Shown: piece after piece, positions 1 to 64,000 of the stretch | How the letters are laid out: every line of letters begins with the position of its first letter | How positions within the stretch are numbered: the first letter of the stretch is position 1 | Source: Isoetes taiwanensis | Lineage: Eukaryota; Streptophyta; Lycopodiopsida; Isoetales; Isoetaceae | Assembly: GCA_021234155.1 (NCBI GenBank) | Contig: JAJEKV010000027.1 | Location: forward strand, 4,154,623-4,218,622 | Direction: 5' to 3' | Length of the DNA stretch: 64,000 nt | Program-made: the position numbers and the translations under genes | The notes under the pieces: model-generated | Databases searched by the model: none | What the model was told of the DNA's origin: nothing | The model's input: the letters and a program-made list of their open reading frames with translations, nothing else

Positions 1-300
1 AATTACTTTCAAACTAATGGACAAGGGTGTCTCCCTTGTCTAACTATCAATATTTACAGGGGTGCCGGTCGTAGCTCTCTGCCTTGACCTGTGCAAGGGT
101 ATTTGGGCCAATATCCACATTATACTTACTGCTTGTACCCCATTGTGGACAACATGGGCCACTTGCTGATGCTTGTACTGCACAAACACATGTGAAGCTA
201 GTATTTATACTGGACCAGTTAGTCTAAAATCTGAGCCGTGAGGCTTATACTAGGTCAAATCCATCTGTTAATTTGATATATATATATATATATATATATA
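1..300. repeat. Left copy of LTR-like direct repeat (cut by window edge)
   Basis: Bases 1-275 recur at 4103-4377 with no difference that I could see by eye, and both copies run into a TA dinucleotide tract (about 25 bp here, about 95 bp in the other copy). The sequence after the tract differs. Near identity at a 4.1-kb spacing suggests a recent LTR retrotransposon or a recent segmental duplication. I found no clear primer-binding site or TG...CA boundary, so the LTR reading is an inference. Confidence 0.6.
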
Positions 301-3300
301 AGCTAAACCCTACCTCCAACCGGAAGGCAAAGTAGAACCCTAGATAGCAATGGGACAGGAGGATCCCTATGCCCTAGGGATCCCCCTGCCAACTGTACTA
401 AAAGTTAGCAAGATACATGAGAAATACCTGTATGGTTTGAGTTCTCTTTGCAGAATTGCAAGGTGGACTTTGAGTTCTGTAAATGCTCCAAAATTCAATG
501 ACTTGTTGGCAGCCAGTGTATCTCCATAGCAGCCATTACAGGATAACTATGTATCCATGAACACGGTTGAACTTTCGATACATCATCATTACTTGAGGCC
601 GAATTTAGGGATACTTGGAGATGAACTCCGTACTTAATTTATGTTGGCAGAATTGCCTATTACTTTAGAAGCCCTAAGGCCACTTTTTGACCAATAGCCA
701 AATTTTGGTCAGTAGCAGACTATTCATATGAATGCCTATCTTATAATATAAGATCTCATCTTATAATATACGACCTCAGAATGAATTTTGAAAAAACCAA
801 TGTACTTACTTTGTTTCCAAGGGATATCCTGTTCTGCCACAGACCATCATTCCTGCTGCAGCCTGTTTCTCTTGCATGCCATCGAGAATCAGTGTTATCT
901 GAGGCTCGGTGGTATCTGTTGTTACATATTACGTTGGTTATCATCGTTACTTCCGCTTTGGATGCAGCATTATATGCACAATCCTTGTTCTATCAAGAGT
1001 TTCATGTACTCCATGCTTTCTTCTATTTTATAGGACATCAGGCTCCGCTGTTCTTCATGCTGTATCCAGCATAGCTGACATCAGTTTCTTGCATTAAACA
1101 TTATGCCAGTCATATCCGACCAATTGGCTAGCCATATCCATCCGATTATTGAGTGGTATGTCCACGACACCTTACTAATAACATACAACCAACTGTTAGT
1201 TCTGAAATGGTTAAATATCCTCTGATAAACAATGTAAACAAAGTAGATATAAAGAATTACTTGGATCATACCCATTCTTAAATTGTTATACTCATAGGAC
1301 TACCAAGGCCCATGCCAGTTATACTGGCATCCTGAAATCACAGAATATATAAACTTGGCCTTAGCCTTATCCAACAGACTTAGCCATTCCAGACCATGGG
1401 CTCTGGAACTTATCAGTCCCTAGACATAGTCTAGGGGAGCCTTGGAAGTCCTTTAACTAAACTTTTTGTAAATGTCATTTATTCTTTTTCCATATTGGCC
1501 AAAAAGCTAGTCCATGACATATCCTAGACCCTTCCATGGCCTATTGTTACACTATTTTAGTACCATCTATAACCTTTTCTAAGAGTTAAGCAATGCTGCT
1601 TTACCTCAGCCTTTTTATACATATGCCAAAAGCTTTATACATCTTACAGATATTCTCGCCTGAAGCCCATAAGAAGACATATCTAGAGTTCAATTCATTT
1701 ATTTTTTTCCCAACATGTTATTATTGTGTTGAAAGCTAATGCATAATCCAAAGCGGCTGCAAAATCCAATTTCTATTACTAATGTACAATCCATGCATAT
1801 CCAAAACTGCTATGCTACAGCAAAAACGAGCCTTAGTATTTGTGGAAACATGTCCATGTAACAATCAGTTTCATTCTTCCAATAATTTTCATTAAGAGAA
1901 CTAGCAGTAGCAATTTTAAAAGGAGCATGGAAATTCTTACTGTCATTCACATCAGAAAAATATGATGTGGTTATTAAGTCTCTTACAGCCATGCCAACCG
2001 ACCGTAAGCTGGCGAAAAAAATTCCCAAATTTTTGCATAATGTGTGTTACCTCAAGTGGTCAAGAAAAGTTCATAGACTTCCATTTAAATAGAAACCAGA
2101 ACTGCTGCTCCATTGCCTTCAGCCCATTGGGCAAACTTCTTTGTGTAACACTGCTCCAAAATATTCATAACCAAATGAAATCTGGAGATGCAAGATTGGT
2201 TACCTGTAACCAAACAGACCCATATTAGCAATAATCTCGGTAATAGGGAGAGGGTTAACAGGTAAGCAGTAATCTTGCATGGCTCATCGCCCTTCACCAA
2301 ATATGTACTTCAAGAACAAATTCTAAGACTAAATACTCTTTATATTGTATACAAACCCGAAATGTAATATGGAGGTTGTTGTCCTCCTTGAATTCCAGCT
2401 TTATTCAAACATTAATTTACTTTAAAATAACCTGATTAAATTGTAGCTCCTGATCAGAGTTGTTGTTGCTTGATTCTCCATGTTGTTGTTGCTTAAAGTA
2501 GCCTGCCACTTTCCAAATGCCTCCATCCTTCTTTGTGATAGCAATCACGTCCATCATATACTTGTCCATTATGCCAAAAGGAATTGCTTGCAAGATCGTG
2601 CATATACCTCATTCTCCTTTTTGCACAAGGCCACGATCCAGCCCTGCGTTCTTGACCAAAGGCATTATCTCTTATTTGCTAGGTTTGCTCTTCATGCCTA
2701 GAGGCGGAAGCGCCATCGCCTAACTGCTGCTTACAAATGCAAAACCGGACTGTAAATACCAGTTTCCTGCCTCTTATAGCCTGCCGGCAGCTGCAAATTC
2801 CGGATTCTGCTTTCCTCTTATCTTCCGACATCATGGCCGGATAAGCTAACCACAGGTGCTAGTTGCTAAATCTGGAGTTTTGCTAGATTCAGAGCTAACT
2901 TAGCACTAACTTGCATGCAACTCCAGTTCCGGCAGCACTCCATTTCGTGGTATGATGCCATATATTCTCTTGTACTGTCGCTTACCACCATCCAATGTCA
3001 TGATTGCTGCCGCCATGTTCGCCGGATTCAGATCCGGAAGTGCAACCCAAGAAGGGTTTCTGCTACAGTGCTATTCGATCCTCTGTTTTCACTTTTTTCT
3101 ATTTTTAATAAGTCATTTCCACATATTTCCAGTTTTGAGCAGATATTTAACCAATGAAGCTCTATTTCTTAACTACAATATGCATTTTTCCACATATGTG
3201 GTACATGTTACCATTTTGTTGAGTTGTTGGCCACCACCTGTATGTATCTGCTGCTTAAGATATTGTTGCACCATGCAACCATAAAATTCCTGTTTACACA

Positions 3301-4041
3301 TACCACTTAAAAATGACGAGTCTTAAGGTTTTAACACCATGCTCAGTTGCTATATAAGTTGTAAAGTGCCAAATCTATTACCTTGTCCAAGATTGCGCCA
3401 GTCCATATGCAGAAGCACTAGGCTAGTTGCACCATCACATCCGTTAGAGTTAGGGCCAAGAGATAAAGCCCCAGAAAATGCAAACACATTATTTTCCCTT
3501 AGGTTCCAATACTCAAAGCCAGGGTGTCTCCCCTTTCATCTTCCTGTTATTATCGCTGAAGAGACTTCAGATAAATGCCCATGGATGTAAAGAATTAAGC
3601 CACATGTCATAATGCCTACATTTCTTCCAAAATATGCCAGCAAGGTTACGAAAGCCATTATTTGTGCACCATTTTACCTTTATACCATATATGCAAGTGG
3701 GCATATACACACGGTTTTTGCACATGGTTTTATGACCATGTATGCCATCCTACCCATCATAGTTCCATGTTTCCCAAACAAATCCTTTTCTTTACCCTAA
3801 GGTGAACCAGGTTCATTTCCTAATCCAAGTTCCAGTTCACAATATCATTGATTTGAGGTGATACAACCATGTAAAACTTGCTTTTTATTTTTACGTCCAT
3901 CAACTGGTCAATTATGCACTAACCTGGAAGTATAGTTTGCTTAGTAGATTTGAACTTGCCATTTTCGCTTGTTCTCCAATAGTGCAACCTATGCCATCGT
4001 AAACCAAATTGTTGATGTCTTAGTGCTACAATCGTCCAAAA
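301..4041. other. Interior between the two direct repeats, non-coding
   Basis: There is no open frame over about 110 codons and no recognisable gag, protease, integrase or RT motif on either strand. If the flanking repeats are LTRs, this would be the interior of a non-autonomous large retrotransposon derivative. A diverged relative of the right repeat's first 100 bases lies at about 3437-3540 (shared gggccaagagata and gccccagaa blocks), so older copies of the same family are present. Confidence 0.4.
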
Positions 4042-4476
<435 letters not shown>

Positions 4477-4487
4477 TTAGGAGTGGC

Positions 4488-4686
4488 TTCTAGAAGCTTC
4501 TTTTATATCTATACCGCCAGATCCTGGCCGTCGGTTTGCTCCCTTGCAATCTCGGCCGTCAGATCTTGTGGCTTCCGGAAGCTTCTTGGCGGAGATGTGG
4601 TAGTTTCCAGAATGTCTTCAAAATTCTAGAAGATGGCAAGAAATTCTAGAACATTCTTCAATGTTCTGAATGCTAGTATATATATG
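4488..4686 (+). promoter_or_regulatory. Heat-shock-element cluster beside a TATA box
   Basis: Two perfect three-unit heat-shock elements (TTCnnGAAnnTTC) lie at 4488-4500 and 4573-4585. A third is at 4644-4656, with two-unit elements at 4605-4612 and 4624-4631. A TATA-like tatatatat follows at about 4677-4685. The order, HSEs then TATA, is that of plant heat-inducible promoters. No convincing long coding sequence follows (the best frame is 75 codons from 4692), so it may drive a non-coding or TE transcript, or be fortuitous. Confidence 0.5.
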
Positions 4687-5656
4687 AAACATTGGGCGTT
4701 GACATGGTTTTGGAGTTATCTATGCTTGTGCCGCAGGTGAGGTTGCCATTCTTTGCATTGCACGCCCTCTCCACAAAATCTATTCTTGATTCTTTGTTCT
4801 CTCCGAATCCAGCGCCAATTTATTATCAGTGGAGCTGTTGGAGCGCCTATGGTGAGCGGATAGTGCCACTTTATATGGTTTTTTTCCCTTCATGCTTCCG
4901 ATTTTTTTGTAGAGTCTGAGGGTTTGGATTTCCGGCTTACATATTCAAGCCCAATAATGTTATTTAAGCTTGGAGCTTTGGAATCAGGGCTGTGGTTTCA
5001 AAGCCCTCAACAGCAGAACCCTTCTGGTGTGCTCGGTTTTTGCTCTATACATGTAATTGTTTTATGCAAATAGCTATGATTTCTGTGTTTTTGCTTGCAG
5101 GAGTTCATAAGATGTCGGCTATGGCGTTACTGAGTATAGACCAGCTTTTCAGAGAAGCACGGCTTTTCTTTGCATTGTTGGATCTGGCTTTAACTCTACA
5201 AATGCATTTGTAGCAAAATATGTAGAAGGCCGGGCATCTGGAGGTCGCTCTCTAAGCATAAGATGCAGGCTTACGAATATTCATCTTGGAATTCGTCTGT
5301 AATTAGGGCATTGAAGAGTGTCGAAAAGCTTAAATCCGGCAAAGAAATTAGTAGGGCTCAAATCCGGCAAAAAATAGGTACGGTTTTTGTTCTTGGAGCT
5401 TTAACAGCTTAGGCTATGGCTTTTTGCGTAGAACAAAATACAGATTGAAAGATGACAAATAGAGCAGCTTAGGCTATGGTTTTTCAGTCCGGGAGGCATG
5501 TGCAAAATGGCTCCACAGACATGTGCAGCTCTGGAAGCGGAAGGTCTGTCAAATTTGTAACAGAAACCAAAGAAATCTACGGCCCTAGTTATTTAAGAGA
5601 TTTTGGATGGGTAGACAGGAAAGGCTAAATTATAAGCGATCCACCCTGGGCCTTCT
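4687..5656. other. No recognisable gene
   Basis: Only short unrelated frames. A cttgcag splice-acceptor-like string ends at 5100, and similar gctatggctttt phrases recur at about 5410 and 5470. I see no gene. Confidence 0.4.
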
Positions 5657-6006
5657 CTATAAACACTCTGTTCCGTCCCTTTTTTCCTTATTCTTCTTTC
5701 CACAGTTTGAACTATTCCGCCTTCGCCTTCCTATTGCTTCTTAATCCCTTTGTCTGCTTTTAATCTCCCCCCCTCCAGATTTCAGCGTTTCTTCATCTTC
5801 TTACTATTAAATACTCTGGATTTTTTTTTTTTTATCCAGATTATTGGGTGCTTCTCTTGCTGTCTCAGAATTTTTAAGGTGAAATGCTCGTTGAATCTGC
5901 AGTTCTAGCCAGATTTCGAGTGTTTCTGTTGATATTTTTGTAGGATTTGGTCCTTTATCTTGCTCAATATTTGGGTATATATCTCTGCTTTGCAGGGTCT
6001 TCTGTT
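5657..6006 (+). promoter_or_regulatory. Candidate pol II promoter and 5' leader with intron
   Basis: CTATAAAC at 5657-5664 is followed by a strongly pyrimidine-rich stretch (about 5670-5790), typical of plant transcription starts and leaders. A possible leader intron runs from the GT in aaggtgaaatg (about 5879) to the acceptor ctttgcag at about 5996. An ATG in good plant context (ATGGCG) lies at 6007. All of this is pattern-based. Confidence 0.35.
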
Positions 6007-6081
6007 ATGGCGGCTACAGCTAAAAGATTGTCTTTGCCAAGCTTATGCCAAAGCTGTATCTATTGGAAACATATAGTTTAA
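6007..6081 (+). pseudogene. Possible truncated gene start (24 codons)
   Basis: An ATGGCGGCT start directly after the candidate leader intron opens a frame with basic and hydroxylated residues (MAATAKRLSLPSLCQSC), as in an organelle targeting peptide, but it stops after 24 codons. Plausible splice donors follow at about 6054 and 6107. I could not join it to any recognisable downstream exon. It may be a 5' gene fragment or chance. Confidence 0.2.
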
Positions 6082-6167
6082 AACTTGCTGAAGACAGCAG
6101 TATTCTAGGTAATGGCCCGACCATGAATTCGATAGGAGGACTGGCTGCAGAGTTTTGTCTGGTGGCT

Positions 6168-6432
6168 ATGAACCTTGTTAAAGAGAGTTTGTGTATGGTC
6201 AATTTCGTGTGTTTTATAGGCAGTAACCAGCGCATTATTTATTCTAATCTAATTGCGATGCCATTTTCTAAAAATGCAGGGTTTCTAAAAGTTGACTATG
6301 AACCTTGTTGAAGAGAGTTTGTGTATGGTCAATTTCGTGTGTGTTTTATAGGCAGTAAGTCCAGCGCATCATTTATTCTAATCTAATTGCGATGCCATTT
6401 TCTAAAAATACAGGGTTTCTAAAAGTTGACTG
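6168..6432. repeat. Tandem duplication, 130-bp unit, two copies
   Basis: The stretch starting atgaaccttgtt at 6168 is repeated from 6298 with only a few substitutions and a small indel. Each copy ends in a cagggtttctaaaagttgac block that contains an acceptor-like tgcag/acag. It lies just downstream of the possible gene start at 6007. Confidence 0.9.
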
Positions 6433-7810
6433 TGGTATGGACCTCGCAGCAGCATAGGCATCCGTAGATCTTATAGGTTACTTGATGTATTTCCTCTGTC
6501 GATGTGAGATTTTGGTATAATCCCCTTGCATTGTCAAAGTGTTGTATCAGTGCTCGGAATATCTTAGATTCAGTTAGCCTAGAAGACAATCATTGTATTC
6601 TTGCCTTGCATTAGGTTCAACTTAGATTCAGAAATTCTTTACATTAGTTCAATATACATTGCCCACACCATTATATGATTCCGTAGACGTTATACCAATA
6701 ATTATGTGCTAATACGTTACAAATGTTGGGACATGACCTGTATTTTTTTTTGTTAACCATGCACGCCCAAGACATTCGATGTGTGGCCATATAATCCTAG
6801 CATTGCGTTTTCCCATTAATGCCCAATGATAGACATTTCTACCTAGGTGCTAGGTGCGGATAAATATATTTTTGCAGGATGGTCCACAAGTATAGTTATG
6901 GTGCATTTGCTATTCACTTCTTCCTCTCTTGCAAACCATAGTCTAAATTTAATATAAAGCTTATTCTTTTGTTGTTTTGTCTCTTTAGATACGAGTCATG
7001 TTGTTAGTATTATCCGTATAAATGTTATTAAAAAAAAATATGGTGAGTGCATTGTTGTTTATAGTCAAAAGCTACGAGAAACACAATTATTTGTCGTCAT
7101 ACATGCAGTCATCATATGAAATTATATAAGCGAAGCTACATTGTATTGAGGCTTATTGTTCTTCATCTCTTCATCACAACCCCACATCCTCACTTCTTTG
7201 TCTCACCCATCCATTGATTTTTAAAAGTAAACAATGGTCCTAACATACATGCTTCAATAATGCCCAAAACATATGCAGTACCTCAACTCAATCCATTGTT
7301 TTTTAAAAATAGAGAATGGTCCTAACTTACATGCTCCAACAATGCCCAAAATATATCACATCATTATGTCGAACCATGAGGCCACTCGTAGTTCAACATA
7401 GCTTCTAAAGAAACACACATTGGCATATACGTATTAACTTTTGACAAACATAGACACACTCTTGGCTCTTGCTTTACACCAATCCAAATATATCAAACTT
7501 TCTCCTTTATTCAAGTAATTTTGAAATACAACAATACTAACATTACAAACTACAGCAGTTGAATCCGCAAATGTTATTTGACGAGGGTGATCCATTTATG
7601 CAATTCTAAAACAACTCAGTTTTCGACAATTAAGATGCCTTATACTGTTACTGACCCAATATTTGACGAATGCATTTATGACAATCTCAAAAAAACCTTT
7701 AAAAACCTAGGACAACCTAGGGGAATAATCTTAAAATATATGAAGTCAAGAACTTCCACTGTAGGAACATGCATCGTAAAAACATGATAAAACAAAAACA
7801 TTGTATTGTA
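6433..7810. other. Intergenic, no gene seen
   Basis: AT-rich with short frames only. An imperfect tandem duplication of about 80 bp lies at about 7205-7370 (shared atccattg, aatggtcctaac and aatgcccaaaa blocks). A partial copy of the unit start of the following array (aggaacatgcatcgtaaa) is at about 7764. Confidence 0.5.
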
Positions 7811-7863
7811 GGAACCTGCTAAAACTGGAACATGCACCGTAGGACGTGCTAAATTTCTTGTAT

Positions 7864-7904
<41 letters not shown>

Positions 7905-7906
<2 letters not shown>

Positions 7907-8457
7907 CTTATGTTTGTCGCGCTTATCCGACCGTCCGTTCGAGATCCTACGGCCCACGTGGCTTTGGGACGTATCCTACGGCTCAGATGGCTTGGGAGAT
8001 TCTATATATATTCTATATAGACGATCCTACGGTACAAGTTAATTTGATCCTGATCGTCGGTTCGAGATCCTACGGCCCACGTTGCTTGGGGACACATCCT
8101 ACGGCCCAGATGGCTTGGGAGTTTCTATATAGACTCTATGTAATTGATCCTACGGCCCAGGTTGCTCTTGATCCTGATCGTCGATCCGAGATCCTACGGC
8201 TCACGTTGCTTGGCACATATCTTACGGTCCACATGGCTTTGGGAATTATATGTAATAGATCCTACGACTCATATTGCTTTTATATGGTGAGATCCTAAGG
8301 CCTTAGGATCGTTGATCGAGTCTAAGATCCTAAGGCTCATGTTGAATGCTCGTCCCTTAAGGAAAGGCTTCTAAAATTTTTTATGTTATTGGGGGGATTC
8401 AAACCCTGGACCTCAACCCCCCAAGCCCCCCACTCTAACCACTAGACCAAGCATTAA
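7905..8457 (-). mobile_element. tRNA-headed SINE-like element, copy 1
   Basis: On the minus strand an A box, TGGTCTAGTGG (8449-8439, fits TRGYNNARNGG), is followed 33 bp later by a B box, GGTTTGAATCC (8405-8395). That is tRNA spacing, so this is an internal pol III promoter. The body that follows consists of repeated phrases around gccgtaggatc and ends near an AT-rich tract at about 7903. Downstream in that direction there is no tRNA gene structure. I read this as a tRNA-derived SINE, although the body repeats are unusual for one. Confidence 0.55.
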
Positions 8458-8513
8458 TTCCATGAATGATTTACGTTTCAGATATACTTAAGGGTAATGT
8501 TCTAATTATAACA

Positions 8514-8620
8514 TTCTAGATAGTTCAAGAAAGTTCTAGAATGTTCTGGAGGCTCTAGAAAGTTCTAAAATCTTCTAGAATGTTCTAGAAAGTTTCAGAA
8601 TATTCTAGAATGTTTTGGAA
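8514..8620. promoter_or_regulatory. Long heat-shock-element-like pentamer array
   Basis: TTC and GAA triplets alternate every 5 bp in two phased runs. Run 1 (8514-8551) has 8 positions, 6 of them exact. Run 2 (8558-8620) has 13 positions, of which 10 are exact TTC/GAA; the other three differ by one base (AAA, TTT, TTT). This is the nTTCnnGAAn architecture recognised by heat-shock factors. Whether it binds HSF is an inference; a simple TTCTAGAA-type tandem repeat would look the same. Confidence 0.5.
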
Positions 8621-9290
8621 GATAAGAGAATCTAGGGGGAATTTAAGAGAATCCTTCCAGAAAGTCCCAAATTCTAGAACATAAGAGAATCTGGGGGGAA
8701 TCTAAGAAATTTCTTCCAGAAAGTTTCAAAAGAATCTACGGGAATGTAAGAGAATCTAGGGAAATACTTCCAGAAAGTTCTAGGGTATTTTGAAAGTCTC
8801 AGAATGTTCCAGAAAGTCTTAGAATGTTCTAAAAAGTTCTAGAATGTAAAGGAATCTAGGAGAATCTAACGCAATCTAAAAAAATCTCATAAAATGTAAG
8901 AGAATCTAAGAAAATATTTACAATCCTAAGGGAATCTCTTAAAATCTAGGGGATCTAAGGGAATCTTCATAATATCTAAGGGAATCTAAGAAAATGTTGA
9001 TGAAATCTTAGAGTATCTAGGGGAATCTTTATAGAATCTCTTTGAATCTCATATAATGTAAGGGAACCTAGGGCAATCTCATAAAATCTAAAGGGATCTA
9101 AGAGAATCTAAGGGGATCTTCATAGAATCTTAAAGAATCTATGGAAATCTAATAGAATCTAGAGGGAATCTTATAAAATTTAGAGGAATCTCCACGAAAC
9201 CTCCAAGAGAACCTTGGTAGAATCTTAGAGAATGTATGAATTTAGAGTATTCTCAAGAGATCCTTTTAGAATGTAGGACACGACAAGAAC
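8621..9290. repeat. GAATCT-rich degenerate minisatellite
   Basis: Irregular reiteration of gaatcta(a/g)gg and agaatcta phrases with no fixed period. An equivalent stretch is at about 9900-10400 in the second unit. There is no open frame. Confidence 0.7.
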
Positions 9291-9365
9291 TTGCACGTAG
9301 GAACATGCTAAAACTCGAACATGCACCATAGGACGCATTAAATTTCTTGTCTCTATATATATTCT

Positions 9366-9768
9366 TATGTTTCGCGCTTATCCGGCCGTCCGTTCGAGAT
9401 CCGACGGCTCACGTGGGTTTGGGACGTATCCTACGGCCCAGATGGCCTGGGAGTTTACATATAATATGTGTACCATGGTCCTACGGTCGAGATTGATTTG
9501 CGGTCCGAGATCCGACGGCTTACGTGGCTTGGGGACACATCCTACGGTCCACGTGGCTTTGGGAATTATATGTAATAGATCCTACGGCTCATATTGCTTT
9601 TATATGGTGAGATCTTGATCGTTGATTGAGTCTAAAGATCCTAAGGCTCATATTGAATGCTCGTTCCTTAAGGAAAGGTTTTTAAATTTTTTTATGTTAT
9701 TGGGGGGGATTCGAACCCTGGACCTCAACCCCCAAAACCCCCCACTCTAGCCACTAAACCAAGCATTA
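9366..9768 (-). mobile_element. tRNA-headed SINE-like element, copy 2
   Basis: Second copy of the same structure: A box TGGTTTAGTGG (9761-9751) and perfect-consensus B box GGTTCGAATCC (9717-9707). The body is shorter than copy 1, having lost one group of the cctacggcccac-type phrases. The two heads differ at several places but both A and B boxes fit consensus. Confidence 0.55.
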
Positions 9769-9829
9769 ATTCTATAAATAATTTTGTTTCAAACATACTT
9801 AAGGGTAATGTTCTAATTAAGATAAAATA

Positions 9830-9920
9830 GACTATAATATTCTAGGATGTTTTGAAAGTTTCAAAATTTTCCAGAAAATTCTAAAATGTTCTAGAAATTT
9901 CTAGAATGTAAGGGAATCCA
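9830..9920. repeat. Decayed counterpart of the pentamer array
   Basis: In the second tandem unit the same position holds attctaggatgttttgaaag and related TTC/GAA-like phrases, clearly related to 8514-8620 but with many substitutions. This shows the array belongs to the repeat unit rather than to a single-copy promoter. Confidence 0.5.
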
Positions 9921-11105
9921 GGAGAATTAAAAGGAATATAAGAAATCTCATAAATTGTAAGAGAATCTAGGAAAATATACAAGTCTAACGGAATCTCTTA
10001 AAATCTTATTGAATCTAAGGGAATCTTCATAATATCTAAGGGAATCTAAGAAAATCTTGATGAAATCTTAGAGTTTTTTTTAAGATTTTGCAAAGAGCGA
10101 CAATAGAATGCTCTAAAATGTTTCATACTAAAGGTGTACAATATAAATCTTGAAAAAAAAAATATTCTAGATGCTCAGGGCAAGCGCCTTGGTCTAAAAA
10201 TAGAAAATGTTTTAAAAACGTTGCACAGATCCAAAATAGATTATTTTGGAAGGTTTTAAATGCTCATGGGTGAGCACCTCAATCAAAATAGAAAATTCTA
10301 AGAGAATATAGGGGAATCTTCATCAATGCTAAATATAATACATAGAATGTTGAAGAATATAGAGGAATCACAAGAGAATCTCAGTGGAATCGTTGGTTAG
10401 CTAGAGCACTACAGAGCCTTGCACCGTAAGAACATGCTAAAACTGGAACAATGCGCCGTAGGACTTATTAATTTTCTTGTATATATATATGCATACATCT
10501 TAAAGTCATGTTCCAAAAACAATGATGTGGTCAGGCTATTGGATTGGGTAAGAGCAATGCTAGTTGTCTTAATGAATAGAAAATTGATATTCTTCTTGAA
10601 AATGCTAAATGGAGTCCATTTGTTTGCCTTCATCCTACTGCAACGTTCCAAACAGGCATGTGCCACAAGGTCAAGCATTTACTTCAAATTTGCAATCGTT
10701 GTACAACTCGCTGACGCAACAGAGTTGCCTCTAAACCGAAGCGAAATTCAAGGCATAATACTCCATGCAACCATTTATGCATAAGCCCATAGGTGCCAAT
10801 ACCTGTGCAAGCTTATAACTTCAAGTGTTTAACTCTTTGAACTCAGAATTACAAGAATTACAGTTTATGCATTTGAATGTGGCAGTAAAATTACCATTGA
10901 GTTTCTGTACGCATACATAAATGATAAAGAATCATAGAAATTTATAATCTCTTGCCTTTGCTCTGTGCACTATATTTGCTCTATGCTCTATGCAAACTTA
11001 TTAATGCCTTTCTTCAGAAGTAAGTGCTGTTGATCCCCACTTACCCCCCATGCCGCAAAGAAGCGGCCGGGCCCATGTCGAGACCCATATCCGCCTAATG
11101 CACCG

Positions 11106-11417
11106 GTGGGCACATACTGTGATGAACTTGCATGCGATGCAGACTCTGGCGGTTGGTTGTATAGACGCATAATTGGGCCTCACAAGTTAGTGCCTTATGT
11201 GGAGCTATGGAGCCAGCTAGTTGCCCTGGCACACCTAGATGGAACCACCCATCGGCGGATTACTGCCACCTCCGAAAATATTTCAGAGGAATGGGAAATT
11301 GGTGTGCACACCCATGGCATTCCCCAAGAGTACATAATGCAGTGCATGGAAGTGTGCACATGCAAAAGCGGCCAAATCATGAAAGATGTTGACTTCAATT
11401 ACTATGAGGGGCCCTGA
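11106..11417 (+). CDS. Hypothetical ORF, 103 codons
   Basis: An open frame in a locally GC-richer patch. The product is mildly acidic, with a Cys pair (CTCKSG) near the end, and is not recognised. No splice signals or promoter support it, and overlapping frames of 60-77 codons exist on the other strand, so it may be chance. It could also be a captured gene fragment, given the mobile elements on both sides. Confidence 0.15.
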   Translation: MGTYCDELACDADSGGWLYRRIIGPHKLVPYVELWSQLVALAHLDGTTHRRITATSENISEEWEIGVHTHGIPQEYIMQCMEVCTCKSGQIMKDVDFNYYEGP

Positions 11418-11649
11418 GCAAAGGGTGGTTGAGCTTCAAATGGCTTATCGTGTTCCCACCAACGCGTGAGGGGTGTAACAGTGAGATCGTGGATGACTTC
11501 GCTTGCCACAGATGGAGGCAACCGCGTAGAAGAGGGACTCGTGGAGATAGGCAGATCAGAAGCTCGCACCGTAGAGGATGCTTCGGTTGCGGACTGTGAA
11601 ACCACATGGAAACAGTGCATCATCTGCTGCTGCACGAATATACATATTC

Positions 11650-12150
11650 ACGGCTGGGTCATTGTAATGTTAAAAGCTGATTAGATCATACAAAGCTGTA
11701 ATGTTTGACCAAATCTGTCAAATTCTATTGCATCCATTATTGATGCATATTGATATTTGTTATCAGAAAGATTTATCCTTGATTAATCTATAACTTTGCA
11801 ATTTTCAAGCATTTTGGGTTACTTCTAGCTTCAGGTGTCAAGGTGTCAACCAGATGGGGATAGAAACGGACAAATTCGCATTGAAAACTAAATAGCTTAT
11901 ACGGAGCCTTCCATCACAAGGGCAAGTTAAAGAATGCAAAAGAACACAAACAATCTGCCTTTTTTGACAACCCTTTGGCGGCTGGGTCATTGTAATGCTG
12001 AAAGCTGATTAGATCACACAAAGCTGTATTGTCGTTCAATGCAATTTTCAAGCATTTTGGGTCATTTCTTGCTTCAGGTGTGAAGGTGTCAACCAGATGG
12101 GGATAGAGACGGATAAATTCGCATTGAAAACTAAATAGCTTATAGGAGTT
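11650..12150. repeat. Imperfect direct repeat, about 330 bp apart in two blocks
   Basis: The phrase ggctgggtcattgtaatg with ~35 following bases occurs at about 11653 and 11981. A second block (caggtgtcaaggtgtcaacc ... attgaaaactaaatagctta) occurs at about 11833 and 12075. Both blocks are in the same order, so this is one diverged tandem duplication. Confidence 0.8.
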
Positions 12151-13194
12151 TATTTTCCATTCTAGGATGCTTCATAACGCCAAAAATTAGCAGTAAATGT
12201 TTCTTGGAAGCGGAAGCTTACTATTGATGTTCACGCAAAAATTGCTGGAAGAATTCAATTAGAATTTGTTCCTTTGTAAGGATTGTTGCAAATAATATTC
12301 CAATTGTCTTCATTTGTTACTTATTTTGTGATTATATAGAAAAGTTTATTTTTGATGTTAAATATATAGAATTTTTATGGCTTTCTTATAGTACTCTGTT
12401 GATGTTTACAACAATGGACATGTCGCCTGTTCGTGCATATTTTATGCTCATGGGCTTGGCATTTTGTATTCTCGCTGCATTCACACGTAGTATCTTATTT
12501 TTTTCCATACTCATATGTGATCGGCGGTGTTAAGAGGGACTTTGTGCACTAAAAGCCAATGATACAAGGGAACTAACGTTCATATATGATTAGGGCACAT
12601 GCAATTTTTTCTCAACCTTTTAACATGTGGAAACGACAGTCATCATAAGTCAAGTTTGGGCCTCTACATTCTCTATACGCTCTTGGTTGTAGAATATTCT
12701 TAGCATGCATATAGCCTTTGCTCTGCATTCTCTATGCTTCCATGGCCTTTCGTTCTGCATTCTTTATTGATGATTTGCTTCTACATGCAATACCCAGCAG
12801 TTACACCATTAACAACTTTTGTTGCATGCAGCTTATGATAGATTTGATTTGCAATGTATATGATTGTATCGGGTGGTTATTAGCTAATTATTAGCTACGG
12901 GCTGTGAACAAGAAGAACAATGAACGCAAAATTATTTTTCATATTTTATCTTGAAAGCTGGACTTCAATATTCAAATTACCAGAACTTGACCAGGGGATC
13001 CTTGCATTGATTAAAGAGGTATGGAATAATGTTTTAAAATAGCATTCATTATTACGCTTAGATAGTCACATAAATGTCTATGAATGGCTACAAATTGTTG
13101 CAATAGGAATTAAATAAAGGCATGGTAATTGTCATCAATTTATTAGGTACCTACACTTGCATTATATAGGTAAAGAACACTTCGTAAAATAAAA

Positions 13195-13587
13195 ATGCCA
13201 CAAAGACAACGCGAGGAAACGTCTCAAGAGCGAGAAGAAAGGCTTGCAATTGAAAGAAGACGATATCATATTAGAAGACAGGAAATGCTTGCAAAGGAGA
13301 CAGACATTGAAAGACAACATAGATTGTCAGAAGAAGCTTTAGGAATCATAAGTAAAAAATCACATGCAACAATCACAAAAGGGATACAAGGAAATATGTT
13401 AAATTATGGTGTAGAAGATGTAACCGTAGAAGGAATAAGGGAAACCTTACAACAACAAGAAGAAAGGGTTCAAAATTTCAAAATGGAAAAGAATGCTACA
13501 AGAAATAGAAATATACGAGCAAATGCACACGCAATTGAAACTGAGGAAATTCGAGCCTCTAGGTTACATATTTCATGTCACATATAA
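13195..13587 (+). pseudogene. Helitron Rep N-terminal fragment
   Basis: 130 codons starting MPQRQREETSQERE, rich in Arg, Glu and Gln. This resembles the charged REETSxERxxR leader found at the start of many Helitron and Helitron-associated proteins. It is cut after about codon 130, where unrelated insertion sequence begins. The next coding piece (from about 15796) continues with a similar KEQRSRRLHQQ region and a Cys-rich motif. Family assignment rests on this resemblance and on the downstream Rep motifs. Confidence 0.5.
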
Positions 13588-13589
13588 CT

Positions 13590-15229
13590 GTATTTCATGT
13601 TGGCGCCCATGTATTTCATGTTGGCGCTCATGTTGGCGCTTAGGGTTTCAGCCCTGCTCTTTTGCTCATAACTCGGGATTCCGGTGTCAGATTCAGGTGT
13701 TCTTGGGCTCTTTGGAAAGCTTTCGAACGAGCTTTCCGTCGGTGTATGATTTGTATGGTGTTTCCTCTGTTTTAGTCGACGAAATCCACCTGACAGTCCC
13801 GGCCCTCTTTTGGCGGTGCTAGGGTTTGGCTGCAGTTTTCTTTTGGCCATAACTTCTGTATCTGGTGGCAGTTTTGGGTGTGTTTGGGCTTGTTGAAAAG
13901 CTCTTTGAGCACTCCATCCAGTGGTGTTTAAGCTTTTCAGAGATTGGTCTGTTGGGAAAGACGGTTCAGCTCTGAAACTTCGGCCTCTGAAACTTTGCAC
14001 ACGAAACGAATCCGCTTCCGTGATAAGTTTTCTTCGCTTCATTTTGAATCAAGGCAATGACCAATTCTGTTAGCTTGGGGTAGCATATATTTTGATTTCA
14101 AGACATTGCATTTAGTAAAGACATTTTCCGGCATGTTAGTCACTCTAATTTGCTCTCTACTTTTCTCCTCGCTTTGAGATTTCTTTAGCTCTTAAGTTTA
14201 TAAAAGAGATCAAATATTTCTAGTTTATATTCAAAGAACAAATTAGGGAATACAAAGAGAGGCTAGGGGCTGCATAGGCAAGGCAAATGCATTTGAGTAA
14301 AAAGTGGACGAAAATAAGTTACGGGACGTAGAGGCTCACCTCCTGACAGACACCGTGATAGCGAGGGTCGGACCCACCAACCGGTAATCCCACCACTATA
14401 AACTCCCCGCCATAGAATAACAACCAAAGATGAAAAGACACAATGCATATGTATACAAGTGTGGTATTTGTAGTAAAAAGGAGACCGATACGCTTACGGA
14501 CCGAGGGGTCTAACCCTCCCCCTCTCGAGGGCCGTGATAGCGAGGGCACGACCCTCCAACCGGTTCCCTGGATCACCAAAATGACTAAAGGAGAGCCTAA
14601 AGGCTTTAATAAATAATAGCTTACAAGCGCTCTTACATCAAGTGCTTGAGGATGTGTTGCAGATTATGTGAAGACATCCATAGAATAATCAAAAACCATG
14701 TTTGGGACTCTACACAAAGTTTTGCCAACTGCAGAATGTCCAACAAAGTGGAACAGGGAATAGCACAATCAATTATGCTGCAGGCCTTCAAAAAACTCGA
14801 AGATGAGGACGTTCATCTAATCAGGTTTTTTCATTTGAATTGAATATCTAGTAACACACAAAACAAGGAAAGGGTGATACCATTATCTCGCATAACTGAT
14901 GATTGATCTTTTTCATTCTTTTATCATCATTAGGTATAAATATAGATTGGTCAAGTTGTAAGCTATGAAATTGACTTTCTTTGCACAATGCATCGGTTCT
15001 ATCAACATAGTATATGCATGCTATGTATGAAATTAGGAAGTTTCTTTAGATGCTTTACACTAATATAAATCTGAACTATTAGGCAGTGACTACATAAGCT
15101 GGGGATTGTGTTAACATAGTGTAGTTAGAATATTTCAAGATGGTTTATAAACACGGACCTTTGGACACGTGATGTTATGTTGACAGTAATTACTACATAT
15201 TCATAGCTCCGGATTGGAGCTCTAATCAA
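13590..15229. other. Insertion sequence inside Helitron, TE-derived
   Basis: There is no recognisable protein. At 13600-14040 the sequence contains a cataactcgggattcc / ggaaagctttcgaacgagc leader typical of plant TE untranslated regions; related phrases recur at about 24366, 32610 and 37158. At 14330-14575 two diverged direct repeats share ccgtgatagcgaggg and ccaaccggt. A 65-codon frame at 14646 is probably chance. Confidence 0.4.
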
Positions 15230-15790
15230 AGCTAATCAGCTTTAGTTTAGGGTTTTACAACCTAACAATAATGGCGGCGGAAAAATCCAAAATCCGTAAT
15301 GACGGAAAACGAATCGATAATAATATCGCGTAATCGCTGAGCCCATTACTATTAAGTTTTTCCTCGAAACCCTTCGGGCGGGTTTTTAATCCCCGATAGT
15401 AATCGGCGCCACTAATGTAGCCCAGTCATAGACAGGAAAGAGGGTTTGTAATATGAACCGCACAAAAGCCGCTCATAAACCCCACACAAATTGTTCGCTT
15501 AAAAGTCGATTGATAACGACGCATCACCGCACGCCAATGGGCCGGGCAGCAAAGCCGATGCCTAAATAATAGAAAAAAAGTCAGCCTTCAGAAAAGGCTA
15601 CATCATAACAGCGTGATGTGCTAGTAGCTCTCTTTCAGGGAGCTCACCCATGCTACACAAGTCCAGGGGTCTGAGGCCACAAGGGACGTTAATGTCTATT
15701 CTATTCTATTCTATTCTATTCTATTCTATTCTATTCTATTCTATTCTATTCTATTCTATTCTATTCTATTCTATTCTATTCTATTCTATT
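15230..15790 (+). mobile_element. 5'-truncated LINE tail ending in (CTATT)19
   Basis: About 15335-15410 (cattactattaag...gaaacccttcggg...taatccccgatagtaat) is clearly related to the minus strand at 34500-34425, which lies just downstream of a LINE reverse transcriptase. This marks 15230-15790 as the 3' tail of the same LINE family. Its 3' end is a microsatellite rather than poly(A), as in RTE-like elements. No target-site duplication was found. Confidence 0.5.
15696..15790. repeat. Perfect (CTATT)19 pentanucleotide microsatellite
   Basis: Nineteen uninterrupted CTATT units (95 bp). Read in the plus frame it encodes SILFY repeats and so creates an artefactual N-terminus for the downstream Helitron frame, which really begins near 15796. 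The purity implies a young array. Confidence 0.97.
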
Positions 15791-15795
15791 TGTGC

Positions 15796-17877
15796 ACAAC
15801 AAAAAGCAAAGAATCGACTTACCATACGAGAGATGGAAACTAAGGAACAAAGATCTAGAAGACTACATCAACAAGTAGAAGAGCAGCAAATAAGTAGAGA
15901 AAAGTGTTCAACTTATAGACTTGCCCGAACGAATACTAGCAGAATCAAAGTGGATTTGCATCATTCTGGAGAATTAAACCACGAATGCAACACATGCGGT
16001 GCTGTTAAATTCAAACATGATGGTACTAAATGTTGTCATAAAGGCAAGGTACATCTTCCACCACTACAAGAAATGCCAAAAATATTCTATGACTTGCGAA
16101 CTGGACATCATCCAAATTCGAAGGAGTTCAAAACACACATTAGGACTTATAATAGTGCATTGGCATTCGCTTCATTTGGAGCTAACATTGAGCAGTTTAC
16201 TCGAGGTCCATATTGTTTCAAGATTCATAGACAAGTATATCATAGAATGGGTCCAACACTTCCCAATCCTGGTGAGAAACCAAAGTATGCACAATTACAT
16301 ATCCTTGACACAGAGTATGCAACTATAGAACGAGCACAAAATCTACAAAATGTAGAATGTGACTCAAAGCTATTAAAGAAATTAGATGAAGAACTAAGAA
16401 TTGTCAATCCACAGCTCTTCAAATGATGCATGAAGCTGAAAATTATGCTCGATTAACAAATGACGCTGCAGATATACGAATGTACTTCAGTAAAGATCGA
16501 ACAGATGTGGACCCGCATAGATATAATGCTGCCTTTGAAAATGGAGTAGCAATAATATCTGTAAATCCTGATGGAGAGCCTCCATTCAATCGAGATATAT
16601 GTATACACTATAGAGGAGGCGATTTGAAGAATGTACCAATCACACATCATTCCATTGATGCCTTAACATATCCAATATTGTTACCTTGTGGAGATGATGG
16701 ATGGAGCATTGGATTGAAAAAAGCAATACAACCTGGAACACTTAATACAACAAGACGTGAAAATGTATCAATGCTTCAATATTACTCATATAGACTAGCA
16801 ACACGGAAAAACAAAGAAGGAAACAACTCAAAGTTTGCTTTCAACCCGTTATTGAGTGCTGGTAAATTAACACAACAGTTCATCGTTGATGCATATGCAA
16901 GAGTTGAAGCTAATAATCTATGCTTCATTCGAACAAATCAAAAGAAATTACGATCTGACATGTATGAGGGCCTCATTGACTATGTCAACCACGAAGCTGA
17001 GCATCAAGGAATGAATTCTGGTAAGTTGGTCATTTTGCCATCAACGTTTAGTGGAAGTATAAGAGCTTTGAACCAAAATTACTAAGACTTTATTGCTCTC
17101 ATAAGAAGATTTGGAAAAGCTGATATATTCATCACATTCACGTGCAACACACATTGGTCAGAAATCAAAGATAATTTGGAATTTGGGCAATCACCTGAAG
17201 ATCGACCTGACTTGGTTTCACGAGTACTTCAAACAAAACTTAAATCATTTTTCCATGATGTGCTCGAGGATCATATATTTGGCAAGCCTAAAGCCTTCAC
17301 ATACACTATTGAGTTTCCAAAAAGAGGACTACCACATTGTCATATGCTACTTATACTAGATCAAATAGACAAAATTAACAACAACAATGACATTGTGCAG
17401 AAATTCCAGGTATGCTATTACTTATTGATAGTCAATTAATAAAGTTTTACATGCCTTCGTACAATTTATGTTATTTTCTTTTCAATTCTTTATTTCACTT
17501 TTTTCCTTTTTACTTATTCATTTTTTCCACAGACCCAATAGACAATCCTGAATTGCATGATATCGTGATGAAACACATGGTGCATGATCCATGTGGATCA
17601 CGATGTCAAGTACGAAATGAGAAAACTGGCTTGACGGAATGTACCAAAGGATTTCCAAAAAAAATTATACATTCCACTGTGATTAAAGCTAATGGTTATC
17701 CAGAATATAGGAGAAGAAAAGGTCCACAACACAAAAAAGGAGACAGGGTTGTTGATAATATGTGATTGTTCCATACAATCCTTACCTCGCACGAAAGTAC
17801 GCAGCACAAATAAATGTCGAGCAATGTTTTAGCGTGAATAGTGTAAAGTCTATTTACAAATACATCCACAAAGGGCA
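15796..17877 (+). pseudogene. Helitron Rep (HUH nickase) pseudogene, main part
   Basis: The frame contains a Cys-rich motif (HECNTCGAV ... KCCHKGKVHLP), a long Helitron-like N domain (VEANNLCFIRTNQKKLRSDM; ILPSTFSGS), then the HUH metal-binding motif GLPHCHML at about 17329-17352 and the active-site Tyr region ending SIYKYIHKGH just before 17878. Breaks: a frameshift at about 16420; a TAA at 17083 after NQNY, where the family usually has Gln (C-to-T change); a GT-AG segment at 17410-17532 that looks like a 123-bp intron but leaves a 1-nt frame problem; and a frameshift at about 17762. The first of the two expected tyrosines (usual pattern YxxKY) reads Ser, which would cripple cleavage. It is interrupted at 17879 by the LTR element. 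Confidence 0.75.
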
Positions 17878-17878
17878 C

Positions 17879-18689
17879 TGATATGGGGGCATGCTAGGGG
17901 GAGTGGTCCGGAAGAAATGAACTAAGGCAATGGGGACATTTGGGAAAATCAATGGTTACAAGGCAAGGGGCAAGATATTTTATGGAACCATTAACGAAAA
18001 AGGAAAGGGGGATATTTTTAAAGGAAAGGAAAAATATCTTAAGCAAGGCAAATATACGAAATAGACTTCGTGCAAATTAAGCTGCAGGGAGGTGATCGAA
18101 ATAGCAAAAGCGGTGACCTTTTTTTGCGGACACAAAGGCCCGATCTGTTATAAAAGGAGACAACGGCCATCCTGAGAGGTTACGGCAGCCAAAAGCTTCG
18201 GTCTTCACTTCCGGCACCTGCGGAACCCAGCAATCCATAAATCATCTATTTCGGCCCAAGCAAGATTGGTCCCTGATCGCTGCTGCATAAATCCGACCCA
18301 TGTCTCTCTGGTTTGGCCGAAGATCTTGTAATCAGGGCTTCTGGATCTGCAGTGATATCTGGCTTTCCAGATAAGCCTGAGATTGAATCGAGTTCTACTC
18401 TTTGGTGATGGTAATTAAGCCCATTCAAGCCCATAACTATTGTAAGATCGGATTGTTCGCAAGATGAAGGGATAATAGGCTGCGACCAACTCCTTTCATT
18501 CTTTTTTCCTTGGGAAATTGCCTTAGTTCTTGTTCTGGATCCGGTTGGGTGGAAACTGGATGCCCAAATCCATTGGTTGCGGAAACCAAAGCTATTGTTC
18601 TTATCAACAGATTGTTCTTCCTTTGTTTTGCCTATACAATTGTTGATCAAAGTAGTTACGTCTTTAAGCTTCTCCCTTAAAGCGTATCA
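17879..18689 (+). repeat. 5' LTR (811 bp)
   Basis: Starts TGATATGGGGG and ends GCGTATCA, so TGATA/TATCA are perfect inverted termini. It is very similar to the 3' LTR but carries two extra pieces, about 15 bp near 17990 and about 30 bp near 18570, absent from the 3' copy. A TATA-like ttataaaagg is at about 18150, a suitable U3/R promoter position. Confidence 0.93.
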
Positions 18690-18691
18690 AG

Positions 18692-18703
18692 TGGTATCAG
18701 AGC
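18692..18703 (+). other. Primer-binding site, initiator Met tRNA
   Basis: TGGTATCAGAGC, two bases after the 5' LTR, is the canonical plant retrotransposon PBS complementary to the 3' end of initiator methionine tRNA. Confidence 0.95.
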
Positions 18704-18726
18704 CTATCGATTCTCAGATCTGATCA

Positions 18727-19968
18727 ATGGCCCAACGCTTCAATGTTACTGAAGCGCAATATCAGCAAGCCTTGTCTAACGCTGGTTACATTGCATCCCA
18801 GTCAGCATTGCCTACGCCTAGCAGTCAGCAAGAGTATGACAGGCAAGTGGAATTGTTGGCTATTCTGTACCGCTTCCTTCCAGATATTTATCAGCAACCT
18901 TCGCAACCTCCTTTGCCTAATGGTCCTCCATTGCCTAATGGTCCTCCACCAGTAACTCCTCCATCGCCACCTAAACTGAGAAAATGGTTAGAGAAAGCAG
19001 ATATGCCGTCTTTCAAAGGGGGAAAGACAAAGCCTGTCAAGGTTGTTAGTTTTATCAGTCAGTGGGAAAAGTTCTTTGAACGAAAAGTGCAAATGTGACG
19101 GGAAAGACTGCAAGCCATGGACACTTATTTGAAAGATCGAGCTCAAGCATGGTGGCAAGGCAGACGAGAATGTGATCCCAGGATTAATAATTGGGAAAGT
19201 TTCAAAACGGCATTTGAAGCGCATTATTTACCCTCTAACTACCACAGTGAGTTACGCAGGGAATGGGATCGTCTGAAACAGGGGGAAACTGAGAGTATTC
19301 AGTCCTATACTTCCAAATTCACTCATTTAGCGGCACTAATAAGGAATCTGGATGGGAAAGAGCTTCTAAGAAAATATGTCAGCGGATGTAGGGATGATAT
19401 TTATGCGGAAATGGAAATATTTTTCCCAAAAGATTTAAACGAAGCCATAAAACTAGCATCCGCAGTGGAGCGAAAACTAGATCCAAAGTCTAGGAAGTTT
19501 GATATTTGGGATGAGGAAACCTCGGATCATGAGGACAAAAAGAGTAGCAAAGAGAAAAATGGAAGTAAGGATTCTTCCAAGAACTTCAAGAGGAAGAGAA
19601 ATAATGGCAATGGTAATGGTTCCGAAAGGAAGCGTGAGGAGGGAAGTCAAATTAGACTGCGGAAGGAAATTAAGGAACCAAAAGGTGGATGCTATAGATG
19701 CGGAGGAAATCATTTTCTAAGGGATTGCCCGTTTGGAGAAGGGGGAATCACAAAAGTTGAACCATCTAAACCTCAAAAGGTTGTACCAATACATGCTATT
19801 GAAGGTCCCAAGCCCGTGGTTGTAGAAATGCATGCTATTGAAGGTCCCAAGCCCGTGGAGGATACACCTGAGACCTCTAAAGCTGCTGAAGATCGGAAGA
19901 AAGGTGAGGAACGGGCAAAGGCTATAGCCAAAGAACGGAGGTGGCTCCAAATTGGCACTATGGGGTAA
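18727..19968 (+). pseudogene. Retrotransposon Gag, one in-frame stop
   Basis: Two open stretches (18727-19098 and 19117-19968) are in the same frame, separated by one TGA at 19096-19098. Together they would give about 413 residues. The N-terminal part is Pro-rich (LPNGPPLPNGPP). A retrotransposon gag domain follows (DRAQAWWQGR ... WESFKTAFEAHYLP). There is then a Lys/Asn/Gly-rich basic stretch and a zinc knuckle CYRCGGNHFLRDC (CX2CX3HX4C, a spacing common in plant Ty3-type Gag). The end has a duplicated HAIEGPKPV motif. The TGA is one C-to-T change from CGA (Arg), so inactivation looks recent. The ORF ends with no pol attached. Confidence 0.85.
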
Positions 19969-20156
19969 AAATCGTAACAAAAAAATTTACATATCTCTAG
20001 GATAAGATTTGTAAGATTTGATTTGATTTGGTTTGTAAGATTTGATTTTTATGTGGAATAAAAATTAAATTATTATGAAAGCATGGTGCATAAGATGTAA
20101 TTTTGAAAGGTGGTAATTGTTGTTATTGGAACAATAGACCTAACAAAATTACGTCA

Positions 20157-20325
20157 GTATCACGGAGATACAATTAAGTAGTACCGCGGAGGTGCGAAAA
20201 ATACTAACGTATCGCGGAGATACCATAGTTTAGTATCGTGGAGATACTATCAATAAGTACCGTGGAGGTACAAACGATAGCGATGTGCCGCGGAGGTACA
20301 AGGATATATCGTACTGTGGAAGTAC
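20157..20325 (+). other. Array of seven covarying 15-nt hairpins
   Basis: Starts at 20157, 20181, 20209, 20233, 20257, 20285 and 20311, spaced 24-28 nt. Each is a 5-bp stem around a 5-nt (A/G)(C/T)GGA loop, for example GTATC-GCGGA-GATAC, GTACC-GTGGA-GGTAC and GTACT-GTGGA-AGTAC. Stem position 4 switches between T-A and C-G, and position 5 between C-G and T-A, with both strands changing together. The two imperfect stems contain only G-T (G-U in RNA) pairs. It lies between gag and the 3' LTR, transcribed with the element. Role unknown; a packaging, dimerisation or protein-binding signal is a guess. Confidence 0.75.
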
Positions 20326-20384
20326 GTGCATATCCGTAACTATTCCTTGAATTTGCAGAAACGCATGGAAGCAATCACGTTAAG

Positions 20385-20449
20385 AAGGGATGGGTCCCTT
20401 GGAGCGTTTCTGAAAGATCGCGGACGATCTTCTTTAAGAAGGGATGGAT
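20385..20449 (+). other. Two further stem-loops and polypurine tract
   Basis: AAGGGA-TGGG-TCCCTT (20385-20400) and AAGATCG-CGGA-CGATCTT (20414-20431) are perfect stems. The second again has a GCGGA core like the array upstream. The purine-rich taagaagggatgg occurs twice (20381-20393 and 20435-20447); the second copy abuts the 3' LTR and is the likely polypurine tract for plus-strand priming. Confidence 0.7.
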
Positions 20450-21215
20450 TGATATGGGGGCATGCTAGGGGGAGTGGTCTGGAAGAAATGAACTAAGGCA
20501 ATGGGGACATTTGGGAAAATCAATGGTTACAAGGCAAGGGGCAAGATATTTTATGGAACCATTGGGGATATTTTTAAAGGAAAGGAAAAATATCTTAAGC
20601 AAGGCAAATATACAAAATAGACTTCGTGCAAATTAAGCTGCAGGGAGGTGATTGAAATAGCAAAAGCGGTGACCCTTTTTTGCGGACACAAAGGCCCGAT
20701 CTGTTATAAAAGGAGACAACGGCCATCCTGAGAGGTTACGGCAGCCAAAAGCTTCGGTCTTCACTTCCGGTACCTGCGGAACCCAGCAATCCATAAATCA
20801 TCTATTTCGGCCCAAGCAAGATTGGTCCCTGATCGCTGCTGCATAAATCCGACCTGTGTCTCTCTGGTTTGGCCGAAGATCTTGTAATCAGGGCTTCTGG
20901 ATTTGCAGTGATATCTGGCTTTCCAGATAAGCCTGAGATTGAATCGAGTTCTACTCTTTGGTGATGGTAATTGAGCCCATTCAAGCCCATAACTATTGTA
21001 AGATCGGATTGTTCGCAAGCTGAAGGGATAATAGGCTGCGACCAACTCCTTTCATTCTTTTTTCCCTGGGAAATTGCCTTAGTTCTTGTTCTGGATCCAG
21101 TTGGGTGGAAACTGGATGCCCAAATCCAATCAACAGATTGTTCTTCCTTTGTTTTGCCTATACAATTGTTGATCAAAGTAGTTACGTCTTTAAGCTTCTC
21201 CCTTAAAGCGTATCA
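20450..21215 (+). repeat. 3' LTR (766 bp)
   Basis: Same TGATA...TATCA termini as the 5' LTR, with few substitutions and two deletions relative to it. One of these (ccaaatccaatcaacag) removes about 30 bp. High similarity between the LTRs indicates a recent insertion. It is immediately followed by the GGCAC target-site duplicate. Confidence 0.93.
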
Positions 21216-21466
21216 GGCACGATCGTGCATGTATCAAAATCACTAATGAACCAACCTCAAATGTCATGGCAACATATAATTGGGATGAAGTGCAAGCATA
21301 CATTGATGCAAGATATATATCTATACCAGAAGCAATTTGGAGGTTGAATTCATATAAAATGAACGACAACTCTCATACTGTCTATCGACTACCAGTACAT
21401 CTTTCAAACAAACAAACGATATACTATGAAGAAGGACAAGAAAAACAAATATTCATTCAATCAATA
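21216..21466 (+). pseudogene. Helitron Rep continuation after the LTR element
   Basis: The frame resumes DRACIKITNE..., then IDARYISIPEAIWRLNSYKM and YRLPVHLSNKQTIYY, the well-known Helitron segment after the nickase Tyr region (RY(I/V)SxxEAxWR ... LPVHLxNxQ). It ends with a TGA after IFIQSI. The helicase part expected next is absent, so the Helitron is truncated or diverges here. Confidence 0.75.
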
Positions 21467-22322
21467 TGACCATTCTTTGAACATCAAAAGCCCTGAGAAT
21501 ATAATGCTGGCTATGGTAACATAACTAATAACAGGATGAGTCTACATACTATTGTATCATTTAATATAATGTTAGCAGTTCCTGTCCTATTTGATTCGGG
21601 TGAGTCCTGCGAATATCATTATATATGCCAAATGTCGAGTCATTGAGAGCTAGCTACCGTTATTTGGTTCTTAGTATTTGCGTTGCTGCTTGGTTGTTAA
21701 TATTTGCAGAATATTGAGGTGTACTATTGGAACAACCAAGATTAGAGTCTGATGCATTTGAAAAGGTTAGTCTTATTGCACTAAAAATACATGTTCCTCT
21801 TCTATTTGATTTGGCTGAGCCATGCGAATATAATGCTGGCTGTGGTAAGATAAGTAATGCATGCCAACTTTTTTACAAGGCTGAGTCTACATACTATTCT
21901 ATCATACTATTTATATGGCAGGAGCTCTGCTCTGCTCATTTAGAAACAGAGTTAGGTATGGTTTCAGTTCAATTGTTCATTTGCTTTGTTAGATGTTCTG
22001 GAATCCACATATTCAGCCATTTCCCATTCATTTTCATGTTTCTGTATTCTTTGTGTTTTAAGGGATCCTAAATCAAAATTAACTTTTCTCAGTTATTCGA
22101 CCATACATTTCGATCTGGGTGATGCTAAAAAGCCCATCCAATTATGCTAATTTTGAACTCAATTAGAATTTCCATCACTGTGTTGCCTGCAGCAAGTGGG
22201 CCTTTTACGCATAGAGGAAGTAGAAATTTTAAGACATCGAGTTTTTATGATCATACAACCTCAAAAAAAAAAATGCCAATCATAGAAGCAGTGAAAAAAC
22301 GCAATCTAGTGTAGAAGGAGTT
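21467..22322. other. Gap between Helitron and hAT remnants
   Basis: No recognised coding sequence. A diverged internal duplication: ctgtcctatttgattcgg...cctgcgaatat at about 21580 and cttctatttgatttgg...catgcgaatataatgctggct at about 21798, with ataatgctggctatgg also at about 21502. A 114-codon frame at 21727 covers one copy but shows no family features. Confidence 0.4.
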
Positions 22323-25300
22323 GTGCTAAATATGTTTAGAGCGGCTTATACAGTGCTTGTAAAGAGCTGGTCATTTAATGATTATGAACATGTAGTAGAC
22401 TTGATTGATTTGGTAGGCTGCACTGCAATAACTAAACAGTTATATTGGAATGACCATACATGCCAAGGTTTTATTGCTTGTATTGGGGACAGCTTGCACT
22501 TATCTATAATTGAGGAAATGAAACGTAGCCCATTTTTTGGTGTGCAAGTTGATGAGTCGACAGATGTGGCAACTCAACAACATCTTGTGTTATGTGTCAC
22601 TTATTTGGAGCAATGGTGGCCAGCCTAAGAATAAGTTTTTGACAATTTTAAGGGTCGGGAAAGCTAATCCAACCACATTACATGACTCCTTAGTAAGCCA
22701 TCTTAAAGAAGCTGGTCTTGATATGACTAAGTTAATGGGATTTGGGTCTGATGGAGCATCTACAATGATAGGAAAGAAGAAAGGTGTCGCTGCTAGATTG
22801 AAGGCTTCACATTTCTATATGACTAGTATCCACTGCATTGCTCATCGTACAAATTTGGTCGTGCAAGATGCAGCAAAGGGATCAAATATGAAATGGATAG
22901 AAGATATTGAAAATATGGTCAATTCTATTGCTGCTCATTTCTTTTGCAGTTGAATGAATATACATGTGCAGAAGGGATTCAAGAAACACGTTGGTTGAGT
23001 AGACATAGTGCCAATGCTAAGCTATGTGAGGATTTGCCCGCTGTGCTAGAATATTCAAGGATGGAAAATCATGATATTTTTGAAAAGCTTGCTGATTTTA
23101 AGATGATCTACCTGCTACACTTTTTGGCAGACATTCTTGGAGGTCTCACAATAGTTAGTAAATTGTTTCAAGCTCGTAGTGTTGATATAACTATTATAGC
23201 AGAGCATGTTACAAATGTTATCAAAGGTATTCAAACAACACATAACAACCAACACATAACAACCATTGACATTAACAACCAACACATAACTACCATTCAC
23301 ATTAATTAACACAACCATTGGGTCCAACACATTTAAATTAAAATCCTCCTTAAACCCCATTTAGTTTGGGTGCATATTCACACGGGGGGTGACTCCGGGC
23401 AACGAGAGCTGTTGGATAGGCATATTCACCCCTTATTCCTTAATTTACACCGTACGTAAAGTTCCTCATTTGTGGGGTATGCAAGTACAAAATTTGCTAT
23501 ACTGTATAACAAGATTCGCAAAATACTATAAGATTTCAAGCGGAATACTATATGGTGTTGATTTTGTACGTACAAAATACAATTATGAGGGCTCTCGCTG
23601 CCCTACGTCACCCCCCGTGTGAATATGCACCCAAACCAAAGGGGGTTTAAGGGGGATTTTAATTTAAATGTGTTGGACCCAATGGTTGTGTTAATTAATG
23701 TCAATGGTAGTTATGTGTTGGTTGTTATGTGTTGGGGGATTTAATTTTTATATGTTGAATGTTAATGGTTTGTGTTGCAAAAAAATTTTTTTGGCCCCTT
23801 CGGGGCCTTAGGGACGTCTCACCCCCCCCCCCCTTCCCCCCGCCCCGGTGTGACAAAAATTTTAGAATTCAAACCAGAAAAAAACTAGAATTTATTTGAG
23901 GCTTTCATCACCTGTAGCTTTTGAATTTGATCACTATAAAACAAATAGAACATAAGTAAAAGTTACCATAAAGATAGAGCAGATTGATCCCATTATTTTG
24001 AAAGTCATAAAGTTTGCAACACCCATACACAAACATTTTTCAACTGGAATTTAAGAGCAGCCTTTGGCCTCCATGGATTCTTGTGGGGAGAAACCAAAGT
24101 GGGAAACTTTTTTGCTTGTTAGCACAAGGATCTAGAAGCCTTGGAATTTGCTTAATAACTGCCTCAAAATCTAAAAATGCATGGTAATTTTTTGCTAGCT
24201 TCATTCGGAATGAGCTATAAAACAATATCCAATAGCGCAATCCTTTATTAATCAGCTGGTAGGATGTGAAAGCCTACCAAACCCGGCCGAAAAATTGCTG
24301 TTTTAGCATAGATAACTTAACCAAATATATCCATATCATATATTATCAAAAAGATCTCGGAGAGAGCTTTCCAACGCAATAAAAATCATCTCAAACAGAG
24401 CTCTGGATCAAAAGTTATGATAAGAAATGTGTTGCCGGCGGGGAAACTGCACTACATGCGCCCTTGAAGCTCTTCACGTGCCCATTATGCACCACACACA
24501 CAAAAAGAGGGCTTTTGTTGTGAGCCATTGGTTGTTGACCATTGGAAAAAAACGCTAAAATCATTTGGCCCTTCATGTGCCCATTATGCACCACACGCAC
24601 AAAAAATGGGCTTTTGTTGTGAGCCATTGGTTGTTGACCATTGAAAAAAAAGGCTAAAATCAATGGCTCAGAAATGGTGCACTCTACATGTACGCATTAG
24701 TACATCCATTTGAATACATCACGAAATCATAGGAAAACCTTAGTGAAAAGCGTACAAAAACACAAAGAAAACCCCCTGTTATTATGCTATATATTCAAAC
24801 TTATTACATTGCTGAGCCTGAGGCAGATTTGAATGCAAGTCAACATGATTCAAAGGGTTATCCCATAGTTCCTGATTATGGTCCTCCAGGTGGCTAGCCA
24901 GCGGCCTTAAGAACTTCCATACGTGGGGATGAGTATAGGACCTTCAAACTATCAAGGCAAATTGATGGGACAGATTTGGAAATTGCCTTAACACATCAAA
25001 AGGCATATGCAAAGGCTGTTTGTGACTATTTGCAAGTCTGATTCGAAGACACATCAATAATGAAGAATTTTAATATTCTATCTCCTTTACTTATATCAAG
25101 GGCTAGCAGACCAAGAAAGTTTGGTGAGGATGGTTTAGAAGAATTAATTACCTTTTATGGAACACCACAGAAAGTCAAGGGATCTGGGGAGAAGGCATTG
25201 CCTTTAATTGGCAAAAGTGTTGAGGGCTGAGTATGCAGATTACAAAATCCATGCTTTAGCTAATTGGCAGCATAAGAGCATGGAAGATGTTTGTGCTATG

Positions 25301-25596
25301 GTCGCTTCAAACCAAACAAATGAGATATGTTTCAAAACATTCCAACGTTGCTTCAAATTTCTTTAGTTCAATGTGCTCGCAATGCAATTTATGAAAGCAC
25401 ATTCAGCCATAGAACTAACATCAAAACAAGAGAACGCCCATTGATGGGAGCAGAGAGTTTAAATGCAAGTCTTTCCGTTGTTGTAAATGGACCTGGTAAA
25501 GCAAGAGACTTTGACTTCACAAATGGTATAGAATTGTGGAGAAAGAAGGCTGATAATCGAGGTCGCCTTATCTATACTGGTGAACCAAGCCGCTAA
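22323..25596 (+). pseudogene. hAT-type transposase pseudogene (KIAA1586/ZMYM-like), interrupted
   Basis: Fragments in order: 22323-22628 with FFGVQVDESTDVATQQH (first catalytic Asp region); about 22625-22940 with MGFGSDGASTMIGKKKGVAARL and HCIAHRTNLVVQ (second Asp region and Cys-His motif); 22944-23240 with ETRWLSRHSANAKL. After a 1.5-kb insertion come 24830-25320 with scattered stops and 25327-25596, which ends in a hAT C-terminal dimerisation-like segment (FPTLLQISLVQC ... FSHRTNIKTRERPLMG ... FDFTNGIELWRKK). This fits the DUF4371-containing hAT-like transposases related to ZMYM6 and KIAA1586. At least two frameshifts and several stops make it inactive. Confidence 0.7.
23240..24797 (+). mobile_element. 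Foldback element insertion, copy 1
   Basis: Inverted arms of about 130-150 bp lie at about 23280-23410 and 23592-23735 around a 180-bp core. They are followed by a 1-kb right part (about 23736-24797) that recurs at 36257-37490. The element splits the hAT transposase. The right part contains a perfect GGCCCC-TTC-GGGGCC hairpin (23793-23807), a C-rich run, and two tandem copies of a cccattatgcaccacac...gtgagccattggttgttgacc unit. Class is uncertain; long inverted arms suggest a foldback DNA transposon. Confidence 0.65.
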
Positions 25597-25912
25597 TTAG
25601 TTTAGTAGGCTGCTGATAGTAATGTAACAACCTAAAATTAAAATGGCTTTGTGGGTTATCACAATTTTGTACTTGGTTATGTATCTTTTTTATAACAGAC
25701 TTGTTTTGTTTCATTAGTGGTCTAAAAAGATGTATTTTGACAATATCACAACGTTCAGATTATCTCCTAAGTCTGATTGATTCAGCAAATTTTTGAGGAT
25801 TTTCAACAGTAGTAGGATTTGCCGAAAGAAAATAAAAAATCTGATAATCATATATTGAGGAAGGCATTTTTGCTGGGGAAGTAATTTTCCAATTTCGAAC
25901 CCTGTAAAAGAA

Positions 25913-26005
25913 AGCCCCTCCGGGGTTGATTTCGGAGAGGAAAGTTGGCTGACGCGCGGAGTGCAAAGGCCTGCTTGACCCTCCGGAATCAAGCCCGGAG
26001 GGGCT
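25913..26005. repeat. 24-bp inverted repeat, GC-rich foldback
   Basis: The arm at 25913-25936 and the reverse complement of 25982-26005 agree at 22 of 24 positions (both start AGCCCCTCCGGG), with a 45-bp spacer. It stands out from the AT-rich surroundings. It may be the end of a small TE. Confidence 0.85.
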
Positions 26006-26491
26006 GTCACCTAACGTAGAGAACGGCTGGACCCAATCCAGTCGTGCCACGTGTCTTGCAAAAAAAAAATGTAGGTAAAACAAACGGAATAACAGTAAAA
26101 GTTGCAGAATGGCGGGTAAAACTTGCAGAATACGGAGTAAAATTGCAGAAGGTGCGGTAAAATTTTTGCACTACGTTTTAGACTTTGAAACAGCGACACA
26201 TGTCGCTCTGGCATTGGATGAGACAGCTGGATTGGGCCCAGCCGTCCTTTACGTCCTCAACACGTGGCTCAAGGATGATGCATCAAGCAAAATGGAGCTT
26301 TTGCTAATGTAGAAAAGGAATGGGATAGTTGGTCCTTAGTGGACATTAAAGATACGCCCTTTTAACAGACACCATATATATTTTTAGTTTAAAAGCTGTT
26401 AACCTCAGAGTTCAACTACTCTAGGTGGGATCCCGGAGTTTGGATTTCCATCTGTTCTTACAAGTAAGGGCACTTTCAGACCATTGGTTAT

Positions 26492-26593
26492 GTTATCTTA
26501 AAAGTTAAAATTTTAAGATAACGGCGTTCACACATGCCTCGTTAATCATTTCTGTTAAAATCAAAGCGGTTTAACCTAGCTGTTTAGGTTAAA
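26492..26593. repeat. Two adjacent perfect stem-loops
   Basis: GTTATCTTAAAA (26492-26503) pairs perfectly with 26511-26522 across a 7-nt loop. TTTAACCTA (26570-26578) pairs perfectly with 26585-26593 across a 6-nt loop. Surrounding gttaaaat phrases on both strands suggest a MITE-like palindromic element whose limits I could not set. Confidence 0.7.
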
Positions 26594-27242
26594 TTTTAAT
26601 CTAATCACGATTCATGCATGTTTTGGTTATGCTAAACCCTAACAGCATGTTAAAATTCTTAACAAAATGTGTTGTAAATTTATCAGCAGGTGTTGAGCAC
26701 AGTTAGGGCTATTAGCGACAACGGGCGACGACGACGTAGGCCATCTCTCCAGCGGGTAAACATCATTCTTCCACTCTGCCATTCTTCTCTTTTATCTTAT
26801 GTTCGTCTCTAGGTATGTTCTTAATGCTTTTCTTTTGCATTTTTATCCATTGCATTCGATCAGTAAACACTAGCAGTATCACGCTCATGACTAGCCTAAA
26901 CCGCTTCCCTTCCTCAAAAAATGAGATTCCAATAACAACTGCAGATTGGTCACAGACGGATTAAAAATACATTATGAGGATCCCAGATCATGTTTGGTGT
27001 TATTTTCTCTTGTCAAGGAAACCACGTTGCAGTTGGCAAGGTTCTGCTCATGGATAAGTCTGCATGCCCCTAGGCATTTTTGCTTGCCAAGATTTTAAGA
27101 CACTTAATAATGCTGCCTTTTTTTTTTTTTTTTGAAGGACGACAAGCTTTATTCACCAAGTAAGAACTAGAGCAACATAAAATGCAAAGACAAGATTATA
27201 ACCCCAGTGGACAAACCGATCCAACTGAGCACAACCACCTGC

Positions 27243-30200
27243 CTATGCAAAAGAATGAATCTGAAGGTAAGTATGCCAGATCAGTAGTTTCTTCTCTTGA
27301 TCAAGAGAAGAACAATTGTAAGCCATAACAATTTTATTTTGTGCCCACTGAAGAACAGTCTCATCTGCAGTATCTACGCCCTTAAAGATAAACAACCTCC
27401 TTCTCTTCCAGATTGACCATAAAAGCCAGCCACATGCGAGATGAAAAGCTCGTTTCCGTAGTTTGGGCCAAGCATCAGGATAGATAGCAAGCAAAATTTG
27501 CTGGCTAGATCGAGACGTGCCAAATAGGGTCAACAACCAAGACCATACCTGCCAAAGCCGCTCACACAAGAAAAAACAATGCTCAATACTCTCAACCCTT
27601 TGCAGGCATAAAGGACAGAGCTCTGAAATCCGATTATCCATTTTATGGACCAACCTGTTGACTCTGAGGCATCTATGGATCACTTGCCACCACAAAACTA
27701 CTACTTTGGGATGAAGCAGCTTATCCCATACCCATATCCAAACACTTTTCCATTGTGGCTGAGGGACCTGAAGATGCCACCTATTAGATGGAGGCAGGAC
27801 TTCAGAATGCAAAAGCAATTTATACACAGAAGACACAAACCACCCTGGCTGGATATCCTGATGGCAACCCCATACGACTACCTCAATCTGTGGACCAGAA
27901 TCCCGTGGCAACAATGCAGCAATATGACTCCAGATTACTCTGTCCCATCTGTACAACAAGAACTTTGTTCTAAATGCTTCCCATGACATGAGATGACCAG
28001 ACTCATACCAAGCTGCAATAGTGCTTATACCCGCTCCTATCCATCGTTGTTGTGTCTTTGGATGAACAACCACACTTAGAGGCACATTCTCTGGAGTGTT
28101 CTGCAAAGGAATCCACCAGCATGGAGTGGACAACTGAAGACAATATGGAAAAGAGACCTGACAGTGTCCCAAGCAGCAAGCAACCCCTTTAGAAAGGGAG
28201 AAGCATTAGGATACGGATGCATATGATAAAGCAAAGCCCAAGGAAGGAGGGGCTTAATGGTGGCCTCATGAAATGGGAGACAATGCTGAATCGACTGCAC
28301 CAACAACCTTAGGCCAGGTGAATCATCCTTACCAATGAAAATCCTCCAAATAAACTTTGATATCATCAACTTGCTTTGGAGGTGAAAATCCAACATACCA
28401 AGACCACCAGCTACCTTAGGTCGAATGCATTTCGCCCAAGCTACCTTGACCACCGCTCCTAACTCATTTCCACCCCAAATAAAATTTTTGACAATACGCA
28501 CAATCTCCTCCATCTTACACTGCGGAGCTAATAGAGCAGATGCCATGTAGACATGAGTATTACTAAGAACACATTTAGCCACAGTGATTCTACCGGGCAT
28601 GGACAGTTTAGCTGTATTCCACCAAAACAAATGCTTTTGCAACCCACTAATGATTTCATCCCAAGCATCTGAAGCAGAGACGTGAATTCCAACTGGGATA
28701 CCAAGCAACTTTGTGGTATTGCCATGCAGAAGAATCTTCCATGGATAGTCCAAAATACAGGGAGGGATGGGACTGTCCAACGTCCACAAAGCTGTACATT
28801 TTTGCCACCCTACAAGAACTCCTGATGCTAAGGAGAATGTGTCTAATAATAGCTTAGCATTACGAAGATTCTCAGCCTCGGCAATTAGGAACAAAAAAGT
28901 GTCATCAGCATATTGGTTACATACCTCTTGAGAACCATCGTCCATTGGGAGGCCTTGAATAATGCCATCTTAGGTAGCTACGGAGAAGAGCTGGGATAAT
29001 ACTTCTGCCACAATTGTGAAAAGCACGGGTGCTAAGGGACAGCCTTGCCGAATTCCTCTACCCACTACAAAAATATCAGATGGCTCGCCCTGGAAAAGGA
29101 CAGTAGATATGGCTGATGTATGGAGCTTCATGACATTCCTTGTAAATGACTCCCCAAACCCAAGTGCAAGAAGACACTTCTCCAAGAAACCCCAATCAAC
29201 ACTATCGTAAGCTTTAGCAAAATCAAGCTTAAGATACACTGCTCTATGACCCTGTAACCGGGCCCAATATATTCCTTCATATGCAGCAGCCACGTTGTTG
29301 AGAATACAACGACGAGGGAGAAAACCAGATTGTGTTGACGAGATAGCATCAGCCAAGATGTCTCGGACTCTTTCTGCCAATGTCTTAGCAAAGATCTTGT
29401 ACACAGAGGAAAGCAATGTAATAGGTCGCCAATCAGAAATAGTCTTGGGTTCCTTGCTCTTTGGAATGAGAGAGATACAACCTGTATTCAAAATCTTATC
29501 AAGGCTCCTAAATCTCTGAAACTCACAAAAGGCATCATATATATCATCCTCCAACCAGTCCCAACACTTTTGAAAGAATTCAATAGGAAAGCCATCAAGA
29601 CTAGGGCATTTGTCCCTTTTCAAGAGAGCCACAGCCGCTTTTAAATCCTCCTTCACGATATTGGACTCAAGAAGCAACCTCTGCTCTTCAGAAACAATGC
29701 GACGCACCTTAGTCAACACGGCCAATTGCACGTCCTTCTGAAAGGGCAATGGGTGTCGTGCAAAGAATGAAGAAAAGTGATGATGAAGATACTGCTTAAG
29801 ATTCACCGGATCAGAGATAAGAGCGCCATCTGGCAACACCAAAGAATATATAGAAGTGGCGAGTTTCCTTCTTCTTGCAGCCGCAAAAAAGAACCGGGTA
29901 CATCTATCTCCGTCCTTGAACCACTGCAACCCTGCCTTTACCTTGGCTTCAGTAACTTTTACAGTTTCCATAGCCTTAACTAGTATGACCACGAGCGCGG
30001 AGCACTTCTAATTCCTGGTACAATGCAGTCAATAGTCCTCTAGCTTCAGCAGCTCTGACTCTCCCATATTCTTTTGCAAATGACTTCAATGCAGACAACG
30101 CTGCGACAACCCCAGACATGCCCCTACGAGGTGAGAAGGTCCGAGACCAAGCCCGACTACAGTCAAGTTTGAACTCATCATCCTCCAAGTACTTGCAATT

Positions 30201-30954
30201 GAGCTTAAAGTAGGTCCTGGTAGGTCGATGACAATTAGCCACATCATTAGTTACGAGTTGTGGATTATGATCAGACACGGAGCTATCCAGAAGATTTGAG
30301 CGACGAAAATCCGCTAGCGGAGCAGCTGCACAAGTATTAAAGTATCCTCTATCATGCCTTGCATAAGCTCTGCCAGCTCCTGTCCAACCATTACACCACG
30401 TAAAGGACTGATCACCATCAATCTCTATAAGCTGACCATCATGTAAAAGACGTAGCCATTGTTCTCGCTCGAATCCTTGCACCACTTCAGAGCCGCGACC
30501 ACTTCTATCTCTTTCCAGCTCGACCATATTAAAGTCGCCAATGAGCAACCATGCAACATTCTGCCCAAGCTGAAGAATTTTACTCCTCAGAGTTGCCCAC
30601 AAAGCACCACGCTGACGAGGTCTATTATGAGCATATACATTTATCAAACCCCATTCTTGGCCCTTATCTTTCCATTTGATTATTATCCACTGCCCGAACC
30701 TATCTGTTTGAGTAAAAGTGACATCCACAGAAGACTTCCACGCAGTACCCGCCTTAGATGCATCAGCAGCCGACACCAAGACATTATAGTCACGTCCAAA
30801 TACATTAGCTACTTTATGTACATCACCTCAGCGACATTTATGCTCTTGAAGGCAACAAAAGGGTCGTAGAGAACTTAGACAGGTAAAGAGACAACCTGCT
30901 TCTTTTACTTGAGGAAGAAGCCACTCCCCTCACATTTCAAGACAACAGGTTCAT
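27243..30954 (-). pseudogene. LINE ORF2: endonuclease, reverse transcriptase, zinc finger
   Basis: Starts with an ATG overlapping the ORF1 stop. The AP-endonuclease motifs follow in order: MNLLS-stop-NVRG (the stop replaces the usual Trp), CLQEHK with the catalytic Glu, LLIGDFNMV, and SVSDHNP. The reverse transcriptase follows (IRQGCPLAPVLF; QYADDTFLFL at about 28920), then a C-terminal zf-RVT-like region (LCPLCLQRVESIEHCFFLC). Breaks: TGA at codon 6, a frameshift at about 30880, TGA at about 30822, a frameshift near 29985, TAA at 28970-28972 and a frameshift near 28120. It would have performed target-primed reverse transcription in the nucleus but cannot now. Confidence 0.85.
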
Positions 30955-32446
30955 GTGGCCAAAATATTATGTTCCACCTCCATACCAATAGAGCCAGCAT
31001 CAACCATGTCCATCTCGCATGGTTCTGAAGGGAGGTCAGCCCACCTCGTCCTGGAAATTGGCAAGGGGGAGCCTCCTCTCTGTTCCACCCTTCCATTGTT
31101 TTGTTCAGCACTTGGTGAGGGAGAGCCTCCTCTCTGCTCTACCCCCCCATTATTTTGTTGACTAGCCTTGTTGCGTGCGGCTCTTTTCCAATTAACATTT
31201 GTCCATCCCTCTTGGGCATTTTCATGACGCTCTTGAACACTTTCATGCCGCTCTTGCAATTCCTGGATCTTCTGTAACTTAGCCCTAGCATCCTCTTCAA
31301 AAGCGGGAGTATGCACAATCTTTCTAGCAGCAGATGGAGTAGCAACAACAGAGGTAGCAGTAGCATTGGCAGAAGGGGGCACAGAGGAAGAAGGAACCAT
31401 TACAGGGCGATCTCTCTTAGCACGAAAATTTGCAAATAAAGCAAGTTGAGGAAATAAATCAGCAAGCTGAGGGCCATTGAGCAATTGCAAAGCATACTTC
31501 AGAAAGATAGGGTCACTTTTCACAACCACACAGTCAGGAAGACTGCGACCAGAAGAAAGAGAGACACAAATTTTAGCACCATCAACAATAGAATGCGCCA
31601 GATGAGTACCCAGACCATTAGCAATACTGATAAGAAACTCCGGCACCAAGAGATGAGGAGGAAGATTAGGAATAGAAAACCAACATGGCATCCTAAGAGC
31701 ACGAGCCGCACAAGGAGAAAATCCAGGCGAGTAAGGCTGGTACAAAACATAATCACTCCACATTGGGTCCACACCACGTGCCACCAGTTGCTCCACAGCC
31801 ACAGCTTCATCAAAAACGATCAAATGAACTTCTTATCCAGCATCTTTAAAGTACGATAAGGTGGCAACCCTAATCTCCGAAGATGACCAGTCAACCAATA
31901 TCCAAGCTTCCTAGAGTCAAGAAATGCTCCAGTATATTGACCAACCACACTAAACGACAACAAGTTACTAATACACTTCTTGTGTAAGTCATGATCAATC
32001 TCGACCACATTGTACCCAAACGCTTGAAGAGTATTCTTACACATTTCAGGCTGATAGAAAACTTCAACAGGAGGTAACTGAAGCTCCAACTGAGTCTCCT
32101 TTGCTCGCAACTCACCCAAAAGATTACTGAGATCTCTTTTATTATCCTAAATTATCACATCAATAGCTGTAGCAACATGCACAGCAGACGTAGTTGATGA
32201 CAAGTCCTTCTTGATCCAATCACTAAAGTGCTCCCTGCTAGCATTTACTCCAGAAGTTGAGGATCTCCAAGGAAGTGGACGGGACTGATCTTTGTTGGAA
32301 TTGGCACCAGCTGGCGCCGAGGCACCATCCACAGAAGCATTACCGATATTCAAAGCACTTGTACTCTTCGGTGCACCAGCCGAGGGTGCCAAAGCAGGAA
32401 AATCACCGTCTTGAAAGACACTCACTATAAGCCAGAGGGTTAACAT
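30951..32446 (-). pseudogene. LINE ORF1 (nucleic-acid-binding protein), broken
   Basis: Three open pieces (32446-32147, 32119-31820, 31823-30951) separated by a stop at about 32147 and a frameshift near 31822. The middle part (LRAKETQLELQL ... ISNLLSFSVVGQYTGAFLDSRKLGYWLTGHL) and the following part (YVLYQPYSPGFSP; PCWFSIPNLPPHLL) resemble the DUF4283-like ORF1 of plant L1 elements. A repeated EQNNGRVEQRGGSP motif and basic patches lie near the end. Its role is coating LINE RNA. Confidence 0.65.
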
Positions 32447-32806
32447 GCAATGCCAAATTTGCCCCCTGCACCAGCATGGATACAGGAGGTTTTGCAGGCA
32501 GCTTGGAAGTTGATGTCATAGAGCCGAAACTGTCAGGGCCGAAAAAGCTATCAGCCGGAACCTAAAACCTGCGATGCCACACACCTTGGAAAGAGCTCTG
32601 AATCAGCTTTCCAACGAGCCAAAAAACACCATAATCCGAGGTCTGTAGCTCAAGATATGAACACAAACGCAAATCCGCCTCCGGCAGAAACCCTAGGGCG
32701 CATCCATCAACCAAAACACTTCTTGCTTTTGACTCGATCTGGGCTGATTTCTCTTTTCGCATCTTCTCAAATCAATATAAAAAAGGACGTTTTGCACAAC
32801 CTACTA

Positions 32807-33722
32807 TTAGTACACCTCAGGAAACTTGCCAGAGACTTTGTGCAAGCTACCTGTAAGCTGATTAGATGAGAGATCAAGAAACTGCAAAGCCGTAATTTTT
32901 TCAATCTCGGTTGGGATGCTTCCTGTGAGTTTGTTATTAGCAATAAGAAACTTTAGGCCCTTGATATTTGCTAGCTCATTTGGAATGGAGCCAATGAGCT
33001 GATTCCCACTTACATCAAGATGGTAGAGATGGTGTAGTTCCGTTATCCACATAGGTATCTCATCCTCAAATTTGTTATCATAAAGCATGAGCACCTCCAA
33101 ATAATGGAACTCGCCAATAAATGACGGGATTATCCCTGAGAAATAATTCGAGTTCAAAATTAGAGCACGAAGACTTGCACATCCCCCTATGTCTGCATCT
33201 ATGGTGGAAAGTTTGTTTTCTCCCAACGATAAATTTGGAGCTGCTCCAAGTTCCCTAGTTCCTTAGGAACAAAATCAATCTGATTCCTGGAAATCGACAA
33301 AGTCGATAGCTGGCTACAGTTTTCAATCTGAGAAGGAATGCCTCCTGTGAGGTTGTTTGTCGACAGATCAAGTGCTTGCAAATTTTGGCAATTATCAAAC
33401 AGATGCCTTGGTATGGGCCCAACCAGCTTATTGTTATGTAAAAGCAAAATCTCTAGAGTCCAAATTTGGCCAAGACCATCTGGAATGGCACCCTCCAAGA
33501 GGTTGCTTGACAAATCCAGCGACTTCAAACTTTTGCAGTTCTAGATACTAGATGGAATAGAGCCACCTAATGGATTCGCAGATAGATTGATCGTTTGAAC
33601 GTTATCACAACTGGAAAAAAGTTCACATCTCCAATTTCTTTGTACTTTGGATGTTTGGAGACATTTGTTACAATTGGAGTACAAGTTTGCTGATCATTAT
33701 AGGCGGCTGACCCTACAAACAA
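32807..33722 (-). pseudogene. LRR receptor-like fragment
   Basis: On the minus strand an acceptor-like tttgtag at about 33717 opens a frame with an LRR N-cap (NWRCELFSSCDNVQTINLSANPLGGSIP). About ten plant-type LRRs follow (LxxLxLxxNxLxGxIP; for example LDLSTNNLTGGIPSQI and LDVSGNQLIGSIPNEL). A TAG interrupts at about 33541-33543, and there is a frameshift near 33225. No transmembrane or kinase part follows; the frame ends next to the LINE's 5' end. It is a fragment of an extracellular receptor of the LRR-RLK or LRR-RLP class. Confidence 0.8.
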
Positions 33723-34359
33723 AACTGATGTATTAAACTGTTGCATTTTAAGTTTTGAAAACTAAAGGTAAAATTTCGTGCCTTCTATTTACTGATATTG
33801 GGCTCCTAATGACTTTATTTTGAGCACAAAAAACTTTGAAGCGTGAAATGACAGTAAGCCTTTGTTTTATTGTGTTGCTTTGCCTTGAAAAAATGCTTTT
33901 TTTGGCGCTATGGTTATCTGAAAGAAGTTTATGCGTCTATGAGCAGCATGTAGATTGTTACTGCATAACAGTTATTGGCTGGGTTAAAGAGCAGAAGGTT
34001 GAAAGCATCCTCTAAAAAATGAACATGTTTGCTAACTTGTACGCATATTTGGTCCTTTGGCTTGAAAAGTTTTGGTCGTTTTGGTCATTTTGAAGTCTGA
34101 GTAACCAAATAACTTGCATCAGAAAATATATGGCATTTAAGTCATTATTTAGGAAAAACAAAATGCTTGCATGCTGCTCTATGACAGGCCTGGTATGATC
34201 CGAGTTTGGCCAGTATCGAGTCTTGAACCCTCTAAATTTTGTGCACTCTTGATGGCATTCATTTTAAAATTATATAGGTATTAGCACCCTCATGGAGGTC
34301 TGTAACTCTAAGGGGCAGAATATTGACCTTAGCTTGCTTAGACAATAGCAAATTAATGC
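33723..34359. other. Gap, no gene seen
   Basis: Directly upstream of the LRR fragment on its strand, so it may contain intron sequence of that former gene. No recognisable coding or repeats. Confidence 0.4.
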
Positions 34360-35940
34360 TCAAGGAAAACTTACAATTGTTCTTTTTGTGTGCAAAACGG
34401 GACCCAAACAAAAAGAGAGCAACAAGCGTATTACTGACAGGATTAAAAAACCCCCGTCCCGAAGGGTTTTCAAGGGAAAAACCTTAGCAGTAATAGGCAT
34501 GCTGGCACACTGTACAATTGCATAGGACAGTTCAATACCGTCCCGTAGGACACAAACGAGTCCGTGCATCCATAACCTCCTGGAGGTATGACCCCAACAA
34601 ACCCACGCCAGTAGTAGCCAATAATCGATGCAACGGCCGGCGGGCACTAATAATCGAACATATAAACTCTCCGGATATGGGCAAATCTTTGGCGATCCGG
34701 AGGGCATGACATTCATCCTCAATCGCTACCGGTGGCAACACCGCAAAGCCTTTGCTCTCGTGCTTCCCGGAGCCCAACGCCTGTTTCAATGCGGAGGCGA
34801 TGTGCACCGCGCGAATGGAAGCTATAAGTCTGCGCTTCTTCATGGACAAATTGGGTGTACAAATGCTGGTGTGGGCCTCTTGTGAGCCTAGGATTGACTT
34901 GTCTGGCGATAGTGTGCCGGTTAACATCGCGCCGAGCCTCTCATCCCGAGCTTTACGGAAGGAAATTAGCATCTAGGTATAGTTTAAGTGCCTCGCGATC
35001 TTTCTTTGTCCCGACACGGGCTTGCCGTTTTTACCCCACACCCGGCGTGAGAATCACCGAGCTTGCTTGTCTTTTATTGAGGATTTCAGGCGTTCGGGAC
35101 CCATCGCCGTGGCCAAAGCAAAGGTGGAGCAAAGCGTGTATCAGCCCATAGCGACCACCTTTTGGAAGTAAACGATATGGCGTTCCAATGCGGCCGTTGA
35201 AGGGGTAGAAAGCCCGGCTCTGGGTAGGATCTGAGTGCGGGCTGTGGACTTCACCCCTGGACCCGTGCCAAGAAGTCCTTCTGCACCTGCTTTCGAGGTC
35301 ATTCAGTGTTGAGGGATATCACCAGACCCCACACTTCTGCCCCATACAAAAGGACCGGCTCAACCAAGGCCCGAAACAAATGTGACTGGTGGCCCCAGGC
35401 ATACAACTCTGCCTTGTGGCTGTTGTTCTGCATGGCATATAGTGCTTTCCAACCCGCCGTGACCCGCAACCTGATAGCCGCATCCCAATGGGTGGTAGTT
35501 GAGAACTCAATCCCCAAGTACTTGTAGGTCGGAGCCACCTCTACCTCTTGCCCCTGGTAAGTGAATGTGGGAAGCCTTGGCTGACGGGATGATGCAACTA
35601 GCAGCACCCTGGTTTTGGCCAAGTTAACTCGCATGCCAGTGAATTGGCAAAAAGTGTCGAGAGCATCCAGGTGACGTTGCATGTCCTCTGGAGTATAGGC
35701 CATGAGGTTGACATCGTCAGCATATATGAGTTGCCGGATTGTGTGATGCATGAGCTGTGCGCCCGCGCCTCCATGCTCAGAGAGCCAATCTTCCAACTGA
35801 TCAATGTATAGGCCAAAGAGTGTGGGGGAGAGGAGGCAACCCTGACGCACTCCAATGCTACTGATCACCGGCTGTGCTGCCGATGTGTTACGGCCTAGAG
35901 AACATCCCCCGTTATATAGGGAGGTCACAAAGTTTGCTTT
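34360..35940 (-). mobile_element. LINE fragment of a second family (RT plus 3' tail)
   Basis: Minus strand: reverse transcriptase block IGVRQGCLLSPTLFGLYIDQL, catalytic LIYADDVNLMAYT and TGMRVNLAKTRVLLV, open from about 35940 to 35299. A GC-richer degraded C-terminal region with frames to 34532 follows, then a tail at 34500-34425 related to the plus strand at 15340-15410. The 5' part is cut off by the foldback element at about 35945. The sequence differs clearly from the 27-32 kb L1. Confidence 0.7.
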
Positions 35941-35944
35941 AGTA

Positions 35945-37490
35945 GTTGTTGTGTTTTCAACACCATATAATATTCCGCTTGAAATCTTATAGTATTTTAC
36001 GAACTTATTATACAGTATAGCAAATTTTGTACTTGCATACCCCACAAATGAGGAACTTTACGTACGGTGTAGATTAAGGAATAAGGGGTGAATATGCCTA
36101 TCCAACAGCTCTCGCTGCCCTACGTCACCTCCCGTGTGAATATGCACCCAAACCAAAGGGGGTTTAAGTGGGATTTTAATTTAAATGTGTTGGACCCAAT
36201 GGTTGTGTTAATTAATGTCAATGGTAGTTATGTGTTGGTTGTTAATGTCAATGGTTGTTATGTGTTGGGGGATTTAATTTTTATATGTTGGATGTTAATG
36301 GTTTGTGTTGCAAAAATTTTTTTTTTTGCCCTTCTTCGGCCTTAGGGACGCCACCCCCCGTGTGACAAAATTTTTAGAATTCAAACCAGAAAAAAACTAG
36401 AATTCATTTGAGGCATTCATCACTTGTAGCTTTTGAATTTGATCACAATAAAACAAATAGAACATAAGTAAAAGTTACCATAAAGATAGAGCAGATTGAT
36501 CCCATTATTTTGAAAGTCATAAAGTTTGCAACACCCATACACAAACATTTTTCAACTGGAATTTAACAGCAGCCTTTGGCCTCCATGGATTCTTGTGGTG
36601 CGAAACCAAAGTGGGTAAGAGCATGTTAGGGCCTACATGTTTTGGAAACTACCTGGAAAAATACTCTGGGTAGTCAAAGATGATGATATATTTGAGTTCT
36701 TAACATCTTCTTGACATCACAAAGTACCTTACAACATGTATGTACTACTACTCTTGAACATAACACAATTTCTTTTAGTCAATCTTGTAGTCTAGGTACT
36801 TTAAAATACAATTATGTACTTGCACAGAAGTACACAGAAAAGTACCTTTTTGGTAATTTTTTATGTAGGCCCTAACATGCTTTCACCCAAGTGGGAAACT
36901 TTTCTGCTTGTTAGCACAAGGATCTAGAAACCTTGGAATTTGCTTAATAACTGCCTCAAAATCTAAAAACGCATGGTAATTTTTTGCAAGCTTCATTCGG
37001 AATGAGCCATAAAACAATATCCAATAGCGCAATCCTGTATTAATCAGCTGGTAGGATGTGAAAGCCTACCAAACCCGGCCGAAAAATTGCTGTTTTAGCA
37101 TAGATAACTCAACCAAACATATCCATATCATACACTATCAAAAAGATCTCGGAGAGAGCTTTCCAACGCAATTAAAATCATCTCAAAGAGATCTCTGGAT
37201 TAAAAGTTATGATAAGAAATGTGTTGCCGGCGGGGAAACTGCACTACATGCACCCTTCAAGCCCTTCATGTGCCCATTATGCACCACACACACAAAAAAG
37301 AGGCCTTTTGTTGTGAGCCATTGAAAAAAAAGGCTAAAATCAATGGCCCTTCATGTGCCCATTATGCACCACACGCACAAAAAAGGGGCTTTTGTTGTGA
37401 GCCATTGGTTGTTGACCATTGAAAATCAGAGGAAAACCTTAGTGAAAAGCGTACAAAAACACAAAAACCCCCTGTTATTATGCTACATAT
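35945..37490 (+). mobile_element. Foldback element, copy 2, core inverted
   Basis: The right arm and right part (about 36108-37490) are collinear with copy 1 at 23592-24797. The core (35950-36107) is the reverse complement of copy 1's core, and the left arm is missing. This is the result expected from recombination between the inverted arms. It interrupts the second LINE's RT. A MITE is inserted at 36613-36888, absent from copy 1. Confidence 0.75.
36613..36888. mobile_element. MITE, 276 bp, inside foldback copy 2
   Basis: Terminal inverted repeats of 26 bp with two mismatches (GGGTAAGAGCATGTTAGGGC and GGGTGAAAGCATGTTAGGGC as outermost 20). Copy 1 (about 24100) has the empty site ccaaagtgggaaac. 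The flanks repeat aagtggg, so the TSD is 4 bp (AAGT) or 7 bp (AAGTGGG) depending on where the element is taken to start. No coding capacity; family not assigned. Confidence 0.9.
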
Positions 37491-39588
37491 TTAAGTTCAA
37501 CCCAGTTCAAGCAAGCATTAAAATTATTTTTTGATGTATATTGATTTCTGTATCTATTTTGAATAAAAATCCAACGTAGAAATATTGAAATACATTGTTT
37601 CTCATTTGTTGTCTGAGAAATAAAAGAATCACATGTTTGTGCCTTTTGTAAATTATTTTTCACATTCATAAACATTTTGGTCATGTTGAACAAGGTGTGT
37701 TGCTTGGATGTTTTTTAGATTGTTGTTAGATCATGAAGGTTGAACTCCTTACATTATGGTGGGTTAAAGCCATGCCAGGCTCTAGAATAGTGCAAGACAT
37801 AAATCTGTAAAAACATTGATGTATAATTATTGTTATACATAACAAGTAAGGCATTGCCTATTAAAGGTCCCATGTGGTCCATTGAAGGTCCCAAGGGGTC
37901 CATAGAAGGCTACTTAGTGGTCTATTGAAGGGCACATAGGGTTAAGTTAGCCTTCTGACTTAAAACCTTCATAGCGAACTCCAAATTTATCAAAAACTCA
38001 GATGTGTGGGATCAATTGAAAGCTAAAGACCCGATCTTCATTATGGTATGTTAAAAAGAGGAGTTAAAAAAAAAAATAGTCCATCATAATAATATTTATT
38101 TCCTTAAGTGGGCGCTTCATGGCACCAGGGCTCAAATTTGACGGCTTTCATGCCTGTTTTTGGCATTTTTGCCAGTCAAAAATAAAATTTGTATTGCAAA
38201 TGAAAGGTAGTCAATGACCAAATGTCTATCATACAGAAGGGCCATCAAAATACATATTTGTCATTTGAAAGGCTAGAAATTTAAATTGTCCTATCATTTA
38301 TCTATCTATCTATCTATACTATCCATCTATCTATCTATCTTTTTGTAAATAAAATGATATAATATATATGCCCATATACAAAAATATATGATCCATCCAA
38401 AAAACCTTTAAGGTAATGAATTTAAAAACACTTCATGGGCATGGTAAATTAAACACCATCTGACCATTGAAAAAAGGGAACACTAGCTTGCATCGACAGG
38501 GAATTGCCAAGGAATCAGCCATGAATCGCCAGGAAATCGGTAGGGAATTGGCCATGAAATCGGCCAGGGAATCCTAACTTGCATCAATTTAGATTCAAGA
38601 GCCCTCTTTAGCTTACTCCTCGACAAACAGCTACAGGGTTCTTGGGCTCATACTACAGTCTATACTTGGGCTCTCTGATATGCTCCGCTGCACCGAGATT
38701 TTTGAAGCCACATAATATTTAATTCAGACCCACAGAATATTTATGGACAAACAACACATTTCTAAAACCTCTACTTCAACAAACCCACAGAATACTTAGA
38801 TTTGGGGCTTTCTTGGGCTCATACTTGGGCTTATGCTTGGCAAACAACACCGCCATTCTTGGGCTTACACTTAGGCTCTCTGATTGTTCTGCATCAAGAC
38901 TTTTGAAACCACCACTTCTACATACCTATCTCATCTATTCATTCATTGAGCAAGATAAAGACAACATAAATAAGTTCATATTTAGATCATTTTCTCTATG
39001 TTATTGTGATTTCTTGCTTTTTCTTGCCCCTTGCATTTACGTAGTTTTCAAATTTTTGTTATAGTGGTGGCTTCGGCTTCTTTAAGCTAAAAAAAAAAAA
39101 AAAAAAAAGAGAGGAAGGCCAATCAATGTAGATCTATGTTTTTTTTCTGCAAATTCTCTAATAGCATAGTTGCAAGCTCAGGCTCTCAAATGCAACAGCA
39201 GCCTGACATAGTTCTTGAGGAGACCATAGAAATTATAGAAGGTTATTGTAATGTACAGAAGAACATACCTATTGTTGATGTATATTTAAAACTTGGTTAT
39301 ATTATTACGAGTTTATAATAGACTTTATAACTTGTTCCTTTTTTTTACATTAAAAAATAGTTTCTGTCATTTGGAATTTTTGTCTTCATTTAAGGCGTAA
39401 ATTTTTTTTTGCCTGTCACAAGAAAATTAGGGGTAGCCTTCAAATTTGAGCAATGATGGGCACCCTCCCTATCACAAACGCTAACGTTTATCAGGTTCAG
39501 ATAGGTCGACGTGACCTTGCAATCTGGCAGGTGACTTGGCACCGGTGCTCTAGAATTGGCCCTCAGGACTTGCCATAGTTGGAGCTCA
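37491..39588. other. Intergenic upstream of the ASCC2-like gene
   Basis: Contains a ggtccattgaaggtccca-type mini tandem repeat at about 37865-37930, an imperfect ATCT microsatellite at about 38296-38340, a diverged duplication of cttgggctcatacttgggct phrases at about 38640-38900, and an A20 run at about 39090. No TATA box is obvious in the 150 bp before 39589. Confidence 0.5.
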
Positions 39589-42500
39589 ATGGGTTCGAGG
39601 GGTAGATCCGGCGACCGATGGCGGCCTCGGATTTCAGACAGTTCTGTAAGGAATGACGATCATCTCTTCAAGGCCAAAGATACCAAGACTTTTAAATATG
39701 TCCCCAAAAGCGGCTCAAAATCTAGCACTGAACTGCAAGAAACCGATGGCTGTATAGGTGCTGATAATGTTGCGGATCCAAATTTTGCTAGTGAAGTTGC
39801 TGAATCAAATCCGGCGAAAAAAATGGAGGCAGCTACTGGAAGGAAGAAAACCGTTTCCCTTCCTCAACCCAAGCTTCATTTTGTCCCATATTTGCCCCAA
39901 GATGAGGATGCAGTGGATATCGCAGAGACTCAGAAAATCACTGATTATCTGAATAATCAGCTGGCTTCGCTTCTCAAGCTTAAACCCAGAGAATTTTGGC
40001 AAGAAGGTATACTTTAAACATGTAATTTGTTTCCCTTTTAACTTAACCTGGCGGCCTACTTGAAATGTGAACTGAGCTAATGCAAATTTTTTATTCAGTG
40101 GCGATCAACAATTCTCTTCTCAAGTTTCTGGACAGTTATCTGCACTTTAGAAGGCGCTGGTATGATTTGCCACGAAAGGATCACGACACAGATCAAGTAA
40201 TTGTTGGGGATGGGGACCTATATCGACGTGTTTTTATGACTTTTTTGAGAATGTCAGTTTTATTCTCCCTTTAGATATTCTGAGAGAAGTGTCTTTTTAT
40301 TCTGCATACTGTTTCCTTTTGGCAATTGTTGTTAACTTCAAGGCATGTTCTTCAGGTCTTCAAACCAAGATATGGGTGCAAAAACAAATGATTGTCTCTC
40401 TTCTAAAGAGCATACAGGTAAAAACTATCCTCTGGGACTGTCGTAATTAATGTCCTAGAAACTTGTAAACCTAGTCTTTCATGTATTTGTAGGCTAAATA
40501 CCTAGGGAGAGCTTAATAAGTTTCGCAAGGTCACATGCAGCCCTTTTGCAGGAGAAAGGGCTTTTGAGTGTACCACAGTTAATGGACATATGCTCACTGT
40601 ATAGCAATGGCAATTTACAATTGACACAGCAGCTGGTATGATGAAGTCCGCACCCGATAACAAGTTTCATGTTCATTGATTTGATATGCATAGTTTCTGA
40701 TATAGCAACTGTTACAACAGGTTAGCAATGCCTTACGTGCTTATGAGCATGATATAGCAGGAGTCATCCCACAGATCATGCAAAACTTAGAACTCGTGTG
40801 TCAGCGATGTTGTTCAACAATAGAGGTGCCACATTTGTTGTTGTCCTATGAAGTGTTTTAGGTAGAAATGCTCCTACAATGTAATGCACATGATTGCTAG
40901 ACCTAATTAGGCTTCATTTACATATATCAACTAAATGCTTGTCTCTCACATTATTGCCTATAATTGATTCTCACAGCCTTTGACGATGAAAAACATTACA
41001 ACACATGCAAAACTGAGGGATGAACTGCTCGAGGTATTGCATTTTGAATTGGCTTACATAGCTTAAAGTTATTTTTAAATGGTATCTTTGTTTTCCAGGT
41101 TGTGAATTACTTGCATGATGCTTTGGTTACTCTTGATTCCTTCCTTGAAGCATATCCTCCTGCAGCCACCATCTTTGTATCCACAGAATCCAGGTGACCT
41201 ATTTCAGTCTAACTTTTTTGTGCTGCAAGCTGAATTCCAACACCAACTGCTGTATTCTTTTAGTGACTTTCAAGGAAGCTGGCTCTCAGCTCTTTCAGAT
41301 ATTTACAGTTCATGCTTGCCATTGTTTCAAAAAGGATTTGCTGCACTATGTGAATCAGATCGGAATTGTGGAATGGATAGCCATACATCTGGGGACTTAC
41401 AATCCATGTCACAGTCGCTAGAAAAGGTTAGACTGAGGCTAGCAAAACTAGCATTAGACATTCTCTCAATCAACTACCTTGATTTAAGACTCGATCACGG
41501 TGTCGATGTTATACTAGAAGAAAACAAGAAAAAGGGCAAATGGTTAGTTCAAGCAGTAACCTCTCTTGCTGAACCCTGCATGAGAGTGGGAAGTGGAAAA
41601 GAGAGTTTGAGAGGCAAGGAAGGAAATGGAGCACTTTTGCACCAAATTGAAGAACGATATCAGCTGCTTGATAGAGTTACTACAGCATGGGAAAGTGGTT
41701 AGTACAATTGTTACGTGTATTTCAGCTTCTGTTTTATATTATTCTAAGGAATGATCACAATCTGCAGGACAGATTTCATTGGATGACATGGAGTATGCCC
41801 AGTTGCTTTCTCTGTTAAGTGGAAACGACCGATTTGAGCAAGACTATAGCAAACCTAGTCTTCCACAGATTTCCAGCCTGTCGATTGAGGATCACAATAT
41901 CACAGAAGATACCATACTATACCAGTCAAAAATAAGTCAAGTAAAGGATATTTTTCCGGATTATGGTGATGGATTTATATCCTCTTGCTTGGAGGTATAC
42001 GACAATGATCCTGAGTTGGTTATTCAAAGGATCTTGGAGGGTACGTTACATCCAGATCTATCAAGATTGGATGTAACACTCCAAACAAAGCCAGTATTCG
42101 ATGATATCAAGCAAGTGAATAATAAAGGCAAAGGAAAGGTGGAGGATGTAGGTTTTGTGTCAAGAGCAGCTGTGAAAAATGATTTGGCAGGATCATCCAC
42201 AGATAAGAGCTCTACAGGTCGATATATCCGCCGTCAAAAGTTTGGGGATGTAGATAACCTATTGCTTCAGCGCGATGACAATGCATTGAAGCAAACAGCT
42301 ACTTTTGCTGCACAACTTGCTTACGAGGATGAATATGATGACTCATTTGATGACCTTGGCCTGCATGCAACAGATTTAGGTGCAGAAGATACAGACAGTT
42401 TAGCATACCTTGTTCCTGATCGGAAGGTAATAGAAAGTGACAGTGGAAGACAGATAAACCAGCAGCGATTTCAGGGGGTTGGACTTCAAAAGCCAAGTGT

Positions 42501-42864
42501 GAGACCCCAAGCAAATAAAACACAAGCACAAACCTACAAAGAGCGGGAAAAGGGCACGCCACAATTTTATGTCAAGGATGGTAAGAACTACAGCTACAAG
42601 GTAGCAGGATCAGTAGCTGTTGCTAGTGTCGAGGAAGCAGAGGCTTTAAGAGAGGAGCAAGAAGATAAGATTTATGGACTCGGCCGAGGTGGCAATGTGC
42701 CAATTCGACAAACGGATGGAGAAAATTTGGAAACTGATGGAAATGCATCAAACAAAACTGCTGGAAGTGTGAACAGGCAACCACATGCAAGGAGGGATCA
42801 GAGCAATCACCATAGAAAGGATCGGGCATTAAAGAAGCATTTAACGAGTCTGGGAGGCCACTGA
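39589..42864 (+). CDS. ASCC2: ASCC2-like CUE-domain protein (9 coding exons)
   Basis: Coding exons: 39589-40006, 40099-40252, 40356-40417, 40541-40635, 40721-40825, 40977-41033, 41099-41193, 41264-41697, 41768-42864. All introns are GT-AG and phases match, giving 838 codons and a TGA. The N-terminal ASCC2 region includes FLDSYLHFRRRWYD and LLQEKGLLSVPQLMDICSLY. A CUE domain at about residues 528-568 has IFPDYGDGFISSCLEVYDNDPELVIQRILEG. The Gly/Arg/Lys-rich tail is LGRGGNVP...HHRKDRALKKH. In animals and yeast (ASCC2; Cue3/Rqt3) this is the ubiquitin-binding subunit of the ASC-1/RQT complex, acting with the ASCC3 helicase in ribosome quality control and alkylation repair. Exon 4's start is the least certain. 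Neighbour tAPX is convergent, with stops 0.73 kb apart. Confidence 0.9.
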
Positions 42865-43592
42865 AGTTTTATATATTATGGCTCCATTTTTGTTTCAGGC
42901 TGGTATTTTTTTTAATTAGAATACCATGGAGTGGTACAGATCATTTACTTTTGCTCAGGACCCTATGATCATTATAAATATTTTTTGTAGCAACTATTAG
43001 TGAACGACAGTGATGAGAATTTTGTCAAATCATGACCATGAAGACTTTTCATCTAAATTTTCTTATGGTAGGCCATTGAACGATTTTCTTAATTGCTGCA
43101 AATAAACAGTCCCAGCGCCAATATGGATGCCAGAAAGAGGGGAGAGAAATTTCAAAACAATCTAAAAATTTTGTATCAATTACCAAAAGAAGATAATATA
43201 TTTAAGCGAGTGCAAAATTGGAGTTTCATTACATTTCAAAAGTTGTCCAATTTCCTTGAAATATGGCTTGATTGGGCGAATGCATTCCTGTGCTAGAGGC
43301 TAAGATTAGTTCAGGATCTTATCCCAAGAAGTTTGTAAAAACATTCCCATTGTGTTAAATAGCAGCTAATAGCTTATGATTCGGATTGATCTTTGAGACT
43401 GCCAAGGTTTATCAAGAATAATTAAAGGTTTCTCCAAGAACAAGTTTTAACATCTTCCACTGATTCCTTTGAGAGGAAGCTGTCCCAAGTTGTCAACGAG
43501 TTCTTGCAACAGTGAGATGTGATCTTCTTGCATGTGACATGTCATTTATTTAAAAATTGCAAGAATAGAAGCTTCACATAGCTTATTTTAGG
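42865..43592. other. Shared 3' intergenic region of convergent genes
   Basis: Holds the 3' UTR of the ASCC2-like gene from the left and of the ascorbate peroxidase gene from the right. A 67-codon frame at 43093 shows no family features. No terminator-like repeats seen. Confidence 0.5.
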
Positions 43593-46255
43593 TTAAACGG
43601 ATCCACCAAAGAGTGAAGTTAATATTGCCAGAAATGCAATTGCAAGGATTATGTTAAGAAAGTAGTTAGTCTTAAGTGGTTGATTTGGGCTTCCACCAAG
43701 TGCTAGATACTCTGCTCGGATCTTTGACTTCATGGCATCAGAAAGCTCTTTCTGCAAGAGTGCCACATTTATTGGATAATTTCAACATCACACAACTCGA
43801 GAATTAGTGTAATGACATGATCCCAGCTTAAGAAGGTACCCTTTCTTCCCCAGAGGTGTAATTTGCAGCTACAAATTTTGCAGCAGGTGGTGCAGTCTGC
43901 TCAGGCCCATCAATGCGCACACCCTGTTGTCAAAAACATGCAGTGGCAGTTAATATGCCGTTTCAAATGAGATACACTCCATGGAAACAAACTGACCTCA
44001 GGTGGATCAAAATTTGCGCCCAACTCGCTTAACTTGGCATGAGCTTTTGCATAATCTTCAAAGAAAGCGTTTTGGTCTTCAGCATACTTTTCTGCATATA
44101 CCTGCTCTCACAATGTCATTCCTTGTTGCAAATAGAAATAATCCTTATCTCAGACAAGTACCTTAAACCCATCGTCTTCAAAGAGGACTGCATCTGTAGG
44201 CAAAACAAGTAGATCCTCATCTCTCTTTGCTTTGATATCCTGTATGGATATAAGAGGTGAATACGCATGGTGTCATCTATGATAGGCATTCTATTTGCGT
44301 TGCAAAGTGAGAAATGACCTTAAAGTAAGAGTTGTCAAACTTCAGCCATTCAATAGTCCAGGATTGACCACCTGGTGTGCCAGGTCCATCTTTCTGCCAT
44401 GAAAATGCATAGGTCAGAGTTATATGCTAAATGATAGGAAGATCAACGATCACATCTCACCGTGTACTTTGTTTCAGGCTTTCCCCATCCACTTCGCTCT
44501 GGTCTGGAACGCCCAAGTGTATGGGCCCCTGACAAAGCAACAATTTCCTGCAAGTGGAATGCTCATAAAGGATTATGTAAGAGCTATAAATTTGGACCAC
44601 ATAAGAGTATATTAAAGGAGGGCTATATACCCTATCATTCAATCCCATGCGATAGAACACTTTCCGTAAATGTTCTGCAGGCTTTGGAGGTCCAGCATCT
44701 GGTTGAGACCAAACACACATCAATCTGGAGTCTTCTTAGCTTTTTTAGATCAAGGAAGGCAACATTACATACCTGGCAGATTGCCTTCTTTCGGACAGTC
44801 TTCAGGGCCAGAAGTATCCAGCCTTCCATATTTCATGGGAATTCGAGGTCCTCCTGCTAACTGCACGATGATTATCAAGTAAGAACTAACTTCAATACAG
44901 AACTCAATAAAAGAAGGCAGGGTTATACACAGGCAACTTTTGCTGTTAAAGGCATCAATCCCAACGACTTAACAATACAAAATTAAGTACTTGGCTTTGC
45001 CACCATTTATCATAATGAAAAATTCAATTTCTTAAGAGTATTTATAGCTGTCGCTTGGAACACAAGTTGGTTGTGTAATGATGGACACAGATCATTCTAT
45101 TCATGGGCAACATATTTCTCATGCATAGAGAGAAGATAAAAACTAGGGCATGTTTGTTCTTGATGACAATAAAAAAGCTTAGACAAGGGAACAGTTTCTT
45201 CACATTTCAGTCAAGAATAACAGTGAAGCTTATGTAATAGATGTTCAATCCGAAATAACACCCTGATCTGCCTGGTAATATGAATGAGAAGAACTCGTCT
45301 CTTTTATTGTCTTATATCACTTGACCAATGTTTTATATAATTTCAGCTTTTCACTCCAAGTTATTGCCTGTTATGAGTATCAATATGTAATATCAGGTCA
45401 CAAATATCATACCTCAATAGCTGTAGCACTTGCAAGTTGAAAGAGGTCTGCATAACTGACAGAGGGAAACTTTTCTTTTATGGGCTCTAAGAGTTTCAAA
45501 GCATTTTGCAGTCCTGCACCAAGTAAGGATATCAACAAAGATGGCCCATGTTTACATATTCTAATCTTGACTGTAACACCTTCTAACCTACCAGCATTTG
45601 CTGCATGGCCTAGTTCAGCTGAAAACCGAAGGCTGCCATTGGCCCCACCGCACTTGGGCCATTCATTGATATCCTTGTCATATGTTCCAGCATCATGCCA
45701 TCCTAGACGTATCTACACATTAAAAACAGCACAAAATCAAATCCACATATCCATTTGTCTGTAGAATTTCACATGTTTAATACTGCCCTCACAACATCTG
45801 GTACTATACTCAAAGGGAAATGACTTCACAAGAAAATTCCAAGTTTTGTGAATTTACCAAAATAGGATTACAGTTTTTGCTTTTGATTAGGTCCTTGATT
45901 TCTTCTCTTGCTTTCCTCAATTCCTCAACAGATGCAGAACAGGTAGATGTTAGAGCAGTTCCAGAACTTCTAAGGTACGTCCTCTTCTTCAACTGTAGGG
46001 TAAACAACATAAAGATTTTGATTTATTCTGAAATGATTGATTCATCTTGAGACATAAAATTAAGGATTCAATTACCTTTATAAACAATTTTGGCAGGACA
46101 GCAGGTTTGAGCATTGTAGATTGAGCAGGGTAAGATTTGAAGTTCATATTGAATGGGCGAGGACCATTGGGCACGATCATCGACGGACCTGCGAGGCGAA
46201 AAGCTTCTGCTCTTGGAGCTATGGCGTTGGAGGAAAATGCTGTTGGAGCTGCCAT
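43593..46255 (-). CDS. tAPX: Thylakoid-bound ascorbate peroxidase (12 coding exons)
   Basis: Exons, 5' to 3' on the minus strand: 46255-46076, 45992-45858, 45712-45592, 45513-45413, 44860-44773, 44698-44631, 44547-44461, 44393-44319, 44239-44162, 44101-43997, 43923-43840, 43751-43593. The join gives 426 residues. It is a haem peroxidase reducing H2O2 with ascorbate in the chloroplast water-water cycle. The active site [11 protein letters not shown] holds distal Arg107, Trp110 and His111. The proximal haem ligand is His240 in [13 protein letters not shown], with Trp272 and Asp301 (LPTDA). The chloroplast-type insertion [15 protein letters not shown] is present. The C-terminal hydrophobic helix (about 404-422, [15 protein letters not shown]) marks the thylakoid form rather than the stromal one. 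The N-terminus suits a transit peptide. An in-frame ATG at 46315 would add 20 residues. Confidence 0.95.
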
Positions 46256-46375
46256 GTTGAGAAAGGCAGATAGCTTCACGCAGCTACGAATATACATATG
46301 CAAGGTTTTACCCACAAGCTAACGAAAGGCATGCAACTTCCTACGAAGAAGATCGGGCTGACTGCTCGAGCTCGG

Positions 46376-46430
46376 AACAGCCCATTCCTTCTGCATACTG
46401 TACGTACATATATACGTATATATAGGACGT
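46376..46430 (-). promoter_or_regulatory. Candidate core promoter of the tAPX gene
   Basis: A TATA-like run (tatatatacgtatatatgta on the minus strand, about 46427-46408) lies about 150-170 bp upstream of the ATG at 46255. This would put transcription start near 46380, so the ATG at 46315 would be the first in the mRNA. Confidence 0.4.
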
Positions 46431-48874
46431 ATAATACGTGCACATTTGGATGCCTTGTCGACCTTCAGCCTATTATCCCTTATCCACATAATAATTTTGC
46501 AATTGTGGTGGCTTCACATGCTACCATCGCCGGAGAGGGGCCCTGTTTTGCCCTGTGTTTTTTGGCAATGGCAGATGATGGTGTGCGTAAAAGGGCTTGC
46601 TTTTTTACGTGATGGTGAGGGTTGCCATCGTGCATATGAACCGGCTCTTAGAGATACAGCACCCTTGTATCCTTGTATCCCACCACTGCAAGGATATATT
46701 TTAGAATTTATGCCAACGCCTTATTTCTCATCCACCATCGTGTTTAAACCAGCCTTAAAATCGCAAAAAATTCACTGTCCACAAAAACGTCGTGTACCCC
46801 TCCCCCCCTTTTTTTTTCGATGTGGCTTTAACATGACAAAACCCTAATATACCTATGGTTTAAACAAGACGGTGCATGACAAACAAGGTACTCGAGATTT
46901 ATAAATAACATTCATATAATAATAATATAAATAGAATTATGATGGCTCTCTTGGCATGCAAGGTTTGACTCATATTTCCGTTCCTTTCTTTTTTCCCACC
47001 AAACTTTGGACATGTTGAAGTCACATGGTCTACAATGATGGAAAGGTTTGAACTCTAGACATGTTGGGTCACATGGTCTACAGTGATGGCAAGGTTTGAC
47101 CCGTTACGCCTGTTTTCACGTTTTCCAATGTGCTGATGACACTTCTGTGATGCTCAGAGATGAAAATAATATCTTGAATAATTTCCTCAATGTATTAGAC
47201 GTATTGACTTGCCCTGTCCTTCTCAACTAGGTATCACTATTGCTCATGCTCTTAAAAGAGAGTTTTTTATATCCATTGAGCCTAGTATTTTGTTGTTTGT
47301 TATTGTTGTTGAAGGAGTTTTTTAATTCATTGAATGACTGAATAAAGAAGAAAGAATTTGCATGCATTCCTTCCACTTGATTCTATTAATACTTTCAGCT
47401 GATTTTCTATATGTAAATAAAGAGGATACGAAATTGGAAGAAACATATTATGAGGAGTTTGTAGTAGTAGGTTGTGGCAAAAAGAAAACTTCCAATCATG
47501 TGTTCTTGCTTATGTCCTTGGCTTTTAGCGTTTAACACACTCTGCCTTTGCTCATGAAATCCTGGAATCCGATTGGGAGATTTCAAATTTATTTGTTTCG
47601 CACTTGCTCTAACTGATGTGGATGGCGTGCTTCACAGGATGTTAGAAGAGGCTGACTAAACAAGGAATGATATATAGTATGGGATTGATGAAACATTTGG
47701 ATATGGCTCATATATATGGAGGCTCAACTCAAGAAAGAGTTCGTCCTTCAGCTGTATCATAAATTCCAGCAAGCACAATAATGTAGGAGCTTTAGTTTTC
47801 TGGGCTTCATGTAGGCGAAGCTTTTTTTATAGACTAGTGACCTGAGTAGAGTATTGATGTTGTCTTTTTATCTCACATTCCATCGACCCGGGGATGAGTG
47901 AGCAGCATTGCCGGCAAATGTGGGTCTATGATTCGTTTGAGAGATCTCTATTTATTGCGAGATTTAAATTGGCTTTTCATCAGCAGGTGCTCCTCTCTCA
48001 CCAGTTCTTGCTTTCATTTTCCTTGAACCCATGTAGGAAAGGGGCTTCTTCATGCATGGATTAAACATTATTGGCGTTTCTTCTATTGTTCTAGAGCTTT
48101 TCTATCTCGTTCTTGTTTATCCATTTGAACAACTTCTTTTGACCTTTCTTCAGATCTAGTTTTTGATAAACAGGAGTCCTCGTCTGTTGAGACTTTGCTA
48201 GACTTTTGCAAATCCATCACTAGAATTTCATTGATCCGAACCATTGGGTCGAGATTTTAGGAATGGGCAAACAACATTGCTTGGAAAATGTGGACTTATG
48301 GTTTGCTTTAAAGATCTTTACTTATCGGTTTAGAGATCTCTATTATTGCAGGATTTTTGTAGGCGCTTGTCCTTCTCTCAGTAGTTTCTTCTTTCATTTT
48401 CTCTGAACCCACCGTCCATTTAATTAATGTTATATCATTTGTTCATTTTATATTGTTTATTGTTGTTTCACACGGTACGCGTGACAACAATAAACATTAT
48501 CCAGAGTTTCGTGGTGTTTTGTATATCCATCACAAGAACATATATTATGTTGTCATTAAGTGGCTTATCTTTTGTATGAGATTTTCCGTCCAAGGTAAGT
48601 CCTTTCCAGAAGCTCCTCTTTATTTTATGTATCCTCTTTAGATGAAATACAAAACCAACCTTCCTTCCAAAAAAATAAAATAAAATAAATCTTAATTCTA
48701 AAAGTTGTCATGATTGTTAGAAAAGGCAACATTGCCAGTGTTATGAGATGGCCTATAAGATTTACTAGGACTATAATGTGAGAAGGGCAACAAGCATATG
48801 GCTTGTAATGATCTCTTTCAAAATCAAGGATGGATCCTTTAAAATTGTTTACTATAGCTTTTAGCCACTGAAAT
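46431..48874. other. Intergenic with degraded repeats
   Basis: No gene recognised. A diverged direct repeat about 0.36 kb apart links about 47895-48040 and 48262-48415 (shared gagatctctatt, ttctttcattttc and gaaccca blocks). A T8-C tract lies at about 46800-46820. A simple aaaataaaataaaataaat tail at about 48670 may be the end of an old retroposon. Confidence 0.4.
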
Positions 48875-48887
48875 TCCTGATTGTGGA

Positions 48888-49518
48888 TAGGTCTCAATTA
48901 AAAGTGAGCAGAGCCTGGGGCTGCCAGCAGGACCTAGCCATCACAATTATAAGACAGGGGTGGAAACTTCAATGTGCTAACAAAATTGGGCTCTTCAGAT
49001 GGCTATTGTTGAACAAAAGTCTAAAGACAAATGGTTTCAGGGCCCAACTCAACAATCAAGTTTCAGATTTATGCCCAATGGGCTGTGGCTTAAGGGAGAC
49101 AAGTTCACATGTCTTCCTTTGTCCCTGGCTCTCCCTTTTCTGGCAATGGATCCAACCTCTGGTACAACAAACACCCTCTGATGAGGCATCCTTGCTACAA
49201 TATCTAAATCAGAACTCCCCTTTCAAAGGAACCATCCGGACCCTAACCTGCTGGGCCATATGGAAACATAGGAACGAGGTGGCCATCTTTGGATCGGCCC
49301 CAAGTTTGAATAAGCTTAAAGCTTCCTTTCAGGTCCTCTTAGCTGAGGCTGCCATGGCTCACAAGGCAAAACAGGGCTTGAATTATGACAGACAATGGGA
49401 TTCCTTGGGAACCTTCAATGGTTTCTTTCAGTTTTTCACTCTGCTTTTTAATGATGTGGATTGTTTGTTTGACAGAGCTTCTGCTGAGGAGGCACTATGC
49501 GGGAGGACATGCCCGTGA
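48888..49518 (+). pseudogene. LINE ORF2 C-terminal remnant (zf-RVT region)
   Basis: Open frame of about 210 codons with WKLQCANKIGLFRWLLLNKSL, then a zinc-finger-like LCPMGCGLRETSSHVFLCPW (CX3CX7HX4C) and LTCWAIWKHRNEVAIF, the usual end of plant L1 ORF2. The reverse transcriptase itself was lost by 5' truncation. It ends at a TGA in 49516-49518. Confidence 0.8.
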
Positions 49519-49831
49519 GGTAGATCCTGCTACTGCCCGTTTGTCAGCTATGGAGACCATAGATGCTCTTTTCTGGCTCAAAACTGAGGTCATCAGTTGC
49601 ATTACCTTTGCTCGGCTGATGGGTGATGAAGATCTCTGGAGGTTCAATCCGGAGATAAAACCTTATTTCCAAGCCAAGCTGAAGATTCATGAAGGCGCTC
49701 GGGATGCCTGGATCATGTACCTTTTGGATTCAACAGGCTATGGGCCGAATGAATTGGATGATCTGATGTTCATCCACACAGAGGAGGCCTTTGCTATAAT
49801 CAATCTCGAGGGGGTACCTGATATTCTATGA
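49385..49831 (+). CDS. Overlapping ORF at LINE 3' end, function unknown
   Basis: 148 codons in another frame, overlapping the last 134 bases of the ORF2 remnant and extending 313 bases past it. The part after the overlap (AREVDPATARLSAMETIDALFWLK ... YFQAKLKIHEGARDAWIMYLLDSTGYGPNELDDLMFIHTEEAFAIINLEGVPDIL) looks like ordinary protein, not random. It is either the true ORF2 end reached after a frameshift or an extra small ORF of this LINE family. No family recognised. Confidence 0.4.
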   Translation: MTDNGIPWEPSMVSFSFSLCFLMMWIVCLTELLLRRHYAGGHAREVDPATARLSAMETIDALFWLKTEVISCITFARLMGDEDLWRFNPEIKPYFQAKLKIHEGARDAWIMYLLDSTGYGPNELDDLMFIHTEEAFAIINLEGVPDIL

Positions 49832-50045
49832 AGTGTTGGCCAGAATATTAGACTAAGTTTTTTCTTTTCTGAACTATTTTAAAAGTGATCCTTTTTTGAG
49901 TGGGTATCCTTCCCTTAAAGGATTGTGATGGTCTTACTCCAGCCATCACCATTTTTCCATTGTAAGGCTGATGCCTGCAATGGTTTTTTTGTATGTATGA
50001 CTATGTAATTTTCCCATATAGTAATACAATCTCTGCCATTTCTTC

Positions 50046-50076
<31 letters not shown>

Positions 50077-50097
50077 TGATTGTGGACTCGACGAGGG

Positions 50098-50648
50098 ATG
50101 ATAACCCATTGAATAATTTTAGGGATATAGCCTATAGTTTTAGGAATTATATCCATATCAAATCCCCCTGGAACCCCCTTATTATTTTTTCTACATATTC
50201 TAAACGAGGTGCACCCTGGACTACCACAGTCGTTGGATCCGTCGATCCTACAGCCTAGACCGTACGTTGGAGCCTCTGGGCACCTCTCTTTCGCTTATGC
50301 TCATTTATGATTGGGGGCGCCTATGATTTTGAGATGTCAAATACGAGTTTACTTAAGGTTTTGATGGTATATCGAGCCTCTATACATTTTGCTTAAGGTT
50401 TTAGAATATGAAATACGGGGGTTCGAACCTTTACCAAAATGATTGAATGTCCTAATAAGACTACTTAAACCAATATAACTAGTAAGATAAGGTGAATATT
50501 TTTTATCTTAAATCAATGTTATTTATTTATTTATTTATTTATTTTGTAACAACCTATTGAATAAATTTAGGGATATGGTCTATAGTTTCAGGAATTATAT
50601 CCATATCAAACCCCCCTGGAACCCCTTGTTATTTTGCTACATATTTAA
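50098..50648. repeat. Diverged direct repeat, about 105-bp units at 50098 and 50543
   Basis: Both units read aaccyattgaataa-tttagggatat, then ggaattatatccatatcaaa and cccctggaacccc, ending in ttattttgctacatatt-like sequence. That end also resembles the right end of the foldback elements (ccccctgttattatgctacata at about 37471), so a common TE terminus is possible. An ATTT/TTTA microsatellite lies at about 50519-50545. Confidence 0.7.
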
Positions 50649-51169
50649 CATCAAATATACCTTCAAGGGGTGACCCCGGTTCTTGATGTAAAGATGAAGC
50701 ACATGGATGTTTGATTTATTATGTAATGATATTTTCAATAGATCAACGAATGTTAATTGCATGACCATCGAGACATATATGAGATGGTACAAGGACCAGG
50801 GTGGTTGATCAAGGACGGGTCAAATTTAGAACTTATAGATGCATTGACTAGCATATCGATTATAAGCTTGCTATAACCTTCATATATCTCGAAACCAATA
50901 TAAGATGTTCATGACCATTGATCTTATGTCATGTTGCTCAAGACTGCTATCATCACGCTCAGGTTCCCGTGATGTTTGACTGGGTACACACAAAATGGGG
51001 TAGCATCCGAGATGATGTTATGGCTGCTGTGGCTATGGCATACATAACATGGTTATGGACCATTTTGGAAGGTCTCATAAGGAGCAAGGGAATCTGGATA
51101 TGGATGGCTATGGGAATAAACTTGGATATGCGGGCAATTCAAGTGGATCAATGGGCTTCCAAATCTTAG
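50649..51169. other. Gap, no gene seen
   Basis: AT-rich sequence; an 83-codon frame at 50918 shows no family features and overlaps the LINE-like remnant that follows. Confidence 0.4.
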
Positions 51170-51515
51170 AACCTATAACTGGAAGAGACATCATCTCCTC
51201 ACTGGGATTTTCAATAATTTTTTCCCGAGTCAGAAAATCCTGCTCAACCTTTTTCCTTGCAGATGGCCACGCTATAAGAAGTGGGTTTTTTCATATCTAC
51301 AGGGCTCTAGCTTGCTGGAAGCATAGATGCCAGCAAGTTTTTAGGAGTACACGCACTTTTGCTATAAGCCTCTATGGAGAGATTAAATCTCGTGTGCATG
51401 ATTGAGTTCAAGGTTGCATCATGAGATTTGGGGTTATCTCCATCTCCCTTAGCACTTGCATATAATATTTTTCTCATCCTAATTTAATTTTTTGCATCCT
51501 TCAAAAAAAGGAAAA
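51170..51515 (+). pseudogene. Old LINE 3' end remnant
   Basis: A frame ending ALACWKHRCQQVFRSTRTFAISLYGEIKSRVHD and a stop at 51403-51405 resembles the end of L1 ORF2 (CWxxWxxRNxxVF...). It is followed by about 100 bp of 3' UTR and an A-rich tail (caaaaaaaggaaaaaaa) at about 51501-51518. Heavily decayed. Confidence 0.45.
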
Positions 51516-52060
51516 AAATCGCGTTAGTATTTCGCCTGTGCATAGGAGCCCGCCTGGCTATGAGTTTTGCCCGATTGCAGTTGGTCTCTTGGCGCGCTAT
51601 GGATACTGGGAGATCTCTGTAGGCTAGGCATAATAGCTTGCCACTGCGAGTGGGCAAGGCATGGGTTTGGCTCACCTAGGTGATGCATTGTCTCAGTGAG
51701 GTTAGATCGAGTCTGGGTGTGGGAAACCACAAGCCTCTAACCATGTACAATTCATATGTGCTTCTAGAAGAGAGGAAATCTCTTCCTGCTTCATCGGGCC
51801 ATGGGAGATGAAGCCCTGGAGTAGTCTTCATGACGATATCCCTGGCAGACTAGTCAAGTCCTAATACTTTTCTGCTTATCTACAAAGTATGCATAGGAGA
51901 AGTGGATGGAGTGGACTACCTAATGACCATTGTTTCTTTGTCAGCCATTGTTATACATTCTCTTTGTTTGACTTCTTGAGGACCGATCCGTCAGTCGATT
52001 CCCCAAAAGTCTGAGCCTGGATACAATATTTTATATTATGATGTATGATGAACATATAAT
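51516..52060. other. Gap, no gene seen
   Basis: Short frames only. Probably TE-derived, between an old LINE end and the gypsy remnant. Confidence 0.3.
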
Positions 52061-52485
52061 TGCTGTCAAGATCCACAAAAAGTGAGGTTCAGTTGGGCGA
52101 AGATTAGCCCAAAAAAAGGGCCGTGGGCCTTTATTCCAGCTCAATCCGAGCTCTCTATGAATAGACCCGGGCCTTTTGTTGGATCCGGCCGACTTGATAC
52201 AGGTCGCGATGTTCTTGAATCAATTTCCCTTTAAAAGCATTAGGGCCAATCGGATGTTGCCACCGCAGCCCCCTAAACGCCAATGGTTAAGTGTTTTATA
52301 AAGGTCCTTTAACAATTTAATTAATTGTTCACTTTACGTACAAAAGTTGTGCCATTATAAATGAACTAAGTCTACTCCTATGCTCTTTCTAACCCTTGGA
52401 ATGTTCCCAGGCCACCCGGTAGCACTTCCAGGGTCAACTCTCCGTCCCAAGGCCTGCAAGCGCGACTTGCCGTTGGACTGTAACA
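52061..52485 (-). repeat. Probable 3' LTR of the gypsy remnant
   Basis: On the minus strand it begins TGTTACAGTCC directly after a polypurine tract and may end GACAGCA at 52061, giving TG...CA termini and about 425 bp. No second copy is in the window, so the far end is tentative. Confidence 0.5.
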
Positions 52486-52625
52486 GTTCCCTCCTCTCCC
52501 CTTAGGACCTTGTCCTCAAGGTCTAGAGTTTTAAATGAGGAAAATGTTGCACAAACTCATCCATCTTCCAAATAGCATCCGCGGGAGACTGGCCTCGCCA
52601 TAAGACCAGATATTCACGAATATCT

Positions 52626-53580
52626 CTATTGCGCAACTGCCGAACATGAGTATCTAGAATCAAGTATTATGGTGGAGTTCAACACTAGCGGTATACTCTC
52701 AGAACTAACAACATTGTCCGTATCTAGTATAGCTTGCTTAAGCTGGCTTACATGAAATACAGGATGGTTCCCAATATCTAGTGGTAACGCCAACTCATAT
52801 GATGTGGTACCTAACCTTTTAACAATCTTAAAAGATCCAGCATATCTGGGGGTTAACTTAGGCACTCGCCCTTTAAACAACGGTTTAAGGGTGTTGATTC
52901 GTAATGATGAAGGATACACAATCCTCAAAAACACATAGTCACCCTCCTCATAGGTAACATCACGTCTACGCTTATTAGTATAAACTTGAGCGCGATCTTG
53001 CACTCTACACAAGTTTTGTTGACACTGAAGCAAAATTACATTCATGTCATCCATATTCACGGTGGCATCCGTCTTTAGATACTTATGCATACTGGCATAA
53101 GTTCTAGGATTTCACCCCATCATAGCAAACAAAGGGAGTCATCTTAATCCCCATATGATGGCTGTTGTTATATGCAAACTCTAGGTAAGGCAAATACTCC
53201 TCCCAACGAGTTTGGCATTCATGGACAATACTTCTCAGCATATCCTCCAAGATCATGTTGATTCGCTCGGTTTGGCCATCCGTTTGTGGGTGGTTACCAC
53301 TACTCTTTCTCAATCATACCTTGAGACCTTTCATAATGTCCTTCCAAAAGTGGCCCGTAAACTTGGTATCCCTATCACTTATGATGGATAAAGGCAAACC
53401 AAAAATAGAAAAAACATATCTCATATATGCAGTTGCTACATCTGGAACAGTAGCATCTCCCTTTAAGGCCACAAATTTGGCGTACTTAGTTAGACAATCA
53501 ACAATTACCCATACCTGAGTGTTTTGCCTTGCAGATGATCGGATATGTCGTTTTAAATGGAAATGCAAGATTAACAACAA
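52626..53580 (-). pseudogene. Gypsy integrase pseudogene
   Basis: Core motifs VWVIVDCLTKYAKFVAL (first Asp), SIISDRDTKFTGHFW (second Asp) and HPQTDGQTERI (Glu) supply the DDE triad. The C-terminal domain has KPLFKGRVPKLTPRYAGSFKIVKRLG and HPVFHVSQLKQ, typical of Ty3/gypsy elements. Breaks: an in-frame TGA at 53314-53316 (one change from CGA) and a stop plus frameshift near 53100. The protein would insert cDNA into host DNA. Confidence 0.85.
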
Positions 53581-54150
53581 TTAAAAGCAAGATCAGAAAA
53601 CTAATACATCCACTCCATAAGGAGCAAGCACGAACAAATCTGTAAATTATTGAATTATATTTGGCCGAAAAGCCGAAGACAGATTGATAAAAAATGATCT
53701 TGTGAGTATTTGGAAAGTGGTCTGCTTTTGCAAAATGTGATATTCGGCAACAAAAAAGCCCCATGAGGACGAACACCTGCTGGTTTCACTGGCCCCATGA
53801 GGACGAACACCTGCTGGCTTTCACTGTTGGCAGAAGAATTTCCTATGACTGGGGATCTACATTCTGGAGTTTATGAATTTGAATAGAAGTGTCACTCCTT
53901 AACAAACATACACCTCATGCGCTGCTGCAAGAAATCCTGTATAATGTGGATCCAATTATGTTTGGGTGAATACAGATCTCTACATATGAATGCCTTATGA
54001 CAAAGCTCTCTGCTCTCTTGCTCTTTATCTCTTTCGAATTTTGCTTCGTCAACAAAACCACTTCTCTCTCCTCTTGGTCTTGAAACATGTTTGAGTTGCG
54101 CTAAGCACGAGGCGCAGATCCGGCGCTCCATTTCTAAAGTTGAGCTTAGT
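53581..54150. other. Gap with small tandem duplication
   Basis: A 34-bp-period duplication of cccatgaggacgaacacctg lies at 53760-53783 and 53794-53817. A minus-strand 89-codon frame (54161-53892) is not recognised. No other features. Confidence 0.5.
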
Positions 54151-54480
54151 CTTGGTACCACGTGTCAGCAGGAGGGCTCCTCAAACAAATATTTATCAAA
54201 CAAATATAAGGTGAAGCGATTGTCCTATACCACGTGTCAGCAGGAGGGCTCCTCAAACAAATATTTATCAAACAAATATTATCAAACAGAAATTGACACT
54301 GAATTAGATATGAGTGAAAATTGTAAACCTACCATCACGACGAGTTTATATAAGATGAAGCGATTGTCCTATACCACGTGTCAGCAGGAGGGCTCCTCAA
54401 ACAAATATTTATCAAACAGAAATTGACATTGAATTAGATATGAGTGAAAATTGTAAACCTACCATCACGACGCATCGTCA
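54151..54480. repeat. Tandem repeat carrying three G-box/ABRE motifs
   Basis: The block taccacgtgtcagcaggagggctcctcaaacaaatatttatc occurs at 54156, 54228 and 54372. The CACGTG cores (54159, 54231, 54375) are spaced 72 and 144 bp. A second block (aattgacaytgaattagata ... ccatcacgacg) occurs at 54291 and 54421. CCACGTGTC matches the strong plant G-box/ABRE bound by bZIP factors. No adjacent gene is evident. Confidence 0.8.
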
Positions 54481-57400
54481 TAAATAACAAGGTGCTGCGC
54501 ACGGAGGGTTGCCCTCCGTGACTCGAGGGTGAAATAGCTTAAATCACACTTCAAAGTCATGTTTTCGAGCATATACTGACATATACTTGGAATATGGGCA
54601 GAGGCTTTTCACACAGCCTACAATATGCTAAACAGATGTAACCAAAGGAAAACCTGGCATGGTTCTAGAGGAGCTTTGGTCAGGAGATGAGCCAAGTGTG
54701 CATGAGCATGAATCATCAACACCCAAGTAGCATTATACAAGGTGTTCATCATTATACAGAGGTGTTCATCATTATGGTAGTCAAGTTCAATAGTTAGACA
54801 AATTGTTCTTAGAATGTTCTAATTGAGAAATTGACTTTTACTTGTTACATGCAAGGACACTACGGTAGGCGCCACAAGTGTTTGTTAGATTTTTTCCTCT
54901 CTTTTTGAAATGTGGTTCTCAATTGTGAATATAAGGATTGAAATCGTTGAGGATCATATCTCTTTATTCAAATGTGATAATGTTCAACTGTAGAAAAGCA
55001 TAGTGAGAAAATTATCTGCATGATTATGTATGATTGTGTGTGATAGAGAAAATAAACAGGTTGAACCATTGGCATATATTTTGGCATATGGCCAATTGTT
55101 CGGACATTTGTGACACATGGGCAAATGAAACATTGCCAAAATACCATTTTCAATCATAGGAACTCCAAAAAACTTGGAGGGTCGATTGCATTTAAATGCA
55201 TTTAGCCTAAATCAAAAAATTCAACGAGTTTCAAGTTGATGCACATGTGAATCAATTCCCATGGAAACTTCGACTAGATAACCTAATGAATTTATAACAG
55301 TGAACCAAAATTTGTGTTTTCTGTAGCATTTTCCATTGCTACAGAGATATATTTGCTATCGTGCATTTCGACATTCAGAAATATATTTGAAGCATTGAGC
55401 ATTGAAGTTGCATGTAATATGAACTAATGCATTACTAGAAATTGCATATCGACAACTTTCATTCACTAGACCATCACAACTGCAAGCAATAAGATTGCAA
55501 GAAAAAGTGGTATCTATGTCTTTTTTATACTCCATCTCTTGCGCTCTATGAAAATAACGGCTTTCTCTGCAGTATTAGATGAAAATACACAAATATAAAA
55601 TAGGCCAATGTTTCCATAGCTATTTAGGTGGAACATGCCCATGCTCTACAAATAAACATGTTAGAAAAGATAGAAATACCTCTTCATAGTAAGATGCAAA
55701 GCAACAAAGAAGAAAAGGAACTCAAATTTGAAGAAATTCCATATGACGTGCATATGGAATGGAGGTACAGAAAAGCCATGACATTAAAAATTGAATGTTA
55801 GCTATGAGAGTCCATATCCATTTGTTTATATATGGACTGTGTTAGTTATCCGAGTCTATGTGTTGGGGATTCAACGCATACCTATGCTCATAAGGTACAA
55901 ATACTACTAAGTAGAGATGATCTCTACCTCAAGAAGATGATTGTTGAACTGTTGTCTTTCTACACATCAACATGAGAACATCAATCTAGGAAAACTGTGG
56001 AGGTAAAGTATTGATCCTTTACATACCCAATTTGAGTAGTTCACGGTTTTGTTGTATTGTTGAAATTTCTTTATCAACGAATTTCAATGCTCTAAATTGA
56101 TTCTAAGCTATACAGAAGATGATTTTCAGTCTCATGGGATCGTAAGAATACATCACAAAAGATGGATCAAGAGAGGAAGTTGTGGAGATCCAGATGCACA
56201 GAGGTGAACCGTATAGTTTTCCTTTTTACACTGCATACAACATGATATTAAAGCACCTTTAATTCTGTTGCCATGTTTGGAGATGTTGAAAGATCTTCAT
56301 TTCTGTGACATGATAGCATAAGCTTTCATTATTTTAAGACTAATAACAGAGAGCTCCCTTGAAACAAATAATGCCTTGATCATCACTCCATTCCCTTCCA
56401 CCACACCTTTCAGACTAAGAAATCCTAGTAAGCTACTTGTCATACCAATTTGAGAGCGGTCAGAACCTCAATTGCAGTCAAGGCACCCTTAAAAGCTTCA
56501 TAAGTCTTTACAAAGAGATCCCAAGAGGATGTTTTGAGTCTGCCATGCCTAGAAAAATTTATAGCCAAACCTTTACCTACTTTCACAACCTTTGCAGCTC
56601 CCAATGATGCCTAAGCTATTGATAATCCCCTCATTCTTTTCCACAGCTATTTTAAAACTAATTGTTCCTTGTCTACTACTATGCTTAAGCATGTGGCAGC
56701 ATTCTTAGACATCTTTGCCTTTTCTACTATGATCTTTACAGTCTTGTAACTTCGAGCCATTCTATCTGCTGCACCAAAACCAAATAAAATAATGGCAACT
56801 GCTGCATCAGGGGCCTTTAAAAAATGCATTGCGTCGCCAACGACTTTTATCCCCTTAATGCTTTAGCAACAGTCCTAAATGAATCCTGGAAGGTTCAAAT
56901 TTCTCACAACTTGAATGATTGTATTCCTTTTTTCTCCTTTATTTGCATTCAGAAAAAAAATTACTGGAACTATAGAAACTAGCAGCACTTACCCTAGTTC
57001 CTTTGTTGCTGTTTCGAGAGCTCAAACGACGTCCAAATTTGTCGTGGTAGCTCAAAGAGGTTCTTTTTGAAGATACGGGTTATGCATTCTAATTCTATAT
57101 GGCCAAGTCAAACTCTGCAGGTCCATTTTCCAATCGAATATCAAACGATAGATAACATACATCTAGTTAACATTGTATAAGAACTTGAAGCTTTACCTTT
57201 GCCATACACAATAGCTTTAGATATGGCTAGCTAAAAGACAATCCATTGTTGCTTGCTAACTAGGAACCCAAAAGTCTGCTTGTTCCGGCGAAGCATAGAG
57301 CAGTGGAGGCCATTATACACAGTGTTAGGGTAAAAATGTTGGGCTTCAGCCTAAATTCGCATGCATGAGAATTCATTAGAGCTGGCATCCAGCACTAACA

Positions 57401-59563
57401 AATGTAAGATTATCTGGCAACATGCCTTCCACTTGCATCATACTGAAAAGTGTACGAGCCGTCTCTTGAAATATTTAAAGGGCACATTGTCCACTGCATG
57501 GTACAAATGGCCTGCAAACCATTGAAGGTCTTAAATAATATATGTTCTTCATCAGAACCGCATGTTGTTGCTCAGGGCTACTGGAATTACAAAGGTTTAT
57601 ATAGAAGCATAACCACCAACATTCGGCCTCTGACTTTAATGGCAATGGAAAAATCTAAGGCATAAATCTTAATCTGCCATAGAATCAATTTTTAGGTATT
57701 TAAATACTGAACACTAGGAACTGCAAAAGAACTGCAAAAGAACTGTTTTGAATATTTGAGGTATTTGTCCAATAGGTATGTGGCTGGAAAGTCTTGGCAT
57801 ACTATACAAGTCCTCTTCTCTCCACCTAAAGGTAGTAAGAACCCTGTGTGTAACTTAAGGATGAAGTGCTAGCAATTAGCTGTAGAGGGATGCATTTTCT
57901 CCAACATTTTTGTTTCTCTTATCTGTTCAAACTATCTGAGGAAAGGTGAGACTAGGCATGACAATACCGCCACCACTGTTAGTCTACACGATGAAAACGA
58001 AAAGCAAAGACTGGTTGTTTGCATAGGAAATACTGTTGCATAAGAATCCGACGGATAATTTGTACCATAGCCGGGACTTCGAAGCAGAATTGCCCTAACG
58101 ATGCTCCCATCTCCATAGTTGACATAGTTGACATGATGGGCTGAAGTAACGTTGATATTCAACCATTTGGAGGTGAGACTTCCTGTCCCATTCGCTTCTG
58201 TCCGGTTCATGAAAAAATTCTTCCCTTTACCTTGCTCCTGGAGGAAATTAAGACCCAAATCATTTACCTCTTACAGAAAATTATTAAAACATTTTGTTGA
58301 ATATACAACCGTGCAATCGAGGCATGCCTTGCAGAAGGAGAAAGTCTGCTTTTTAGGTTTTGAGAAAAGATTGGAGAAGCTGAAGCAGCCTTTAGCGCCC
58401 TTGCCGGCCTGGTTTCCTGCAACAACCATAGTCAGAAATGCAATATACAGACCTGGCCACTGAAAAGTACACTTACTTGATCTACTGCATCTATAGGAGG
58501 TATGATAAAGCATTGCCGGAGCCAACATGCTTGGCATATTAGTCTCAGTGAACTGATGCTCGACTCTGAAAAAATCCCACTCCCTCTTACTGCCAGAATC
58601 GAAAGTTCTTGCAGACTTGAGCGTAGTTATTCTGTGTGACGAGCAAATGAATGCATTAGATTGCAGGTGAATGCATTCAGTATTGCAGATGAATGCATTA
58701 GAGGCGATGGCAGTAGCACCGGTTAGCCAGTTTCGACAGTTCCTCTCCAGCAATAGGGGCAACCGAGCATTTACAGCCTATGATGGGTTTTTAGCAGTCA
58801 TTGGCATATTCTGGGTATATATTGGCATATACCTAGCATATGCCATAAACCCACCTCAACAAGGGCTTGCCCCCTTAGGGGCAACCCAAAAAGCATTATT
58901 TCACCACTTGCAAGTAATATTCAGACCATAAATACCTAGCAAAACTCATATGAGTAGAATTACTCAAAATGATAACGACAAATATAAAAATGAAGGCAAC
59001 ACTATGCCATTAATTCTACTCGGTGGAGTAATCGGACATGTTCTTCATGTAGTTTCAATTGTGTAAAGTCAATGTCTAGCGACTTCTACTTCCCAACTTC
59101 AAATATATATATCTATTGTGGAGGTTAGGACATTAGTCGTTCCAAGTCACCAAGGATCACATGCCCCAAGTAAATTTCGAATCACATGCCTATGGTAAAT
59201 TTATGAAGGGTAAGGCCACTCTAGCTAGTACATAGGCAAGCATGAAGGGGCGAGCCTATTTACTTGTTGATATGGCGAACAGAGGCAATTGAGCTCTTTA
59301 ACCACTTCGGGCAAGCATATTTACTTGCTGGTATGGCCGAGTAGGAGCAATTGAGTCCTTTAACTGGCAGTACCTAAAACTTTGCCATATGGCAAGAATA
59401 TCTTCAATCCTGCATTTCAGGTGGAGGGCAACGGCTAAGAACCAAACCATGATGAACAATTCACAGTGTAGTGATGGAAAAACTTGCCGGCTATGATAAA
59501 TATAGTTCAAGTATGCCATCAACAATATGCACCTATAGTTGTGAACCTCGAGTCCCACACATT
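54481..59563. other. Long intergenic stretch, no gene supported
   Basis: Frames are short and unrecognised. The two longest, on the minus strand at 58762-58271 (163 codons) and 58258-57932 (108 codons), are separated by an acceptor/donor-like region but show no family motif. At 58645-58690 the phrase atgaatgcatt(a/c)aga occurs three times. At about 59230-59345 a diverged duplication shares tatttacttg(t/c)tgatatggc and gcaattgagctcttt phrases. Confidence 0.4.
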
Positions 59564-59647
59564 GTCCTTCGGGACATCTGACAAAATCGGAACGATAGAT
59601 AAAAAATTAGCATAGCCCTTACGCAAGGATGACACGCATAAATCGAG
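59564..59647 (+). ncRNA. U6 snRNA pseudogene
   Basis: GTCCTTCGGGACATCTGACA... through AAATTAGCATAGCCCTTACG, CAAGGATGACACGCATAAAT and CGAG follows U6 snRNA for about 84 nt. The essential ACAGAGA box, which pairs with the 5' splice site, is altered to AGATAAA. The 3' end (expected AAATGGTCC and a T run) is replaced. A gtcccacaca string resembling the plant upstream sequence element lies only about 10 nt upstream instead of about 60-70. It is therefore not a functional spliceosomal RNA gene. Confidence 0.9.
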
Positions 59648-60442
59648 TCCTGCACGTTACTTTATGTTTGTTTTCTCAAATGTTGAGGCAAGGGGTGCAT
59701 GTCAACAACCACCGTTTATTTATAACTTCTGTTCCTTTGTACGTTCGTAATATTAATGACCAAAAGTTAGGTAGTCAATATTGTCAACAGCACTCCACAC
59801 TTATCTACATTTTGGTCATACCAAGATGCATTGTACAAATAAAACTAGAAGAATTCAAACGTGTGCATACAGAACACAGAATTTTTCACTAAATGCTGGG
59901 CACACAAGTTAAAATGTTTACATTAATTCACACAGAGGTGCCCGTGGAATTAGCTTAACTGTACAAAAAAAGGGTTTTACAGAGTGAGAAGAAACAAATG
60001 ACAATTCTCAATGCCCTTTTTGTGGAAACATTTTCACTTTATAAAAGCTTTGAAAGGACAAGGAGTCCCAAATATGAGTACAGATATATCCTTCTACTTT
60101 GATCTATTTGTATCCTCCCATATTCACTTACTATAACTGGCAGGAGTTGATGTGCATAATGTTCAACCAAATAACCCGTGTAATCACTTCACCAGCAGCA
60201 AAATCATCTGTGTCTAGAAGCCTTTTCATATACAAGGAGCCTATGAATTTCTGACTCCATGCTAGCACTGTTGCTAGCTACAGAAAAATGCGAAATAAAA
60301 AGAGCAAAATAAAAAATAGTAGTGGCAGCAGCACGTATTTTCAGCATAAAAGATGGGTGTGGATAAGGATATCTGGTTTTCCATGCTGCCACTTACCAAT
60401 TCAAGGCACAAAAAAATTCTTTGTAACAAAAAAGCCTGAAGT
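59648..60442. other. 3' region of the DUF620 gene, no other gene
   Basis: Likely includes the 3' UTR of the minus-strand DUF620 gene (its stop is at 60445-60443). An 87-codon plus-strand frame at 59629 is unrecognised. Confidence 0.4.
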
Positions 60443-61929
60443 TCAATCATCTGAACCCCACTGAATGTTGTCCATAGGTCTAATGGCTTCTTTCTCATAT
60501 GACAATTCACTCGCTTCGCTGAGAGATCTTACAGTCATCTCTGCAGGAGGAATGAAGAAGTCATTTGACAAGCCAGGGACATTGAATGCTACTTCTTCAA
60601 TTGTCCAGCATTCTTCTACCCTCGTCTTTGAATGACTCATGGAAGCTTCTCCAAATTTGTAAACTTTAGCAATAGATTTACCTGCATGTGCAACTGTGAT
60701 TCCATCCACAAGCTTGTAATCTTCAATGGTACTCTCGATGCTGATTTCCCAGTACATAGTAGCTCCACCACTTGTTTGTATCCTTGTCAGATGTGAATCT
60801 TCCATTGCCAAGAGAAGACCTGTTTTCTGACTAAAGTAGCCAAACACAGTATGCCTTATGATCTCCTCTGAGACATTGCTCCTGGCTGCGAGACTATATG
60901 AGTCTGCGGCCAATTTTAAAATGAAGCAGTCTTCCAAACCAATACGCTTTTCCCCCATACAACGTGCATTCACAAACATGCTTGCAATAGTTCTGGGATC
61001 CAGACCCTGAAAGTTCATGAAGATAAGATTAATGGGATAAAAACAGAATAAAAATAAATGAAAGCATGGCATTTTATCCAACCTGAAGAGATCGTCGTAG
61101 CGGCCGGATTGGGCCTTCTGCAGCATGAGATCCTGACCATGGAGTATAGCGCCAGACGAGGTTTGCATCACTTCCAGCTTGAACCTTCATTCCAGCTATT
61201 GCAAGCTCAATATACCACTTATCTGGCATCATTTGCCACAACACAAAGCACCCAGTCTCAGCCATTTTGACAGTGGTGCCTTGTATAGGTTTGTTAGGAA
61301 TGTCAAAGTCAGACACGGCCATTTTCACCTTGCCCATCACATAGGCATTTTTTATAGAGTTATGCAGCTTAGATCCCCCTGTAGCTGCAACATACTGCTG
61401 GACTATGTACTGTGCTGAAGATGTCTCCTGATAGAAACATCAAATGCAATAAGCCAAGAGATGAAAGAAACACCTTGCCATAAAGGGTGAATCAGATCTG
61501 ATCATTCCTAGGCATACTTATACTTCTCTAAAAAAATAGAGTGCCTTAAGGGCTACGTGTGAAGTGAGGAGGAATTATTAAAATGCTAAAAGCCCTACAT
61601 AACAAAAGATACTTCAAAACAAAATGAAACAGATAACTCACAATGGGGCTGTCTTTTGGGGAAACCGTAGGAGGAAGTTTTCCAACAGGGAAAGGGCCAA
61701 ACGAGGTCCCTATAACTCCAAAAAGTAATTTCAAGTCTGATCTTTTGTAGCCTAAAAGGTGTTGAGTTTTCTCCAGTTGTTCCTTGAGCCAGTGTTTGAT
61801 GGTGTTGGGATTTCTGTAATGCTCCGGCGTTGGACCCTCCATCAATGTTGGCAGTGCCTCTCCCACAAGGCTAGTATATCTCACAGCAATAGGCTGCTGA
61901 GGCGGTGACTGATATTTCTTCTTGAACAT
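60443..61929 (-). CDS. DUF620 family protein (3 coding exons)
   Basis: Exons 61929-61642 (96 codons), 61427-61083 (115 codons) and 61006-60443 (187 codons plus stop), all GT-AG and phase 0, give 398 residues. Family hallmarks appear in order: GEALPTLMEGPTPEHY, YKRSDLKLLFGVIGTSFGP, QYIVQQYVAATGG, CFVLWQMMPDKWYIEL, AGSDANLVWRYTPWSGSHAAEGPIRPLRRSLQGLDPR, and a C-terminal FFIPPAEM. DUF620 proteins are plant-specific, about 400-480 residues, and without an established biochemical role. No signal peptide or membrane segment is apparent. The gene looks intact. Confidence 0.92.
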
Positions 61930-63613
61930 CTTTTATCACTAACTGCTAACTGATAGCACAAATGCTGCTTGTTACTCAAATTCAAGTTAAACCCCGTTTA
62001 TCATCTTACTGATAGCAGTTTCTGGCCGAATATCTCATTCATTGAATGAGAATATAGAATTCAGCAGTAGGTACCGTTGCCACATCAGTACTGAATTTGC
62101 AAACTTACTGTCCTAAAACCACAACTAACATCAATATATGCAAGAAGCCTTTTCTTCTCCTGCAACTTAAATGATGCCTTGGATAATGATTTGCTTCGCG
62201 GCCAATGCATGTATCCCTCTGAGGATTTGCCTTCTAGTGATGCTCAAACTCGTCTTATTCTGCACCACTTGCAAAGAAAGGAGGCTGTGGTCCATCTTTC
62301 TTATGCAAACCCTGTTTCTACTCTTCCAATTCTTCGAGGACTCTTGAATGGAAGAAGAGCTACCTTTCAAAGCAACCTTTCCCACAGCCCACGAAGAAAA
62401 GCTCTTCTTTCTGCGGTGCAGCTAAAAAAAAGCAGCCTCATGGATGGTTGAGGCTAAAAATACAAAGGCAACCTTTATTTGGTGAGATCCAACTCCGTGA
62501 GCTCAAATAAATGGCCAAAAACAAGGGGCGCAACATTTCTGTAGCTATTCACAACTTGCTTAATTCTGTGCAGAGATCTAAGAGGACATGCATGAGAGGC
62601 TACACTAGTCAGGGACAAGCGTGGATAGGCCCAATTAAGTGCAATGAGGAGGAGCAGAATCTTGGGCAAAAGAAAAGGAAGAACACAGAACTCCGTTTAG
62701 ATTGAAACATATGGGTTCAGAGGCAGCGGTTAAGTGTAAGAAGGGTGGGGACGGATCTGACATAGCTCTTCTTTGTACATGGAAAGCTCGGCAGACAAGG
62801 TGGGGGCGATTAGCAGTTGCATCTACTCATTTTCGCCCATGTGACGGAGTAAGGTAGGCAAGAACAAAAGGGACCTCTGCCTTGCCTAGACAGTCAGCTT
62901 AGGCAAAGGGCTTCTTCGCCATAGGCATTTTTGTAGGAGAAGTAAAGCCGCAGGGCAAAGGGAAGAAAAAAAAAAGACTGCCCATCTCCATTCCCCTTTT
63001 CAACCCTAGGCTCAGACCCACTCCGGCAAAGGCCCCCCACAAGCCCCTGTCTGCCCCTTTGCCTCTGTCTCAGTGTGAAAAAAAGCACCGTTTTCTCAGT
63101 GCCTGCCAGAACATGGCTCAGAGTTTATCAGGTCAGGCCGCCTCCTCTTGTCTATGACCCAAAAGCCACCATAGCCCCCAAATCAAGTAGAACAAAAAAA
63201 ACACGAGATGGGTCCTCTTCCTTTGCTATCTATTCACCAATCTACTTCCGATCAGACTTTCACAGAGTTTACTTGGGCCATTTTTCCTTGGCTTTTCTCA
63301 CCGGATTCTCAACTGGTAAAACTTGGTCGTTTCTCGCCGGAGTCTTCTACTTGGGGCAGCATGCCGAGACACTGTGCTTGCATATTAATCCACCGTATCC
63401 ATGCAACAGTAGTTCTGGTTTGCATTCTGGGACTTGTACCTGCTCTGCGACCTATGGCTCGGCAGCAGGGCCCATCTCCACATTGCGGTTAGTGGAGTAA
63501 CCTGCATGTCTGTCTGGAGGCCCTTTTCTTTTACCGGTCCACCATAGCCTCCTCCTCTTTACCATTCTAGGTAGCCAGATCCAGAACAGTCAACCGACAT
63601 ACTATTCTCATAC
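61930..63613. other. Upstream region of the DUF620 gene
   Basis: Probably contains the DUF620 promoter and leader: minus-strand ctgcaggag/acceptor-like strings are near 62160 and a pyrimidine-rich stretch is at 62220-62390. Overlapping frames on both strands at 62170-62700 and 63075-63500 (up to 141 codons) show no recognisable motifs. None is called as a gene. Confidence 0.35.
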
Positions 63614-63885
63614 CTGCATTTTGTATTGTTTCTTTTTTACATGTTCCTCCCTCCAAAAATATTTAGCATATGCCTCTTGTACTTCTTCAAGTCTCCCTGA
63701 TGCTTGCTGCCAGGTCTCGCCTTCTACACTACAATACCGTATAAGTATTCTCTTCAATTCAATTCTTCTTCTATAGTATTGCAGTTTATACCTATATAAC
63801 CCTATAGACCTTATCATAAAATAGAATATAATGGCAGAGATCATTGCCCAAAAGATCCCCTTTATAAGAATCCAAACCTTGTAAT
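63614..63885 (-). CDS. Exon-like piece of an unrecognised membrane protein gene
   Basis: Minus-strand frame with a hydrophobic segment (WILIKGIFWAMISAIIFYFM) followed by a basic, then Glu-rich region (YYRRRIELKRILIRYCSVEG ... SGRLEEVQEAYAKYFWREEHVKKKQ), ending at a donor-like CAG|GTATGAG at 63614. An upstream stop at about 63886 means the exon starts after it, perhaps at an AG in gaagaaattacaag|g. Composition looks like real protein with one transmembrane helix and a soluble helical tail. I do not recognise the family. Confidence 0.4.
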
Positions 63886-64000
63886 TTCTTCGTGGACGTT
63901 AAAAAATCTACTATATTGTATTCTATTCAATTCCGCTTAACTAACTCTTAAATAGTTCATATTTGTTGGTAGATTAAAAAAACATAAAAAAAAACTTTTC

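Follow-up and report, generated by a model that had tools for sequence, protein, structure and literature searches.

A GGA hairpin loop recurs on different stems across gag-bearing and gag-less members of an LTR retrotransposon family of Isoetes taiwanensis and may form a multivalent RNA tag

The window analyzed here is a stretch of 64,000 nucleotides from Isoetes taiwanensis (contig JAJEKV010000027.1, forward strand). It holds an LTR element in which gag is the sole coding region; besides gag, the list of open reading frames shows no frame of 150 aa or more anywhere in the element. Seven short hairpins form an array between gag and the polypurine tract (PPT), and further hairpins lie in U5, in the 3'UTR and just before the PPT. 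The features are as follows.

17879-21215, plus strand: LTR element, whole (LTR pair, target-site duplication, primer binding site and PPT; gag the sole coding region)
17874..17878, no strand: left target-site duplication GGCAC, directly 5' of the 5' LTR
17879..18689, plus strand: 5' LTR, 811 nt
18149-18157: TATA-like motif in the 5' LTR
18540..18560, plus strand: U5 hairpin 1, TCCGGTT-GGGTGGA-AACTGGA, with one G-U and a 7-nt loop
18573..18589, plus strand: U5 hairpin 2, TTGGTT-GCGGA-AACCAA
18692..18703, plus strand: primer binding site (PBS), TGGTATCAGAGC
18727..19968, plus strand: gag region with a Retrotrans_gag domain and an in-frame TGA at 19096
19117-19968: Retrotrans_gag domain match
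19690-19728, plus strand: Gag knuckle CX2CX3HX4C
20039..20071, plus strand: 3'UTR hairpin, 14-bp stem, GTGGA loop
20157..20325, plus strand: array of seven RYGGA hairpins of 15 nt each
20382-20393: second polypurine stretch, AAGAAGGGATGG
20414..20431, plus strand: pre-PPT hairpin, AAGATC-GCGGAC-GATCTT
20436..20449, plus strand: polypurine tract, AAGAAGGGATGGAT
20450..21215, plus strand: 3' LTR, 766 nt
21216..21220, no strand: right target-site duplication GGCAC, directly 3' of the 3' LTR

The two LTRs differ by 12 substitutions at 766 aligned sites, plus 45 gap columns; the 93% identity given by BLAST includes the gaps. At 21120-21130 the 3' LTR lacks the stretch that carries U5 hairpin 2 in the 5' LTR (18573-18605). 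The primer binding site is presumably of the Met-tRNA type. Knuckles of this kind usually have the form CX2CX4HX4C, and that of the Gag described here is one residue shorter. A 39-bp tandem repeat (2.1 copies) lies within the gag region at 19779-19858. The organization recalls the TR-GAG elements of plants, which the excerpted text of PMC8704663 describes as non-autonomous, with two LTRs and gag as sole coding region. The window element has the same LTR pair with target-site duplication, PBS, PPT and gag only, and differs in that its gag frame is interrupted by the TGA rather than being a single open frame; it is an element of the TR-GAG kind with a frame broken in this copy. An earlier note on this DNA had called the element Gag-only; in the window copy the gag frame carries this stop, and gag-less relatives, described below, keep the array and share the cis elements. 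A hairpin array goes unmentioned in the excerpt on TR-GAG, and the titles and abstract openings of open papers likewise yielded no hairpin array in TR-GAG and no such elements in Isoetes.

A hairpin scan confirmed what the earlier note had reported of the array, namely seven 15-nt units, spaced 24-28 nt apart, that share an RYGGA loop on differing 5-bp stems. The units start at 20157, 20181, 20209, 20233, 20257, 20285 and 20311 (spacings of 24, 28, 24, 24, 28 and 26 nt). Five of the seven are fully Watson-Crick; units 2 and 6 have a single imperfect pair each, T-G in the former and G-T in the latter, both of the G-U type as reported. Units 1, 3 and 4 carry T-A at pair 4 and units 2, 5, 6 and 7 carry C-G, while pair 5 changes on both sides to T-A solely in unit 7. 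The further stem with GCGGA at 20414-20431 was also present; its loop can be read as 4 or 6 nt, never as 5 nt.

On the plus strand of the window there are only two other RYGGA hairpins with 5-bp stems (18574 and 20048), both within the LTR element, and the minus strand has two, both outside it. With any NNGGA pentaloop admitted, the element holds 9 hairpins against 0.30 expected (maximum 2 in 200 dinucleotide shuffles), and the window outside the element shows no excess (5 and 2 against 3.2 and 3.1 expected). Hairpins of at least 5 bp with a 5-nt loop of any sequence number 10 in the 311-nt region, for a background mean of 2.7 and maximum of 13 in 311-nt windows. The unusual feature of the array is its shared loop, not 5-nt-loop hairpins as such. 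The units are 79% alike and the linkers no more alike than shuffled ones (similarity 0.463 versus 0.457, with 215 of 500 shuffles reaching the observed value), where a tandem minisatellite would have similar linkers too.

We searched the genome (1,658,258,908 bases in 1110 contigs) with the array and its neighbors (20100-20450) as DNA query. The best 40 of 739 candidates, window included, were listed, and the other 39 matches were retrieved as 38 loci; we also retrieved 20 array stretches picked from pattern matches, 8 flanks, 17 stretches behind gag copies and one more. A pattern of two neighboring units had 747 matches in the genome, its reversed control none. Measured on the longest piece of at least 100 nt, median identity to the window was highest in the array (91.6%, 38 loci), in leader and gag (91.1%, 24 loci) and in the UTR (90.5%, 30 loci), lower in the stretch before the 3' LTR (84.7%, 35 loci) and lowest in the LTR (73.7%, 34 loci), the values for the array and its neighbors being biased upwards by their place in the query and gag and LTR lying outside it. 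A gag-seeded search, of which the best 40 of 290 candidates were listed, gave 20 loci new to the array-seeded set. The 17 that we retrieved had the array at most 431 nt from gag in 16 cases, and two of the three others (on contigs C46 and C204) had two-unit pattern matches nearby. The number of units varies from about 3 to 9 between subfamilies in a filter-based count.

We aligned 49 copies and took the units by column, with pairing not required. Among 343 aligned units, 314 had 15 letters; 294 of these had five canonical pairs, and of their 1570 pairs in total 1547 were canonical. Pairs 4-12 and 5-11 ranked first and second in covariation among the 105 column pairs. Pairs 1-15, 2-14 and 3-13 were nearly invariant, with ranks of 71, 91 and 103, and the outer GTA/TAC is nearly fixed. 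When 53 of the 56 distinct units were taken, pairing was seen in 95.5% of cells and an alteration on both sides in 25, against 8.4 after shuffling; with the kinship of rows left in, 0 of 500 shuffles reached the observed 25. On the same units and with the same kinship, neither the pairs with a double change (2 versus 2.3) nor the further pair types (7 versus 7.3) were in excess, these two counts being reached by 496 of 500 shuffles. Pair 4 was also counted genome-wide with the rest of the unit held fixed and reversed patterns as controls: T-A occurred 898 times (control 2) and C-G 705 times (control 34). The one-sided types stood near background, since C/A was found 16 times (control 4) and T/G 13 times (control 14).

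On a tree of the flanks built without the array, changes of state between T-A and C-G numbered at least seven in unit 1, four in unit 5 and one in unit 7; the tree is weak, being built on 331 of 854 columns of a gappy alignment and having 25 of its 46 inner branches open, and these counts could be too high if units or copies have converted one another. At one locus outside the aligned sets (L092), pair 1 of one unit is A-T instead of the usual G-C. In close copies stems were not significantly better conserved than linkers (0.936 versus 0.908, p 0.29). Over 41 copies, the cells comprised 1319 Watson-Crick pairs, 67 G-U, 15 A-C, 15 others and 19 gaps, with pair 3 of unit 6 accounting for 32 of the 67 G-U cells. 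G-U cells are in excess, as would be expected, but pair 5 often borders a CpG, and decay there could add to their number.

The earlier note had read the paired changes and G-U wobbles as selection on RNA structure. Covariation among genomic copies supports this reading, although the note's own arguments are weaker than they look: double changes within one copy are weak evidence because each can come from a single duplication, and the two G-U pairs of the window array are weak evidence as well, that of unit 2 being present in the window copy only and that of unit 6 being common to 32 of the 41 aligned copies; at pair 4, moreover, the T/G form is at its control level genome-wide. The paired changes hold across copies, but at two of the five pairs only. 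The genomic copies support an RNA structure of the array with a signal confined to these two pairs, and it is very probable that the hairpins are under selection at the RNA level.

Predicted folding was more varied. The region 20140-20450 beat all 100 shuffles on both strands (z -4.6 on plus, -6.3 on minus), scores that do not pick a strand because palindromes fold on both. The first half of the array folded at shuffle level (z -0.49) and the second half well (z -4.12), although units 5 and 6 take other pairing partners in that fold. The 3'UTR hairpin piece gave z -4.95, the pre-PPT piece was not unusual (z -1.01), and the minimum-energy structure of a 75-nt U5 piece did not contain its two hairpins (z -0.38).

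The finding is wider than the array, as GGA loops also sit on unrelated stems in U5, in the 3'UTR and before the PPT. We counted these hairpins strictly over 39 loci (the 38 array-seeded loci and the window), where the array, having seeded the search, is present in 39/39. U5 hairpin 2 was found in 34 loci, the pre-PPT hairpin in 32 and U5 hairpin 1 in 27, a looser count of 31 for the last including an unpaired look-alike; 33 loci have the 3'UTR hairpin with an NNGGA loop and no fewer than 5 bp. U5 hairpin 1 is missing in most gag-less loci. At 49 sites, many of them related and with both LTRs counted, its pairs were 278 Watson-Crick, 60 G-U, 3 A-C and 2 others; in the 3' LTR of the window (21096-21116) its G-T pair is replaced by A-T, and the most conserved stretches of U5 include the 17-nt windows starting at 18534-18542, where it lies. 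The columns of U5 hairpin 2 are conserved above average (0.767 versus 0.620; window rank 18 of 223), and its exact sequence TTGGTTRYGGAAACCAA matches the genome 302 times against 5 for the reversed control. Four loci with little gag, L029, L036, L037 and L043, have it twice, 22 nt apart. In a variant of the 3'UTR hairpin, TTCTTTAT-GCGGA-ATAGAGAA versus ATTTTTAT-GTGGA-ATAAAAAT, two pairs are changed on both sides.

Among 5-nt-loop hairpins present in at least 2 of 37 element bodies, NNGGA had the most stem clusters on the plus strand (7 of 69, the next class having 4), at least one of the seven being an array variant. The minus strand had no NNGGA clusters; its top loop class, NNCAC with 5 clusters, consists for the most part of these palindromes read on the opposite strand. 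Two relatives, L067 and L074, hold 30 and 13 NNGGA hairpins against 0.75 and 0.44 after shuffling, and reversed NNGGA hairpins on the minus strand number 0 in both and in the window element. The hairpin arms of L067 (9.5 kb) include CTTGTC, TTGACT, CTTTAT, TGTATC, AGTACC, CGTACT and GGCTAC, and several of its loops are TGGGA or TTGGA, departing from RYGGA; U5 hairpin 2 is absent there. To judge from sequence, a motif defined by its loop, set on differing stems and kept in a single orientation, is the trace that would be expected of RNA recognition.

Gag was found in 25 of the 39 loci and the knuckle CX2CX3HX4C could be read in 22; a gag frame of 396-407 aa was present in 6 of the 25 gag-bearing copies examined. 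In 14 of the 38 retrieved loci less than 500 nt of gag is left, yet the array is present; one of these, L009, has no PBS match and may be truncated. In the 12 loci measured, L067 and 11 of these 14, ORFs in the stretch from PBS to array do not exceed 74 aa. Some gag-less relatives stand in tandem as LTR-internal-LTR with a period of about 1.9-2.3 kb (L067 at 1-9501, L074, L029 and C235:433005-448188).

The loci examined in this genome contained no pol-bearing partner. A frame upstream of the array on contig C79 (L068), integrase-like of the gypsy type by eye, was considered as a partner; it has no Pfam match. A 2511-base query from this frame to the array gave 41 other genome matches (40 of 3982 candidates scored), and we assign the frame to another element because 40 of the 41 end between 1121 and 1155; the other is a 102-base piece. 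On contig C963, the one gag-found locus with a distant array, the array lies before the 3' LTR (L092), about 5 kb farther on; across C963:11700558-11708047, 7.5 kb separate the U5 hairpins, gag lying towards one end and the array towards the other. Neither an array nor a long frame was seen in the stretch that follows gag (L084), and to judge from the parts read at either end a nested insertion seems likelier than a pol. In viral contigs, no relative was confirmed by a gag protein search and none by the two-unit pattern.

Our interpretation starts from what was observed: one loop shared between stems, its sense orientation, the covariation and the retention of hairpins without gag. We propose that the element RNA bears about eleven short hairpins (the seven of the array, a pair in U5, and one each in the 3'UTR and before the PPT) that would act as a multivalent recognition tag. 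The stems differ, and each loop ends in GGA, mostly as (N)RYGGA, directly before the 3' arm; a protein would read the loop, the stem would merely hold it open, and the many copies would provide avidity. The likeliest reader would be the nucleocapsid part (the CCHC knuckle) of Gag from gag-bearing members, with the tag as a packaging signal that brings RNAs of gag-bearing and gag-less members into particles and with pol supplied by a separate partner. Gag-less members keep the hairpins and would therefore need recognition in trans. The gag frame has its first ATG only 23 nt beyond the PBS, so that a packaging signal would hardly fit in between; the candidate sites are U5 and the 3'UTR, where the hairpins lie. 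We give a probability of about 0.5 to a multivalent, loop-read RNA tag that is probably a Gag packaging signal acting in trans. Taken by itself, the choice of Gag as reader and of packaging as purpose strikes us as evenly poised; Gag is the most economical reader given the single knuckle, the sites of the hairpins and their retention without gag. A more tentative extension is that the tag might be coded in the loop and indifferent to the stems, with about ten GGA-loop hairpins, distributed over leader and 3'UTR, letting one Gag recognize gag-bearing and gag-less members in trans; new hairpins would then arise on new stems, and the tag would evolve by gaining loops. The suggestion of the earlier note that a Gag or a host protein reads the signal thus survives, and its interpretation as a whole is partly supported.

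Plant cold-shock proteins with CCHC knuckles exemplify the main rival, a host RNA-binding protein (a factor of stability, export or translation) that reads the GGA loops, in which case the tag would set RNA fate and not packaging. Such a reader would suit the gag-less members that retain the hairpins and the placing of hairpins in leader and 3'UTR, like regulatory sites, and there is precedent for other proteins reading GGA hairpin loops, as RsmE does on RsmZ in the excerpt of PMC4005645. The window outside the element has no hairpin excess, however, and so gives no sign of a general host signal; we hold this account to be rather unlikely. A protein reader would be unneeded if the hairpins helped the RNA to dimerize or the strands to transfer during reverse transcription. 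Those in U5 and ahead of the PPT lie close to the transfer sites, as would suit this role; the palindromic arms could, by their letters, pair between molecules. RYGGA loops are not self-complementary, though, so that loop-loop kissing is not expected, and the fixed part is the loop letters, which makes this role very improbable.

Two further explanations would dispense with RNA recognition. According to the earlier note, free loss of units would mark a simple palindromic minisatellite, and the unit number does vary between subfamilies. Slippage, together with template switching by reverse transcriptase that copies arm onto arm, would produce double changes in one step and without selection, which agrees with T/G forms of pair 4 at control level and with stems of close copies conserved no better than linkers. 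What it leaves unexplained is one loop on several unrelated stems, all in sense orientation. Unit-specific stems are moreover kept across copies (the G-T of unit 6 in 32/41, the T-A at pair 5 of unit 7), and U5 hairpin 1 is rich in G-U yet paired; we regard a minisatellite as improbable. The least probable account makes the units DNA sites, enhancer or silencer, of a dimeric protein to which the dyad would belong. The almost fixed outer GTA/TAC would fit such sites, but the GGA at the center is asymmetric and fixed while the inner arm bases covary, similar centers occur on unrelated arms and in sense orientation in the sequences tested, and the array lies outside the LTR.

Plant Ty3/gypsy elements have hypervariable tandem repeats in their 3'UTR, short units which, like the array, follow the last gene and precede the 3' LTR; the Isoetes units differ in being hairpins whose arms change in pairs and whose loop also occurs in U5. 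To our knowledge no CsrA occurs in plants, and an Rfam search of 17800-21300 gave four matches up to E 5, none at gathering score and none of the CsrB/RsmZ family. Excerpts of PMC4005645 describe RsmZ as a multivalent RNA with several hairpins whose GGA, in loops of 5-8 nt, is read by RsmE. Multivalent GGA-loop hairpins are thus common to CsrB/RsmZ and the element, the loops being A(N)GGAX in that excerpt and mostly RYGGA in Isoetes. The HIV-1 leader has many nucleocapsid sites and a GGAG element (PMC7395439, in excerpt), and as far as that text goes retroviral packaging signals also place several short GGA elements close together, suiting many Gag molecules; the Isoetes sites differ in lying mostly in the 3'UTR as a regular array, and they are putative Gag sites of a plant element. 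The hairpin RNA would work like RsmZ-type RNAs and like retroviral leaders; by the Rfam search it does not belong to the former, and as to the transcript hairpins that a retroviral-type signal would have, covariation supports those of the array and predicted folds are mixed. TRIM/LARD and Cassandra elements form tandem LTR-internal-LTR arrays according to the excerpted part of PMC7215508. The gag-less relatives resemble them in being non-coding, as found in the 12 loci measured, and in some cases tandem, whereas the window element has LTRs of about 800 nt and repeated GGA hairpins.

For plant retrotransposons, little is known of how a Gag selects the RNA that encodes it or of how elements lacking pol or gag are carried. 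Here one candidate code is common to many copies, both gag-bearing and gag-less, which makes loop, stem and number separately testable. If the proposed tag is real, it would offer a cis signature showing which non-autonomous families rely on the same proteins.

Other mobile sequences may share the window. At 16423-17085, just 5' of the LTR element, an open frame contains a Helitron helicase-like N-terminal domain (PF14214). Farther on, a 95% inverted repeat (23249-23561 and 35957-36268) is adjoined by direct repeats at 23591-24647 and 36108-37425, perhaps a mobile element.
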